From contig JAEPKX010000004.1 in the NCBI GenBank assembly GCA_021375695.1, positions 1-64,000 on the forward strand: 64,000 bases of DNA, read 5' to 3'. Within the stretch, counting starts at the first letter, position 1; each line of letters begins with the position of its first letter. Of this stretch, positions 1 through 64,000 are shown one piece after another. This DNA comes from Candidatus Igneacidithiobacillus taupoensis (lineage in GTDB: Bacteria > Pseudomonadota > Gammaproteobacteria > Acidithiobacillales > Acidithiobacillaceae). The translations under genes were made by a program, and so were the position numbers. Under the pieces are notes generated by a model. That model made no database searches, was not told the origin of the DNA, and saw only the letters and a program-made list of their open reading frames with translations.

Positions 1-1
1 T

Positions 2-1318
2 TATGTTCGGCTCAGCGATCCCGACGAGCTCCAAGCCATTTCTGGGCGGATTTTGGCCATGGTCGTGGCAGCTGCCCGTGACCTCACCGAGACCCCGGTG
101 ACGGGCTCCCTGGGGTGGGCCTATACCCCCCTGGATGGAACGGATTACGCTACCTTACTCGTGCATGCGGACGAAGCCATGTACGCCGCCAAGGAACAGG
201 GCAAATCCACCTGGTGCCTGTATCATGGCGCCGTGCAGGAGGCCGCCGAACGCCGGATCTATGTCCACAGCCAGGTGCCACGGGCCATTTCCCAGGGAGA
301 TCTGGTCTTCTTTCTCCAACCCCAGGCCGATCTGCTTGCGGGCAACATCATTGGCGCCGAGCTCCTCGCCCGCTGGCGGCAGCCCAATGGCCGCTGGATG
401 TTTCCCGGAAAATTCATGCCCCATATCGAGCAGGATACCCACCTGGTTCGGGTCCTCGGTATCCATGGCCTCCTGGAGGCAGCGCAACTACGCGGGCAAT
501 TACAAGCGCAGCAACGGGAGATCACCCTATCGGTGAATATTGGTGGCAAGCATTTTTTGCATCCGGACTTTCTGGACGATGTGGCAGAGTTTTGTCCGGA
601 TGGTACCGGAATCACCATCGAAATCACCGAATCCACCGCCCTTTCCGATCTCAGACGGGCTCGGGCAATTGCCGAGGCACTCCAAGAGCGCGGCTTTGGC
701 CTGTCCATGGATGATTTTGGTACGGGCTATTCTTCTCTCTATCACGTGACCCAATTACCCTTCGATGAAATCAAGCTGGACCAGAGCTTTGTTCGGCACT
801 GGGGGGCGGATTACCACAGTTACGCCGTTGCGGGGGCTGCCCTGCTCCTGTCGGAGCTATCCGGGAAATCCCTCATTGCTGAGGGCGTCAGCACTCCCCG
901 GGCACAGGAAATCTGGATGCGCATGGGAGGACGGCGGATCCAGGGCTATAACCTGGCCCCACCCCTGCCCAAAGAAGCCTTTCTCTCGTGGTTTGCCTGG
1001 TTTTTGCCGAGCAGCCGGGCACGTTACCCGACTTTGGCCCTGGAAGATCTCCCGATCCTCTTTTACCTGTATGCCGAGCCAGCAGCCATCCAGCGTTTAG
1101 CAAGAGTGGGCGCGAGCGAATGTCCGGTCGGGATCTGGATCCACACCCGATGCCATCTCTATGCCCATCTGCCGGATTTCCGGGCCTTTGTGAGCGCTCA
1201 CGAAACGCTCCATAGCATTGTCCAGCAGCAGAAAGGAAAGACCGAGGTCCTGGCAGCCCTGCGGGAGTTAAAAGAGCGGGCACGAGGGCTTTTACAACGT
1301 CTGGAGCATGCGCACTGA
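2..1318 (+). CDS. GGDEF(C-terminal remnant)-EAL domain protein, 5' truncated by window edge, with C-terminal CZB-like region
   Basis: Frame open to window start; EAL-domain motifs EITES, DDFGTGYSSL, IKLD, IAEGV; GGDEF tail 'HADEAMYAAKEQGKS'; C-terminus CPVGIW...HETLH. Confidence 0.9.
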   Translation, partial: YVRLSDPDELQAISGRILAMVVAAARDLTETPVTGSLGWAYTPLDGTDYATLLVHADEAMYAAKEQGKSTWCLYHGAVQEAAERRIYVHSQVPRAISQGDLVFFLQPQADLLAGNIIGAELLARWRQPNGRWMFPGKFMPHIEQDTHLVRVLGIHGLLEAAQLRGQLQAQQREITLSVNIGGKHFLHPDFLDDVAEFCPDGTGITIEITESTALSDLRRARAIAEALQERGFGLSMDDFGTGYSSLYHVTQLPFDEIKLDQSFVRHWGADYHSYAVAGAALLLSELSGKSLIAEGVSTPRAQEIWMRMGGRRIQGYNLAPPLPKEAFLSWFAWFLPSSRARYPTLALEDLPILFYLYAEPAAIQRLARVGASECPVGIWIHTRCHLYAHLPDFRAFVSAHETLHSIVQQQKGKTEVLAALRELKERARGLLQRLEHAH

Positions 1319-1461
1319 ACCCAAAGGATCTCCCGGAACAGGTAAATTGCTTGCCCTGGAGTCCGGCAACCGTCTGGTTGTGCTTTTCCCGTAATGGGAT
1401 CTGCAGAAGGGCTGGTCAATAAGGTCTCAGCACCTGCCTTTGGTGGTACGACTGATTCTGC

Positions 1462-1905
1462 TTATGGATGCAAGAAATAGATCTCGGCCAGCATTGCCAA
1501 GAGCAGGAGGATCATCCCGATGCTCAGAGCAGAGCGCAAGGGAAAAAACCAGGCGGGAAGAGTAATTCGCCGCTGCAAGCGCCAATCGGCCAACCATTGG
1601 ATGACGAAGCCTACGATCAACAGAATTAGGGCCAAGGCGGGGGTAAACCAGAGGGAGAAAAATCCCCAAAGGGCGGGAATGACACTCCACAGCAGCAAAG
1701 GAATGGCAAGGCCCGGTTCCTGCTCCCGATCCAAGGCCAGGCCCCAGTGAATAGCACCCAAAAACCCCAGGATGATGGCCACATAGATGGTACCCAGACT
1801 CGCCGCAACAGCACCATAACCGTAGGCTACGCCTACATCGGCAAGAAAAATGGGGATCAATCCGGCACCGCCAAGGATCTTCGCCATTTGTTTGCTGTTT
1901 TGCAT
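1462..1905 (-). CDS. DUF3429 family membrane protein
   Basis: 147-aa multi-TM protein with 'FLGAIHWGLAL' motif typical of DUF3429. Confidence 0.7.
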   Translation of the reverse strand: MQNSKQMAKILGGAGLIPIFLADVGVAYGYGAVAASLGTIYVAIILGFLGAIHWGLALDREQEPGLAIPLLLWSVIPALWGFFSLWFTPALALILLIVGFVIQWLADWRLQRRITLPAWFFPLRSALSIGMILLLLAMLAEIYFLHP

Positions 1906-2091
1906 ATCAGACTCTCTTGCTCGTCAGGGGCGTTGGGCTCAGCGTGGCATCGACTTGCGATCATGCCAATCTGCACCGGATCAAAACTGCCAGGGCGCAG
2001 CTGCGCACAGAATCGCTTCTAACCAGTATAAATTAGTTCCGCTTAGAGAAAAACGCTGCCCCCCCCTTGCAAAGCCAGGACTGAGCCAACC

Positions 2092-2667
2092 TCAGTGTTC
2101 CAAGGAACGCCCCATCAGGCTCGGCCATGCTGCGCGCAAATAATCCACCATACTCCAGAGGGTTAGTATCGCCGCCAGAAGTAACAGGGCGATACCGATA
2201 TTACGGATCGCGAGGCCTGTTATGGGCTGGCCATAGACCAAGAACAGGATCGCCAGCATTTGGAATGTCGCCTTGAACTTGCCAAGCCAGGAAACCGAAA
2301 CTTTTTTTCGCTCGCCAATTTCGGCCATCCACTCCCGTAACGCAGAAACAGTAATCTCCCGACCCACAATGATGCTCACCAAAATACCTGCCAGAATGGC
2401 TGGCATTTCCCCCGCAGCACAAATCAGGATCAGGGCCGTTGCCACCATCAATTTGTCGGCAACCGGGTCCAAAAAAGTGCCAAAGGGAGATACAACCTGA
2501 TAACGTCTGGCCAAAAAACCATCGGCCCAATCCGTAAGGGCTGCCAGCCCAAACACCGCGGTCGCACCATAGCTGCGCTCCCACCCCCCCCAGTAAAAGA
2601 GCAGCACAAAAACCGGTATCAACAAGATTCGCAGAATGGTCAACAGATTGGGCAATCTGGCCATCAT
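2092..2667 (-). CDS. pgsA: CDP-diacylglycerol--glycerol-3-phosphate 3-phosphatidyltransferase
   Basis: CDP-alcohol phosphatidyltransferase motif DWADGFLARRYQVVSPFGTFLDPVADK; adjacent to uvrC. Confidence 0.93.
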   Translation of the reverse strand: MMARLPNLLTILRILLIPVFVLLFYWGGWERSYGATAVFGLAALTDWADGFLARRYQVVSPFGTFLDPVADKLMVATALILICAAGEMPAILAGILVSIIVGREITVSALREWMAEIGERKKVSVSWLGKFKATFQMLAILFLVYGQPITGLAIRNIGIALLLLAAILTLWSMVDYLRAAWPSLMGRSLEH

Positions 2668-4544
2668 CCCTGGGGCCCCGAATGAAAATGATCGTAGATC
2701 CGCCGGGCCAGCTCCTCGTGAATGCCCTCCACGCGCTGCAGATCATCGATGCCGGCATCACGCACGCCACGCAGCCCACCAAAGCGCCGCAGCAAGGCAA
2801 GGCGTCGTTTGGGACCGACACCCTCAATCAAATCCAGTTCCGATTCCTGTCGGGATTTTTGGCGACGAGCGCGATGACCGGTAATGGCAAAGCGATGGGC
2901 CTCGTCCCGGATTTCCTGAATCCAATGCAAGGTGGGATCATCATCGGCAAGCTGCTGTGGATTAGGCCACTGGGGGGCGTGGAGCCATTCCAAACCTGGC
3001 CGCCGGCTACTGCCCTTGGCAATCCCGCAGAGCTGGATACCATGGATACCCAGATCCGCCAAAGCCTTTTCTGCGCGCGCCAACTGTCCGGGCCCCCCAT
3101 CAATGAAGACTATCTCCGGAAGCTTCTGACCCTCCCGCTGCAGACGTCCATACCGGCGGGCAACGACCTGCTCCATGGCAGCGTAGTCATCACCAGGGGT
3201 AATGTCGCGCAGATGAAAGCGACGATACAAATCCTTGCACGGTCCCTGGGCATCAAAAACCACACAGGATGCCGTAGCAGATTCCCCGCGCGTATGGCTG
3301 ATATCGAAACACTCTATCCGCCTGGGGATCGCGGACAAGCCAAAGAGCTGCTGGAGGCGCAGCATGCGCGCTTCTCCCTCTTCCCGGGAAGGATTCCTGG
3401 CGCGCAAGGCCAGACGGGCATTGTTCTCGGCCAACTCCATCCAGCGTCGACGGGCTCCTCGTTGCGGGGACTCCAGCGACACCCGATGTCCCGCGAGCTG
3501 CGTCAAGCTTGCAGCCAGGACCGTAGCCGAGCGAGGAAGGAGATTCACCAGCACATGACCAGGGATCTCCCGCTCCGTGTAAAATTGGGCGAGAAAGGCC
3601 GCCATCAACTCGGCCCCGCGAACTCCCTGAATGTGTTGCGGAAAGAGTGCCCGCCCCCCCAGTTGGCGTCCATGTCGCAAGAAACTTGCATAGATACACC
3701 AACGCCCGCCCTCCTCCACAGCCGCCAGGACATCGAAGTCACCGCCCCCCGCCTGGGCCACATACTGGCGCTCCTGGACCTTGGCCAGGGCCGCCAATTG
3801 ATCCCGTAAACGGGCCGCCTCCTCAAAATCCAGACGTTCTGCAGCCTGCTGCATGCGTTCTTCCAATTCCTGCACGACCTCATCGCTGCGGCCCTCTAAA
3901 AATCGGCGGGTGGCCTCGACATCGGCAGCATAGCGGTCGGCATCGATGTGCCCGACACAGGGGCCACTACATCGCTGGATCTGATAATGAAGGCAGGCAC
4001 GGCTGCGATGGGCAAAGACCGAATCCTCACAGGTCCGCAGGCGAAAGGCCTTCTGCAGCAGGACCATGCTCTCCCGTAAGGCAGAACTGGCGGGATAGGG
4101 CCCAAAATAATAGCCCTTCGCTCGTTGCGCCCCGCGATGAAATCGCATGGCCGGAAAAGGAGTCCGGGTATCGATAAAAAGGTAAGGATAACTCTTGTCA
4201 TCCCGCAAGAGGATATTATAGGGAGGATGATGTTTTTTGATGAGCTGGGCTTCCAGCACCAAAGCTTCGGTCTCTGTGTGGGTATGGATGACCTCTACCC
4301 GCGCCAGTTGTGCCAGCATGGCCTGGGTTTTGGGACTATGACGTTGTTTTTGAAAATAGGAGCTCACTCGTCTTTTGAGATTGCGGGCCTTGCCCACATA
4401 GAGCAAACGCCCATCCCCCCCCAAAATTTGGTAAACTCCGGGCCCGGCATGGAGACGGGCCAGAAAGCTGGGCACATCAAAGGGCTCTGGCTGGTTATCT
4501 GCCAGAACCAATGCACTTTCCTTCTCAAGCACGTTGCTGCTCAT
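2664..4544 (-). CDS. uvrC: Excinuclease ABC subunit C
   Basis: GIY-YIG N-terminus (GPGVYQILGGDGRLLYVGKARNLKRRVSSYF), UVR motif, HhH C-terminus; start chosen at ATG 4544 (MSSNVLEKE) rather than ORF-track start 4616. Confidence 0.95.
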   Translation of the reverse strand: MSSNVLEKESALVLADNQPEPFDVPSFLARLHAGPGVYQILGGDGRLLYVGKARNLKRRVSSYFQKQRHSPKTQAMLAQLARVEVIHTHTETEALVLEAQLIKKHHPPYNILLRDDKSYPYLFIDTRTPFPAMRFHRGAQRAKGYYFGPYPASSALRESMVLLQKAFRLRTCEDSVFAHRSRACLHYQIQRCSGPCVGHIDADRYAADVEATRRFLEGRSDEVVQELEERMQQAAERLDFEEAARLRDQLAALAKVQERQYVAQAGGGDFDVLAAVEEGGRWCIYASFLRHGRQLGGRALFPQHIQGVRGAELMAAFLAQFYTEREIPGHVLVNLLPRSATVLAASLTQLAGHRVSLESPQRGARRRWMELAENNARLALRARNPSREEGEARMLRLQQLFGLSAIPRRIECFDISHTRGESATASCVVFDAQGPCKDLYRRFHLRDITPGDDYAAMEQVVARRYGRLQREGQKLPEIVFIDGGPGQLARAEKALADLGIHGIQLCGIAKGSSRRPGLEWLHAPQWPNPQQLADDDPTLHWIQEIRDEAHRFAITGHRARRQKSRQESELDLIEGVGPKRRLALLRRFGGLRGVRDAGIDDLQRVEGIHEELARRIYDHFHSGPQG

Positions 4545-4833
4545 CCAGGCGACGCAAATACTCCCAGGTATAAATTCCGGTGCCATGCCCATCACTGAAA
4601 TGGAGCTGGACGGCATAATTACCCACCGGTTGAATATCCATCAACGTGACGTCTTCTTTGCCCTCAATAACACGGGCTTGGTCGGGAGTATGCCCCTTGC
4701 ACTCCGCACAGGGGCATTCCACACGCAGCAGCGTAAAAGATAAAGAACTCCGATGACCGTCGTCCCAATCAATTTCCATCACGCGACTCTGCAGGAGGGG
4801 ACGGATCTCCAGGGGTTGGTAACGCTCGGACAT
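4525..4833 (-). CDS. DUF971 (gamma-butyrobetaine hydroxylase-like N-terminal) domain protein
   Basis: 102 aa with DDGHRSSLSFTLLRVECPCAECKGH and NYAVQLHFSDGHGTGIYTWEYLR. Confidence 0.8.
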   Translation of the reverse strand: MSERYQPLEIRPLLQSRVMEIDWDDGHRSSLSFTLLRVECPCAECKGHTPDQARVIEGKEDVTLMDIQPVGNYAVQLHFSDGHGTGIYTWEYLRRLDEQQRA

Positions 4834-4920
4834 GGCATGGCTCCATATGACTGGTCAGAGATTTGCCTCTAGGGTACAATTCGCGGCCAACAAAGGGAAT
4901 GCTTCAAAACAGGAACTATC

Positions 4921-5481
4921 ATGAAAATCTCGGCCTTCGACATCCGCCCTGGTAACATCCTCGAATACGAAAAAGGCTTGTGGCGTGTACTGAAAACGGA
5001 CTTCGTCAAACCTGGAAAGGGCGGGGCCTTCATGCAGGTCGAAATGAAAAATATCGAAACAGGTACCAAAACCAATCAACGCTTTCGCTCCGAAGAAAAG
5101 CTGGAAAAGGCCGTCGTCGAACCACGGAAGATGCAGTACCTCTACAACGATGGCACAGGCTATGTGTTTATGGACAATGAAAGCTTTGAGCAGCTGACAC
5201 TGGGCGACGATCTGCTGGAAGGCCAAAACGGCTATCTGTTACCCAACACCGAGGTGCAGGTCAATTTCCACAATGAGCGACCCATAGGTATCGAACTTCC
5301 TCCCGTGGTCATTCTTGAAGTCGTGGAAGCAGAACCCTCCCTCAAGGGACAAACAGCGACTGGCTCCTACAAACCGGCGCGTATGGAAACGGGCATCACG
5401 GTCCAGGTACCCCAGTTCGTCAACAATGGCGAGAAGATCCGGGTCAATACCAGTGACGGAACCTACATCGATCGAGCCTAG
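4921..5481 (+). CDS. efp: Elongation factor P
   Basis: 186 aa, full EF-P fold; beta-hairpin tip KPGKGGA. Confidence 0.97.
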   Translation: MKISAFDIRPGNILEYEKGLWRVLKTDFVKPGKGGAFMQVEMKNIETGTKTNQRFRSEEKLEKAVVEPRKMQYLYNDGTGYVFMDNESFEQLTLGDDLLEGQNGYLLPNTEVQVNFHNERPIGIELPPVVILEVVEAEPSLKGQTATGSYKPARMETGITVQVPQFVNNGEKIRVNTSDGTYIDRA

Positions 5482-5529
5482 ACCGAAGGCAGATCCCGCC
5501 ATGCCGCGAGCAACTGGTTTGTGGCAGGT

Positions 5530-6081
5530 CTATTCATCATAGACCTCTGCCTGAGCCAGTGCTGGCGCAGCCGCATCTTTGGGGGCAAGGATGGGATCCT
5601 GGCCGGCCAATGGCCAGGCAATGGCCAGACTGGGATCGTTCCAGGCGATACTGCGGTCATATTCGGGATACCAATATTCCGTGGTTTTATATAAAAAATC
5701 CGCCTGCTCACTCAGCACCACAAAGCCATGGCCAAATCCCGGTGGTACCCAGAATAGCCGATGATTCTCGGCGCTCAGTTCCACTCCCACCCATTGGCCA
5801 AAAGTAGGGGAGCTGCGACGCAGATCCACGGCCACATCCCAGACCGTCCCGCTGGTGACCCGTACTAGCTTGCCCTGGGGCTTGACCAGTTGGTAATGGA
5901 TGCCGCGCAGTACCCCCTGGCGGGAGTGGGAATGATTGTCCTGGACGAATTCGGGATCGAGGCCCGTGGCCTCTCGAAAGCCCTTGCGCTGGTAACTTTC
6001 CAGGAAGAATCCGCGATGATCACCAAAGACCCTGGGTTCGAGGATCAGGACCCCAGGAAGGGAAGTGGGAATCACCTTCAT
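5530..6081 (-). CDS. rfbC: dTDP-4-dehydrorhamnose 3,5-epimerase
   Basis: RmlC motifs ([41 protein letters not shown]). Confidence 0.96.
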
Positions 6082-6962
6082 GACCGGGACTCTCGGAGCA
6101 GTTGCAGCAAGTAGCGGCCATAGCCGTTCTTTTGCAAGGGAGTAGCAAGCTCGAGCAGGGCCGCATCGTCAATCCAGCCGGCACGCCAGGCGATCTCTTC
6201 CACACAGGCCACTTTCAGGCCCTGTCGACGCTCCAGGGTGGCAATAAACTGTCCAGCCTCTAGGAGGCTATCATGGGTGCCGGTATCCAGCCACGCATAG
6301 CCACGGCCGAGGGTTTGTACCTGCAAGGCCCCTTGCGCCAGATAGACCTGATTGAGATCGGTGATCTCCAGCTCTCCGCGAGGCGATGGGCGCAAGCCTT
6401 GGGCAATGTCACTGGCCTGTCCGTCGTAAAAGTACAGACCCGTGACGGCATAGGAGCTTTTGGGATGCTGGGGCTTTTCTTCGATACTGCAGGCCCGTCC
6501 CTGGGCATCGAACTCCACCACCCCATAGCGTTCAGGATCCTGGACATGATAGGCAAAGACCGTAGCACCCTGGGTCTGGGCACTCGCCTTGCGCAATTCC
6601 TGCTGCAGATCATGACCCCAAAAGAGATTGTCGCCCAGCACCAGAGCGCTCGGGCTCCCCTGCAAAAAATTGCGACCGATGAGATAGGCCTGGGCCAGCC
6701 CCTCGGGACGCTCCTGGACGGCATAGTGCAGGTTGATCCCCCACTGGTGGCCATCGCCCAGCAACTGTGCAAAACGGGGGGTATCCTGGGGAGTTGAGAT
6801 GAGCAAGATCTCCCGGATGCCGGCCAGCATCAAGGTGGAGAGGGGGTAATAGATCATGGGCTTGTCATAGATCGGCAGCAGCTGTTTGCTGAGGGCCTGG
6901 GTCACCGGGTACAAGCGGGTGCCGGAGCCACCAGCCAGGATCATGCCTTTGCGGGAAGTCAT
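6078..6962 (-). CDS. rfbA: Glucose-1-phosphate thymidylyltransferase
   Basis: [44 protein letters not shown]; start set at ATG 6962 ([12 protein letters not shown]). Confidence 0.96.
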
Positions 6963-7870
6963 GGACGAAGTTCCTCCAGTAGACGGCGGACCTGGAGCTG
7001 CCAAGGGGGTAAGTACAGACCAAAACGCTCCTGGACTTTGCGACAATCGAGGCGGGAATTGGCGGGCCGTGGCGCCGGGACGGGATACGCAGTGCTGGGG
7101 ATGGCTTCCACCGCCTCGGGGGCACAGCGCAAGCTCCACCCCAGGTCCCGGGCCGCAGCTAGCAGGTATTGGGCATAGCCATGCCAGCTCGTCTCCCCTT
7201 GCGCGCTCAGGTGATAGATCCCCGCCCGTTCCTGATTCCGGGGCTGCTGCAGCAGCTGCCAAAGGATTAGGGCCGTGGCATCGGCCAGAAGTTCGGCACT
7301 GGTGGGAGCTCCCCACTGATCAGCCACCACCTGCAGGCTCTCCCGTTCGGCGGCAAGTCGCAGTATGGTCCTGGCAAAATTCTGGCCGCGGGCAGCATAA
7401 ACCCAGGAAGTACGCAATATCACAGCCGGGGCAGCGGCGGCCAAAATGGCCTCTTCCCCCGCCCGTTTGCTTCGTCCATAGACACTCATGGGGTGGACAG
7501 GATCACTCTCTACATAAGCCCCATCTTTCCGCCCATCGAAGACATAGTCGGTGGAATAATGAACGAGCCAAACCCCCCGCACCGCTGCCCAGCGCGCAAG
7601 CAGCCCCGGAGCTTCGCCATTGATCCGCAGGGCCTGCTCCGGCTCCGATTCTGCCCGATCTACCGCCGTATAGGCCGCAGCATTGACAATGACCGTTGGC
7701 TGCTGCAGATCGAGAAGCCGCAGCAACCCCTCGCCATCGGCAAGGTCAGCTTCCCCTCGCGTCAACGGGAGCACTTCCCCCAGAGGGAGAAGCGAACGCC
7801 GCAGTTCCCAGCCCAACTGCCCATTGGCCCCGAGGAGCAGGATCCGAGACTGCCCTGCCTGGTTCTTCAT
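6959..7870 (-). CDS. rfbD: dTDP-4-dehydrorhamnose reductase
   Basis: [15 protein letters not shown]...[10 protein letters not shown]...[11 protein letters not shown]; start set at ATG 7870. Confidence 0.95.
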
Positions 7871-8943
7871 ACCCGACCCCCATACTGGAGATCTACCCAT
7901 TGGCGATAATCCCCTGAAGTCACATGCTCCACCCAGTCGGAGTGCTCCAGGTACCAAAGCACCGTCTTGCGCAGACCGCTCCCAAAGGTCTCCAGGGGAG
8001 TCCAACCCAACTCCCGCTGGATTTTGCCCGCATCGATGGCGTAGCGTCGATCATGACCGGGCCGGTCGCTCACAAAGCGGATCTGGCGGGCATAGGATTG
8101 GCCATCGGGCCGGGGTGACAGATCATCCAACAAGCGGCAGAGGGTCTCCACCACCTCCAGATTACGCACTTCGTTATGACCGCCGATGTTATAGCTTTCC
8201 CCTGGGGTTCCTGCTGCCAGCACCCGGCCAATGGCCCGGCAATGGTCTTCCACATACAGCCAATCGCGCACATTCTGACCATCGCCATAGACGGGCAAGT
8301 CTCTCCCCGCCAAGGCATGATGGATCATCAGCGGGATGAGCTTCTCGGGGAACTGGTAGGGCCCGTAGTTGTTGGAACAGTTGGTGGTAAGGGTGGGCAG
8401 TCCATAGGTATGATGCCAGGCCCGCACCAGATGGTCCGAGGCGGCCTTGCTGGCACTGTAGGGGCTATTGGGAGCATAGGGTGTCGTCTCGGTAAAGGGC
8501 GGGTCCATCGCTTCCAAACTGCCGTACACTTCGTCGGTGGAGACGTGCAAAAAACGAAAGGCCCTGCGTTCCGTTTCTTCCAGCTCCTGCCAATACCTCC
8601 GGGCCACCTCCAGGAGGGCGAAGGTACCCTGAACATTACTGCGCAGAAATTCGGCTGGCCCCCGTATGGATCGATCTACGTGACTTTCGGCGGCAAAATG
8701 CAGCAAAGCCCGCGGTCGATATTGAGCAAGGAGCGCGGCAACCGCCTGCTCATCACAGATATCCACGCGCGCAAAGGTAAAACGTGGATCCTCGGCTACC
8801 GGTGCCAGGCTTTCGAGGTTGCCGGCATAGGTCAAGGCGTCCAGCACCAAAATGGGCTCATCCTCCTGCGCCAGCCAATAATGCACGAAATTGGCACCAA
8901 TAAAGCCCGCACCGCCGGTGAGAAAGATCATCGGATTCCTCAA
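7867..8943 (-). CDS. rfbB: dTDP-glucose 4,6-dehydratase
   Basis: [18 protein letters not shown]...[10 protein letters not shown]...STDEVYGSL...[22 protein letters not shown]. Confidence 0.96.
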
Positions 8944-8962
8944 AAATTTTCAGGAAGAAAAA

Positions 8963-9307
8963 TTACGAGCGCTTGGCGGGGATGACCCAAACGAAAATTT
9001 CGTTTTTTCCGATGAGTCCCAGGTTACGGCGGGCCAAACCCGCAATCGCCCCAGAATCATTTTGTAGACTCAACACTTCCGCGGCCAATTTGTCATTTCG
9101 CTGTTGCAGTTGTTGGACTACCTGGGACTTTGCTGCGACTTGTCCTTGTAGCTGAAAAACTGTCCACCAAGCACCCTGTCCAAACCAAAGAAAATATTGC
9201 AGCACCAATAGTATGGTCAGGAGCAGCAGATCAATGGGTGCAAGCAGTCTCAGCCTGCAGAATGCGCTGCGTGCCGACCCGATGGAACCACTCAGTACTG
9301 CTGCCAT
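8963..9307 (-). CDS. ftsB: Septum formation initiator / cell division protein FtsB
   Basis: Short one-TM coiled-coil protein, next to eno in conserved ftsB-eno order. Confidence 0.85.
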   Translation of the reverse strand: MAAVLSGSIGSARSAFCRLRLLAPIDLLLLTILLVLQYFLWFGQGAWWTVFQLQGQVAAKSQVVQQLQQRNDKLAAEVLSLQNDSGAIAGLARRNLGLIGKNEIFVWVIPAKRS

Positions 9308-9345
9308 GAATACCTTATGTTTGCCCTATCACATATGGTTAGTCT

Positions 9346-13150
<3,805 letters not shown>

Positions 13151-13179
13151 TCAGCGCTAGGTGACAATGCGCAACGCCG

Positions 13180-13533
13180 TCAAAAGGCCAAGATCTCCCG
13201 CTTTTGATTTTTGGGAAGGCTGCTGATGATGCTTTGAATCCTGGTCAACACCCCGGAACGATCATTGGTAAAACGAATGCCGATAGCGGCCGGATGACCG
13301 TCCCGGTTATCCGAGGGCATAACCCAGACGACCCGACCTTGCAGAGGTGTTCGTTGGCCCGTATCGGGCAAGGTAATCATCAACAGTACATCCGTACCCA
13401 TCGGCAAAGGATTGGGGGTTTCCACCAGGATTCCTCCGCCCTTGATCTGAGGAAGGAAATACCGCTGTACGGATTCCGGATCCCGCAAGACCACCGATAA
13501 CGCCCTTGCACCCGCCCCAGCCATTCCAGACAT
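13180..13533 (-). CDS. PilZ domain protein
   Basis: 117 aa, upstream partner of holB; 'GGGILVETPNPLPMGTDVLLMITLPDTGQRTPLQGRVVWV' PilZ-type pattern. Confidence 0.8.
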   Translation of the reverse strand: MSGMAGAGARALSVVLRDPESVQRYFLPQIKGGGILVETPNPLPMGTDVLLMITLPDTGQRTPLQGRVVWVMPSDNRDGHPAAIGIRFTNDRSGVLTRIQSIISSLPKNQKREILAF

Positions 13534-13537
13534 CTTT

Positions 13538-14488
13538 CTACTCCCGTGTAAACCAAGCCCAGAGCAGGCTCTCCAATCGCATCAATCCCTGAAGATTCTG
13601 GCGCAAATCCTGCGTAAGTGCCAACCAGGCAGCATACTCCTGCCATAATATCTCCAGGGACCGGGATTGCGCTTTCCGTTGTAGCATGGGCTTGGGGTTT
13701 TTATTGTTGATCCCAAGAGCAATACGAAAAATCTCCCGGTACAACGAAAGAAAGAGTAATCGCAACAGCCCAATGCGTTCTTCCTCTTTTCCCCAATCCT
13801 GCAGCAATTGCCAAATTTTTTGTGAGGGAAGATCCTCCGTCAGGAGCATTTCTCGACAAGATTGCAACTCCTGCCAAGTACCCGAGTGAACTGCGGCCAA
13901 GGCTGCATCGATCCGATCCCCAAAGCCTTCCAGCAGCGCGGGAACGTCCTCAGGCAGCACCCCATGGGCCTGCAAATAGTCCCGTACAACCTGTTCTTGC
14001 AGAGGGGAATTGGGTAGACGCATGCAGCGAGAACGAATGGTTGGCAAAAGGCGACTGGGGATAGCCGACAACAAGAGAATTCGAGAATGCTCAGGAGGTT
14101 CTTCCAGAATCTTGAGCAGGGCATTGGCGGCTGCTACGGACATCTGTTCTGCAGCAACAATCCGAACAACGCGCACCGTGCTCATCTGGGGGGCCAGAGA
14201 CAAAAAATCCACTGCCTCACGAATTCTTTCAATCCCCAGGGTTTTACCCAAGGCTACCAAATCAAAATAATCAGGATGGTAGCCGGCTTGCAAACAGCGA
14301 CAGGAAGGACAATGGCCGCAGTAAAGATCGACCTGTTCCTGACAAAGCCAGACTGCCACCAAGGCTTCACTCCAGGCCGCCATCAATCCACCGCTGCTGC
14401 CTTCCAGCAATATCGACTGGGGCAAGTACCGCGCCTGTGGCGACAGCCACGCCGGAGAAGGAATGGACGCCAGGGCTTCTTTATCCAT
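13538..14488 (-). CDS. holB: DNA polymerase III subunit delta'
   Basis: Zn motif CGHCPSCRC, VAAANALLKILEEPPEHSRILLLSAIPSRLLPTIRSRC. Confidence 0.92.
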   Translation of the reverse strand: MDKEALASIPSPAWLSPQARYLPQSILLEGSSGGLMAAWSEALVAVWLCQEQVDLYCGHCPSCRCLQAGYHPDYFDLVALGKTLGIERIREAVDFLSLAPQMSTVRVVRIVAAEQMSVAAANALLKILEEPPEHSRILLLSAIPSRLLPTIRSRCMRLPNSPLQEQVVRDYLQAHGVLPEDVPALLEGFGDRIDAALAAVHSGTWQELQSCREMLLTEDLPSQKIWQLLQDWGKEEERIGLLRLLFLSLYREIFRIALGINNKNPKPMLQRKAQSRSLEILWQEYAAWLALTQDLRQNLQGLMRLESLLWAWFTRE

Positions 14489-14494
14489 GGAAAA

Positions 14495-15127
14495 TCAGGA
14501 AATCGATAATCGTTCGCAAAGAATCCCAACGGCAGTCTCCTGGACAGTCGCCAAGGGAAGGCTTGCATCAATACGAACTATACGATGGGGGGCACCCTTG
14601 GCTCTGGCGGCAAAGACTTCCCGTGCGCGCCGAAAAAAATCGAGATCCTCACGTTCCAGGCGATCGGGCTGACGGGCACGGATCCGTTCCACAGCCTGCT
14701 CCGGAGGCAGATCCAGCCAAAAAGTCAGATCGGGTTCCCGATCGATTCCTGCCCATTGGGACAGTTGCCGAATCCGTGCCAATGCCTCCTGGCGACCGCC
14801 TCCCTGGTAGGCATAACTAGAATCCTCAAAGCGATCGCATAACACCACCTTGCCAGCTGCCAGAGCTGGCAGGATGCGCCTGTGGAGATGATCCCGGCGG
14901 CCGGCATAGAGCAGTAACAGCTCTTCACTGGCATCCAGGCACAGGGAGGGATTTAGAAAAATTTGCCGAAGAGCTTCTCCCAGGGGGCCGCCACCCGGCT
15001 CCCGGGTCAGCTCCACCTCCAGGCCAGCAGCAAGGACGGCATCCGCCAGCGCCGGCAGGACACTACTTTTACCAGCACCTTCAATGCCTTCGAGGCTTAC
15101 AAACAAAGCAGATCGAGAAAGAGACAA
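14495..15127 (-). CDS. tmk: Thymidylate kinase
   Basis: FVSLEGIEGAGKSSVLPALADAV...LTREPGG...DRFEDSSYAYQGGGR. Confidence 0.95.
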   Translation of the reverse strand: MSLSRSALFVSLEGIEGAGKSSVLPALADAVLAAGLEVELTREPGGGPLGEALRQIFLNPSLCLDASEELLLLYAGRRDHLHRRILPALAAGKVVLCDRFEDSSYAYQGGGRQEALARIRQLSQWAGIDREPDLTFWLDLPPEQAVERIRARQPDRLEREDLDFFRRAREVFAARAKGAPHRIVRIDASLPLATVQETAVGILCERLSIS

Positions 15128-15138
15128 AGTGACACACC

Positions 15139-16134
15139 CTATTGTAAATACTGGTTGATTTGCTGCTGATGCTGCGCATACTGCCGAGAATAATGATATT
15201 CCTCGCCTTTGGCGATAAAAAACAAATCCTGGCTTTTGGCCGGATGTAGAACCGCCTGTAAGGCTTGCAGGGATGGCATGGCAATGGGGGTAGGCGGCAG
15301 GCCCCGATGCAAGTAGGTGTTATAGGGACTTCGCACTTGTAGATCTTTGGGCTTAAGTGGGGGATGGTAGCCCTTCCCCAGGGCATAGATCACGGTTGGA
15401 TCCGACTGGAGAGGCATACCCAATCGGAGTCGATTCACAAACACTGCAGCAATTTTTTGCTGCTGCTGCAAAGGGGCCCCCTCTTTTTGCACAATGGAAG
15501 CCAAAATCAAGGCTTGGTAGGGCGTCCGTAAGGGAAGACCCGCAGCACGGTGTCGCCACAGTTCCTGCAACTGGATGTTCATAGTCGCCATGGCGCGCTG
15601 AAGCACCAGCAAGGCCGGTTCACCAGGAACATACGCATAACTCTGGGGTAAGAGCCAGCCCTCCGCATTGGCATAAGAGGCAGCAGGTTGCCCCAATGCA
15701 CGGGCAAGTTGTCCCGGTGCTGGAAAATTCCGGGTATCCAGGTAGGGAGCCCGCTCGACCCGTTGGACGATTTGTGCAATGGTAACGCCAGGAACAATGG
15801 TAAGATATAAGGGTTCCGAATGACCGGCCTCCAGCACCCGAAAAATCTCCCGAAGACTGATCTGCCCTTGAAAGCGGTACAAACCCGCTTGTAAAACCGG
15901 CCTACCCTCCAGTACCCAAAGCAGTCGAAAGCACAGGGGGGAAGGAATCAGGTGTTGCCTGGCGAGGGCCTGGGCCACTCCATTGACACCACTGCCCCAA
16001 TAGATCGGCACCTGGACACCTGTGGCTGGCAATGAAAAGCGATGATAGAGCAAAGCCATCAGCGCTGCCGTCGCCAGCAGGGCGCCCAGCAGGAAAAGAA
16101 AAAAAAGCCGCCGGATCCATGAAAAGGTTCTCAC
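15139..16134 (-). CDS. mltG: Endolytic transglycosylase MltG (YceG-like)
   Basis: ILASIVQKEGAPLQQQQKIAAVFVNRLRLGMPLQSDPTVIYALG. Confidence 0.94.
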   Translation of the reverse strand: MRTFSWIRRLFFLFLLGALLATAALMALLYHRFSLPATGVQVPIYWGSGVNGVAQALARQHLIPSPLCFRLLWVLEGRPVLQAGLYRFQGQISLREIFRVLEAGHSEPLYLTIVPGVTIAQIVQRVERAPYLDTRNFPAPGQLARALGQPAASYANAEGWLLPQSYAYVPGEPALLVLQRAMATMNIQLQELWRHRAAGLPLRTPYQALILASIVQKEGAPLQQQQKIAAVFVNRLRLGMPLQSDPTVIYALGKGYHPPLKPKDLQVRSPYNTYLHRGLPPTPIAMPSLQALQAVLHPAKSQDLFFIAKGEEYHYSRQYAQHQQQINQYLQ

Positions 16135-17000
16135 TGGGGCCCTAAACCCAGTTGTTCATGCCAGGCGGCCAAAGATTGGGCAAGAGGCCCCTGGGCACCC
16201 GGAAGCACCCGACCTTGCCAATTGGCCACCGGCCAAGCACCAATCAGACTATTGCAAAATAATATTTCATGGGCGTCCCGTAGGATTGCCGGTCGAGTAC
16301 GAACAAACTTCACTGTGAACCCCCATTGCGGCAGCTGCCGGCAGATGGCATCCCGCTGGATACCGCTAATGCCGCCATCTTCCAGATCGGGCGTATACAC
16401 CACCGCTCCTTGGCGCCAAAGAAGATTGCTTTGGATCCCCTCCCGTAAAAATCCCTGCAAATCCAGGAGCACTGCTTCTTGCCAGGTCGCGGGTAATGCC
16501 CGACGCGCCATAATCTGATTCAGACGATTCAATGACTTGACCGTGAGATAGGGGGCACCGGTTTGGAGTGGCACGGTCGATAGACCGGCGGTAATTCCAA
16601 TATTCCAGTAATCAGGATCTCGCTTTGGCCACTCCTGCACCAACCAGAGCAGGCGGGCAGGACTTTGGGCAGGAGTCCCATAGCCCTGTCCTTGCTCCCG
16701 CTGCACCAAAATTTTCAATACCAGGCGCCTGGCAGCTTGCTTAGGGATGCAACGACGAAAAGACTCCCATTGCTTTTGGATTTCCGCCTCATCCTCCAGT
16801 TGGATTCCCAACAGCGCAGCGCCCTGCCGGAGTCGCAACAAATGGCTTTCCCAAAAGAGCGGCTCCTCATCAATGAGAGCAACAGTTTCAAACAGTCCGT
16901 CACCATACTGCAGACCGCGACTGCAATAGAAATCAACCAGAGCGCAAGAATCCCAACCATACCAAGCCAGTAGCTTGGTCAAGCCGCCAACCTCAGGCAA
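16131..17000 (-). CDS. pabC: Aminodeoxychorismate lyase (PLP fold type IV)
   Basis: [30 protein letters not shown]; between fabF and mltG. Confidence 0.88.
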
Positions 17001-18234
17001 CGTCCTTGCGAAAAATCAAGGTACTATTGGTACCACCAAAACCAAAAGAATTGCTCAAAGCCACCTTGATGGGTGCTGATCTAGCAACATGAGGAACATA
17101 ATCCAGATCACAACCCTCGCCAGGGGTGTCCAGATTGATGGTTGGTGGCATGATCCCATGGTGGAGTGCAAGGATCGTGAAGACGGCCTCGATACCTCCC
17201 GCCGCGCCCAGGAGGTGCCCCGTCATGGACTTGGTGGAGCTCATGGCCAGTTGGTATGCATGGGCACCGAAGACACTTTTCACCGCCTCCGTCTCCGCAA
17301 GATCTCCCTGGATGGTGGAGGTTCCATGGGCATTGATGTAATCCACCGCCTCCGCAGGTAGTCCGGCATTGCGCAATGCTGCCCGCATGCACCGGGCGGC
17401 GCCCTCGCCGCCACTGGCTGGTTGGGTCATATGATAGGCATCGGCACTCATGCCATAGCCAGCCAGTTCGGCATAGATCCGCGCCCCGCGCCGCAGGGCA
17501 AATTCCCGCTCTTCCAGGACCAGGATTCCGGCTCCTTCCGCCAGAACAAAGCCATCACGATCCCGATCCCAAGGCCGACTTGCCTTCTCCGGCTCGTTAT
17601 TGCGGGTGGAAAGGGCCCTGGCAGCGGAAAAACCACCCAAACCCAGCGGAGAAACGGCAGCCTCGGCCCCACCGGCGATCATGACATCAGCATCTCCATA
17701 TTCAATGAGCCTGGCAGCATCGCCAATGGAATGGGTAGCCGTCGAGCAGGCCGTAGCCATGGCTATATTGGGACCCTTGGCTCCATACATTATGGAGACA
17801 TGCCCGGAAACCATATTGACAATACAGCGAGGGATGAAGAATGGAGAAATTTTCCGGGGTCCGCCTTCGAGTAAAACCGAATGTTCTGATTCGATCCCAG
17901 GCAAACCACCGATTCCACTGCCAATGGAAACTCCTACCCGCCCGGCAATTTCCGGGGTAATTTTCAAACCGGAATCTTCTATGGCTTCCATACTGGCAGC
18001 CAAGCCATAATGAATGAAAAGCTCCATTTTTCGAGCTTCTTTGCTGGAGAAATATTGGCCTGCATCAAAGTCCTTTACTTCACCAGCAATCTGGGAGGCA
18101 TAGGGCTCAGGATCGATCCGGGTTACCCGGCGGATGCCACTTTTCCCCTGAACAATACTTTGCCAGGCGGCAGCAACACCAATCCCCACGGGAGACACGA
18201 TTCCCAGACCAGTTACCACGACCCTTCTTTTCAA
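16993..18234 (-). CDS. fabF: Beta-ketoacyl-ACP synthase II
   Basis: [15 protein letters not shown]...[12 protein letters not shown]...[11 protein letters not shown]...[10 protein letters not shown]. Confidence 0.97.
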
Positions 18235-18267
18235 AAAGTTTATTCTCCGCTCGAAAATTGCTGGAAA

Positions 18268-18516
18268 CTACGCGTCTTGCTTGGGCAAATGGGCCGAGAC
18301 ATAGTCAATGGCCTGCTGAACCGTTGAAATCTTCTCTGCTTCTTCATCGGGAATCTCGCAGTCAAATTCTTCTTCGAGGGCCATGACCAGTTCTACCTGA
18401 TCCAGGGAGTCTGCTCCCAGATCATCGGCAAAAGAGGCTTCGTTGGTTACCTCATCTTCATTGACGCCCAACTGTTCTACGACCACTTTCTTCACGCGTG
18501 CTGCAATATCATCCAT
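18268..18516 (-). CDS. acpP: Acyl carrier protein
   Basis: [33 protein letters not shown]. Confidence 0.98.
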
Positions 18517-18600
18517 GGGAGAAGCTCCTCGTATTGGTGAAAATTATTTCCGCGGCATTGGACCACAGCTGCCGGAGTCCTGTAAAGATAACAAAGGTTC

Positions 18601-19341
18601 TTAGCCCATCCACATACCACCGTTTACTTGCAGGGTCTCCCCCGTAATATAGCCCGACTCTGGGGAAGCAAGAAATGCCACTGCGGCGGCAACATCGTTG
18701 GGGGTACCCAAACGGGCTGCGGGGATCTGTTGGAGGAGCAGTTGGCGCTGTGCATCTGGCAAGGCTGCCGTCATATCGGTAGCAATAAAACCAGGCGCCA
18801 CACAATTTACCGTGATCCCTCGGGCTGCCACTTCGCGCGCCAACGAGCGGGTAAAACCCATGACCCCGGCCTTGGCTGCTGCATAGTTGCTTTGCCCGGC
18901 ATTACCCATCATGCCCACAATGGAAGTAATCTGGATGATGCGGGCATCTCGCTCTTTGAGCATATCGCGCAGACAAAGTCGGGTTAAACGATACACAGAA
19001 CGGAGATTGGTCTGCAGCACCTCATCCCAATCCTGATCCTTCATTCGTATCAAGAGTTGATCCCGGGTGATACCCGCATTGTTGACGAGAATACCCGGAG
19101 CGCCCAGGTCTTTCTTGATTTGCGCCAACACCGCCTCCATGGCAGTATCGTCCCGAACATCCAATACATAGCCTTGGCCCCTGCCCGCCAAGCGCGCCGT
19201 GATGGCCTGGGCGCCACTGCTACTGGTAGCCGTTGCTGCCACCGTAGCTCCCATACCCGCCAATCGGTCGACAATGGCAGCACCAATGCCGCGACTACCC
19301 CCAGTGACCAAGGCCACGCGCCCAGCTAGTATTTGTTCCAT
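18601..19341 (-). CDS. fabG: 3-oxoacyl-ACP reductase
   Basis: SDR with TGGSRGIG, NNAG, YAAAKAGVMGFTRSLAREVA; fab cluster. Confidence 0.96.
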   Translation of the reverse strand: MEQILAGRVALVTGGSRGIGAAIVDRLAGMGATVAATATSSSGAQAITARLAGRGQGYVLDVRDDTAMEAVLAQIKKDLGAPGILVNNAGITRDQLLIRMKDQDWDEVLQTNLRSVYRLTRLCLRDMLKERDARIIQITSIVGMMGNAGQSNYAAAKAGVMGFTRSLAREVAARGITVNCVAPGFIATDMTAALPDAQRQLLLQQIPAARLGTPNDVAAAVAFLASPESGYITGETLQVNGGMWMG

Positions 19342-20276
19342 CAGACTGCCTCCAGGGTAGCCAGCAGACTCTTGTCATCCTCCACATACAACATGGTCAA
19401 GGTCGGCTCGATCCTTTTACCAAGACCCGAAAGCACCCGTCCAGGACCCATTTCCACAAAGGTCGTGGCCCCTTGCCGAGCCAGATGGCGAATGGTTTCC
19501 GTCCAGCGGACAGGGGAAGCAATTTGCTCTTGCAAAACCTGGCGAATTTCGTCTGGTTGCGAGTGACTTTGAACATCAACATTGTGGATGACAGGGGCCT
19601 TGGGCGGCTGGAAAGGGACCGCTGCCAGGTCCTTGGCAAAAAGCTCTGCTGCCTCCTGGAGCAAACTACAGTGGCTTGGCACACTAACGGGCAACAGCAC
19701 CACCCGCTTGGCGCCGGCATCCTTGGCCGCCGCACTGAAACGCTCCACGGCAGTGCGCGCTCCCGCCACCACGATTTGCCCTGGTGCATTGAAGTTGGCT
19801 GGCTCGAGCACCTGCCCCTGGGCCTCCCGCTGACACAGGACCCGCAATTCGTCCTCACCCAAACCCAGGACAGCCGCCATGGCCCCCTCCCCCAGGGGCA
19901 CGGCTGACTGCATGAGCTCGGCACGCCGCTGTACCAAACGCAATGCGTCGGCAAAGGAAAGGCTTCCGGCCGCAACCAAGGCGGTATACTCCCCCAAGGA
20001 ATGTCCAGCGAGGAAATCAGGCATGCAGCCACCCTCCTCTTCCCAAACCCGAAAGACCCCAAATCCTGCAGTGAGCATTACTGGTTGGGTCCAACGGGTC
20101 TGGTTGAGTTCCTCCAAAGGGCCTTCCTGGGTCAATTGCCACAGATCTCGGTGCAACAGGTCGGAAGCTTCGGCAAAGACTTCCCGTAGTACGGGATGAC
20201 TTGCACCCAGTTCACCCAACATCCCCAAAGATTGTGATCCCTGGCCCGGAAAAACAAAGGCAATGGAACCCTGCAC
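19341..20276 (-). CDS. fabD: Malonyl CoA-acyl carrier protein transacylase
   Basis: IAFVFPGQGSQSLGML...GHSLGEYTAL; GTG start at 20276 (VQGSIAFVFPGQ) instead of ORF-track start 20807, which overlaps fabH. Confidence 0.95.
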   Translation of the reverse strand: MQGSIAFVFPGQGSQSLGMLGELGASHPVLREVFAEASDLLHRDLWQLTQEGPLEELNQTRWTQPVMLTAGFGVFRVWEEEGGCMPDFLAGHSLGEYTALVAAGSLSFADALRLVQRRAELMQSAVPLGEGAMAAVLGLGEDELRVLCQREAQGQVLEPANFNAPGQIVVAGARTAVERFSAAAKDAGAKRVVLLPVSVPSHCSLLQEAAELFAKDLAAVPFQPPKAPVIHNVDVQSHSQPDEIRQVLQEQIASPVRWTETIRHLARQGATTFVEMGPGRVLSGLGKRIEPTLTMLYVEDDKSLLATLEAV

Positions 20277-20305
20277 TGCGCACTCCTTATGGAATATTTT
20301 ACAAC

Positions 20306-21253
20306 CTACTCTTCTGTCCAGCGCAACAAGGCCGAACCCCAGGTAAATCCGCCGCCAAATGCCTCCAACAACAATGTCTGGCCCCGTTGAAAGGAGCCGA
20401 GTCGAGCTGCATGATCCAATGCCAGCGGCACTGAGGCTGCAGAAACGTTGCCATGATCGGCGACGGTTGTCACCACGCGCTCCATGGGCATCCCCAACTT
20501 CTCCGCCGTGGCCTGAATAATGCGAATGTTTGCCTGGTGCGGGACCAACCAATCCAGGTCGCGGGCCGTCATGTGATTGGCAGCCAGGGTTTCCTGCACG
20601 ATCTCCCCAAGGGTTCTCACTGCCATCCGGAAAACTGGATTGCCTTGCATCTGCAGATGCCCTTGACCCACTGGCACCTGCAAGAGATCGGCAAAGCTGC
20701 CATCGGCATGCAAATGGGTAGATAAAATTCCTGCTTCCTGATCGGCGCGCAGGACTACTGCACCCGCACCATCCCCAAACAAAATGCAAGTACTCCGATC
20801 CGTCCAATCAATGATCCGGGACATGGTCTCCACACCAATGACCAGGGCCGTACGGGCGGCTCGACTACGGATAAAATGATCAGCCGTCGCCAAGGCATAG
20901 ATGAATCCAGTGCAAACCGCCTGTACATCAAAGGCAGCGGCACCCCGGTTACCCAACCGGGCTTGTACCAGACAAGCTGTACTGGGAAAGATTTGATCGG
21001 GGGTCGTAGTGGCAACGACGATCAAGTCCAGGGCAGAAGCTGGCACCGCCGCCATGGCCAGGGCCTCCCGGGCAGCGCGGTAGGCCATATCTACACTGCC
21101 TTGCCCCGCCGCTGCCAGATGCCGACGGTGGATCCCCGTGCGCGCGACGATCCACTCATCACTGGTATCGACCATCCGACTGAGCTCTTGATTGTCCAGG
21201 ATTCTCTCGGGCAAATAGGATCCCGTACCCAACAAACGGCTATGGAGGGACAT
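20306..21253 (-). CDS. fabH: Beta-ketoacyl-ACP synthase III
   Basis: [18 protein letters not shown]...[13 protein letters not shown]...[16 protein letters not shown]...[12 protein letters not shown]. Confidence 0.97.
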
Positions 21254-22278
21254 CAGGCGGTCGAGGGAATGGCTTGGGCGAGATCGTCCTGGACCACCTT
21301 GGCAATTTCCAGGGTGAGTCGGTGACTGGCTTCGGCAATGGCCGCTTCTACCGCCCGGGCGAAAGCAAAACGATCCGCATTCCCGTGACTTTTGATGATG
21401 ATACCATTGAGCCCCAGCAAGGTGGCACCATTGTATTGTCGAGAATCCAGACGACGACGAAGTTTTTGCAGGATCGGTCGGTTGACCACATAAGCAAAGC
21501 GACCGTAGAGGCTTCCCGTATAGCTTGCCCGCAGCTCTTGTCGAATCATTGCCGCCAGACCCTCGGAGGTCTTGAGAAAGACATTGCCCACAAAGCCATC
21601 ACAAACCAGGACATCGCAAATTCCTTGATAAACTTGTGACCCTTCCACATTCCCCACAAAATGGAGATGACTCTGGCGCAGTAGATTTCCTGCCGCCTTG
21701 ACTACTTCGTTACCCTTGATCTCTTCAGAACCAATATTGAGCAGACCGACCCGGGGACGCTCTACCCCTGCCACTTGCCGGAACAGGATGGACCCCATGA
21801 CCGCAAATTGCAGCAAATGCTCAGGATGGCAATCGACATTGGCGCCCAGATCCAGGACCAGCACCCGACCCTGCAAGGTGGGCAAAAAAGCGGCTATGGC
21901 CGGGCGATCGATCCCGGGTATGGTACGCAACAATACCTTGCCCAAGGCCATCAAGGCACCCGTATTGCCAGCGCTGACCACTGCATCCACGACCCCATCG
22001 CGCAATAACCCAATGGCCCGATGCATGGAGGAGTCACGCTTGTTGCGCAGGGCTTGGGAGGGAGTTTCGTCCATACCTACCACCTGGCTTGCGTGGTGGA
22101 CCTGGATTTGGGAAGACTTGTGTAGCCGTTTTCGCGTCAGTTCGCGGCGAAGCACAGACTCGTCCCCCAACAGGTGAAATTGCACCGTGGGATGGGAACG
22201 GAGCAAATCGGACAAGGCCCAGAGAACCGTTCGTGGGCCAGAGTCGCCACTCATGGCATCAATTGCGATCTGCGGCAA
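21253..22278 (-). CDS. plsX: Phosphate acyltransferase PlsX
   Basis: [13 protein letters not shown]...[16 protein letters not shown]...[16 protein letters not shown] start at 22278 proposed. Confidence 0.92.
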
Positions 22279-22304
22279 AATGGCATTCCAGTCAGGAAAA
22301 CCAA

Positions 22305-22490
22305 TCAGGCTTGAGCTGCCTTGCGTACCATCTCCCGCCCTTTGTAGTACCCACATTCCGGGCAGACATGGTGGGGTAGCTTGCTTGCACCGCAGTGATC
22401 ACAGGTTGAAGTATTGGGAGCCACGAGAAAGTCGTGGGCGCGGCGCATATCCCGCTTGGATTTGGAAGTTTTACTCTGTGGAACTGCCAT
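22305..22490 (-). CDS. rpmF: 50S ribosomal protein L32
   Basis: [22 protein letters not shown]...[26 protein letters not shown]. Confidence 0.98.
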
Positions 22491-22502
22491 ACTCTTTCTC
22501 CA

Positions 22503-22976
22503 TCAACAATGACTATCAGGGCCTACGGCCGGTACCTCCACCCCTGAAACCGGACAAATCCCATATTTCCATATATTGCAGCGCGCCAGCATGGGCAAAG
22601 CCAACAACACCTCTTCTTCTAACCAGTCCTGCACCGCAACCATGCCGGCATTGGCAAGCACGGGTTCCCGTTCCGGATCCACAGCCATGATGGCATCTTC
22701 CGAATCGCCAAGCCCTGCAGCTATGGAAATCTCAGAATCCCAGGGCAGGTCACCCAGACAGCGCTCACATCCCAGGATCGCCTGCACGTGGATGCTGCCA
22801 TCGGCCAACACCACGCTGCCTCTCCTGCGCAACACAATGTTCACCTGGATCTCATCGATCCGTCGTACCAGCCTCGGTAGACGTTCCCAGACTTGCCAGG
22901 GTACGGGACCTGCAAGTCGATCTCCTTGGGGAGAGACCCGCGAAATCAGTAAACTGGAAACCTTCGCAGCAAACAT
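22503..22976 (-). CDS. yceD: YceD/DUF177 family protein (23S rRNA accumulation protein)
   Basis: Gene order yceD-rpmF-plsX and DUF177-like GCERCLGDLPW motif. Confidence 0.8.
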   Translation of the reverse strand: MFAAKVSSLLISRVSPQGDRLAGPVPWQVWERLPRLVRRIDEIQVNIVLRRRGSVVLADGSIHVQAILGCERCLGDLPWDSEISIAAGLGDSEDAIMAVDPEREPVLANAGMVAVQDWLEEEVLLALPMLARCNIWKYGICPVSGVEVPAVGPDSHC

Positions 22977-23025
22977 GAGGGCGGCATGTTACCGTGAGCC
23001 AATACCTGAGTAAAGAGTAGCGCGA

Positions 23026-23901
23026 TCAGTGCGTCGCCGATTTGGGGGCAGCGGCTGCGGCAAATTCTGCGCCAAAGAGCACAGCAATCCAAACCATATA
23101 CAACCATAACAAAAAGACCGGCAACAATCCCAGCGCACCATACAGAGTCTGGGTAGTCGAGTATTGCACATACAATGCCAGCAAGACCTTTGCCAAGCTA
23201 AGCAACAAGGTTGCCATCAAGGCACCCCAAAAGGCATCCCGCAAACGTACCTCGGCCGCTGGCAAGACCCGGTAAACCAGCAATAGCATGGCCATCTCGA
23301 CGAAAAAACCCACCATATCCTTCGCCCAGGCAGGAAAGCTCGGCAATTTCGCAAAGCGATGAAGCCAATCATACAGGGGGCCCAGAAACAGAATCAGCAC
23401 CGCCAAAGCCAAGGGCCCGACAATCAAAAACAACAGATAGCGCAACGGACGACACCACTGACAAGCAATGGGTTGCTGCCAGATGGCGTTGAAATGACGT
23501 TCGATTTCATGAATCAGCAGCAAACCAGTGATGGCTAGACCCCCAATCCCATACCATCCCAACGTGGCGCCACGAGCCGCCAACAAATTGAGCCAATGGA
23601 GGGCCGCTCCGGCAGTCTGGGGCATCAAGCTTTGAAACAAAAATCGATCGACCATGTCCCGCCGCTCATCGGTCAATCCCACCACACTCCAAAGACTAAA
23701 GGCGACGGCCAGGCTAGGAACCAGGCCAAGCAAAGAAGTATAGGCCAGCAAAGAGGCGCGATCGATGCAATCATCCCGCCAAAAAGCGCGACTTGCCTGT
23801 ACGATCCGCAGCAAGAAAGCATACCCAAATACGGTCCGATTGCCGGATGTTGACGTCTCGGCGCCAGCAGATGCTTGCCCATGGGCTGGCCGGTCACCCA
23901 C
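23026..23901 (-). CDS. YihY family inner membrane protein
   Basis: DCIDRASLLAYTSLLGLVPSLAVAFSLW...GALGLLPVFLLWLYMVWIAVLFGAE; likely GTG start 23901 overlapping hda stop (ORF track starts at 23973). Confidence 0.82.
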   Translation of the reverse strand: MGDRPAHGQASAGAETSTSGNRTVFGYAFLLRIVQASRAFWRDDCIDRASLLAYTSLLGLVPSLAVAFSLWSVVGLTDERRDMVDRFLFQSLMPQTAGAALHWLNLLAARGATLGWYGIGGLAITGLLLIHEIERHFNAIWQQPIACQWCRPLRYLLFLIVGPLALAVLILFLGPLYDWLHRFAKLPSFPAWAKDMVGFFVEMAMLLLVYRVLPAAEVRLRDAFWGALMATLLLSLAKVLLALYVQYSTTQTLYGALGLLPVFLLWLYMVWIAVLFGAEFAAAAAPKSATH

Positions 23902-24607
23902 TGTCCCTTTCCTTGCAATAACGGCGCCATTGCCGAACCGAAGGCGACCCGTGCCAACGAGAAAGCCAATCATAAAAATCGTCCAAAAGAGGAACGAGCT
24001 TTGCTAGGTTGCGTTCTTCTTGACGCAAAAGATGATGAAGGAGCGTATCGGGCAGGTACCTCCCCCGATTACTGGCCTGTTGACGGAGAATGGCAGCAAG
24101 CTCCTCCTCTCCGGGTCTGACCAGTCCATAATGGGTCGCTCCTGCAATCCGGCTCGCCCAATCGGGCAAGATCCAGGGACATTGGCCCGGAGTGGTTCTG
24201 CTACTGACTGCCCAAGCCAGGTTATTATTTTTTCGATAATTGTATAAGACGAAAAGCTGCTCTTCGGCCCTGGGCTGTCCAGCCCAGGCATCCACATTGT
24301 CCAGAAAAAGTACAGGGGCATCGGCCAGACTGGCAAGCCCTTGCCAGGAGTTTGGATCTTCTGCACAGTCGAAATAGGGAGCCCACCCCCCATTGGCAAA
24401 GGCAGCCCAAAGGAGCAAATGGGTCTTGCCGCTACCGCGCTCACCATGCAGAGCGAGAAAATCCGGGCTCGCTCGCAGCCGCCCCAAGGCATCGATGGCT
24501 GCTTCATTGAGGCCAGGGAGATTGGTGAGGGGAAGGGGCAATCTTTCCAGGGGTAACAACTCTTGCATGGCGGTCTGGGTCCCCAATCTTGAGGATAAAA
24601 AAGCCAT
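23894..24607 (-). CDS. hda: DnaA regulatory inactivator Hda-like ATPase
   Basis: GERGSGKTHLLLWA Walker A, VLFLDNVDAW Walker B, DnaA/Hda-type organisation. Confidence 0.8.
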   Translation of the reverse strand: MAFLSSRLGTQTAMQELLPLERLPLPLTNLPGLNEAAIDALGRLRASPDFLALHGERGSGKTHLLLWAAFANGGWAPYFDCAEDPNSWQGLASLADAPVLFLDNVDAWAGQPRAEEQLFVLYNYRKNNNLAWAVSSRTTPGQCPWILPDWASRIAGATHYGLVRPGEEELAAILRQQASNRGRYLPDTLLHHLLRQEERNLAKLVPLLDDFYDWLSRWHGSPSVRQWRRYCKERDSG

Positions 24608-24754
24608 TTCACCTCCTGGTTCGTATCTTATCAGGCCAACTCTGCCAAGCCAAAAGGGTATTTCTGCCAGCGGACCTTGCGATCGTTTGCAGCGTTACTG
24701 CCTGCCCCGGTACAATCGAGGCGATTACACCCACAGCTACAGGAGATGCAGACT

Positions 24755-25372
24755 ATGTCCGAATATACGGTACGGGAAGAACTCAAGCCCAGCGGTCTGG
24801 ATGGTATCAGTGATGATCAGATCAACGATCATTGGGGTCTGTATAAAGGGTATGTAACCCAAAGCAACGCGCTTCATAAGGAACTGGAAGAAATGCGGGC
24901 CGCCGGCAAGACCGCTTCCCTGGCGTATGCCGATCGTCGCCGCCGCTTTGGCTTTGAATATAACGGGATGGTATTGCACGAATACTATTTCGCCCAGCTG
25001 AAGGCCGGCTGCAGCATGGACCAGGCCCCTGGATTCCAGGCCGCTGTTCGCGAACAGTTTGGCAGCGCCGAGGCGTGGCATGAAGACCTGATGGCTGCTG
25101 CCAAGAGTCGTGCCATTGGTTGGGCCATTTGTTACTATGATTACACCACGGGTCAAATCAACAATCATTTCATCCAGTTGCATGAAGACGGCAATATTGG
25201 TGGTTTTGCCCCCCTGGTGGTGGTTGATGTCTGGGAGCATGCCTATATGGTGGATTGGCATGCCTTGGGTCGGCCGGACTATCTGGCCGCACTTCACAAA
25301 AACATCAACTGGCCGGTGGTGGAAGCCCGCTTCCATGCTGCCAAAAGTGGTCAAGCCTTCAAGCGATTCTAA
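24755..25372 (+). CDS. sodB: Superoxide dismutase (Fe/Mn)
   Basis: DVWEHAYMVDWHALGRPDYL; metal-ligand context DHWGLYKGYV, VLHEYYFAQL. Confidence 0.88.
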   Translation: MSEYTVREELKPSGLDGISDDQINDHWGLYKGYVTQSNALHKELEEMRAAGKTASLAYADRRRRFGFEYNGMVLHEYYFAQLKAGCSMDQAPGFQAAVREQFGSAEAWHEDLMAAAKSRAIGWAICYYDYTTGQINNHFIQLHEDGNIGGFAPLVVVDVWEHAYMVDWHALGRPDYLAALHKNINWPVVEARFHAAKSGQAFKRF

Positions 25373-25391
25373 TCGCTGGCAGTCTTCGGAC

Positions 25392-25420
25392 AACCCGCAG
25401 CGTGCGGCTGCGGGTTTTTT
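25392..25420 (+). terminator. Rho-independent terminator downstream of sodB
   Basis: AACCCGCAGC-GTGCG-GCTGCGGGTT followed by TTTT. Confidence 0.92.
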
Positions 25421-25476
25421 CTTGCCCCAAGGCCGAGCGCCCCGTACCATTTCCCCCATAAGCCAAGGAGCCTTGC

Positions 25477-26511
25477 GTGAACCCCATAGATCCCCTGACC
25501 TACCACCAATCCGGAGTCGACATCGATGCCGGCAACCGACTGGTAGAACGAATCAAGCCGCTGGCAGCGGCGACCCATCGGACCGAAGTGTTGGGCGGTC
25601 TTGGGGGCTTTGGTGGCCTCTTTGCCTTACCCAGGGGCTATCGGGAACCGGTATTGGTATCAGGGACCGATGGCGTAGGCACCAAATTACTCCTGGCCCT
25701 GGAAACCGGTCAGCATGATGGAATCGGCATTGACCTGGTAGCAATGTGCGTCAACGATATCCTGGTCTGTGGTGCCGAGCCCCTCTGGTTTTTGGATTAC
25801 TATGCCTGCAGTCGGCTGGAACTTGCGGTAGCCGAACGGGTCATTGCCAGCATTGCCAAGGGTTGCCAGGAGGCTGGTTGTGCCTTGCTGGGGGGAGAAA
25901 CGGCGGAAATGCCCGGTATGTATCCCAACAATCATTACGATCTCGCGGGTTTTGCAGTGGGTATCGTCGAGCGGGAGGAGATTCTCGATGGCAGTCGGTG
26001 CCAGGCCGGTGACGCGCTCATTGGCGTGGCCTCCTCGGGTCCCCACAGTAACGGCTTTTCCCTCATCCGCCAGATTCTGGTGCGTGCAGGTGCCCATATG
26101 CACCTGCAAGTGCAGGGGGAACCCCTGGTGGACCTGCTCCTTCGACCCACAAAAATCTATGTCCGTGCCATCAGGAACCTGCGCAAAGAAGTTTCGGTCC
26201 ACGCCCTTGCCCACATCACTGGCGGTGGTCTGAGCGAGAATCTACCGCGCTCACTTCCCAAAGGACTTGCGGCACAGATCAATCCCCACAGCTGGCCCAT
26301 TCCACCCATTTTCCAGTGGCTGCAGCAACAAGGTTCCGTAACAACACAGGAAATGCGACGGGTATTCAATCTTGGAATCGGTATGGTTGCCGTCGTCCCC
26401 TGGGAAGACCGTGAACACGCGCTAGCCAGTCTGGAAGCCATGGGTCAGGAAGCCTACTGTATCGGGCGCCTGGAGCAGAGCGACCAGGGTGGGGTCCAGT
26501 ACCTTGACTGA
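25477..26511 (+). CDS. purM: Phosphoribosylformylglycinamidine cyclo-ligase
   Basis: SGVDIDAGNRLVERIK...VSGTDGVGTKLLLAL...GGETAEMPGMY. Confidence 0.97.
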   Translation: MNPIDPLTYHQSGVDIDAGNRLVERIKPLAAATHRTEVLGGLGGFGGLFALPRGYREPVLVSGTDGVGTKLLLALETGQHDGIGIDLVAMCVNDILVCGAEPLWFLDYYACSRLELAVAERVIASIAKGCQEAGCALLGGETAEMPGMYPNNHYDLAGFAVGIVEREEILDGSRCQAGDALIGVASSGPHSNGFSLIRQILVRAGAHMHLQVQGEPLVDLLLRPTKIYVRAIRNLRKEVSVHALAHITGGGLSENLPRSLPKGLAAQINPHSWPIPPIFQWLQQQGSVTTQEMRRVFNLGIGMVAVVPWEDREHALASLEAMGQEAYCIGRLEQSDQGGVQYLD

Positions 26512-27163
26512 TGTCCCCGCCCTCGCCGTTCTCATTTCCGGGCAAGGTAGCAACTTGCAAGCCATCCAGCGAGCCATCGAAGCAGGCAGCCTGCCTGCCC
26601 GGATTTCTCTGGTATTGAGTAATCGCGCCGATGCCCCTGGCTATCATTGGGCACAGCAGCAAGGATTGAATAGCCAAGTCATTAGCCACCGGGATTTCGC
26701 CCATCGCGAAGAATTTGACAAAGCGCTTGCTGCTGCCATCGATCACAGTGGCGCCCAGTGGATCGTCCTGGCGGGATTTCTCCGCCAACTAACCACCCCC
26801 TTCGTGGAACGCTATCTTGGACGAATGGTCAACATTCATCCATCGCTCCTGCCCGCCTTCCCCGGCCTGCATACCCACCAACGCGCCTTGGAGGCTGGCG
26901 TACGCTGGCACGGCGCCACCGTCCATTTCGTCACGCCGGATCTGGATGCCGGACCCATCATCGCCCAGGCCATCCTCCCTGTCCAGGCTGGAGAGAGCGC
27001 CCAAGCATTGGCCAAACGAGTGCAAGCCCTGGAACATCAACTCTACCCGGCGGTACTGGTTGCGCTCCTGCAGGCGCAGTGTCGCCTCGAAAATGGGCAG
27101 ACTCACTGGGCAGTTGGCTACCACAGCCCGACCCTTTCCCTCGTCAATCCGGAGCTCCTGTGA
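26489..27163 (+). CDS. purN: Phosphoribosylglycinamide formyltransferase
   Basis: AVLISGQGSNLQAI...GRMVNIHPSLLPAFPGLHTHQRALEAG; start GTG 26489 or TTG 26504. Confidence 0.95.
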   Translation: MGSSTLTDVPALAVLISGQGSNLQAIQRAIEAGSLPARISLVLSNRADAPGYHWAQQQGLNSQVISHRDFAHREEFDKALAAAIDHSGAQWIVLAGFLRQLTTPFVERYLGRMVNIHPSLLPAFPGLHTHQRALEAGVRWHGATVHFVTPDLDAGPIIAQAILPVQAGESAQALAKRVQALEHQLYPAVLVALLQAQCRLENGQTHWAVGYHSPTLSLVNPELL

Positions 27164-27906
27164 ACCGTCGTATAGGGCTGATGATCATTGGCACCGAAAT
27201 CCTCCTGGGCAAGCGACAGGACCGGCATTTTGATCGAAGTCGCCGGCAACTCGCGGAACGTGGTTATGAAGTGGCATGGACCATGATTCTTCCCGATGCC
27301 TGGGAGATCCTCATCGACCAACTCCGTTGGGCCTTTGCCCAGGATCATCCTTTTTTTAGCTTTGGCGGGCTCGGAGCAACACCCGACGATTTGACCCGCG
27401 CTGCCGCTGCCACTGCCCTGGATCAGCCGCTGGAAGCTCATCCAGAGGCAGTGGAGCTCATTCGAAGACAGTTTGGCAACGCCGCCGAACCGATCCGCAT
27501 CCGCATGGCCAACCTTCCCAGAGACGCCACCCTCATCCCCAATCCCATCAACCAGATTCCCGGCTTTGCCCTTGCCAATGGCTATTTTTTTCCGGGTTTT
27601 CCACAAATGGCGGAACCCATGAGCGACTGGGTTTTGGAACATTTCTTCCCAATCCAGTCGCCCCTGGCGCAATGGCGTATGATCCTCCCAGGCTGCAAGG
27701 AAAGCGAACTGGTGGAGCTCATGGAAGAATTTTGCCAGCAATTTCCCGAAGTTGATTTCTCCAGTCTGCCAAGCTTTGGCCAAGACGGTTACGCCGTTGA
27801 AATTGGTCTGCGGGCAGCACCTGCCGAACTCGAAGCTGCCCGCGACTGGCTAACCCAACGTCTGACCAGGGCAAATATTGACTGGCAACCCTGGAAGGAA
27901 ACCTGA
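27160..27906 (+). CDS. CinA-N/MoaB-like molybdopterin-binding domain protein
   Basis: IGLMIIGTEILLGKRQD...FSFGGLGATPDDLTRAA; GTG start 27160 overlapping purN stop. Confidence 0.8.
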   Translation: MNRRIGLMIIGTEILLGKRQDRHFDRSRRQLAERGYEVAWTMILPDAWEILIDQLRWAFAQDHPFFSFGGLGATPDDLTRAAAATALDQPLEAHPEAVELIRRQFGNAAEPIRIRMANLPRDATLIPNPINQIPGFALANGYFFPGFPQMAEPMSDWVLEHFFPIQSPLAQWRMILPGCKESELVELMEEFCQQFPEVDFSSLPSFGQDGYAVEIGLRAAPAELEAARDWLTQRLTRANIDWQPWKET

Positions 27907-27909
27907 GCC

Positions 27910-28416
27910 ATGCCCAAGGCCCGCAACAGGAATCTCGGCAGATGGTGGCTTGGCGTCCTGGTGGCAGTGGCTGCTGTTGTAGCATTCGTATGGATTACTG
28001 CTCATTCCCCCAGTCCACCCAGACCCAAGGCACCCAGCGCACCGGCAAAGCAGCCAGGTCCATCCACTTCCTCAGGCAACCACGAAGTACCCATATATTT
28101 AGGTAGTTATGGTGCCAGTGTGCAAATCAAGGGGGAGACCCTGGCCCTTCAGATCCATCCCATTGCCACGCTCCTTGGACCTGCCAAAGCAACCCTGCCA
28201 ACCCTGGATGATCCCGGCACCCAGGAAATCATCGCCAATCTTTTTCTGCGCTTTCCCAATTTGCCTGGTCTGCAAGAAGATCCCGTCCTGCAGCGACAGC
28301 TCTCCCAAAGCATGGCCGCAGCCCTGGAAGAACGCCTTCGTCTGCAACATTCTCCATGGAAAGTCAAAGAATTGCATCTACATATCACCCTTGGACCCAT
28401 CCCCAAAGGGGAATGA
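27910..28416 (+). CDS. Hypothetical one-TM protein, possibly FliL-like
   Basis: N-terminal TM, Pro-rich linker, then domain with weak FliL-like layout; start 4 nt after upstream stop. Confidence 0.6.
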   Translation: MPKARNRNLGRWWLGVLVAVAAVVAFVWITAHSPSPPRPKAPSAPAKQPGPSTSSGNHEVPIYLGSYGASVQIKGETLALQIHPIATLLGPAKATLPTLDDPGTQEIIANLFLRFPNLPGLQEDPVLQRQLSQSMAAALEERLRLQHSPWKVKELHLHITLGPIPKGE

Positions 28417-28440
28417 AGATCCTTGAACCCATGTTGCGGC

Positions 28441-29214
28441 TTAGCTCTTGCGCTGCATCAATATCCCAAGTCCCAACCCCAGGAAAGCCAGGAACAGGGT
28501 AAGAGCGATCCCATAGAACCACGGCTGCTCGTAGGCGTACCTGGCAATCCACTCTTCGAGACCAACTTGCTGAACATCAATCTGATCGGCACTTTGGGCC
28601 AGGAGCTGACCATGGTTTACCAAATACACGTTCAAGGTATAACGGCCTAGCGGGATGGAGGAAGGGAGGTGCAGATGAACCGAGAAGAGCCTCCCGTCCT
28701 GGATTTTTACGGCATTTTCCCGCAGGACAAAGGCACCCTCCCGCTTTTTGCTTTCCAGTACCTGCTGCAACCAGAGCTTGGGTTGCTGTGGGAGAGGATC
28801 CAACTGGGCCTGGGTCATTACTGCCTGGGGAAGCAGATGCAGTTTTTCGAGCGTGGCCTGGGGGAGGATCTGCGCCAGGGGTGCCGAGGAAAGAATTTGC
28901 AAGACACCAGGAAAATGGCTCACGGTTACCTTTTTTCCCGTAACCCAAAGGGGGCCCATTTGGACTTTTTTTGTAACCGTGACAGTCGTATCGGGAGAAC
29001 GAAGAACGACGATGATGTTACCCGGATGGGATAATGCACCGTAGATCAGTATATCCCGACCGTTGAAACGACTGGTTACGTCAATCCGATCGGTACCCGT
29101 AGCAGTTATCACCTGGGCAGCAGAATCAGGCATCGTGCCAGCCCAGGCAGGGCTCAGTCCAATGCTACCAAGCAAAGTGAAAATCAGTAGTATCCTGTGC
29201 CAAAGAGTCTTCAT
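28441..29214 (-). CDS. TIGR02186 family secreted/C-terminal TM protein
   Basis: Signal peptide, DRIDVTSRFNGRDILIYGAL, C-terminal TM; directly precedes-in-operon a TSUP permease. Confidence 0.75.
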   Translation of the reverse strand: MKTLWHRILLIFTLLGSIGLSPAWAGTMPDSAAQVITATGTDRIDVTSRFNGRDILIYGALSHPGNIIVVLRSPDTTVTVTKKVQMGPLWVTGKKVTVSHFPGVLQILSSAPLAQILPQATLEKLHLLPQAVMTQAQLDPLPQQPKLWLQQVLESKKREGAFVLRENAVKIQDGRLFSVHLHLPSSIPLGRYTLNVYLVNHGQLLAQSADQIDVQQVGLEEWIARYAYEQPWFYGIALTLFLAFLGLGLGILMQRKS

Positions 29215-30119
29215 TACAGCACCTGAGACACTTGGAAGACATGCGCTGGCGGAATCACCAGACCCAAGCCCATCTTCACGGCTACGGCCACCACCACCAG
29301 CGCAAGCACCAAACGCAATTGCTCCCCAGGCATGCGCGCCCCCAGACGAGCCCCAAATTGCGTACCAAAAATCGACCCGAGTACCAAGGCCAGCGCCAGA
29401 TAAGGGTCAACGGCGTGATTCATGCCCGCCTGCAAGATGCCCACCTCTGCGGTGGTGAATAGCAACTGAAACAAGGAAGTACCAACGACTACCTTGGTGG
29501 GCATCTTCAACACATACAGCATGATTGGCACCATCACGAAACCGCCGCCGACCCCCATCAACGCAGTGAGAATCCCCACGGCCACCCCAAGAAAAAGGGG
29601 CAAAAGCACCGAAGTCCGCAGGCCAGACACAGGGAAATCCATCTGCCAGGGCAATCTGTCTGCCCAGGTTTTGCCGGAAGACACCGCCTTGCTTTTCTTC
29701 TTGCCGCGAACGGCCAGGATCGATTCAATGAGCATGGAGATCCCAATGAAGCCCAACAGCCCCACGTACAAGAAGGCCACCACCAAACCAAAATAGCCTC
29801 CGTGTTCGAGGATTTTCGCTACATGAACGCCAAGGAAACCGCCCGACCAGCTTCCCAACAGCAAGACCAGGGCCATGCGCATATCGACATTGCCCATGCG
29901 CCAGTGGGCATAACTCCCGACTGCCGATGCACCAACGATCTGGGCGGCACCCGTACCGACGGCAATCAAGGGCGGTACTCCAACAAAGATCAGTAGCGGA
30001 GTGATCAGAAAGCCACCTCCGACTCCCGTTAGCCCCGAAAGAAAGCCCACGATCAAACCAAAAGCAATGATGATGGCAATATTGACGTCCATGTGGGCGA
30101 TGGGAAGAAAAACATCCAT
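29214..30119 (-). CDS. TauE/SafE family sulfite exporter-like permease (TSUP)
   Basis: FLSGLTGVGGGFLITPLLIFVGVPPLIAVGTGAAQIVG...LTALMGVGGGFVMVPIMLYVLKMPTKVVVGTSLFQLLF. Confidence 0.93.
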   Translation of the reverse strand: MDVFLPIAHMDVNIAIIIAFGLIVGFLSGLTGVGGGFLITPLLIFVGVPPLIAVGTGAAQIVGASAVGSYAHWRMGNVDMRMALVLLLGSWSGGFLGVHVAKILEHGGYFGLVVAFLYVGLLGFIGISMLIESILAVRGKKKSKAVSSGKTWADRLPWQMDFPVSGLRTSVLLPLFLGVAVGILTALMGVGGGFVMVPIMLYVLKMPTKVVVGTSLFQLLFTTAEVGILQAGMNHAVDPYLALALVLGSIFGTQFGARLGARMPGEQLRLVLALVVVAVAVKMGLGLVIPPAHVFQVSQVL

Positions 30120-30121
30120 GC

Positions 30122-30661
30122 TCAGTTTCCGGAAGACTCAACCGCTGCAGTCAATTGTCGTAGACCCTCACAAAGATGGTTTTCGTGTAAATCCTGGGGA
30201 ACGATCAACACCGGGACCTTGAGGGTCATGCTCAATTTGGCACCCAAATCGCCCAAGGCATGGGGCAAACCTTTGGGTTTGCTTTCGGTACCAAAACCCT
30301 CGCGACCTACCACCACCATCATGATGCGAGCATCACTTTCGACAATCCTGGGTATTTCAATTTCCGGCATCCCTGTAGCCAGAAAATATTCGGGCAGGGC
30401 CAACCCACAAGCTTGCTGGATCCTCTCGGCAACTCCTTGCAGACTTTTTTCGGCCTCAGTCCGGGCCTCCTCCATGAGTCGATCCCGTAATCCTTCCGTA
30501 AACAAGCCACTGGCAAAGCCCAAGGGGACTCTCGGTACCTGCAAAACAGTGACCAGGCCCAGACGGCCTCCCAGGAGCTTTGCCAAACGCGCTGCCACAC
30601 CAGCCGCAATGAGGGCGTTCTGGGATCCATCCACAGCCGCGAGAATCAAATGATCGTCCAC
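30122..30661 (-). CDS. Universal stress protein UspA family
   Basis: ILAAVDGSQNALIAAGVAARLAKLLGG...; Usp fold pattern; overlaps operon with TSUP gene. Confidence 0.75.
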   Translation of the reverse strand: MDDHLILAAVDGSQNALIAAGVAARLAKLLGGRLGLVTVLQVPRVPLGFASGLFTEGLRDRLMEEARTEAEKSLQGVAERIQQACGLALPEYFLATGMPEIEIPRIVESDARIMMVVVGREGFGTESKPKGLPHALGDLGAKLSMTLKVPVLIVPQDLHENHLCEGLRQLTAAVESSGN

Positions 30662-30794
30662 GCGCGCGCTCCATCCAAAAAATTTTGCACATCTTACCGA
30701 AGCCTACTTCGGGTGTCGATGATCGCGCAGTGAAGCTGGCAGCCTTGGCAATGGAGGGGTATCCTACATTCTATTGAAAAATTTCGAGGGATCG

Positions 30795-32198
30795 ATGAAA
30801 CAGTACGATATTACGATCATTGGCAGTGGTCCTGGAGGATATCGAGCTGCGGTATTGGGGGCGCTGCGGGGACAAAAAGTGGCCATCATCGAAAAGGGGG
30901 TCTGGGGTGGCACCTGCCTGAACCGCGGCTGTGTTCCCAAAAAGGACTGGCACGAGACAGCAAAATGGATTGAAAACAGCCGGCACTTTGCCAAGCGAGG
31001 GGTCATTGGTGATGGCCTTCGTGGTGATCTGGACCAGGCATGGCAACATCAACGCACGGTGGTGGAAACGGTCCGCAACAGTTATCTGGATTACCTCAAG
31101 CGCCTTGGCGTTACCCTCTATGCAGGCAACGGCAGCTTCCGTGATCCCCGACATATACAGATCCAATCGCCCCAGCAAAGTCTGGAAATCGAAAGCAAAG
31201 CAACCATCATTGCCACCGGTTCCGTTCCCAAACCCGTAGACCCGGCTCTGTTTCAGTCGGGCAAGATCCTCCACAGTGACATGCTCTTTGATGAAGGCGT
31301 ACCCACCGGCAAACGGGTCATCATCGTCGGCGGTGGGGTCATCGGCACGGAATTCGCCTATATCTTTACCCAACTTGGTAAAGAGGTGCAGTGGCTCGTG
31401 CATTCCGATCCTTTGCATCACACCCGTTTTTCCGAGCAAGCCAAAGCCGTCTTGCAAACCGCTCTGGAGGAACTGGACATTCACCCCCAACCCGGTTTTC
31501 GGGTCCACGCCAGCGGCGTCGATGGGGACAAGGTCTGGGTCAGTAACCAGCATGGCGAAAAGGTCTTCGCCGACTGGGTATTATTTGCCACCGGTCGACA
31601 GGCCCAAACGACCGGGCTGGGATTGGAAAATACGTCGGTACAGCTGGACGATCAGGGTTTTGTCGTGACTGACACGCGCCTTGCCACTGCGGAAGAGGGA
31701 ATCTATGCCATTGGCGATGTGGTTGGACCCTATATGAATGCCAACCAGGCCCTGGCCGATGCCACCATTGTCATCGATAACATCCTCGGTGCAGCGCGCC
31801 ATCGCGATCCCCGCTGGGTTCCTGAACTGGTCTACTCGGCGGTGGAGTTGGCGCGGATTGGCCTTGATGACGAAAGCGCCGAAGAAGAGGGATTTGAACC
31901 TGCCGTTGGTTTTGCGGCTTTTGAAACCTCGCCACGGGCCTTGGGTCAAGACGACACCTTGGGATTTGTACGGATTCTGGCAGACATGGACAGTGGGGAA
32001 TTGCTAGGTGGGGAGATCGTTGGTCGCGATGCAGGAGAACTCATCAGCCTCCTTGCCCAGGAAGGCGATCGCAGCACCCTGCTGCAGCGCATTGCCAGGA
32101 CCCCCGTCAATCACCCCTCGCGAGCCGAGGAATTGCTCAACGCTACCGAAACCCTGGCAGCCCGGTGGGGACTGAGTGAATTCGTTTTTGGAGACTAG
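30795..32198 (+). CDS. Dihydrolipoamide dehydrogenase-like NAD(P)/FAD-dependent oxidoreductase
   Basis: ITIIGSGPGGYRAAV...GGTCLNRGCVPKK redox disulfide...YAIGDVVG...NHPSRAEE; start ATG 30795. Confidence 0.88.
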   Translation: MKQYDITIIGSGPGGYRAAVLGALRGQKVAIIEKGVWGGTCLNRGCVPKKDWHETAKWIENSRHFAKRGVIGDGLRGDLDQAWQHQRTVVETVRNSYLDYLKRLGVTLYAGNGSFRDPRHIQIQSPQQSLEIESKATIIATGSVPKPVDPALFQSGKILHSDMLFDEGVPTGKRVIIVGGGVIGTEFAYIFTQLGKEVQWLVHSDPLHHTRFSEQAKAVLQTALEELDIHPQPGFRVHASGVDGDKVWVSNQHGEKVFADWVLFATGRQAQTTGLGLENTSVQLDDQGFVVTDTRLATAEEGIYAIGDVVGPYMNANQALADATIVIDNILGAARHRDPRWVPELVYSAVELARIGLDDESAEEEGFEPAVGFAAFETSPRALGQDDTLGFVRILADMDSGELLGGEIVGRDAGELISLLAQEGDRSTLLQRIARTPVNHPSRAEELLNATETLAARWGLSEFVFGD

Positions 32199-32869
32199 TG
32201 CTTGCGAAAAATGTACTGGTCCAGAAAGCGTCGGGCATCTTCCACTTCGGGCACTATGATCCCGTGGCCCATGGGATAATCTTTCCGTAGCACGTGAAAA
32301 CCTCGCTGTTGCAGAATCTCCTCCCCCCAGATGGCGAACTGCACCGGCAGGATTTCATCGGCGATACCATGGGCCCAAAAGATCACTGGGGCTTTTGGCC
32401 CAGCAACGGGGGTCTGTTGTCGCAGGGGAAGATAGCCGCTAAAGCTCAAGATGACCTGGGTCGGGAGTAATTCACGGACTCCCAGATACAAAGCGAGCGC
32501 CGCGCCTTGGGAAAATCCGCCCAACAACAAGGTTCGTCCAGATAAAACGGGTAGCAAGAGTGCCTGCAAGCGCTCGGAAATCTGCGCAAGTCCCGCGCTA
32601 TCTTCCTCGGAATCCGGTCCGAAACCATAAATATCATACCAGGCCGGCATGACATAGCCACGGTTGACGCTAACCGGACGCTGTGGCGCATCCAGGGCAA
32701 TCAAGTGGAGATCACCCTCGGGATCGAGGGCCTCCGCCAGGGCTTGCATATCAGGCCAATGGGAGCCCAAGCCGTGGAAGAGCACCAAAATGGGAGCCTC
32801 TGGCGAGGCCGCGGGACGCTGCCAAAAACCTTCGGGCCAATGCAGGGGAAGGAGGTTCGTATCAAGCAC
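32195..32869 (-). CDS. Phospholipase/carboxylesterase family alpha/beta hydrolase
   Basis: LVLFHGLGSHWPDM...LLGGFSQGAALALYLG...GHGIIVPEVEDARRFL; GTG start 32869 overlapping upstream regulator stop is more economical than ORF-track 32938. Confidence 0.85.
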   Translation of the reverse strand: MLDTNLLPLHWPEGFWQRPAASPEAPILVLFHGLGSHWPDMQALAEALDPEGDLHLIALDAPQRPVSVNRGYVMPAWYDIYGFGPDSEEDSAGLAQISERLQALLLPVLSGRTLLLGGFSQGAALALYLGVRELLPTQVILSFSGYLPLRQQTPVAGPKAPVIFWAHGIADEILPVQFAIWGEEILQQRGFHVLRKDYPMGHGIIVPEVEDARRFLDQYIFRKH

Positions 32870-34193
32870 AGGAAAGATCCTTGGTTTCTTTGTGGTTCTT
32901 GCGGAGGGATTCCAGCTTGCGATAGAGGGTACGCTCACTCACTCCCAAAGAACGCGCCAAACTGCGCCGATCCCCGGGACAAGAGCTCCGCGCCCAGAGC
33001 AGATAACGCTCCTCCAATTGCTCCAACGGGATGATTTCCTCAAAAGGACCAGAGCTCTGTGCCGAGGAATCCGGCCTGTGTCCAGAGACCGCCTGCAAGG
33101 ATTTTGGCAAATGCTCCGGGAGAATCCAGATATCATCGCAGAGCAAAGCAGCGCGATTGAGAATGTTTCGGAGTTCTCGCACATTCCCAGGGTAATCATA
33201 TGCCATCAACAGTCCTTCGGCTTCGGGTGACAGGCGCAAGCGCCCAAAGCCCATCCGTTGGAGAAGGGCCTCGGCCAAACGGGGAATATCTTCCCGTCGC
33301 TCCCGCAACGGGGGGAGCAAAATAGGGAAGCCACTGATTCGATAATACAGATCCTGTCGAAAACGACCTTCTTCCACCATTTTCTCCAGATCCCGATGGG
33401 TTGCCGAGATCAAGCGAAATTGGGAATGAATGGCATCGACACCACCAACCCGGCGAAAACTACCCGTCTCCAGCAATCTCAGTAGTTTTACCTGGAGTGG
33501 CAAGGGAATATCACCCACCTCATCCAGAAAGAGGGTCCCACCATTGGCGGCTTCGGCCAGGCCAATCTTGCGACTCGATGCCCCGGTAAAGGCCCCTTTT
33601 TCGTGTCCAAAAAGTTCGCTCTCAAAGAGCGTTTCCGACAAACCCGAGCAATCCAGCACCACAAAAGGACCCTTGGCGTGCGTACTGGCGCGATGGATGG
33701 CAGCTGCCGCCAATTCCTTGCCAGTACCCGATTCTCCCAGCAAAAGAACGGAAATATCACTGGGAGCGGCCCGGTGCAGTAATCGCTGGAGCTCTTCCAT
33801 GGCGGCAGATTGCCCGACCAGACCCATGGGTTCGTCGCCCCGATGGGGCAGGATTTGGAGGAGTTCCAGAAAATACGCTGGATTACCCTTGCCATCGCGA
33901 ATAGGAAAAAGATCAATCTGGACAGCCTGCGAACCCTCTACATGGACAACATGCTGGGCGCTACCCTGACGCTGACAGCGCTCCAGCGGACAGTCATTTC
34001 CTCCATCTTCACAGGGGAGTCCAGCATCTGCAAGAATCTCATTGCAGAGTCGTCCACCGAGGGGCTTACCATCCCCAAACTGTTTCCGATAGGCCTGATT
34101 GGCAGCCATAATCTGACGGTTACTTTCCAGCAAAACGGCCGGCGTGGCAAAACAATCAAGCAATGAGGTCAGTTCGGAACGTAACTGTCGCAT
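32862..34193 (-). CDS. Sigma54-dependent enhancer-binding transcriptional regulator with N-terminal PAS-like, Cys-containing sensor region
   Basis: AAA+ Walker A GESGTGKE, GAFTGA loop (HEKGAFTGASSRK), GGTLFLDEVGD, Fis-type HTH (RRSLARSLGVSERTLYRKLESLRK); start proposed at ATG 34193. Confidence 0.93.
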   Translation of the reverse strand: MRQLRSELTSLLDCFATPAVLLESNRQIMAANQAYRKQFGDGKPLGGRLCNEILADAGLPCEDGGNDCPLERCQRQGSAQHVVHVEGSQAVQIDLFPIRDGKGNPAYFLELLQILPHRGDEPMGLVGQSAAMEELQRLLHRAAPSDISVLLLGESGTGKELAAAAIHRASTHAKGPFVVLDCSGLSETLFESELFGHEKGAFTGASSRKIGLAEAANGGTLFLDEVGDIPLPLQVKLLRLLETGSFRRVGGVDAIHSQFRLISATHRDLEKMVEEGRFRQDLYYRISGFPILLPPLRERREDIPRLAEALLQRMGFGRLRLSPEAEGLLMAYDYPGNVRELRNILNRAALLCDDIWILPEHLPKSLQAVSGHRPDSSAQSSGPFEEIIPLEQLEERYLLWARSSCPGDRRSLARSLGVSERTLYRKLESLRKNHKETKDLSCA

Positions 34194-34246
34194 CTCCCGT
34201 CCTCCAGCGAACTCCTCTGTCAATTGTAGCAGATTTACTCTCCAAT

Positions 34247-34264
34247 ACTGCCAGGATTGGCAGT
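34247..34264. promoter_or_regulatory. Perfect inverted repeat, candidate enhancer-binding (UAS) site
   Basis: ACTGCCA-GGAT-TGGCAGT, ~95-110 bp upstream of the -24 element. Confidence 0.5.
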
Positions 34265-34358
34265 CACAACCTACACGGTAAACCAGGTATGAAAGCCTAG
34301 ATACGAGCCAGCGCCTCAGTACTGGGCTTTCCCTATCAACATATACCCCTATCCATTT

Positions 34359-34374
34359 TGGCACAAACTTTGCT
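34359..34374 (+). promoter_or_regulatory. Sigma54 (-24/-12) promoter
   Basis: TGGCACAAACTTTGCT, exact match to TGGCACRNNNNTTGCW; 38 bp upstream of the next start codon. Confidence 0.8.
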
Positions 34375-34411
34375 CCCAGACCAAAAGGAAAGTTATCAAG
34401 GGACGGTCAAG

Positions 34412-35104
34412 ATGATCTTTCGACAGTTTTATTGGGAGAAGGGCCGGCAATTGGCCTATGTCGTGGGAGATCCCATTACCCGGGAGGCGGTGACCATCGA
34501 TGTGGGTACCGGGCAACTGGATCCGGTGGTGGAGTTTCTCCGTAGCCGCGGTCTGCGTCTGCGTTTTGCCCTCCAGACCCACTGGAACAACGATCAACGG
34601 GAGGCTGCCCTGGCGCTGCGCGACCGGGTGGGGGCAAGAATCCTTGCCCAGGAAAGCATTAACGATGCTGCCGTGGATATGCGCATCCGCCACGAAGACC
34701 TGCTCTACTTTGGCGAGGAATGCCTGCGCGTACTCCACACGCCCGGACTGACCCCTTGCGCAGTCATGTACCAATGGGAGGACCGTCTCTTTACGGGAGA
34801 AACGCTGCTGGCGGGAGGGCTCCACCGTCGCGTTCCGGCAGCAAAACGGCCAGCGTTGATCGCCCATCTGCAAAACCTGTTGGCACCCATGGCAGATGAA
34901 ACCCTTCTCTATCCCGCGGTGGAGAACCGCGGCCGCCGCTTGGGGAGTCTGGAAGAGCTGCGCCGCTTGGGCTTTGGCTCGGGAGGCCCCGGTTTACTGG
35001 CCCGCTGTACCCAATATCTACAACACGATGCCGCAAAAAAGAGTCCGGCAGCGCCTGCAGAGGAACCTCTGCAACGCCTTCATTCCGGTCCTGTTCTGTT
35101 GTAA
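34412..35104 (+). CDS. ETHE1/Blh-like metallo-beta-lactamase-fold protein with degenerate metal site
   Basis: Scaffold MIFRQ...GDPITREAVTID...LRFALQTHWNNDQ...HTPGLTPCAVMY...LFTGETLL...YPAVENRGRRLGSLEELRR aligned by eye to ETHE1-family pattern. Confidence 0.8.
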   Translation: MIFRQFYWEKGRQLAYVVGDPITREAVTIDVGTGQLDPVVEFLRSRGLRLRFALQTHWNNDQREAALALRDRVGARILAQESINDAAVDMRIRHEDLLYFGEECLRVLHTPGLTPCAVMYQWEDRLFTGETLLAGGLHRRVPAAKRPALIAHLQNLLAPMADETLLYPAVENRGRRLGSLEELRRLGFGSGGPGLLARCTQYLQHDAAKKSPAAPAEEPLQRLHSGPVLL

Positions 35105-35120
35105 CAAGAGGAGGTAATTC

Positions 35121-36755
35121 ATGGATATGATCATCAATCCCACGGTGGTGGAGCTGTCACGGATGCAGTTTGCGTTGACCGCTCTATACCACTTTTTGTT
35201 TGTCCCCCTCACCCTGGGACTCAGCTTCATTCTGGCGACCATGGAAACCGTGTATGTGGTTACCAAACGCCCCATCTACAAGGAAATGACCCAATTCTGG
35301 GGCAAGCTCTTCGGGATCAACTTTGCCCTGGGGGTAGCAACGGGCCTGACCATGGAGTTTGAATTTGGTACCAACTGGTCCATGTACTCCCACTTTGTAG
35401 GTGACATTTTTGGCACCCCCCTGGCCATTGAAGGGCTCATGGCCTTTTTCATGGAATCCACCTTTGTCGGGGTCATGTTCTTTGGTTGGGATCGACTTTC
35501 GCCCAAGGCCCACCTGGTGGTGACGTACCTGGTGGCATTGGGTTCCAATCTCTCGGCCCTCTGGATCCTCATCGCCAACGGCTTCATGCAGGACCCCCGA
35601 GGAGGAACATTTGATCCCAATACCATGCGGATGCAGTTCACCAGCTTCATTGGCTTGATCTTCAACCCCGATGCCCAGGCCAAGTTTGTCCATACCTCGA
35701 TAGCTGGTTTTGTGACAGGTTCCATGTTTGTGATGGCCGTCTCTGCATACTATCTTTTGAACAAAAAACATCGGGACTTGGCCCTGCGTTCCTTCCGGAT
35801 CGCAAGTATTTTTGGGGTAATTTCCAGCGTCGGCGTGATCACCTTGGGGGATGCCTTGGGTTATATCGATGCCCACGCGCAGCCCACCAAGCTCGCCGCC
35901 ATGGAAGCCATCTGGAAGACTGACACCCATCCGGTTTCGGCAGCGTGGAATCTGATCGCCATCCCCGATCGCCAAGCCCAGAAGAATGTATTTGAAATCG
36001 GCATTCCCTATATTTTGACGCCGTTGTTGACCCATACCGAAACCACGGTCATCCCCGGCATCATTGACCTGGAGCAACAGGCCAAGCCCAAGATCGAGAA
36101 TGGCATCAAGGCCATGCTCGCCCTCAAGGCCTATAATGCCAATCACAGTGACACATCGGCCCTGGCAACGTTCAAGCAGTATGAAAACGACATGGGCTAT
36201 GGCTTCCTCGCCAAGCAATTTGCCCCCGATCAGGATCTGGCCAAGGTAAATCAAGCCAACCTTCCGAGCGTGCTCGACAAAACAGCCAATGCCACCATTC
36301 CCAATGTCTGGGTGGAGTTTTGGGCCTTCCGGATCATGGTCGCAGCGGGCTTTGCCATGCTCGTTCTCTTTGCCTTCGCTGCTTATTATAGCTTGAAAAA
36401 TCAAGTGGAACGGCATCCATTGCTGCTGAAAGTAGCCCTTTGGAGCATCAGCCTCCCCTGGATTGCATGCGAATTCGGCTGGATCACTGCCGAAAACGGT
36501 CGCCAACCCTGGACCGTGTATGGGTGGCTCCCGACCTTTGTCTCGGCTTCCAGCCACTCTGTAGCTTACATGGTCTTCTCGTTGATTGGCTTTGCAATCC
36601 TTTACAGCAGCTTCATCATTGCCGAGCTTTACCTGATGTTTAAATACGCCCGACTGGGCCCCCAGGAAGAACACCACGGCGATGCAGCCCCGGCTGCTGG
36701 TGGTGGATTGGCAGGAAAACCGGCCTTTGCCAAAGCCAGTCTGGATCGGCAATAA
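35121..36755 (+). CDS. cydA: Cytochrome bd ubiquinol oxidase subunit I
   Basis: RMQFALTALYHFLFVPLTLGL...GITLGDALGYIDAHAQPTKLAAMEA...GWITAENGRQPWTVYGWLPT. Confidence 0.97.
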   Translation: MDMIINPTVVELSRMQFALTALYHFLFVPLTLGLSFILATMETVYVVTKRPIYKEMTQFWGKLFGINFALGVATGLTMEFEFGTNWSMYSHFVGDIFGTPLAIEGLMAFFMESTFVGVMFFGWDRLSPKAHLVVTYLVALGSNLSALWILIANGFMQDPRGGTFDPNTMRMQFTSFIGLIFNPDAQAKFVHTSIAGFVTGSMFVMAVSAYYLLNKKHRDLALRSFRIASIFGVISSVGVITLGDALGYIDAHAQPTKLAAMEAIWKTDTHPVSAAWNLIAIPDRQAQKNVFEIGIPYILTPLLTHTETTVIPGIIDLEQQAKPKIENGIKAMLALKAYNANHSDTSALATFKQYENDMGYGFLAKQFAPDQDLAKVNQANLPSVLDKTANATIPNVWVEFWAFRIMVAAGFAMLVLFAFAAYYSLKNQVERHPLLLKVALWSISLPWIACEFGWITAENGRQPWTVYGWLPTFVSASSHSVAYMVFSLIGFAILYSSFIIAELYLMFKYARLGPQEEHHGDAAPAAGGGLAGKPAFAKASLDRQ

Positions 36756-36781
36756 AAAAATGCGGGGCACGTCTGCCCCGC
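36754..36781 (-). terminator. Intergenic hairpin between cydA and cydB; terminator-like on minus strand
   Basis: Plus strand A7-T-GCGGGGCA-CGTC-TGCCCCGC; reverse complement gives GC-rich stem followed by T tract. Confidence 0.65.
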
Positions 36782-36800
36782 CCAAAAGGAGCAACATACG

Positions 36801-37934
36801 ATGGATGCTTATGTATTCTTGAAAGTCTTGTGGTGGTTACTCCTGGGCATCTTGCTCATGGGGCTGGCCATCATGGTAGGGATGGACATGGGAGTGGGGA
36901 CGCTGCTGCGCTTCGTGGGCAAAAATGATGCCGAGCGGCGCACGGTCCTCAATATCGTTGGTCCCCATTGGGATGGTAACCAGGTCTGGTTCATTCTGGG
37001 CGGTGGGGCGATTTTTGCCGCCTTCCCGAGCCTCTATGCCACGTCCTTTTCGGTATTTTACATTGTCATGATTCTCTTGCTCTTTAGCATGATCATGCGA
37101 CCGGTGGCCTTCGAGTACCGCTCCAAGGTTCCTGCCGAGAAATGGCGGGATACCTGGGACTGGGCCTTTTTGATTTCCGGTGCAGTGCCCATGATTGTGT
37201 ATGGTGCGGCTTTTGGAAACATTCTCGAAGGAGTGGGCTTCCACTTTGGCTGGGATGGTCAGTATTATCAAACGGAGTCCTTCCTTTCCTATCTACTCAA
37301 TCCCTTTGCCATCCTCTGTGGCCTGTTGTCCTTGAGCCTGGCCATATACCAGGGGGCTGCCATGCTGATGATCCGGGGAACGGATCCCATCTATAGTCGG
37401 GCCAAAAAGATTGGCTCCGTAGCTGCGCTGGTCAGTGTGGTACTCTTCGTCATCGGTGGTTTCTGGGTATCCGGCATGGACGGTTATGTGCTGCACCATG
37501 CGGACCCTGCCATGCCCGCCAATATTTCCACTCCCCAGGATGTTACCCGGGTGGCAGGCGCCTGGTTGCACAACTATGCTGCGGCACCCATCCTCTGGCT
37601 GATTCCAGTCGTTGCCATCCTGGCCATGCTGGCAGGTAGCCTGGCCATGCGCGCCAACAAGTCGACGTTGGCCTGGTGGCTGGGTGCCGTCGCCTGGATC
37701 GGTGTGCTTAGCACAGCAGGTGTCTCCATGTTCCCTTTCCTCATGCCCTCCAGCGACAACCCCGCCCAGAGCATCACGGTGTGGAACGCTACGGGTAGTG
37801 CATACAACCTGGTTTGGATGACCATCTTCAGTGCCATCTTCGTGCCTACCATCATCGCCTACACAACCTGGTGTTTTCGGGTCATGCGCGGCAAGGTCAA
37901 GAGCCCGAGTCCGAGCGATACCCACGCCTATTAA
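36801..37934 (+). CDS. cydB: Cytochrome bd ubiquinol oxidase subunit II
   Basis: CydB features: GPHWDGNQVWFILGGGAIFAAFPSLYAT, MRPVAFEYRSKV, FPFLMPSS. Confidence 0.97.
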   Translation: MDAYVFLKVLWWLLLGILLMGLAIMVGMDMGVGTLLRFVGKNDAERRTVLNIVGPHWDGNQVWFILGGGAIFAAFPSLYATSFSVFYIVMILLLFSMIMRPVAFEYRSKVPAEKWRDTWDWAFLISGAVPMIVYGAAFGNILEGVGFHFGWDGQYYQTESFLSYLLNPFAILCGLLSLSLAIYQGAAMLMIRGTDPIYSRAKKIGSVAALVSVVLFVIGGFWVSGMDGYVLHHADPAMPANISTPQDVTRVAGAWLHNYAAAPILWLIPVVAILAMLAGSLAMRANKSTLAWWLGAVAWIGVLSTAGVSMFPFLMPSSDNPAQSITVWNATGSAYNLVWMTIFSAIFVPTIIAYTTWCFRVMRGKVKSPSPSDTHAY

Positions 37935-37946
37935 GGAGGTTCTCCC

Positions 37947-38150
37947 ATGAAAAACTTGCTTACCTTTGTCAGTGCTGCCGTCATCCTGGGCCTTGCACTT
38001 TTTCTTTCGGTGATCCTTGGCGACTATGGTCCGTGGTACTTTGCCTGGCTCATCGGCACTACCATGATTATCCTCATCTCGGCCGCCGGCGCTGCCATGT
38101 TCGATAGCCAGGATGAAGAACTGTCGCAGCAGGGTGTCAGCAAACGCTAG
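37947..38150 (+). CDS. CydX-like small subunit with additional N-terminal TM segment
   Basis: 67 aa; PWYFAWLIGT core resembles CydX WYFAWILGT; directly after cydB with GGAGG Shine-Dalgarno. Confidence 0.7.
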   Translation: MKNLLTFVSAAVILGLALFLSVILGDYGPWYFAWLIGTTMIILISAAGAAMFDSQDEELSQQGVSKR

Positions 38151-38159
38151 GAGGTCATC

Positions 38160-38261
38160 ATGCAGTACGCCAATCTGGAAGATATTATCTTCTTTCTACC
38201 TTTTGTTTATCTCGGAATTGCGGGAATCATGTATCTCTATACCCGCAAGCGTTTCAAGTAG
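38160..38261 (+). CDS. 33-aa single-TM microprotein in cyd operon (not in ORF track)
   Basis: MQYANLEDIIFFLPFVYLGIAGIMYLYTRKRFK; strong SD AGGAGG overlapping preceding stop (TAGGAGGTCATCATG); upstream of terminator. Confidence 0.75.
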   Translation: MQYANLEDIIFFLPFVYLGIAGIMYLYTRKRFK

Positions 38262-38287
38262 CATCAGTATTGCAGCTGACGTATTCT

Positions 38288-38311
38288 GGGGGCCTCGCGG
38301 CCCCCTTTTTT
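38288..38311 (+). terminator. Rho-independent terminator of cyd operon
   Basis: GGGGGCC-TCGC-GGCCCCC-TTTTTT. Confidence 0.93.
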
Positions 38312-38322
38312 CTGGAGGAAAC

Positions 38323-38784
38323 ATGCCAAGCTTTGCGATCTGGCAATTTTTTCATCTCGTTGCTCTACTGTATTGGGTAGGGGGACTGATCTTGTTGGGA
38401 TTTTATTGGCTACCCCGATGGCCGCGCATGGATCCATCCCGGCAGGCATGGGAAAATCTACAGGAGATCCTCAAGGGGTTTTCTCTTGGCGGGGTGATTG
38501 CGGCCAGCCTACTCTTGCTCAGCGGCTATGCCATGGTTTTGGGTATGGGCGGTTTTGCCGGTCTCCGTCCGGCCATTTGGCTCATGGTAATCCTTGGCAC
38601 CATGGTGGCACTGGGTGCCTTTCATCTCTTTTTTGCCGCCCATGGCCGCCTGCGCAAAGCCTTGGCGCAAGCGGATATGGTCATGGCAGAAAAGTCGGTG
38701 GCCAAATACGCAGCTTTCGCCCGTTTCTTGGCTATCCTCTCTTTTCTACTGGCCCTGATTGGCGTTCTAGGGATATATCGCTGA
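38323..38784 (+). CDS. Four-TM membrane protein (CopD/DUF-like)
   Basis: ATG 38323 with GGAGG; FFHLVALLYWVGGLILLGFYWLPR, four hydrophobic segments. Confidence 0.65.
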   Translation: MPSFAIWQFFHLVALLYWVGGLILLGFYWLPRWPRMDPSRQAWENLQEILKGFSLGGVIAASLLLLSGYAMVLGMGGFAGLRPAIWLMVILGTMVALGAFHLFFAAHGRLRKALAQADMVMAEKSVAKYAAFARFLAILSFLLALIGVLGIYR

Positions 38785-38793
38785 GTCCATCCT

Positions 38794-40692
<1,899 letters not shown>

Positions 40693-40697
40693 TTAGG

Positions 40698-40775
40698 CCG
40701 CTTCCCTACGCCGGTGTGAACCGGATCAGGTTCCAAGGGTACTTCTCAGCCCCAGGTGGGACGCCCCTAGCGTTC
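40698..40775 (-). promoter_or_regulatory. TPP riboswitch (thi box)
   Basis: Minus strand reads CTAGGGGCGTCCCACCTGGGGCTGAGAAGTACCCTTGGAACCTGATCCGGTTCACACCGGCGTAGGGAAG, containing CTGAGA, ACCCTTGGAACCTGATC and GGCGTAGGGAAG thi-box elements. Confidence 0.95.
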
Positions 40776-40820
40776 TACACTTTCCTCAGCATAGACAATT
40801 TAGCCCTCGGCACGCAAGGA

Positions 40821-41600
40821 TCAGGAAGCGATCATCCCATTTTCCAGGTAGATCGGGTCATAATCAAAGATCAGATTCCGATCCGGACTCAGTATGTCCA
40901 GGTCCTTCCCCGCATAGTCCAGGCGCAGCAGGAAATCACGCATCAACTGCAGCCGGGCGGATTTCTTGTCATTGGCATGGACGATGGTCCACGGACTCAG
41001 GGTACTGTGGCTGCGGGCAAACATCTCATTGCGGGCCTTGGAGTAGTCCTTCCAGTGCTTGACTGCCTGTTGATCGATGGGGCTGGTCTTCCATTGTTTG
41101 AGCGGGTCCTTTTCTCGCGCTGCCAAGCGTTTCTTTTGTTCTTTTAGGGTGATGTCCAAGTAAAACTTGCGCAGGATGATACCAGAACGAATCAGCATTT
41201 CCTCCAGGTCACCAACCTCCAGAAAAAAATCCTCCACCTCCTTTTCTGTGCAAAAGCCCATCACCCGCTCCACGCCTGCCCGATTGTACCAACTCCGATT
41301 GAAGAGAACGAACTCTGCTGCCGCTGGCAAATGGGAGAGATAGCGTTGGAAATACCACTGGGTCTGTTCCCGGTCCGATGGCTTGGGCAGGGCCACCACC
41401 CGGGTCTCCCTGGGGCTCAGATGTTCGATGATCCGCTTGATGGTACCATCCTTCCCGGCACCATCACGGCCTTCCAGGATAATGAGAATTTTGTCCCCTT
41501 TGTTGATGATGTGCCGCTGTAATTTTACCAGCTCTATTTGCAGTAGCTTGAGCTGTTCTTTATACCCTTTTCCATCCATTTCCATTTCCTGCTTGGACAT
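40821..41600 (-). CDS. ppk2: Polyphosphate kinase 2 family protein
   Basis: EGRDGAGKDGTIKRIIEHLSPRETRVVALPKPSDRE...FNRSWYNRAGVERVMGF. Confidence 0.92.
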   Translation of the reverse strand: MSKQEMEMDGKGYKEQLKLLQIELVKLQRHIINKGDKILIILEGRDGAGKDGTIKRIIEHLSPRETRVVALPKPSDREQTQWYFQRYLSHLPAAAEFVLFNRSWYNRAGVERVMGFCTEKEVEDFFLEVGDLEEMLIRSGIILRKFYLDITLKEQKKRLAAREKDPLKQWKTSPIDQQAVKHWKDYSKARNEMFARSHSTLSPWTIVHANDKKSARLQLMRDFLLRLDYAGKDLDILSPDRNLIFDYDPIYLENGMIAS

Positions 41601-41665
41601 GACAGTGCTCCGGATTTTGTTGACCATTTTATTCATTATGACCAGCAGTGCAGAAAAACAAAAAC

Positions 41666-42289
41666 TCAGCGCGGCCTGGGCAAACTCCAATGACGATAGA
41701 GGGCTAGGGAGCGGAGCACAAAGGTGAAAGTTGCCCCCAGCAAAACCGAAAGCCATGCCGGTAGCTGAAAAAACTCCCCTGCCAGGACCAGGATTGCCCC
41801 GCCAAGGGCTGCGGAGGCATAGATTTCCGATTGCAGCACCACCGGGACCTGGGCGGTCAGGACATCTCGCACCATACCACCCCCAATGCCACTCATCATT
41901 CCCAAAATCGCTGCCATCTCCGGTGACAGGCCATATTGCAGTGCCTTTTGCGTACCCGTGGCGGCAAAAAGACCCAGTCCGGCGGCATCAAAGACCAACA
42001 CGGGGTGTTGCAATCGTTCGAAAATCCGGTGAAAGAAAAAGACCAACAGTCCCGCCAGAACAGCAATGGCAATACCGTGCCAATGGGCAATGGATTGGGG
42101 GGGGATGGCACCAATCAACAGATCACGCAGGATACCACCCGAAACCGCCGTCACCACCGCGAGAACCAGAATACCAAAAATATCAAGCTGATGGCGCACG
42201 CCACGCATGGCACCACTGATGGCAAAGACAAAAATGCCAATGTCGTTCAAAGCACCAAGAAGATAGGAAATATTGTGTACAGTAGCCAT
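41666..42289 (-). CDS. TRIC/YadS (UPF0126) family membrane protein
   Basis: Duplicated GGxxRDxL motifs (SGGILRDLLIG, GGGMVRDVLTAQVP); start ATG 42289 likely. Confidence 0.88.
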   Translation of the reverse strand: MATVHNISYLLGALNDIGIFVFAISGAMRGVRHQLDIFGILVLAVVTAVSGGILRDLLIGAIPPQSIAHWHGIAIAVLAGLLVFFFHRIFERLQHPVLVFDAAGLGLFAATGTQKALQYGLSPEMAAILGMMSGIGGGMVRDVLTAQVPVVLQSEIYASAALGGAILVLAGEFFQLPAWLSVLLGATFTFVLRSLALYRHWSLPRPR

Positions 42290-42408
42290 AAAAATCTGAT
42301 AATCATATCGCAGACCGGTGTGCAGGGAAATGTAAGTCAAGCTTTGCAGGATGCCCGCAATTTGGGTACGGTTGGATCACTGGCCAGTCTTTGCCAAGGA
42401 GATATTGG

Positions 42409-43143
42409 ATGCAACAAACCGCTGTTGTCACAGGCGCTTCCTCGGGGATTGGAAAAGCCACAGTGCAGGTACTCCTCGCCCAGGGCTACCGTGTCTTTTT
42501 TGGGGCCCGGCGCCTGGATCGGCTGCAACAAATTGCGCAGCAATTGGGTGGTACCCCCCTCCCCCTGGACGTGACCTCCTCCCAGTCCGTCGCTGAATTT
42601 GCAAGGCAGATCCCCGGACCCATTCATGTCTTGGTCAATAATGCCGGCGGCGCCTTGGGCAAGGAGCCTTTGGTAGAATTTGTCGAAGAGCATTGGCTGC
42701 AGATGTATCAAAGCAATGTTCTGGGGCTTGCCCGCGTAACCCGGGCCCTGTGGCCGCAGATTGCGCAGGCCGATCTGGCTACCGTCATCAATATCGGTTC
42801 TGTGGCTGGAGAGGAAACGTACCCCGGCGGGGCTGGCTACACATCCTGCAAGCACGCTGTTCGGGCGCTCTCAGAGACGATGCGTCTGGAGTGGTTGGGA
42901 AAACCCATCCGCGTGACCGAAATCGATCCTGGTTTGGTAGAAACGGAGTTTTCCATCGTACGCTTTGCTGGAGATCAGCAGGCGGCAAAGGAAGTCTATC
43001 AGGGCATGACCCCCCTGCTTGCGGAAGATATTGCCGAGGCCATTCGCTGGGTTTTGTCGTTGCCCGGTCACGTCAACATCGATCGCTTAGTAATTAAACC
43101 CAGGGAGCAAGCGCGGGTAGATAAAGTGTATCGTCGGTCATGA
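42409..43143 (+). CDS. SDR family NAD(P)-dependent oxidoreductase
   Basis: VVTGASSGIGKATVQ, NNAGG, YTSCKHAVRALSETMRLEW. Confidence 0.93.
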   Translation: MQQTAVVTGASSGIGKATVQVLLAQGYRVFFGARRLDRLQQIAQQLGGTPLPLDVTSSQSVAEFARQIPGPIHVLVNNAGGALGKEPLVEFVEEHWLQMYQSNVLGLARVTRALWPQIAQADLATVINIGSVAGEETYPGGAGYTSCKHAVRALSETMRLEWLGKPIRVTEIDPGLVETEFSIVRFAGDQQAAKEVYQGMTPLLAEDIAEAIRWVLSLPGHVNIDRLVIKPREQARVDKVYRRS

Positions 43144-43204
43144 AGAAGCACGACAATTACCTGGCTCTTGGGTAGAATAATTCCAAGATAGGTAGGAGCC
43201 CTCT

Positions 43205-45010
43205 TTGGCAGCAAATCCCTGGCAACGACCCACCAGTCGTAACTGGTCGGTTTTACTGCGACTGTGGCCCTTTCTTCGACCACAAGGCTGGATGATGTTA
43301 TGCTATGCCTTGGCGCTGTTGGCAAGTGCAGCAGGTACCTTGGCCCTACCCCAGGGCGCGCGATGGGTCCTGGATCGAGGTTTTCCCTCTCTCCAGGTAC
43401 TGCTCTTGACCAGTGTCGGGCTTTTTTTACTAGGGATTTTCACGACCCTCGCCCGATCTGCGCGCGAAGCACTGGCAACCTGGATTGGACAGCGAGTGGT
43501 GGCGGATCTTCGTTTGCGGGTATTTGCCCATACCCTCACCTTACCCGCAAGTTTTTTTGAGCACTTCCGAACTGGCGAGGTCATTTCCCGCCTCAGCAGT
43601 GACGTTACTATTTTACGTTTTGGTTTGGCTGCCACCTTCGGTGGAGCCCTCCAGTACGGCCTGACCTTGATCGGTGCCATCGCCCTCATGGCCACCTTGG
43701 CCCCCACCCTGCTGCTGCCCATCCTGCTGATCCTGCCACCCCTTGTTTGGGTGAATCTGCGCGCGGGGCGGCTCCAACGAAAATTCAGTCGGCAGGAGCA
43801 GGATTATCTGGCCGACATCTCCGCCCTCACCGAAGAGTCCCTCAATGGGATCCGCACCATCCAGGCACTTACCCGCGAAGAGGCAACGGAACAGCTCTAC
43901 GCCACGGGTATCCAAAACATCCTTGCCCGGGTGCGGGCACGGATTCGGGTCCAGGCAGGAGCCGGAATTATCAGTGGTGTGCTGGTCTTTTTTTTGTTGG
44001 CGGTCATGCTGTACTGGGGGGGATGGCAGATTATTCATCATCGCGCCAGTGTCGGCAGTCTTGCGGCCTTTCTGATTTATGCCCTCATGGCCACCTCGGC
44101 GTTGGCTTCTCTCGGGGGGTTGTGGGGGCAGTTAGGTCGTTTATTGGGGGCCATCGAACGCATTCTCGGGCTGCTGGACCAAGCTCCGGAAGAATCCGAC
44201 CCCGCCCCCGTCCTCGGACAACTGCGCGGTCCTGCCCGGTTACGCTTTGCTGCACTTTCCTTCGTTTACCCCAGTCGCCCCGACATCCCAGCATTGCGAG
44301 ACATTGACCTAGAGATCGCTGCTGGAGAACATGTTGCCTTGGTGGGCGCATCGGGGGCGGGCAAGAGCACCTTTTTTGATTTACTGCTGCGCCATTACCT
44401 CCCGAGTTCTGGTCAGATTTTTCTGGATGACCGGGATATCCAAAGCCTCCATGTCCAGGAATTACGGCAACAAATCGCCATCGTCCCCCAACACCCAACT
44501 ATTTTTTCCTTGAGCCTTGCCGACAATATTCTCCTGGCCAATCCCAAAGCCAATGAAAAACAGCTTTGGCAGGCCATGCGCGCTGCCCGTGTCGATGAAT
44601 TTGCCGAGCACCTGCCAAAGGGCATTCACACCTTCGTTGGCGAGAAAGGGATTACCCTCTCCGGTGGTCAACGGCAGCGCCTCGCCATTGCCAGAGCCCT
44701 GCTTCGCGATCCACGGATTTTGATTCTGGATGAAGCCACCAGCGCCCTGGATGCCGAAAACGAGCGACTGATCCAGGAAGCCTTGGCAGAACTGATAGCG
44801 GGAAGGACCACACTGGTTGCAGCCCATCGCCTGGCAACCATCCAGTACGCTGATCGCATTGTGGTGTTGGCTAGTGGGCAGATTAGCGCCATGGGTCGGC
44901 ATGAGGAACTGATCCATACCTCCTCTATTTATCAACGCTTTGCCAAACTTCAATCCCTGGACCGCGGAGTAGAGGACCCATCCTTTTCTCCATCCCGCGC
45001 TTTCTACTAA
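43205..45010 (+). CDS. ABC transporter, permease-ATPase fusion (MsbA-like exporter)
   Basis: N-terminal six-TM domain, GASGAGKSTFFDLLLR Walker A, LSGGQRQRLAIARALLRDPRILILDEATSALD. Confidence 0.93.
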   Translation: MAANPWQRPTSRNWSVLLRLWPFLRPQGWMMLCYALALLASAAGTLALPQGARWVLDRGFPSLQVLLLTSVGLFLLGIFTTLARSAREALATWIGQRVVADLRLRVFAHTLTLPASFFEHFRTGEVISRLSSDVTILRFGLAATFGGALQYGLTLIGAIALMATLAPTLLLPILLILPPLVWVNLRAGRLQRKFSRQEQDYLADISALTEESLNGIRTIQALTREEATEQLYATGIQNILARVRARIRVQAGAGIISGVLVFFLLAVMLYWGGWQIIHHRASVGSLAAFLIYALMATSALASLGGLWGQLGRLLGAIERILGLLDQAPEESDPAPVLGQLRGPARLRFAALSFVYPSRPDIPALRDIDLEIAAGEHVALVGASGAGKSTFFDLLLRHYLPSSGQIFLDDRDIQSLHVQELRQQIAIVPQHPTIFSLSLADNILLANPKANEKQLWQAMRAARVDEFAEHLPKGIHTFVGEKGITLSGGQRQRLAIARALLRDPRILILDEATSALDAENERLIQEALAELIAGRTTLVAAHRLATIQYADRIVVLASGQISAMGRHEELIHTSSIYQRFAKLQSLDRGVEDPSFSPSRAFY

Positions 45011-45162
45011 GATACTGTCGCCAATACGGTACAGATTATTTACCCATCATCAACGAGTTAGCCAAAAAACCATAATATTCGTCGTGCCCCCCCAACAGGC
45101 AGGACCAACAGGTGGCAAGAGAGCATCCATCGTGTCTGTTGATTTTCATGATTTATAGTACC

Positions 45163-45178
45163 TGGCACGATCATTGCT
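45163..45178 (+). promoter_or_regulatory. Sigma54 (-24/-12) promoter
   Basis: TGGCACGATCATTGCT, exact match to TGGCACRNNNNTTGCW, 56 bp upstream of ATG 45234. Confidence 0.78.
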
Positions 45179-45233
45179 TTTACGATTTCGCAGTTTATTG
45201 CACTGTAATCGAAACTTATTGAGGAGATGTATC

Positions 45234-45458
45234 ATGTCCGTGAAGACTTCCGCTATCGTAGTTGCTTTGGTTTCTATGTTTGCTGTTTCCACCAGCTTTG
45301 CTGCCACCACCACTGCCAGCGCCGAAAAGCCCGCTGCCAAGATGGCTGCCCACAAGGCTCCCATGAAGATGCATAAAAAAGAAGCACACAAAGCTCCCGT
45401 AAAGAAGGCCGTAGCCCACAAGGCTCCGGTCAAAAAGGCCGAAGTCAAGAAGAGCTGA
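45234..45458 (+). CDS. Secreted Lys/His/Ala-rich repeat protein, acid-shock protein (Asr)-like
   Basis: Signal peptide MSVKTSAIVVALVSMFAVSTSFA; AHKAPMK/AHKAPVKK repeats; GAGGAG SD. Confidence 0.7.
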   Translation: MSVKTSAIVVALVSMFAVSTSFAATTTASAEKPAAKMAAHKAPMKMHKKEAHKAPVKKAVAHKAPVKKAEVKKS

Positions 45459-45484
45459 TCAGCACATTCTTTTGACGTGCTACA

Positions 45485-45510
45485 GGGGGGCCGCCGTTGC
45501 CCCCCTTTTT
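45485..45510 (+). terminator. Rho-independent terminator after Asr-like gene
   Basis: GGGGGGC-CGCCGTT-GCCCCCC-TTTTT. Confidence 0.92.
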
Positions 45511-45573
45511 CTATTGGGCAGCTAACGTTCTATACTGGGAGCAATTTCGTAGCAACGCTGATGGGAATAGTAC

Positions 45574-45966
45574 ATGTACCGCAAGATCATATTGCTTTTG
45601 GCTTTCTCCCTTACTCTGACTTCAGCTGCCTTTGCCGATTCTGCTGGCACTCTTTCACCAAGCAAGATTCACAATCTAGAGCGCTCTGCCCAGCTTGGAT
45701 ATGGTCCCGCCCAGTATGAGTTGGGCCTTGCCTATGCTGCTGGTGAAGGGGTTCCGCAAAACCTCCCGCTTGCGGTACATTGGTGGAAAAAGGCGGCCGA
45801 AAATCTGGATGGTGCGGCGCAATTGGAGCTTGGAACCGCCTATGCCCATGGTTGGGGTGTAGCCAAAAACATGACAAAGGCCATTTACTGGTGGAAGAAA
45901 GCTGCTCGCGATGGTAACCACGAAATTTCGAGCAAGGCTCGCCTCTATCTGGATCAGGCTGCCTAA
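45574..45966 (+). CDS. Secreted Sel1-repeat (TPR-like) protein
   Basis: Signal peptide; AQYELGLAYAAGEGVPQNLPLAVHWWKKAAENLDGAAQLELGTAYAHGWGVAKNMTKAIYWWKKAA. Confidence 0.9.
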   Translation: MYRKIILLLAFSLTLTSAAFADSAGTLSPSKIHNLERSAQLGYGPAQYELGLAYAAGEGVPQNLPLAVHWWKKAAENLDGAAQLELGTAYAHGWGVAKNMTKAIYWWKKAARDGNHEISSKARLYLDQAA

Positions 45967-46004
45967 ATTATTTAACATTCATTTTTTGCTATATTTCCAA
46001 CCAT

Positions 46005-46089
46005 GCCCAGGTGGCGAAATCGGTAGACGCAAGGGACTTAAAATCCCTCGGCTTATGCCGTGCCGGTTCGAGTCCGGCTCTGGGCACCA
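46005..46089 (+). tRNA. tRNA-Leu(UAA)
   Basis: Class II cloverleaf GCCCAGGTGGCGAAATCGGTAGACGC...AGGGACTTAAAATCCCT...long variable arm...GGTTCGAGTCCGGCTCTGGGCACCA; anticodon TAA. Confidence 0.97.
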
Positions 46090-46285
46090 CATTGTGGTTT
46101 GATGACGCCCCTCCATACTACCGCGCAATCCTACACATCATGACCAACCCTTAATGTGGATATGGAGACCCCCCCTTATCCCGATCCAGTGCAGTCAACC
46201 ACACAATACCAAAGGAATATGTACCTGTTACGACAGCGCCAAGATGCAGCAGCTGTCATCAGTATAGAGGACTGCGGCAAAGATA

Positions 46286-46543
46286 CTAACCCATCATCCC
46301 TGCGATCTGGCCATTCCGTGCGTAGATACAGGAACCCAGTTGATCCCGCTTGGGATTGGCATTACACCAAGCCAATTCTTTGGCCGTTTCCTGGGGATGG
46401 TCCCGATACCAGTTCTGGCTGTGGCCGCCGTAGGGACCCTCATGAGAAAAAAAGAAAGGAAAAACAATGGCTACCAGACAAATGAGCAGGATGGTGGCGG
46501 TTACCCAGTAATTCCGGCGCCCCTTACCCGTTCCCCTGTTCAT
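46286..46543 (-). CDS. Small one-TM protein with EexN-like C-terminal motif
   Basis: NWYRDHPQETAKELAWCNANPKRDQLGSCIYARNG after a TM helix; start ATG 46543. Confidence 0.6.
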   Translation of the reverse strand: MNRGTGKGRRNYWVTATILLICLVAIVFPFFFSHEGPYGGHSQNWYRDHPQETAKELAWCNANPKRDQLGSCIYARNGQIAGMMG

Positions 46544-46625
46544 GATTTCCCCCTTGCCTAGCCCAGTCACACTATACCAAAGCAACCCAATTTGTTGCTA
46601 TGCTGCTAGCAAAAGGAGCGAAGCA

Positions 46626-46832
46626 TTGGCAAAGAAGAAACGCGGATTGGGCTGGCAAGGGGTGCTTTGGCTTTCGGTGCCCTGCGTGGCCGTCTTGGCA
46701 GTACCCCTGTTTAACCGGATCGAACCCGAACTCTTCGGTATCCCCTTTTTCTATTGGTGGCAAATTCTCTGGGTCCCGCTCTCCAGCGTGTTCCTGTTCA
46801 TGGCCTATGGGCGCATCAGGAAGGAAAAATGA
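46626..46832 (+). CDS. DUF3311 small membrane protein
   Basis: 68 aa two-TM; VPLFNRIEPELFGIPFFYWWQILWVPLSSVF; overlaps start of SSS transporter; TTG start. Confidence 0.82.
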   Translation: MAKKKRGLGWQGVLWLSVPCVAVLAVPLFNRIEPELFGIPFFYWWQILWVPLSSVFLFMAYGRIRKEK

Positions 46833-48367
46833 ATCCTACGGCCCTGACGGTCTTTCTGGCTCTCTTCGTTTTGATCATTGTGCTGGGTTTTCTATCCGCC
46901 CGCTGGCAACAGGCTGATCTGGCCCATTTGCAGGAGTGGGGACTGGGAGGGAGGCGCTTTGGGACCTGGATCACCTGGTTTTTGATCGGTGGGGACCTCT
47001 ACACGGCCTACACCTTCGTCGCCGTACCGGCTCTGGTATTTGGCGCCGGGGCCTTGGGCTTTTTTGCCCTACCCTATACGGTATTGGTGTATCCCCTGGT
47101 CTTTGCCGTCTTACCCAAACTCTGGAGCATCGCCAAACATCACCACTTTATTACTGCCGCCGATTTTGTCGAAGCCCGCTACGACAGCCCAGTGCTGGCG
47201 CTTGCCATTGCCTTGACGGGGATCGTGGCAACCATGCCCTATATTGCCCTGCAGCTGGTCGGGATTGAAGTGGTAATTGCTGCCTTGGGTTTTCCGACCC
47301 ATGGTTTCTGGGGAGAAGTACCGCTATTGGTCGCCTTTATTGTTCTGGCAGCGTTTACCTATGTGAGTGGTCTGCGGGCGCCGGCGAGCATTGCGGTGGT
47401 TAAGGACTTGCTGGTGATCATCACCATCGTGGCGCTCATCGTTGTCGTGCCCGCACAGGTAGGGGGATTTGCAGCCATTTTCCAACAAATACCCAAGGAG
47501 CATCTGCTGCTGCCCGCCATCCACGCGGGCGACCTTGGAATGCAGTCTTTCTACGTGACCCTGGCCCTGGGATCGGCCATGGGCCTGATGCTCTATCCCC
47601 ATGCCACGACTGCAGTATTGGCGGCCAAGGGTCCGGAAACCTTGCACCGTAACTGGATCATATTACCAGCTTACTCCCTGGTTTTGGGACTGATCGCCTT
47701 GCTGGGATATGTGGCCTATGTGGCCCATGTCGAGAAAATTCCTGCCCTTGCGCCCTATTTTCATGCTTTTGGCCCACAATTTGCCATGCCTGGACTATTG
47801 CTTGCCTATTTCCCTGGCTACTTTGTTGGAATTGGCCTGGCGGCCGTGGCCATTGGTGCCCTGGTACCTGCCTCCATCATGTCCATCGCTGCTGCCAATT
47901 TGTTTACCCGTAATATCTATCGTAGTTTTTTGCATCGGCAATGCACCCCCATGCAGGAAACGCAAATGGCAAAAAACGTTTCCCTGCTGGTCAAATTAGG
48001 TGCTTTATTTTTTATTCTCTTTCTTCCTACGGAGTTCGCCATACAACTGCAACTCCTGGGAGGAATTTTGATCTTGCAAACCCTGCCAGCCATAGTTGCT
48101 GGAATTTATACCCGCTGGTTTGATCCGCGAGCCCTTCTTGCAGCCTGGTTTTTGTCCCTCAGTTGGGGGGTTTGGGCAGCAGCCCAAACGGGCTTTCAGA
48201 AATCCATGTATGTGTTGACCCTGGCGGGATGGCAAATTCCCGCTTATATCGGATTTTATGCAGTCATAGGAAATTTTTTACTGGCTGTACTTTTTACTCT
48301 ATTGCTGCGCTTGGGCAAACAACATCATTTGCGGGATCGAACTGCGGTCGAAGCCTATGGTGAATAA
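46829..48367 (+). CDS. Sodium:solute symporter (SSS) family transporter
   Basis: LGGRRFGTWITWFLIGGDLYTAYTF, ~13 TM segments, paired with DUF3311. Confidence 0.9.
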   Translation: MNPTALTVFLALFVLIIVLGFLSARWQQADLAHLQEWGLGGRRFGTWITWFLIGGDLYTAYTFVAVPALVFGAGALGFFALPYTVLVYPLVFAVLPKLWSIAKHHHFITAADFVEARYDSPVLALAIALTGIVATMPYIALQLVGIEVVIAALGFPTHGFWGEVPLLVAFIVLAAFTYVSGLRAPASIAVVKDLLVIITIVALIVVVPAQVGGFAAIFQQIPKEHLLLPAIHAGDLGMQSFYVTLALGSAMGLMLYPHATTAVLAAKGPETLHRNWIILPAYSLVLGLIALLGYVAYVAHVEKIPALAPYFHAFGPQFAMPGLLLAYFPGYFVGIGLAAVAIGALVPASIMSIAAANLFTRNIYRSFLHRQCTPMQETQMAKNVSLLVKLGALFFILFLPTEFAIQLQLLGGILILQTLPAIVAGIYTRWFDPRALLAAWFLSLSWGVWAAAQTGFQKSMYVLTLAGWQIPAYIGFYAVIGNFLLAVLFTLLLRLGKQHHLRDRTAVEAYGE

Positions 48368-48508
48368 ATTTCAGGGAACTTGACAGGACCCTGATGGACT
48401 CCAACAATCTTCCATAAATTTTTTCTTGTAGATGCAAAAGGTTCCCATGCCCCCGTCACCCACTCCTCTCCCGCTCTACTCATTCCCTGGCCTACGGAAG
48501 TGGAGACG

Positions 48509-49375
48509 ATGACTGCCATTCGCATGGACGGTAAAGCTGTCGCCCAAGGTCTGCAGGCAGAGCTTGCCCAGGGTGTGCGTGATTTCCATCATCGGTATGG
48601 GCGTCCACCGGGCCTCGCAGTCATTTTGGTTGGCGATAATCCTGCCTCCCAGATTTATGTGCAACACAAGAAAAAGGCTTGCACGCAGGCAGGTATGGCG
48701 TCCTTTTCCCACGTTTTGCCAGCTTCCTGTACGGCCAACGAGCTTCTTGACACCATTGCAGCGTGCAATGCCCATCCCCAGATCGATGGGATTTTGGTGC
48801 AGCTGCCATTACCCCAACACCTGGATACGGAAACGATTCTGGAAAAGATTGCTGTCGAAAAAGATGTCGATGGCTTTCATCCATACAATATCGGTAGACT
48901 GGCTTTACGTGCTCCCGTTCTGCGTCCCTGCACTCCGGCGGGAATCATGACCTTGCTGCGACACTACGAGATTCCTTGCAAGGGAAAAGAGGCAGTGATT
49001 GTTGGTGCCTCCAATATTGTCGGTAGACCCATGGCCCTGGAACTGCTCCTGGCCGGGGCCACGGTAACCGTCTGCCACCGTTTCACCCAGAATATTGCGG
49101 CTTTTGTGGAGCGCGCCGAGATCTTGGTTGCGGCTGCTGGCAAGCCGGGGCTGGTGCGCGGAGCGTGGATCCGTCCCGGTGCGGCGGTCATCGATGTGGG
49201 CATCAATCGTCTTGCCGACGGTTCCCTGGTCGGGGATGTGGAATATGAAGCAGCGGCTAGCAGGGCCGGCTGGATTACTCCTGTACCCGGTGGAGTTGGG
49301 CCCATGACCGTTGCTTCCCTACTGCAAAATACGCTCCAGGCCGCACGCCAGCGTATGGATCGGACCCATGTCTGA
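48509..49375 (+). CDS. folD: Bifunctional methylenetetrahydrofolate dehydrogenase/cyclohydrolase
   Basis: [18 protein letters not shown]...[13 protein letters not shown]...[18 protein letters not shown]...[19 protein letters not shown]. Confidence 0.97.
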
Positions 49376-51470
49376 AAAAGCACCAAGCAAACCCACTACG
49401 ACCACTGCCAGGCTCGATGATCCAGCCCTCTATTTCAATCGGGACCTAAGCATCCTGGAGTTCAATCGACGCGTGCTAGCGCTGGCCGATGACCCCCATA
49501 TCCCCTTATTGGAACGTCTGCGCTTTCTGACTATCGTTTCCAGCAATCTGGATGAATTCTTTGAAGTTCGTTTTGCCGGCCTGATGCAGCGAAGAAAATA
49601 CGGTGCCGGTCCTTTGGGGCCCGATGGCTTGTCGCCAGAGGAGGAAATCCTTGCTGTTTCCCGTATCACCCATGAATTGATTAGTGCCCAATACGCCTGT
49701 CTGAATGAACGCCTGATTCCCGCTTTGGCCGCGGAGAACATCCGTCTGCTGCGACGCAAGGAATGGACGAGCCAACAGCGTCGTTGGGTGGCTGACTTTT
49801 TTCACCGGGAAATCATGCCCCTCCTGACGCCACTCAGTCTGGATCCAGCCCATCCCTTTCCCAAGGTGCAGAACAAAGGGCTGAATTTTGCCATTGTGCT
49901 CGAGGGGGAAGATGCCTATGGGCGCCATAGCCCCATCGCCATTGTCCAGGCTCCCCGAATCCTGCCCCGCATCATCCAGGTTCCCCCAGAGATTGGTGGA
50001 CAAACAGATTTTGTCTTTCTTTCGTCGGTCATTCACGAAAATGTTGCCTGGCTCTTTCCGGGTCTGGTCGTCAAGGGCTTTTACCAGTTTCGGGTCACCC
50101 GTAACAGTGAACTTTTTGTGGACGAAGAGGAAGTGGACAATCTCCTAGATGCCATCGCCGATGAGCTGACCACGCGAGCCTTTGGTGACGCTGTGCGCTT
50201 GGAGGTAGCCAACAATTGTCCCAGGGAAGTCTACGAGTACCTCCTCCGGCATTTCGGGTTGGGTCCCGATGACCTCTACACCCTGAGTGGCCCTGTCAAT
50301 CTCTCGCGGATGGCCGCCATCATCGATATGGCCAACCGTCCTGATTTGCTTTTTCCAAGCTTCACTCCCGGGTTACCTGAAAGTTGTATCCGCAACCATG
50401 GGATTTTTCATGCCCTTCGACAAGGCCCCATCCTGCTCCATCATCCCTATCAAAGCTTTACTCCGGTCATTGATTTTTTGCGGCAAGCTGCGGCTGATCC
50501 TGATGTTTTGGGCATCAAACAGACCCTCTATCGAACCACCCCGGACTCTCCCATCGTCCAGGCCCTCATGGATGCCGCCGTTGCTGGTAAACAGGTTACC
50601 GCCGTTATCGAGCTCAAGGCGCGCTTTGATGAGGCCAATAACATTCGTCTGGCCGAAGAACTGGAGAGTGTGGGTGTGCAGGTCGTCTATGGCGTGGTCA
50701 AGTACAAGGTCCATGCCAAAATGATTCTGGTCTTGCGGCGCGAAGCGGAGGGGCTTCGTCTATATGGTCATTTGGGAACAGGTAATTATCATCCCCGGAA
50801 TGCCAGAATTTATACAGACTTTAGTTTGCTGACGGCTGATCCACAGATCACTGCCGATATGAATGCCCTCTTCTTGCACATCACGGGGGTTGGCGAAGCG
50901 CCCAAGCTACGCCAATTGTTGCAAAGCCCGTTTTCTCTCTTTCCTGCCCTTCGGCAAAAAATCGCTGCCGAAACCGCTTTGGGTCCCAAAGGGCGGATCA
51001 TTGTCCGGGTCAATTCCCTCATTGATCCCGATTTGATCCAGGATTTATATGAGGCTTCCCAGGCAGGGGTGCGGATTGATGCCATTGTGCGCGGGGCTTG
51101 TGCGCTGCGTCCTGGTATCCCTGGTATTTCAGAGAATATTTCCGTGGTGTCCATCGTGGGTCGTTTTTTGGAGCATAGTCGGGTTTATTATTTTGGCCGC
51201 AATGGCAATCCCGAAGTTTGGTTGAGCAGCGCCGACTGGATGGGACGCAATCTCTTCCGGAGATTGGAGACTGCCGTACCCATCCGGGACCCGGCCATGA
51301 AAAAACGGGTCATCGAGGAAGCCCTGGAATTTTATCTACAGGATCGCTGCAATGCCTGGCAAATGCAGGCTGATGGCAGTTATCAATCCTTACGTAGCGA
51401 AGATACGGACTGTTTCAGCGCCCAAGCTGCCCTTCTTGCCCGCTATGCCAGGGCTACAGGCAATGACTGA
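49368..51470 (+). CDS. ppk1: Polyphosphate kinase 1
   Basis: [15 protein letters not shown]...[18 protein letters not shown]...[14 protein letters not shown]...[20 protein letters not shown]; start ATG 49368. Confidence 0.97.
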
Positions 51471-52107
51471 AGCGTGCCGCGTGCTGGTTCTCAATAGCAA
51501 AGGTGGGGCTGGCAAAACCACACTAGCCACCAATCTGGCGAGTTTCCTTGCCTTGCGCGGTAGCGTGGTCCTGGCTGACCTGGATCCCCAGGGTTCTAGT
51601 CTTGCCTGGGGGCAACGGCGTCCTGGGACGGTTCCTGCCATTGGGGTGCTGAAGGATTCAGGGCGTGATTTTCGCGGTTATCCCGTGAGCCAATATGTGG
51701 TTTTTGACGCCCCGGCTGGGCTGAAACGAGGGCGACTGGAAGAAATGATGGACGAGGTGGATTTTTTGCTGGTTCCCGTCTCGCCCTCCCCTTTCGACAT
51801 GGATGCCAGCCGGTCGTTTCTGGCGTGTCTGGAAGCAATCAAGCGCTTTCGAAAGGGGAAGGTGCGAATGGCTGTCATTGCCAATCGCGTCAAATCCCGT
51901 AGTCAAGCCCAAGGTGAATTGCTCTCCTTTATGAAGGACCTGGAACTGCCTTTGCTAGCCACCTTACGGGATAGTCAAATCTATGTTCGCGCAGCGCGCC
52001 AAGGTCTGGGGCTGGCGGATATGCGTGCCCCTGAGGCTCGTAAAGAGCTGCCAGAATGGGCACGGATTCTGCGCTTCATCCAAACGGGAGAAATCCGTGG
52101 AGCGTGA
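51463..52107 (+). CDS. ParA/MinD-family ATPase
   Basis: VLNSKGGAGKTTLATNLASFLA deviant Walker A, ADLDPQGSSLAW; start overlaps ppk1 stop. Confidence 0.92.
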   Translation: MTEACRVLVLNSKGGAGKTTLATNLASFLALRGSVVLADLDPQGSSLAWGQRRPGTVPAIGVLKDSGRDFRGYPVSQYVVFDAPAGLKRGRLEEMMDEVDFLLVPVSPSPFDMDASRSFLACLEAIKRFRKGKVRMAVIANRVKSRSQAQGELLSFMKDLELPLLATLRDSQIYVRAARQGLGLADMRAPEARKELPEWARILRFIQTGEIRGA

Positions 52108-53560
52108 ACTCAAGTTGCAAGTGCTTGCGCCAACGCTCTGGTCGGAGATTCTCCAGCACCCGCTTTTGCGCCTGAGCGAGACTAGGCCCCAGGCCCTTCA
52201 CGCCATTTACTATGACACTCCCGATCAGCGCCTATACCATGGGGGTATAGCCTATCGGGTTCGACGGGAGGACTCGCAATGGGTAGCCACCATCAAACTG
52301 GCGGGTAAAAATGCAGGTGGACTCCATCAGCGACCGGAATGGAATATTCCCGTAGCTGACCCCGCACCCAATATCCAGATTTTTACGGCTCCAGAGCTCA
52401 GAGAGCGGCTGCAGGAATTCCTGTCCCTCTCCCTCACACCCCTCCTGGAAACAATTTTTCGACGTCGCGAGCGGGAAATTGTTTTTCAAAGCAGTCGGAT
52501 TCTGCTTGCGGCTGATCAAGGGGAAATTCGAGCTGCCCAAGGGGTAGAGGCCATCGACGAAGTAGAGCTGGAATTGGTGGAGGGTTCCGAAATCGACCTC
52601 CTCCAACTGGGCAGCGCACTCTGTGCCGGGCTTCCTCTATGTCCAGAAAGTAACAGTAAATTTGCTCGCGGACTGATCCTGCTGGGCAGATCACTTCCAT
52701 CCAGGAAGCCGTCGGGGAACCCCTTACGCCCGCGGGACGGAGCAGGAACGGCAATTTCGGCTCGGTTGATCCAAGCCGCCCAAAAGATCCTGGAGCCACT
52801 GGCAAAACTCCAACTGCAGGACGAGCAAGGACAGATTCTTCACGACCTGCGAAAAAAAGTGCGCTCCTTGCGGGCGTTGCTGCGTTTTGCCAAGGCCCTG
52901 GACCGCGATGACCGACTCCGCGGGATACGCAATGGTCTGGCAGTCTGGTTTCATGAACTGGGTGTAGCGCGGGATGTGGACGCACTGGTGGCGCATGCGC
53001 AGCATCTTGCCAAGCTGCTGCCTGAGGAGAATTCTTTGCAAGCCCTGGGAGAAGCTTTGCGGCAAACTCATCGACCCGCCAGGATCGATGCCCGAGTCGA
53101 TCCTCGCGCTCGTTTGGCGGCAGAATTGCTGGCCCTTTGGGCCCAACTCCTCCTCCATCCTCTGTCTGATCCCGAGGATCTTCGCACCCACGTTGAAGAA
53201 CGCCTGCAGCGAAACCTTCAGGCGTTACAGTATGTGGATCCTGCTGCCGGAGTCGAATTTCATCGGCTGCGGATCGCCCTCAAAAATCTTCGCTATACCT
53301 TGGAAGAACTACTGGAGCTATGGCCTGGTAAAGATAGCAAAGCGTTACACAAGCAGCTGCGGATTTTACAGGAGTCTGCCGGGGTCATCCGCGATGCGCA
53401 GATTGCCTATCAATATCTCCATGAGTGGCAAAACAACAGCAGCCTGGCCTACTCCGCGGGCATTCTCCTGGGCTATCTTACCGGTCGCAAGGAGCAAGAG
53501 ATCCGCCGCTTTCGCAAGCACTGGGAGCGACTCCAGGAAGTTCGTAGACCCTGGGATTAG
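52097..53560 (+). CDS. CYTH-CHAD domain protein
   Basis: CYTH: VERELKLQV...YYDTPDQRLYHGGIAYRVRRE; CHAD: DLRKKVRSLRALLRFAKAL...EFHRLRIALKNLRYTLEEL; GTG start 52097 overlapping parA. Confidence 0.92.
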   Translation: MERELKLQVLAPTLWSEILQHPLLRLSETRPQALHAIYYDTPDQRLYHGGIAYRVRREDSQWVATIKLAGKNAGGLHQRPEWNIPVADPAPNIQIFTAPELRERLQEFLSLSLTPLLETIFRRREREIVFQSSRILLAADQGEIRAAQGVEAIDEVELELVEGSEIDLLQLGSALCAGLPLCPESNSKFARGLILLGRSLPSRKPSGNPLRPRDGAGTAISARLIQAAQKILEPLAKLQLQDEQGQILHDLRKKVRSLRALLRFAKALDRDDRLRGIRNGLAVWFHELGVARDVDALVAHAQHLAKLLPEENSLQALGEALRQTHRPARIDARVDPRARLAAELLALWAQLLLHPLSDPEDLRTHVEERLQRNLQALQYVDPAAGVEFHRLRIALKNLRYTLEELLELWPGKDSKALHKQLRILQESAGVIRDAQIAYQYLHEWQNNSSLAYSAGILLGYLTGRKEQEIRRFRKHWERLQEVRRPWD

Positions 53561-53618
53561 CGGTATTGGATAGCGCCCGTGCCTTGGCCAGGGGCATCCA
53601 TGGGATGCACCTGGATGT

Positions 53619-56204
53619 TTAGGCCAGGCATCGCTCCAGGATCTCAGACACATCCCGAGAGAGCTTGGGCAGCTGCTGCAGACGAAGCATGGCCGAGCGC
53701 ATCCTTGCTTGCCGATGAGGATCAAAACGAGAGATCCGGCTAAATACCGTGCTCAGACGGGCTGCGGTCTGGGGATTGACGGAATCCAGGCGGGCCAACT
53801 GCTCGACGTAAAATGCATAACCAGAGCCATCGGCGGCATGAAAAACCGTGGGATTAGCAGCAAAGCTTCCCAAGAGGGCCCGCACCCGATTGGGTACCTG
53901 CCAATGGAAAGCCGGGTGTTCCAGGAGCAACCTGGCTTGTTCCAGGGTCTGGGGAGAAGCGGGGAGCATCTGGAGAGAAAACCACTTATCGATGATCAAG
54001 GGATGATCTTGCCAACGCTGATAAAAATCTTGCAGTAAATGATCTGGCAGTAATCCCTCCCTGGCAAGGGCAGTCAGTGCCCCCAAGCGCTCGGTCATGT
54101 TATCTGCTTTGGCGTACTGCTCTTTTGCCCACCCCTGGGCCTGGGTGCCTTCTGGACCAAGGAGGGCATAGGAAAGGGCCAGATGGCGCAGGCTGCGTTG
54201 CCCTACGGCCTTGGGGTCGAAGTGATAGGGGCAAGACAACTCCCGATAGAGGCTTGACCATTGGCAAGCAAAGACCGTCGCCAGCCGCCGGCGCAATTGC
54301 TCCCGGACCCGATGAATACCATCCACATCAATTACATCCATTGCCTGACCCAGGGTTTCTTCCGCTGGCAAACGCAGCAGCTCCGCAGTAAAAGCGGGGT
54401 CCTGGTGGCATTCTTCCAGGGCGCTGGCTACCGCATCTTCCAGACTCGCGGTTTCCAGTCGACCATCGTCGCTCTTCACAGCAGCCAAAATGGCACGTTC
54501 GGCAAGGCGCTGAAAACTATCCCAACGATTGAAGGGATCGTCGTCATGACGGGCCAAAAAGACATCGGCAACCTGGGAATCCGTTCGCTCGAGAATCACC
54601 GGGGCTGAGAATCCCCGTAGTACGGAGGGAATGACTGGCCCTGGGAAAGGACCAAAGCGCCATTCCTGGGCTGCTTCCTGCAGGAGTAGTATCTGCTCAC
54701 GGGCGTGGTCCACAGGGGTTCCATCTTCCAGAAAAAAGGCCAGGCGAACGGGGATTGGCAAGGGGACTTTCCGTGGCTGGCCTGGCGTTGGCGGCGTCTG
54801 TTGGGAAAGGCGCAGCACATAATGCCGGGAACCTGCTTCATAGCGACCTTCCATCTGCACGCGGGGAGTGCCCGCCTGGTCGTACCACAACAAAAAGGGT
54901 GATAGATCCTGGCCACTGCCATCGCTCAATGCCGAAATCAGATCCTCGATACATACAGCTTGGCCATCATGTCGGTCAAAGTACAAATCCATGCCCTGCC
55001 GAAAGGCCCTGGCGCCCAACACGGTATGCAGCATACGGATGATCTCTGCCCCCTTCTCGTACACTGTTGCCGTATAGAAGTTGTTGATTTCTTTGTAGGA
55101 CTGGGGACGTACGGGGTGGGCAAGCTGACCTGCATCTTCGCTAAACTGGGCGCTGCGCAGTCGCCGCACATCAGCCACCCGTTGGACTCCTCGAGAATTT
55201 CGATCACTGGAAAATTCCTGATCCCGAAAGACAGTCAAGCCCTCCTTGAGACTGAGCTGAAACCAATCCCGTATGGTCACCCGGTTTCCGGTCCAATTAT
55301 GGAAATATTCGTGGGCGATGACCGATTCGATGCCCAAATAGTCTTTGTCCGTAGCGGTTTGGGGACTGGCGAGAACATATTGGGAATTGAATATATTAAG
55401 CCCTTTGTTTTCCATTGCCCCCATATTGAAGCTATCGGTTGCGACTATCAGATAGCGTTCCAGATCATATTCTCGACCATAGACCGCCTCATCCCAGGCC
55501 ATGGCATGCTGCAAACTCTGTAGGGCCTGGTCGCAGGCGTGCCGATATTGGGGTGCTACATAGAGTTCCAGACCAATTTCCCGACCCGATTGGGTGCAAA
55601 AATGCGCCCGCGCACAGTGAAAACTCCCTGCAACGAGAGCAAAAAGATAGCTGGGTTTGGGAAAGGGATCCTGCCAACAAGCCCAATGCCAGTTCGCTTG
55701 GGGACCTGTTCCGGTGGCCACGAGGTTGCCATTGGAGAGCAGGACCGGAAACTTTTCTTCCGGGGCATGGACAGTCACCGTGTAGCGCGCGAGTACATCC
55801 GGCCGGTCGATATAATAGGTGATGCGGCGAAATCCCTCCGCCTCACACTGGGTAAGAAAAGTGCCATCGACATAATACAAACCTGTCAGGGCGGTATTGG
55901 CAGCCGGATGGATACGTACGCGACTTTCGAGCGTGCAGCGCTCGGGGGCCTCGGTCACCAGCAAAGACTGCTGGTCTTGCACATAGTCCGCTGCACCAAG
56001 GAGCCGGCCATCAAGACGCAACGAAAGGAGTTCCAGACCCACACCGTCCAGGCGAAGTGGACCTGGACCCTGCCGACGAAGGGTCAGGCGCGACTGGACC
56101 TCCGTAGCCTCCGGATCCAGGAAGACATCCAGAAAAATTTCGTCAATGGTAAATGCAGGGGGGCGATAGTCTTTTTGATGAACTACCATCTCCTCTCTCT
56201 TCAC
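53619..56204 (-). CDS. pepN: Aminopeptidase N
   Basis: GAMENKGLNIFN, VIAHEYFHNWTGNRVT zinc motif. Confidence 0.97.
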   Translation of the reverse strand: MKREEMVVHQKDYRPPAFTIDEIFLDVFLDPEATEVQSRLTLRRQGPGPLRLDGVGLELLSLRLDGRLLGAADYVQDQQSLLVTEAPERCTLESRVRIHPAANTALTGLYYVDGTFLTQCEAEGFRRITYYIDRPDVLARYTVTVHAPEEKFPVLLSNGNLVATGTGPQANWHWACWQDPFPKPSYLFALVAGSFHCARAHFCTQSGREIGLELYVAPQYRHACDQALQSLQHAMAWDEAVYGREYDLERYLIVATDSFNMGAMENKGLNIFNSQYVLASPQTATDKDYLGIESVIAHEYFHNWTGNRVTIRDWFQLSLKEGLTVFRDQEFSSDRNSRGVQRVADVRRLRSAQFSEDAGQLAHPVRPQSYKEINNFYTATVYEKGAEIIRMLHTVLGARAFRQGMDLYFDRHDGQAVCIEDLISALSDGSGQDLSPFLLWYDQAGTPRVQMEGRYEAGSRHYVLRLSQQTPPTPGQPRKVPLPIPVRLAFFLEDGTPVDHAREQILLLQEAAQEWRFGPFPGPVIPSVLRGFSAPVILERTDSQVADVFLARHDDDPFNRWDSFQRLAERAILAAVKSDDGRLETASLEDAVASALEECHQDPAFTAELLRLPAEETLGQAMDVIDVDGIHRVREQLRRRLATVFACQWSSLYRELSCPYHFDPKAVGQRSLRHLALSYALLGPEGTQAQGWAKEQYAKADNMTERLGALTALAREGLLPDHLLQDFYQRWQDHPLIIDKWFSLQMLPASPQTLEQARLLLEHPAFHWQVPNRVRALLGSFAANPTVFHAADGSGYAFYVEQLARLDSVNPQTAARLSTVFSRISRFDPHRQARMRSAMLRLQQLPKLSRDVSEILERCLA

Positions 56205-57046
56205 TGACAGGTACCCGCGCTGTTGAAGCCTGCACCAATTTTCTGGAGGAGATCGGCGGCAGTACCAGGCATTCCATGGACAAGCACTGGCTGCTTGGCA
56301 CGGTTACAATACAGGATGGTGGGGGTGGCCTCCTCGCCCGTATCCACCAGGAGCTGGGTATTGTTTTCCACGGCGGCAGCGACTTTGGAATTGGCGTCTG
56401 GAAGCGGTGTAATGCCCCCTTCCTCGGTCTCCTCATCGAAACCCTTTTCATTTTCCGCCATGGCCTGGGCTGGATCCTTGGCACTCAGTATCGCTTCTGC
56501 TTTGGGTAAGCTCGACGGCTTCAGAAATGCGACCACGACATAGCGTACCCGCAATTTCCCCTCGGCAATGAGTGGCTTGGCATCCTCGTAAAATTTATGG
56601 CAAAAGATGCAATTGGGGTCTACAAAGGCAATGATTTCCGGACCGGATTTGCCCACCACAAACGATTTGGCACTACTGCTTACGTCCTTGGCAATTTGGG
56701 CAGCAGGCTTTGGTTTGGGAAGCAAACCGGCCTCAATCGCATCTTCTTTGATAAGGTTTTTCCCCTCTTCATTCAAGATAGCCTGGGCCAAGATCAAATT
56801 TTTGCCATCGGGGGTCACATAGACGATATTCGGGTGCCCATCCAGCTCGACACTCACTGCGGTCAAACCGCCCGGTCCCGGAAAGACCTTTTTCACCTTG
56901 CCTTGCCCATGGGTGACCACTGCAACCAATTTTTGCACGGTATTTTCCGATACGGTCTTTGCCGAGGGAGGAAGTTGGCTGCAAGCATTGAGCAGGAGGG
57001 TGGAACAAAAGATGGACATGGCCAGGAGAGTTGGTTTGATGCGCAT
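56201..57046 (-). CDS. dsbG: DsbG/DsbC-like thiol:disulfide interchange lipoprotein
   Basis: Lipobox LLLNAC, DPNCIFCHKFYEDAKP CxxC, cis-Pro ATPTI. Confidence 0.82.
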   Translation of the reverse strand: MRIKPTLLAMSIFCSTLLLNACSQLPPSAKTVSENTVQKLVAVVTHGQGKVKKVFPGPGGLTAVSVELDGHPNIVYVTPDGKNLILAQAILNEEGKNLIKEDAIEAGLLPKPKPAAQIAKDVSSSAKSFVVGKSGPEIIAFVDPNCIFCHKFYEDAKPLIAEGKLRVRYVVVAFLKPSSLPKAEAILSAKDPAQAMAENEKGFDEETEEGGITPLPDANSKVAAAVENNTQLLVDTGEEATPTILYCNRAKQPVLVHGMPGTAADLLQKIGAGFNSAGTCQ

Positions 57047-57159
57047 GCAATTGCCTCAGGAAGCCTTAACGAAAACCCTCCTATGGTAAACGTTTACCAG
57101 CACAAAGGGCTAGCCCGCACACTTCGAACTAGCCCCAGGTTCTGGCACAGGACGATTTA

Positions 57160-59754
57160 TTACATTTTTTGATTGACAAAAACGAACTGCTCATCCACCA
57201 GATCCACCCGGATCAATTGGCCTGGCAAGAAATCTCCCCGGAGCAGGCGCTCTGCCAGGGGATTTTCGATCTCTGCCTGGATAGCGCGTTTCAGGGGACG
57301 TGCGCCATAGACTGGATCAAAACCGATTTCGGCCAGCTTGTCCAAAGCGGTATCGCTCAATTGCAGATCCAGATCCCGCTCCCGTAGTCGGGCACGCAGG
57401 CCCGCCAACTGGATTTCGGTAATGGCCCGAAGCTGGCGAGCGTCCAAAGGATGGAAGATCACGATCTCGTCGATACGATTCAGGAATTCTGGCCGGAAAT
57501 GCCCCCGCACCACCCCCATGACCGCACTGCGCATGGCATCCATATCGCCGGTACGGCTATATTCCTGGATCCGGTCCGAACCCAGGTTGGAGGTCATGAT
57601 GATTACAGTGTTGCGAAAATCTACCGTCCGCCCCTGACCATCGGTCAGTCGCCCATCATCCAGCACCTGGAGGAGGACATTGAATACCTCTGGATGAGCC
57701 TTCTCCACTTCGTCCAGGAGCACCACCGAATACGGTTTACGGCGCACGGTTTCGGTGAGATATCCACCTTCCTCATAGCCCACATATCCTGGTGGGGCAC
57801 CAATCAGCCTTGCCACCGAATGTTTTTCCATGAACTCGCTCATATCGATGCGCACCATGTGTTCCTCGCTATCAAAGAGGAATTCGGCGAGGGCCTTGCT
57901 CAGTTCGGTCTTGCCCACCCCGGTGGGACCCAAAAAGAGAAAGGAGCCAATCGGACGGCGCGGATCCGATAGGCCCGCACGGGAACGCCGGATGGCATTG
58001 CTGACCGCCCGAACTGCCTCACCCTGGCCCACCACTCTGGCCTGTAGGCGTTCTTCCATCTTGAGCAGTTTTTCCCGCTCTCCTTCCAGCATCTTGGACA
58101 CAGGAATACCAGTCCAGCGGGCAACCACTTCGGCGACTTCCTCCTCGGTGACTTCGGTGCGCAAGAGGGTGGGCGCCTGGTGTTGGCCGTCTGCAACCTG
58201 TTTTTCAGCCTGTTGAAGCTTGGCTTCCAGGGCGGGAATCTGACCGTACTGAATTTCCGCCATGCGATTGAGATCGCCGGCACGGCGGGCGTTCTCCAAC
58301 TCGATCCGTAGCCGATCCAGTTCTTTCTGGATCTGTGAAGTCCCCTCGATGGCGAGTTTTTCTCTTTTCCAGATCTCTTCTAGGTCATGGAACTTCCGGT
58401 TCAGTTCGCTGATCTGTTGCTCCAGATTTTCCAGACGCTTTTTGCTCGCCTCGTCCTTTTCTTTGGCCAGGGCTACCTTTTCGATATTGAGCTGGATCAG
58501 CCGACGTTCCAGTTCATCGAGTTCTTCGGGTTTGGAGTCGATCTCCATCTTGATGCGCGAGGCGGCCTCATCCACCAGATCGATGGCCTTGTCGGGTAGA
58601 TTGCGATCAGTGATGTAACGATGGGAAAGCTGGGCGGCTGCCACCAGGGCCGGATCGGTAATTCGTACCCCATGATGGGCCTCATAGCGTTCCTTGAGGC
58701 CCCGCAAGATGGCGATGGTGTCCTCCACCGAGGGCTCATCCACCAGGACGCGCTGAAAACGGCGCTCCAAAGCAGCGTCCTTTTCGATGTATTTACGGTA
58801 TTCATCCAGGGTGGTGGCGCCAATGCAATGGAGCTCTCCCCGCGCCAAAGCCGGTTTGAGCATATTGCCGGCATCCATGGACCCTTCGGCTTTGCCGGCC
58901 CCCACCAGGGTGTGGATTTCATCAATAAAGAGAATGATCTGCCCCTGGGTCTTGGCCAGGTCGTTGAGTAGGGCCTTGAGCCGTTCCTCAAATTCGCCAC
59001 GGAATTTGGCACCGGCAATCAGGGCCCCCAAGTCCAAGCCCAGCAGCCGCTTGTTGCGAAGAGACTCCGGGACCTCGTTATTGACGATACGCTGGGCGAG
59101 CCCTTCGACAATGGCGGTCTTTCCCACCCCAGGCTCGCCAATCAACACGGGATTATTCTTGCTGCGGCGCAGCAAGACCTGGATGGTCCGGCGAATCTCC
59201 TCGTCTCGCCCAATGACCGGGTCCAACTTGCCTTGGGCCGCCCGCTCGGTATAGTCGATGGTGTACTTTTCCAGGGCCTGTCGCTGCTCTTCGGCATTGG
59301 GGTCGTTGATCTTTTCGCCACCGTGTAACGCGGTAATGGCGCTTTCCAGGTCTTTGCTGGTAGCGCCGGCCTCCTTGAAGAGGCGTCCCCCATCCCCTTT
59401 GTCTTCCAAAAGGGCGAGGAGGAAATGTTCGGTGGAAATGTAGCTATCTCCTCGTTTCTGGGCAATCTTGTCAGCCAGATTCAGTAGATTGATCAAATCC
59501 CGACCAATCTGGACCTCGCCCGGTCGTCCCTCCACTTTGGGAAGATTCTGTATAGCACGACCCACTTCATTGCGCAGGGCATCCACCCGGACACCGGCTT
59601 TGCTAAGCAAGGGCCGTGCAATGCCCCCTTCCTGATCCAAAAAGGCCTGGAGGAGATGTACCGGTTCGACTTGTTGCTGATCATGACCCAAAGCCAGGCT
59701 CTGGGCCTCCTGCAAGGCCTGTTGAAATTTGGTGGTCAATTTATCGCTACGCAT
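57160..59754 (-). CDS. clpB: ATP-dependent chaperone ClpB
   Basis: Two AAA+ domains ([37 protein letters not shown]), coiled-coil middle domain; start ATG 59754. Confidence 0.97.
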
Positions 59755-59797
59755 AAAAAGGATTCTCCAATCGGGTTCTGGGTAGCAGATGGGCACC

Positions 59798-60967
59798 CTA
59801 GGCAGTTTTTTCAAGGGGACGGGAGTAGTGTTTCATGCCTGACAACAAAACGAAGGCCACCAATGCCATGGCTGCGGCTGCCCCAAAAGCCCCTTGCCCG
59901 CCCCAGTGGCTCCAGGCATAGCCAGCACCCAAAGCGCCAAGTCCACCTCCCAAGCCATAGACCAGACTCGCATACAAGGCCATGCCCCGCGAGCGCAGGG
60001 CTTCGGGGAAGCGCCCAAAAACCCAGTGCACTGCAGCCAAATGAAAAGCAGCATAACTCGCCGCATGGAGAATTTGCACCACGATGATCCAAAAGAAACC
60101 CGGCCACCAGGCAATAACTGCCCAACGCACGCTGGTCAGAAAAAAAGCAATCCCAAAAAGACGCATGGTACCCCACCGCTGGATCCACTGATCTCCAAAC
60201 CAGAAGAAGATCACTTCGGCAAGCACCGCCAAGGCCCAGAGAATTCCCACCACGCCGCTCCCAAAACCATGTGCCTCCACATAGATGGAATAAAAGGCGT
60301 AGTAGACCCCATGACTGCCCTGCTCTAGTACTCCCGCCAGCAAAAAGAGCAACAGCTCGGGCTGCCGTAAGTAAGGAAGAAAGGAGGGGCGCGGCACGGC
60401 CTGGGGGGGCGAAGGAGAAGCAGTTAACGGCAGATAATGACTGAGCCAGGCCGTGCCAAAGAAAAACAACAGCAACAATGGCAAAAATACCTGGTCACCA
60501 AAGCCGCCAAGCAGCACGCCCATCCCCATGGCGAGGGCAATGAATCCCAGGGAGCCCCACAGACGAATTCGTCCATATTGCTTCCCCTGCTGCTGTGCCC
60601 AGGCAAGACTCAGGGCATCTACCAATGGCAAGGTGGCAGCCCAAAAAAAAGAAAAGCCCAGGGTTACCAGCAACAACTTCCAAAAATCCTGCTGGGCAAA
60701 AAAAAGGAGGCCAAAACTCAAGGCGGCAAGATAAGTACCCCAGGGGATCAGCCGACGCGCCGGTTGCCAATGGAGGAGCCAGCCCCACACATTGGGCGCA
60801 ATGACTTTGCTAAACTGGACCGCTGCGGTGAGCAGGCCAATGGCAAAGGCGCTCTGGTCCTGGGACTGGAGCCAGGGACCCCAGTAGGGCAGAAAGGCGC
60901 CCATTGCACAGAAGTAGACAAAATAAAAGGCAACGAGGGCGTTTCCCTCGCGCCGGACCCCTAACAT
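59798..60967 (-). CDS. MFS transporter (HcaT/3-phenylpropionate transporter-like)
   Basis: [22 protein letters not shown]...; 12-TM; start ATG 60967 (ORF-track start would lie inside aroC). Confidence 0.85.
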
Positions 60968-62058
60968 TGGCTGGCAATGGGTTCCAGGGGGGGGCGAACC
61001 TGGGCATTTTGCGCCCGGTGTCGGAGATGGTGATCCATGAGGGTGATGGCGATCATGGCTTCGACAATGGGGACTGCACGAATCCCCACACAAGGATCAT
61101 GACGACCCGTAGTGACAACCTCCACGATCTGCCCCTCCTGGTCGATGCTCGGCCGAGGGATGCGGATGCTGGAGGTGGGTTTGACCGCTACCGACAACAG
61201 CAGATCCTGACCCGTGGAGATCCCCCCCAAGACGCCGCCGGCATGATTGCTGGCAAAGCCTTGGGGAGTCAGGGAATCCCCGTGCTGGCTCCCCCGCTGC
61301 TCCACCACGGCAAAGCCGTCGCCAATCGCCACCGCCTTGACGGCGTTGATGCTCATCAAGGCTTTGGACAGATCGGCCTCCAGACGATCAAAGACCGGTT
61401 CTCCCAAACCCACCGGCATCCCCGTCACCCGCGCATCAACGCGCGCGCCAATGGAGTCTCCCTCCTTGCGCAGGGCATCCAGGTATTCTGCCATGCGTTC
61501 CGCAGCAATGGGATCCGGACAGAAGAAGGGATTTTGCTCGATGATCTCGGTGGCAAAGGTCTCGGCCCGAATGGGACCCATCTGGGCCAACCAGGCCTGG
61601 ATGCCAACCCCCAGCTGTTCCCGCAGATACTTGCGGGCCACCGCCCCCGCCGCTACCCGCATGGCCGTTTCTCGGGCCGAAGAACGACCACCACCGCGAT
61701 AATCGCGGATTCCATACTTCATCAGGTAGGTATAATCGGCGTGGCCGGGGCGAAAACGATCCTTGATTTTTTGGTAATCCTGGGAACGCTGATCGGTATT
61801 GTGGATCAGCAGAGCAATGGGCGTTCCAGTGGTGACCCCCTCGAAGACCCCCGAGAGGATTTCTACCTGATCAGCTTCCTGACGCTGGGTGGTATGGCGG
61901 GATTGTCCAGGCCGACGTCGATCCAGTTCTGGCTGAATGTCCTCGGCGCCAAGGGCCAGGCCCGGCGGACAACCATCTATGATGGCACCTATGGCTGGCC
62001 CGTGGCTTTCGCCAAAGGTAGTCACCCGAAAAAGCGCACCGATGCTATTGCCAGGCAC
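60961..62058 (-). CDS. aroC: Chorismate synthase
   Basis: [25 protein letters not shown]...[21 protein letters not shown]...[15 protein letters not shown]. Confidence 0.98.
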
Positions 62059-62061
62059 CGT

Positions 62062-62859
62062 CTAGTTTTCTCCCTCGATCAAGGCATAGGCCGAGTGATT
62101 GTGAATGGATTCGAAGTTTTCCGAGGCTACCGAATACCTGGCAATGCGGGAGTCGCGCTGCAGACGTAACGCCAGATCTCGGACCATGTCTTCCACGAAC
62201 TTGGGATGATCATAGGCATATTCGGTCACGAATTTTTCATCAGGACGCTTGAGGATGCCGTAGAGCTGGGAGGAGGCCTCGGCTTCTACCACTGCAATGA
62301 GTTCCTCGATCCAGATCGGTTTGCGGTTTTGAATCCAGACACTCACCCGGGAGCGCTGATTGTGGGCACCATACTCCGAGATACTCTTGGAACAGGGGCA
62401 CAGGCTCGTCACCGGGACATGGACGGTAAGTTCCTGAACATACTGATCTTCCTGGAGGATACCCACCCATTCCACTTCGTAGTCCAGGTAACTGCTTACC
62501 CCAGAAACGGGCGCTTTTTTGGATATAAACCAGGGAAACTGGATTTCAATCCGGGCGTCCCGGGCTTCCAGGCGATCCCGTGTGCGCAGGATGAGCTCCT
62601 GGAAGTTCAACACCGACAGGGGATTGCCTTGTTGTTCTTCGAGGATCTGCAAAAAACGGGACATGTGGGTCCCTTTCACTTCGGGAGGGAGGCTGACATA
62701 CATATTGCACAGGGCTGCAACCTGCTGGATCTTCTGGTCCCGATCCTGAATCTGGAGGGGATAACGAAGCGCTTTGACGCCCACCCGTTGGATGGCAATG
62801 GCACGAGGATCGGCTCGACCCTGCACATCTTCCAATAATTCGGCAGCACAATCTCTCAC
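62062..62859 (-). CDS. folE2: GTP cyclohydrolase FolE2
   Basis: VPVTSLCPCSKSISEYGAHNQRSRV, type IB GCYH motif. Confidence 0.95.
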   Translation of the reverse strand: MRDCAAELLEDVQGRADPRAIAIQRVGVKALRYPLQIQDRDQKIQQVAALCNMYVSLPPEVKGTHMSRFLQILEEQQGNPLSVLNFQELILRTRDRLEARDARIEIQFPWFISKKAPVSGVSSYLDYEVEWVGILQEDQYVQELTVHVPVTSLCPCSKSISEYGAHNQRSRVSVWIQNRKPIWIEELIAVVEAEASSQLYGILKRPDEKFVTEYAYDHPKFVEDMVRDLALRLQRDSRIARYSVASENFESIHNHSAYALIEGEN

Positions 62860-62898
62860 CGGAACCTCCCCTTCATTCCTGACAAAATCAGTCAGATA

Positions 62899-64000
62899 TT
62901 ACGCCCCGGATCCCGATTGCTCAAGGCGCGCCAGCAAAGCTCGGCCCGCATTCTCAATTCCTACAGCATCGAGTCCTAACTCCGCCAACCAGAGGTTGCT
63001 CTCCCCGTGTTCAATGAACTGATCGGGCAGACCCAAAATACGCAGCATGGGATGCTCCCCTTGCTCCAGGAAATATTCGGCCACCGCACTTCCCGCTCCC
63101 CCCATGCGTACCCCTTCCTCCACCGTCAGAAAGGCTGCATGGTCAGCAAGCAGGTCGGTCAGCAGCTCCGTATCCAGGGGCTTGATGAAACGCATATTGA
63201 CCACGGTCGCATCCAGCGCCTCGCCAGCGATCATGGCATCCGCCGCGCGGGTGCCAAAGGACAGGATGGCCAGTCGTTTTCCCCGCCGCAGAAGCTCCCC
63301 CTTGCCCCAAGGAAGGACCCTGGATACGTCAGGATCTTGAATGGAGCCAGCAGCCGCACCACGTGGATAGCGCACCAGGACAGGCCCCGCGTGGGCAAAG
63401 CCCGTATTGAGCATGTCCCGCATTTCCTGGGCATCTTTGGGGGCAAGGATGGCCACATTGGGAATACACCGGGAAAAAGCGATATCAAAAGCACCCTGAT
63501 GGGTTGCTCCATCAGCACCGACGATACCTGCCCGATCTACGGCAAACAGGACCGGCAGATTCTGGATGGCGACATCGTGCAGCAACTGGTCGTAGGCCCG
63601 CTGCAAAAAGGTGGAATAAATGGCAACCACAGGATGAAAGCCTTCACAGGCCAAACCGGCCGCAAAGGTCACCGCATGCTGCTCGGCAATACCCACGTCG
63701 AAGTACCGTTCGGGAAAGAGTTGTTCGAAACGAACCAAGCCTGAACCTTCCCGCATGGCTGGGGTGATCCCCACGAGTTTGGCTTCTTTGGCTGCCTTGT
63801 CGCAGAGCCAGTCACCAAAAACCTGGGTATAACTCAGGACCGAGGACTTGTGCATGGCACCATTCCTCGGATCAAAGGGGGTAACGCCATGATATCCGCA
63901 GGGGTCCAATTCTGCGGGAGCAAAGCCCTTACCCTTCCGGGTGATTACATGGAGCAAACGCGGCCCCTTGATTTTTTTCAGATTCTCCAAGGTCGGGAGA
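62899..64000 (-). CDS. dxs: 1-deoxy-D-xylulose-5-phosphate synthase, truncated at window end
   Basis: [19 protein letters not shown]...[38 protein letters not shown]; frame open at window end. Confidence 0.96.

Follow-up and report, generated by a model that had tools for sequence, protein, structure and literature searches.

A persulfide dioxygenase homolog without its complete iron site is encoded ahead of the cytochrome bd genes in Acidithiobacillaceae

The iron of ETHE1, a type I persulfide dioxygenase (PDO), is bound by three residues, namely the His that opens HxHxDH, the His in GHT, and the Asp in GD. In AcPDO, activity needs the metal ligands as well as R139, D141, and H171 (PMC6060420). 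In the FisR-PDO-SQR modules of Cupriavidus and A. baumannii, a PDO-type gene with a sigma54 promoter is divergent from the gene of a sigma54-dependent activator (PMC7315123), and a tetrasulfide is formed between C53 and C64 of FisR (PMC8614764). In the acidithiobacilli, two relevant facts are already known, separately. One is an inactive homolog: the purified A. caldus protein A5904_1112 (243 aa) had no SDO activity at pH 3-10, retains just two residues of HxHxDH, the first and last His, and was reported to be without metal ligands (Wu et al. 2017, PMC5584763). That study treats it as a lone inactive homolog, unlinked to sulfur genes, and I found nothing in its text on cydAB, FisR, or conservation. 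The other is an operon start. The cyd operon of A. ferrooxidans begins at AFE_0956 (AFE_0956-0955-0954), and its sigma54 promoter, TGGCACAGAGATTGCT, was mapped by 5′ RACE on S0-grown cells, while AFE_0957 encodes a putative activator and cyo is sigma70-dependent (Moinier et al. 2017, PMC5506826). I found AFE_0956 described there neither as a PDO homolog nor AFE_0957 as a FisR-like sensor, and no palindromic site is defined. The cydAB, cyo, and petII genes of this species are sulfur-induced (PMC2754497), and bd oxidases are known to resist sulfide (PMC9774590). In the open-access literature, I found nothing relevant on FisR in Acidithiobacillus or on PDO pseudoenzymes, and no study connecting the inactive homolog with the operon start.

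The window analyzed here is a stretch of 64,000 nucleotides from Candidatus Igneacidithiobacillus taupoensis (contig JAEPKX010000004.1, positions 1 to 64,000 of the forward strand). An intact ORF at 34412-35104 (+) encodes a metal-less PDO homolog of 230 aa, called pseudo-PDO below, which was assigned by family models, an AlphaFold model, and motif comparison. A sequence-only reading of the window had described it as an ETHE1/Blh-like metallo-beta-lactamase (MBL) scaffold, and both the profile searches and the structure comparison agree with this description. The NCBIfam matches place it in the PDO/glyoxalase II group (GSH_gloB, 3.5e-17; Blh NF040641, 6.8e-7), and no Pfam domain was found in it. 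The AlphaFold model has an MBL fold with a pLDDT of 81, low only over the last 42 residues, and the MBL/ETHE1 fold spans the full length of the protein. The solved structures closest to the model are Myxococcus xanthus ETHE1 (4ysb) and other PDOs (E 2e-15, TM about 0.7), with 5ve3-5, 4chl, and 8zbd among the top matches. Like the type I PDOs (ETHE1; AcPDO; MxPDO, 4ysb), the protein aligns over its full length and keeps the FRQ, GDPxTR, FTG, and YPG...GRR scaffold. In contrast to them, it has a broken iron triad, replaced GRTDFQ and GHDY motifs, a gained cysteine (C116), and a rebuilt C-terminal region.

The altered motifs quoted in the sequence-only reading (THWNNDQ, HTPGLTPC, FTGE, and YPAVENRGRRLGS) are letter-exact. 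The iron triad has changed from H/H/D to H/L/E, the three positions being H57 (codon 34580-34582), L113 (34748-34750), and E130 (34799-34801), all on the + strand; position 130 is the equivalent of ETHE1 D154. THWNNDQ stands where HxHxDH is expected, so that H57 and the Asp (D61) are kept and the other two His are gone (N59 and Q62). The earlier statement that most metal ligands are lost was right for two of the three iron ligands, but H57 is retained, together with D61. GHDY has become A-V-E-N, and GRTDFQ is gone. When mapped by motif, the essential residues of the GSSH site and its network (R139, D141, and H171 of AcPDO) appear to be replaced. The ligand, GRTDFQ, and GHDY positions are invariant in 56 true PDOs (alignment gaps aside) but vary widely in 39 members of the pseudo-PDO clade. 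C116 (codon 34757-34759, +) shows the opposite pattern, being present in 38 of the 39 clade members and in none of the 56 true PDOs. Most relatives also have C7 and C140, both of which are missing from the window protein; two of these three gained cysteines adjoin former active-site motifs. Group A members have a new conserved C-terminal tail, [VL]-[HQ]-[RH]-Y-x-P...P-x-S-[LS], whose motif is weakest in the window protein.

The loss of the triad is graded. Two proteins of the Sideroxyarcus type (L104 and L122) still have H/H/D. H/H/H is found in the NAT125 members and H/H/E in A. sulfuriphilus, and the remainder have lost the triad; H57 and H109 are common across the clade. Among the cyd-linked proteins, position 113 is L, Q, R, or H and position 130 is E, K, M, L, H, N, or I. 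The sequence-only reading had named an alternative complete metal site as a possible objection. This candidate was rejected, as the compared sequences seem to share no conserved set of replacement ligands. A separate intact PDO is encoded beside an SQR-like gene in the genome of the window.

Is the window gene merely a decaying allele? Orthologs with 46-70% identity are found in most Acidithiobacillaceae genomes, together with paralogs at 40-46%. A wider genome scan revealed degenerate relatives in Gallionellaceae (Sideroxydans and Sideroxyarcus) and in the marine gammaproteobacterium NAT125, plus close relatives of each; they were obtained with an alignment-based profile, whereas a single-protein query gave none. 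In a tree of 86 proteins, one branch splits the degenerate proteins from all PDOs (support 86/92; 90% of bootstrap trees). A single origin of the clade would be the simplest reading of this tree, in which the exact place of two long branches (L127 and L025) is unsure. Orthologs without the metal site occur in four genera, the close ones do not keep HxHxDH, and the reading frame is open in nearly all of them. Most close pairs have dN/dS values of 0.09-0.19; two pairs with few differences reach 0.33 and 0.39. Because the loss of the site is family-wide and selection is purifying, a decaying allele is ruled out, and the proposal of a selected pseudoenzyme is supported. In a sample of 369 genomes of the class, the full metal motif was present in all 26 non-family best matches whose motifs were read, and the dead PDO form is therefore rare. 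I take A5904_1112 to be the A. caldus ATCC 51756 copy in this data set (L009), judging from the equal length (243 aa) and the same retained residues. It would then be an apparent ortholog of the window pseudo-PDO that was reported to be inactive.

The start of cydA (cytochrome bd quinol oxidase subunit I, 35121-36755, +) lies 17 nt downstream of the pseudo-PDO gene and is followed by cydB (subunit II, 36801-37934, +). A gene for a FisR-like sigma54-dependent activator (32862-34193, −) is divergent from the pseudo-PDO gene; its ORF can be extended to 34364, and the likely start is Met58 at 34193. Downstream of it is a carboxylesterase-like gene (32195-32938, −), next to the gene of a dihydrolipoamide-dehydrogenase-like disulfide oxidoreductase (lpd-like, 30774-32198, +). 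Both are conserved neighbours, and the gene order in Acidithiobacillaceae is lpd-like, esterase, and fisR-like, then, divergently, pseudo-PDO, cydA, and cydB. The survey of cyd operons suggested by the sequence-only reading found the same degenerate protein directly upstream of cydAB in 21 of 21 checkable genomes, out of 22 having this cydA. One of these copies is frameshifted (G001), and another genome (G013) is outside the count, its locus being broken by the assembly. The frameshift divides the cyd-linked pseudo-PDO gene of A. concretivorus (L176/L055), where both fisR and cydAB are intact, so that this is a natural loss-of-function strain. The pseudo-PDO gene and cydAB have been lost together from between fisR and thiC in three species (G002, G004, and G005), and one genome (G015) has kept the pseudo-PDO gene and lost cydAB. 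The lpd-like gene stays beside the fisR-like gene even where the block is lost; its product might reduce persulfides or disulfides. In NAT125 and its relative, fisR is divergent from the pseudo-PDO gene, a short gene, and cydAB. In Gallionellaceae, fisR and cydAB have the same direction, and the pseudo-PDO gene is opposite, towards a cbb3 oxidase gene.

The divergent regulator appears to be FisR-like by its domains and its cysteine spacing. It has a sigma54 AAA+ domain (PF00158, 5.5e-66) and a Fis-type HTH slightly below the cut-off (PF02954, 9e-4). Its N-domain has Cys50, Cys61, Cys68, and Cys73, numbered from the Met at 34193. The spacing of C50, C61, and C68 (11 and 7) is that of C53, C64, and C71 in FisR, and C50, C61, and C68 are conserved in all 22 Acidithiobacillaceae sequences aligned. 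No fisR-like match above 50% identity was found beside true PDOs among the true-PDO loci examined. The locus resembles the FisR-PDO-SQR modules in that a sigma54 activator gene diverges from a PDO-type gene preceded by a sigma54 promoter, but it has a dead PDO and quinol oxidase genes instead of sqr.

The sigma54 promoter, TGGCACAAACTTTGCT (34359-34374, +), is 53 nt before the start codon of the pseudo-PDO gene and matches the consensus TGGCAC-N5-TTGCW at −24/−12 in 11 of 11 positions. The genome has rpoN. About 100 nt upstream of the promoter is a palindrome, TGYCA-N4-TGRCA (here TGCCA-GGAT-TGGCA, 34249-34262), a putative site of the FisR-like activator. Of the 23 cyd-linked loci, 22 have a promoter score of at least 10/11, a level reached by 0.25% of dinucleotide shuffles. 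The palindrome is present in 23 of 23 cyd-linked, 7 of 8 cyo-linked, and 4 of 4 Gallionellaceae/NAT125 loci (with an N3 spacer in Gallionellaceae), against an expected rate of about 0.5%. Since shuffle rates take no account of relatedness, these counts suggest more independent support than there is, and a stronger argument comes from the recurrence in three lineages. None of 29 true-PDO loci has the palindrome, and the pair of palindrome and promoter occurs once in the genome of the window, at the pseudo-PDO gene. The promoter mapped in A. ferrooxidans is identical to those of three loci analyzed here (L039, L041, and L070), and the AFE_0956 operon is the same operon as that of the window. A second perfect sigma54-type match, TGGCACGATCATTGCT (45163-45178, +), lies about 400 nt before a Sel1-repeat ORF (45574-45966) and is not accompanied by the palindrome pattern. 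The palindrome and a sigma54 promoter also precede the petII region in five Acidithiobacillus genomes (L179, L180, L181, L182, and L183), directly in two of them. This region encodes cytochrome c, SDR, Rieske protein, cytochrome b, c1, and, in some, Hip. The petII sites suggest a wider FisR regulon for sulfur respiration.

The same arrangement is found at another quinol oxidase. A pseudo-PDO paralog with the palindrome heads one subtype of cyoABCD, in 8 of 8 loci of that subtype (7 intact and 1 decayed), while the remaining 22 of the 30 cyoA loci retrieved have neither. The sigma70 dependence of A. ferrooxidans cyo matches the absence of both from that locus. In G002 (L189/L178), a decayed pseudo-PDO remnant is found before cyoABCD; its upstream palindrome is still there, and FisR and cyo remain. 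A third paralog (L052, L058, and L177) has a CysB-like LysR gene on one side and a petI-like bc1 operon on the other in A. ferrivorans, and the bc1-linked copy is truncated in A. ferriphilus. These copies (group C) have no palindrome (0 of 2) and no strong sigma54 promoter, and the FisR model is therefore not extended to them. The sequence-only reading had tied the pseudo-PDO to sulfide/persulfide or bd oxidase function. Given the cydAB synteny, the FisR-like regulator, the sigma54 promoter with its upstream site, and the cyoABCD copy, the link is stronger than proposed.

What does the protein do? It is well supported that it is a dead PDO, that selection acts on it, and that a sigma54 promoter drives its transcription together with a quinol oxidase. 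As for its biochemical role, the best explanation, to which I give a probability of roughly 0.5, may be a non-catalytic protein under FisR control that serves the sulfur-induced respiratory chain as a thiol/sulfane-sulfur partner. A persulfide dioxygenase would have lost iron binding and the GSSH-site residues and yet been retained at the head of a respiratory operon that responds to sulfur. The Cys-rich N-domain of the divergent activator is probably modified by sulfane sulfur in the cytoplasm, and the activator may bind TGYCA-N4-TGRCA and drive the sigma54 promoter for the dead PDO and CydAB; elsewhere in the family, a paralog would be made along with CyoABCD by the same route. The dead PDO would most likely act through protein contact and thiol chemistry and not through oxygenation, the gained cysteines and, in group A, the conserved tail being the possible means of partner action in a sensing circuit. 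Its likeliest single role would be a sulfane-sulfur-responsive partner in the FisR circuit. The absence of C7 and C140 and the weakest tail motif of the window protein count against this partner model, and the retention without cydAB in G015 mildly favours the sensing circuit. Since the gene is lost, frameshifted, or decayed in some species (A. concretivorus, G002, G004, and G005), FisR and the oxidases can do without the pseudo-PDO. A more specific version is tentative and rather doubtful: a PDO that has become a thiol-based sensor of sulfane sulfur, or an anti-activator, working with a FisR-type protein, in a module copied before the bd and bo3 complexes. Sulfur- and iron-oxidising bacteria would then choose between quinol oxidases according to their cytoplasmic sulfane sulfur.

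The restriction to specific oxidase operons speaks for a role at the oxidases themselves. The protein might be an assembly or protection factor for the co-expressed bd and bo3 quinol oxidases, binding the oxidase or a biogenesis intermediate and shielding it, for example by delivering or removing sulfane sulfur at the membrane. I consider this possible but on the whole improbable. It agrees with the fixed place before cydAB and one cyoABCD subtype, with the loss of the block along with cydAB in three species, and with the presence of mt-SAF20, an MBL-fold mitoribosome assembly factor, among the structural matches. However, the gene is retained after cydAB loss in G015 and transcribed away from cydAB in Gallionellaceae, and the sequence has no evident hydrophobic membrane segment. 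A new enzyme using a different metal or metal-free thiol chemistry, such as a sulfurtransferase employing C116, is unlikely. The near invariance of C116, the common H57 and H109, and the H/H/E, H/H/D, and H/H/H triads would fit such an enzyme, but the metal positions vary freely among cyd-linked members and thus give no shared replacement ligand set, and the A. caldus homolog was inactive at pH 3-10, in an assay of SDO only (PMC5584763). Very unlikely is a heterodimeric regulatory partner of an active PDO, even though PDOs are oligomeric, with AcPDO mostly in tetramers (PMC6060420), and the window genome has an intact PDO of its own; in Sideroxydans-type genomes that carry the dead copy, no other strong PDO match was found, and the further hits are at the level of glyoxalase II. 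Active/inactive MBL pairs do exist, INTS11/INTS9 being one. Lastly, a relic leader gene on its way out, kept only because the promoter and translation start of cydAB lie upstream, would explain the frameshift in G001, the decay in G002, and the truncated bc1-linked copy in G004 but is highly improbable in view of the low dN/dS over whole genes, the near-invariant C116, and the retention over four genera and, in G015, without cydAB.

As far as the open-access literature shows, what is new is the family-wide view, the diagnostic C116, the FisR-type regulator, the palindrome common to these loci, and the extension to cyoABCD and petII. Cyd operons headed by a pseudo-PDO could be annotated correctly in place of 'MBL fold hydrolase'. 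The syntenic family also provides a natural series of PDO degeneration that starts with the intact H/H/D of the Sideroxyarcus type, passes through H/H/H and H/H/E, and ends in complete loss; such a series is of use in learning how an enzyme becomes a regulator. For the acidithiobacilli, the proposed FisR control offers a likely reason for the sulfur response of the bd operon, one bo3 subtype, and petII, with named candidates for the sensor (the FisR-like protein), the DNA site, and the accessory protein, a dead enzyme that probably serves as a helper or sensor tying respiration to sulfur.
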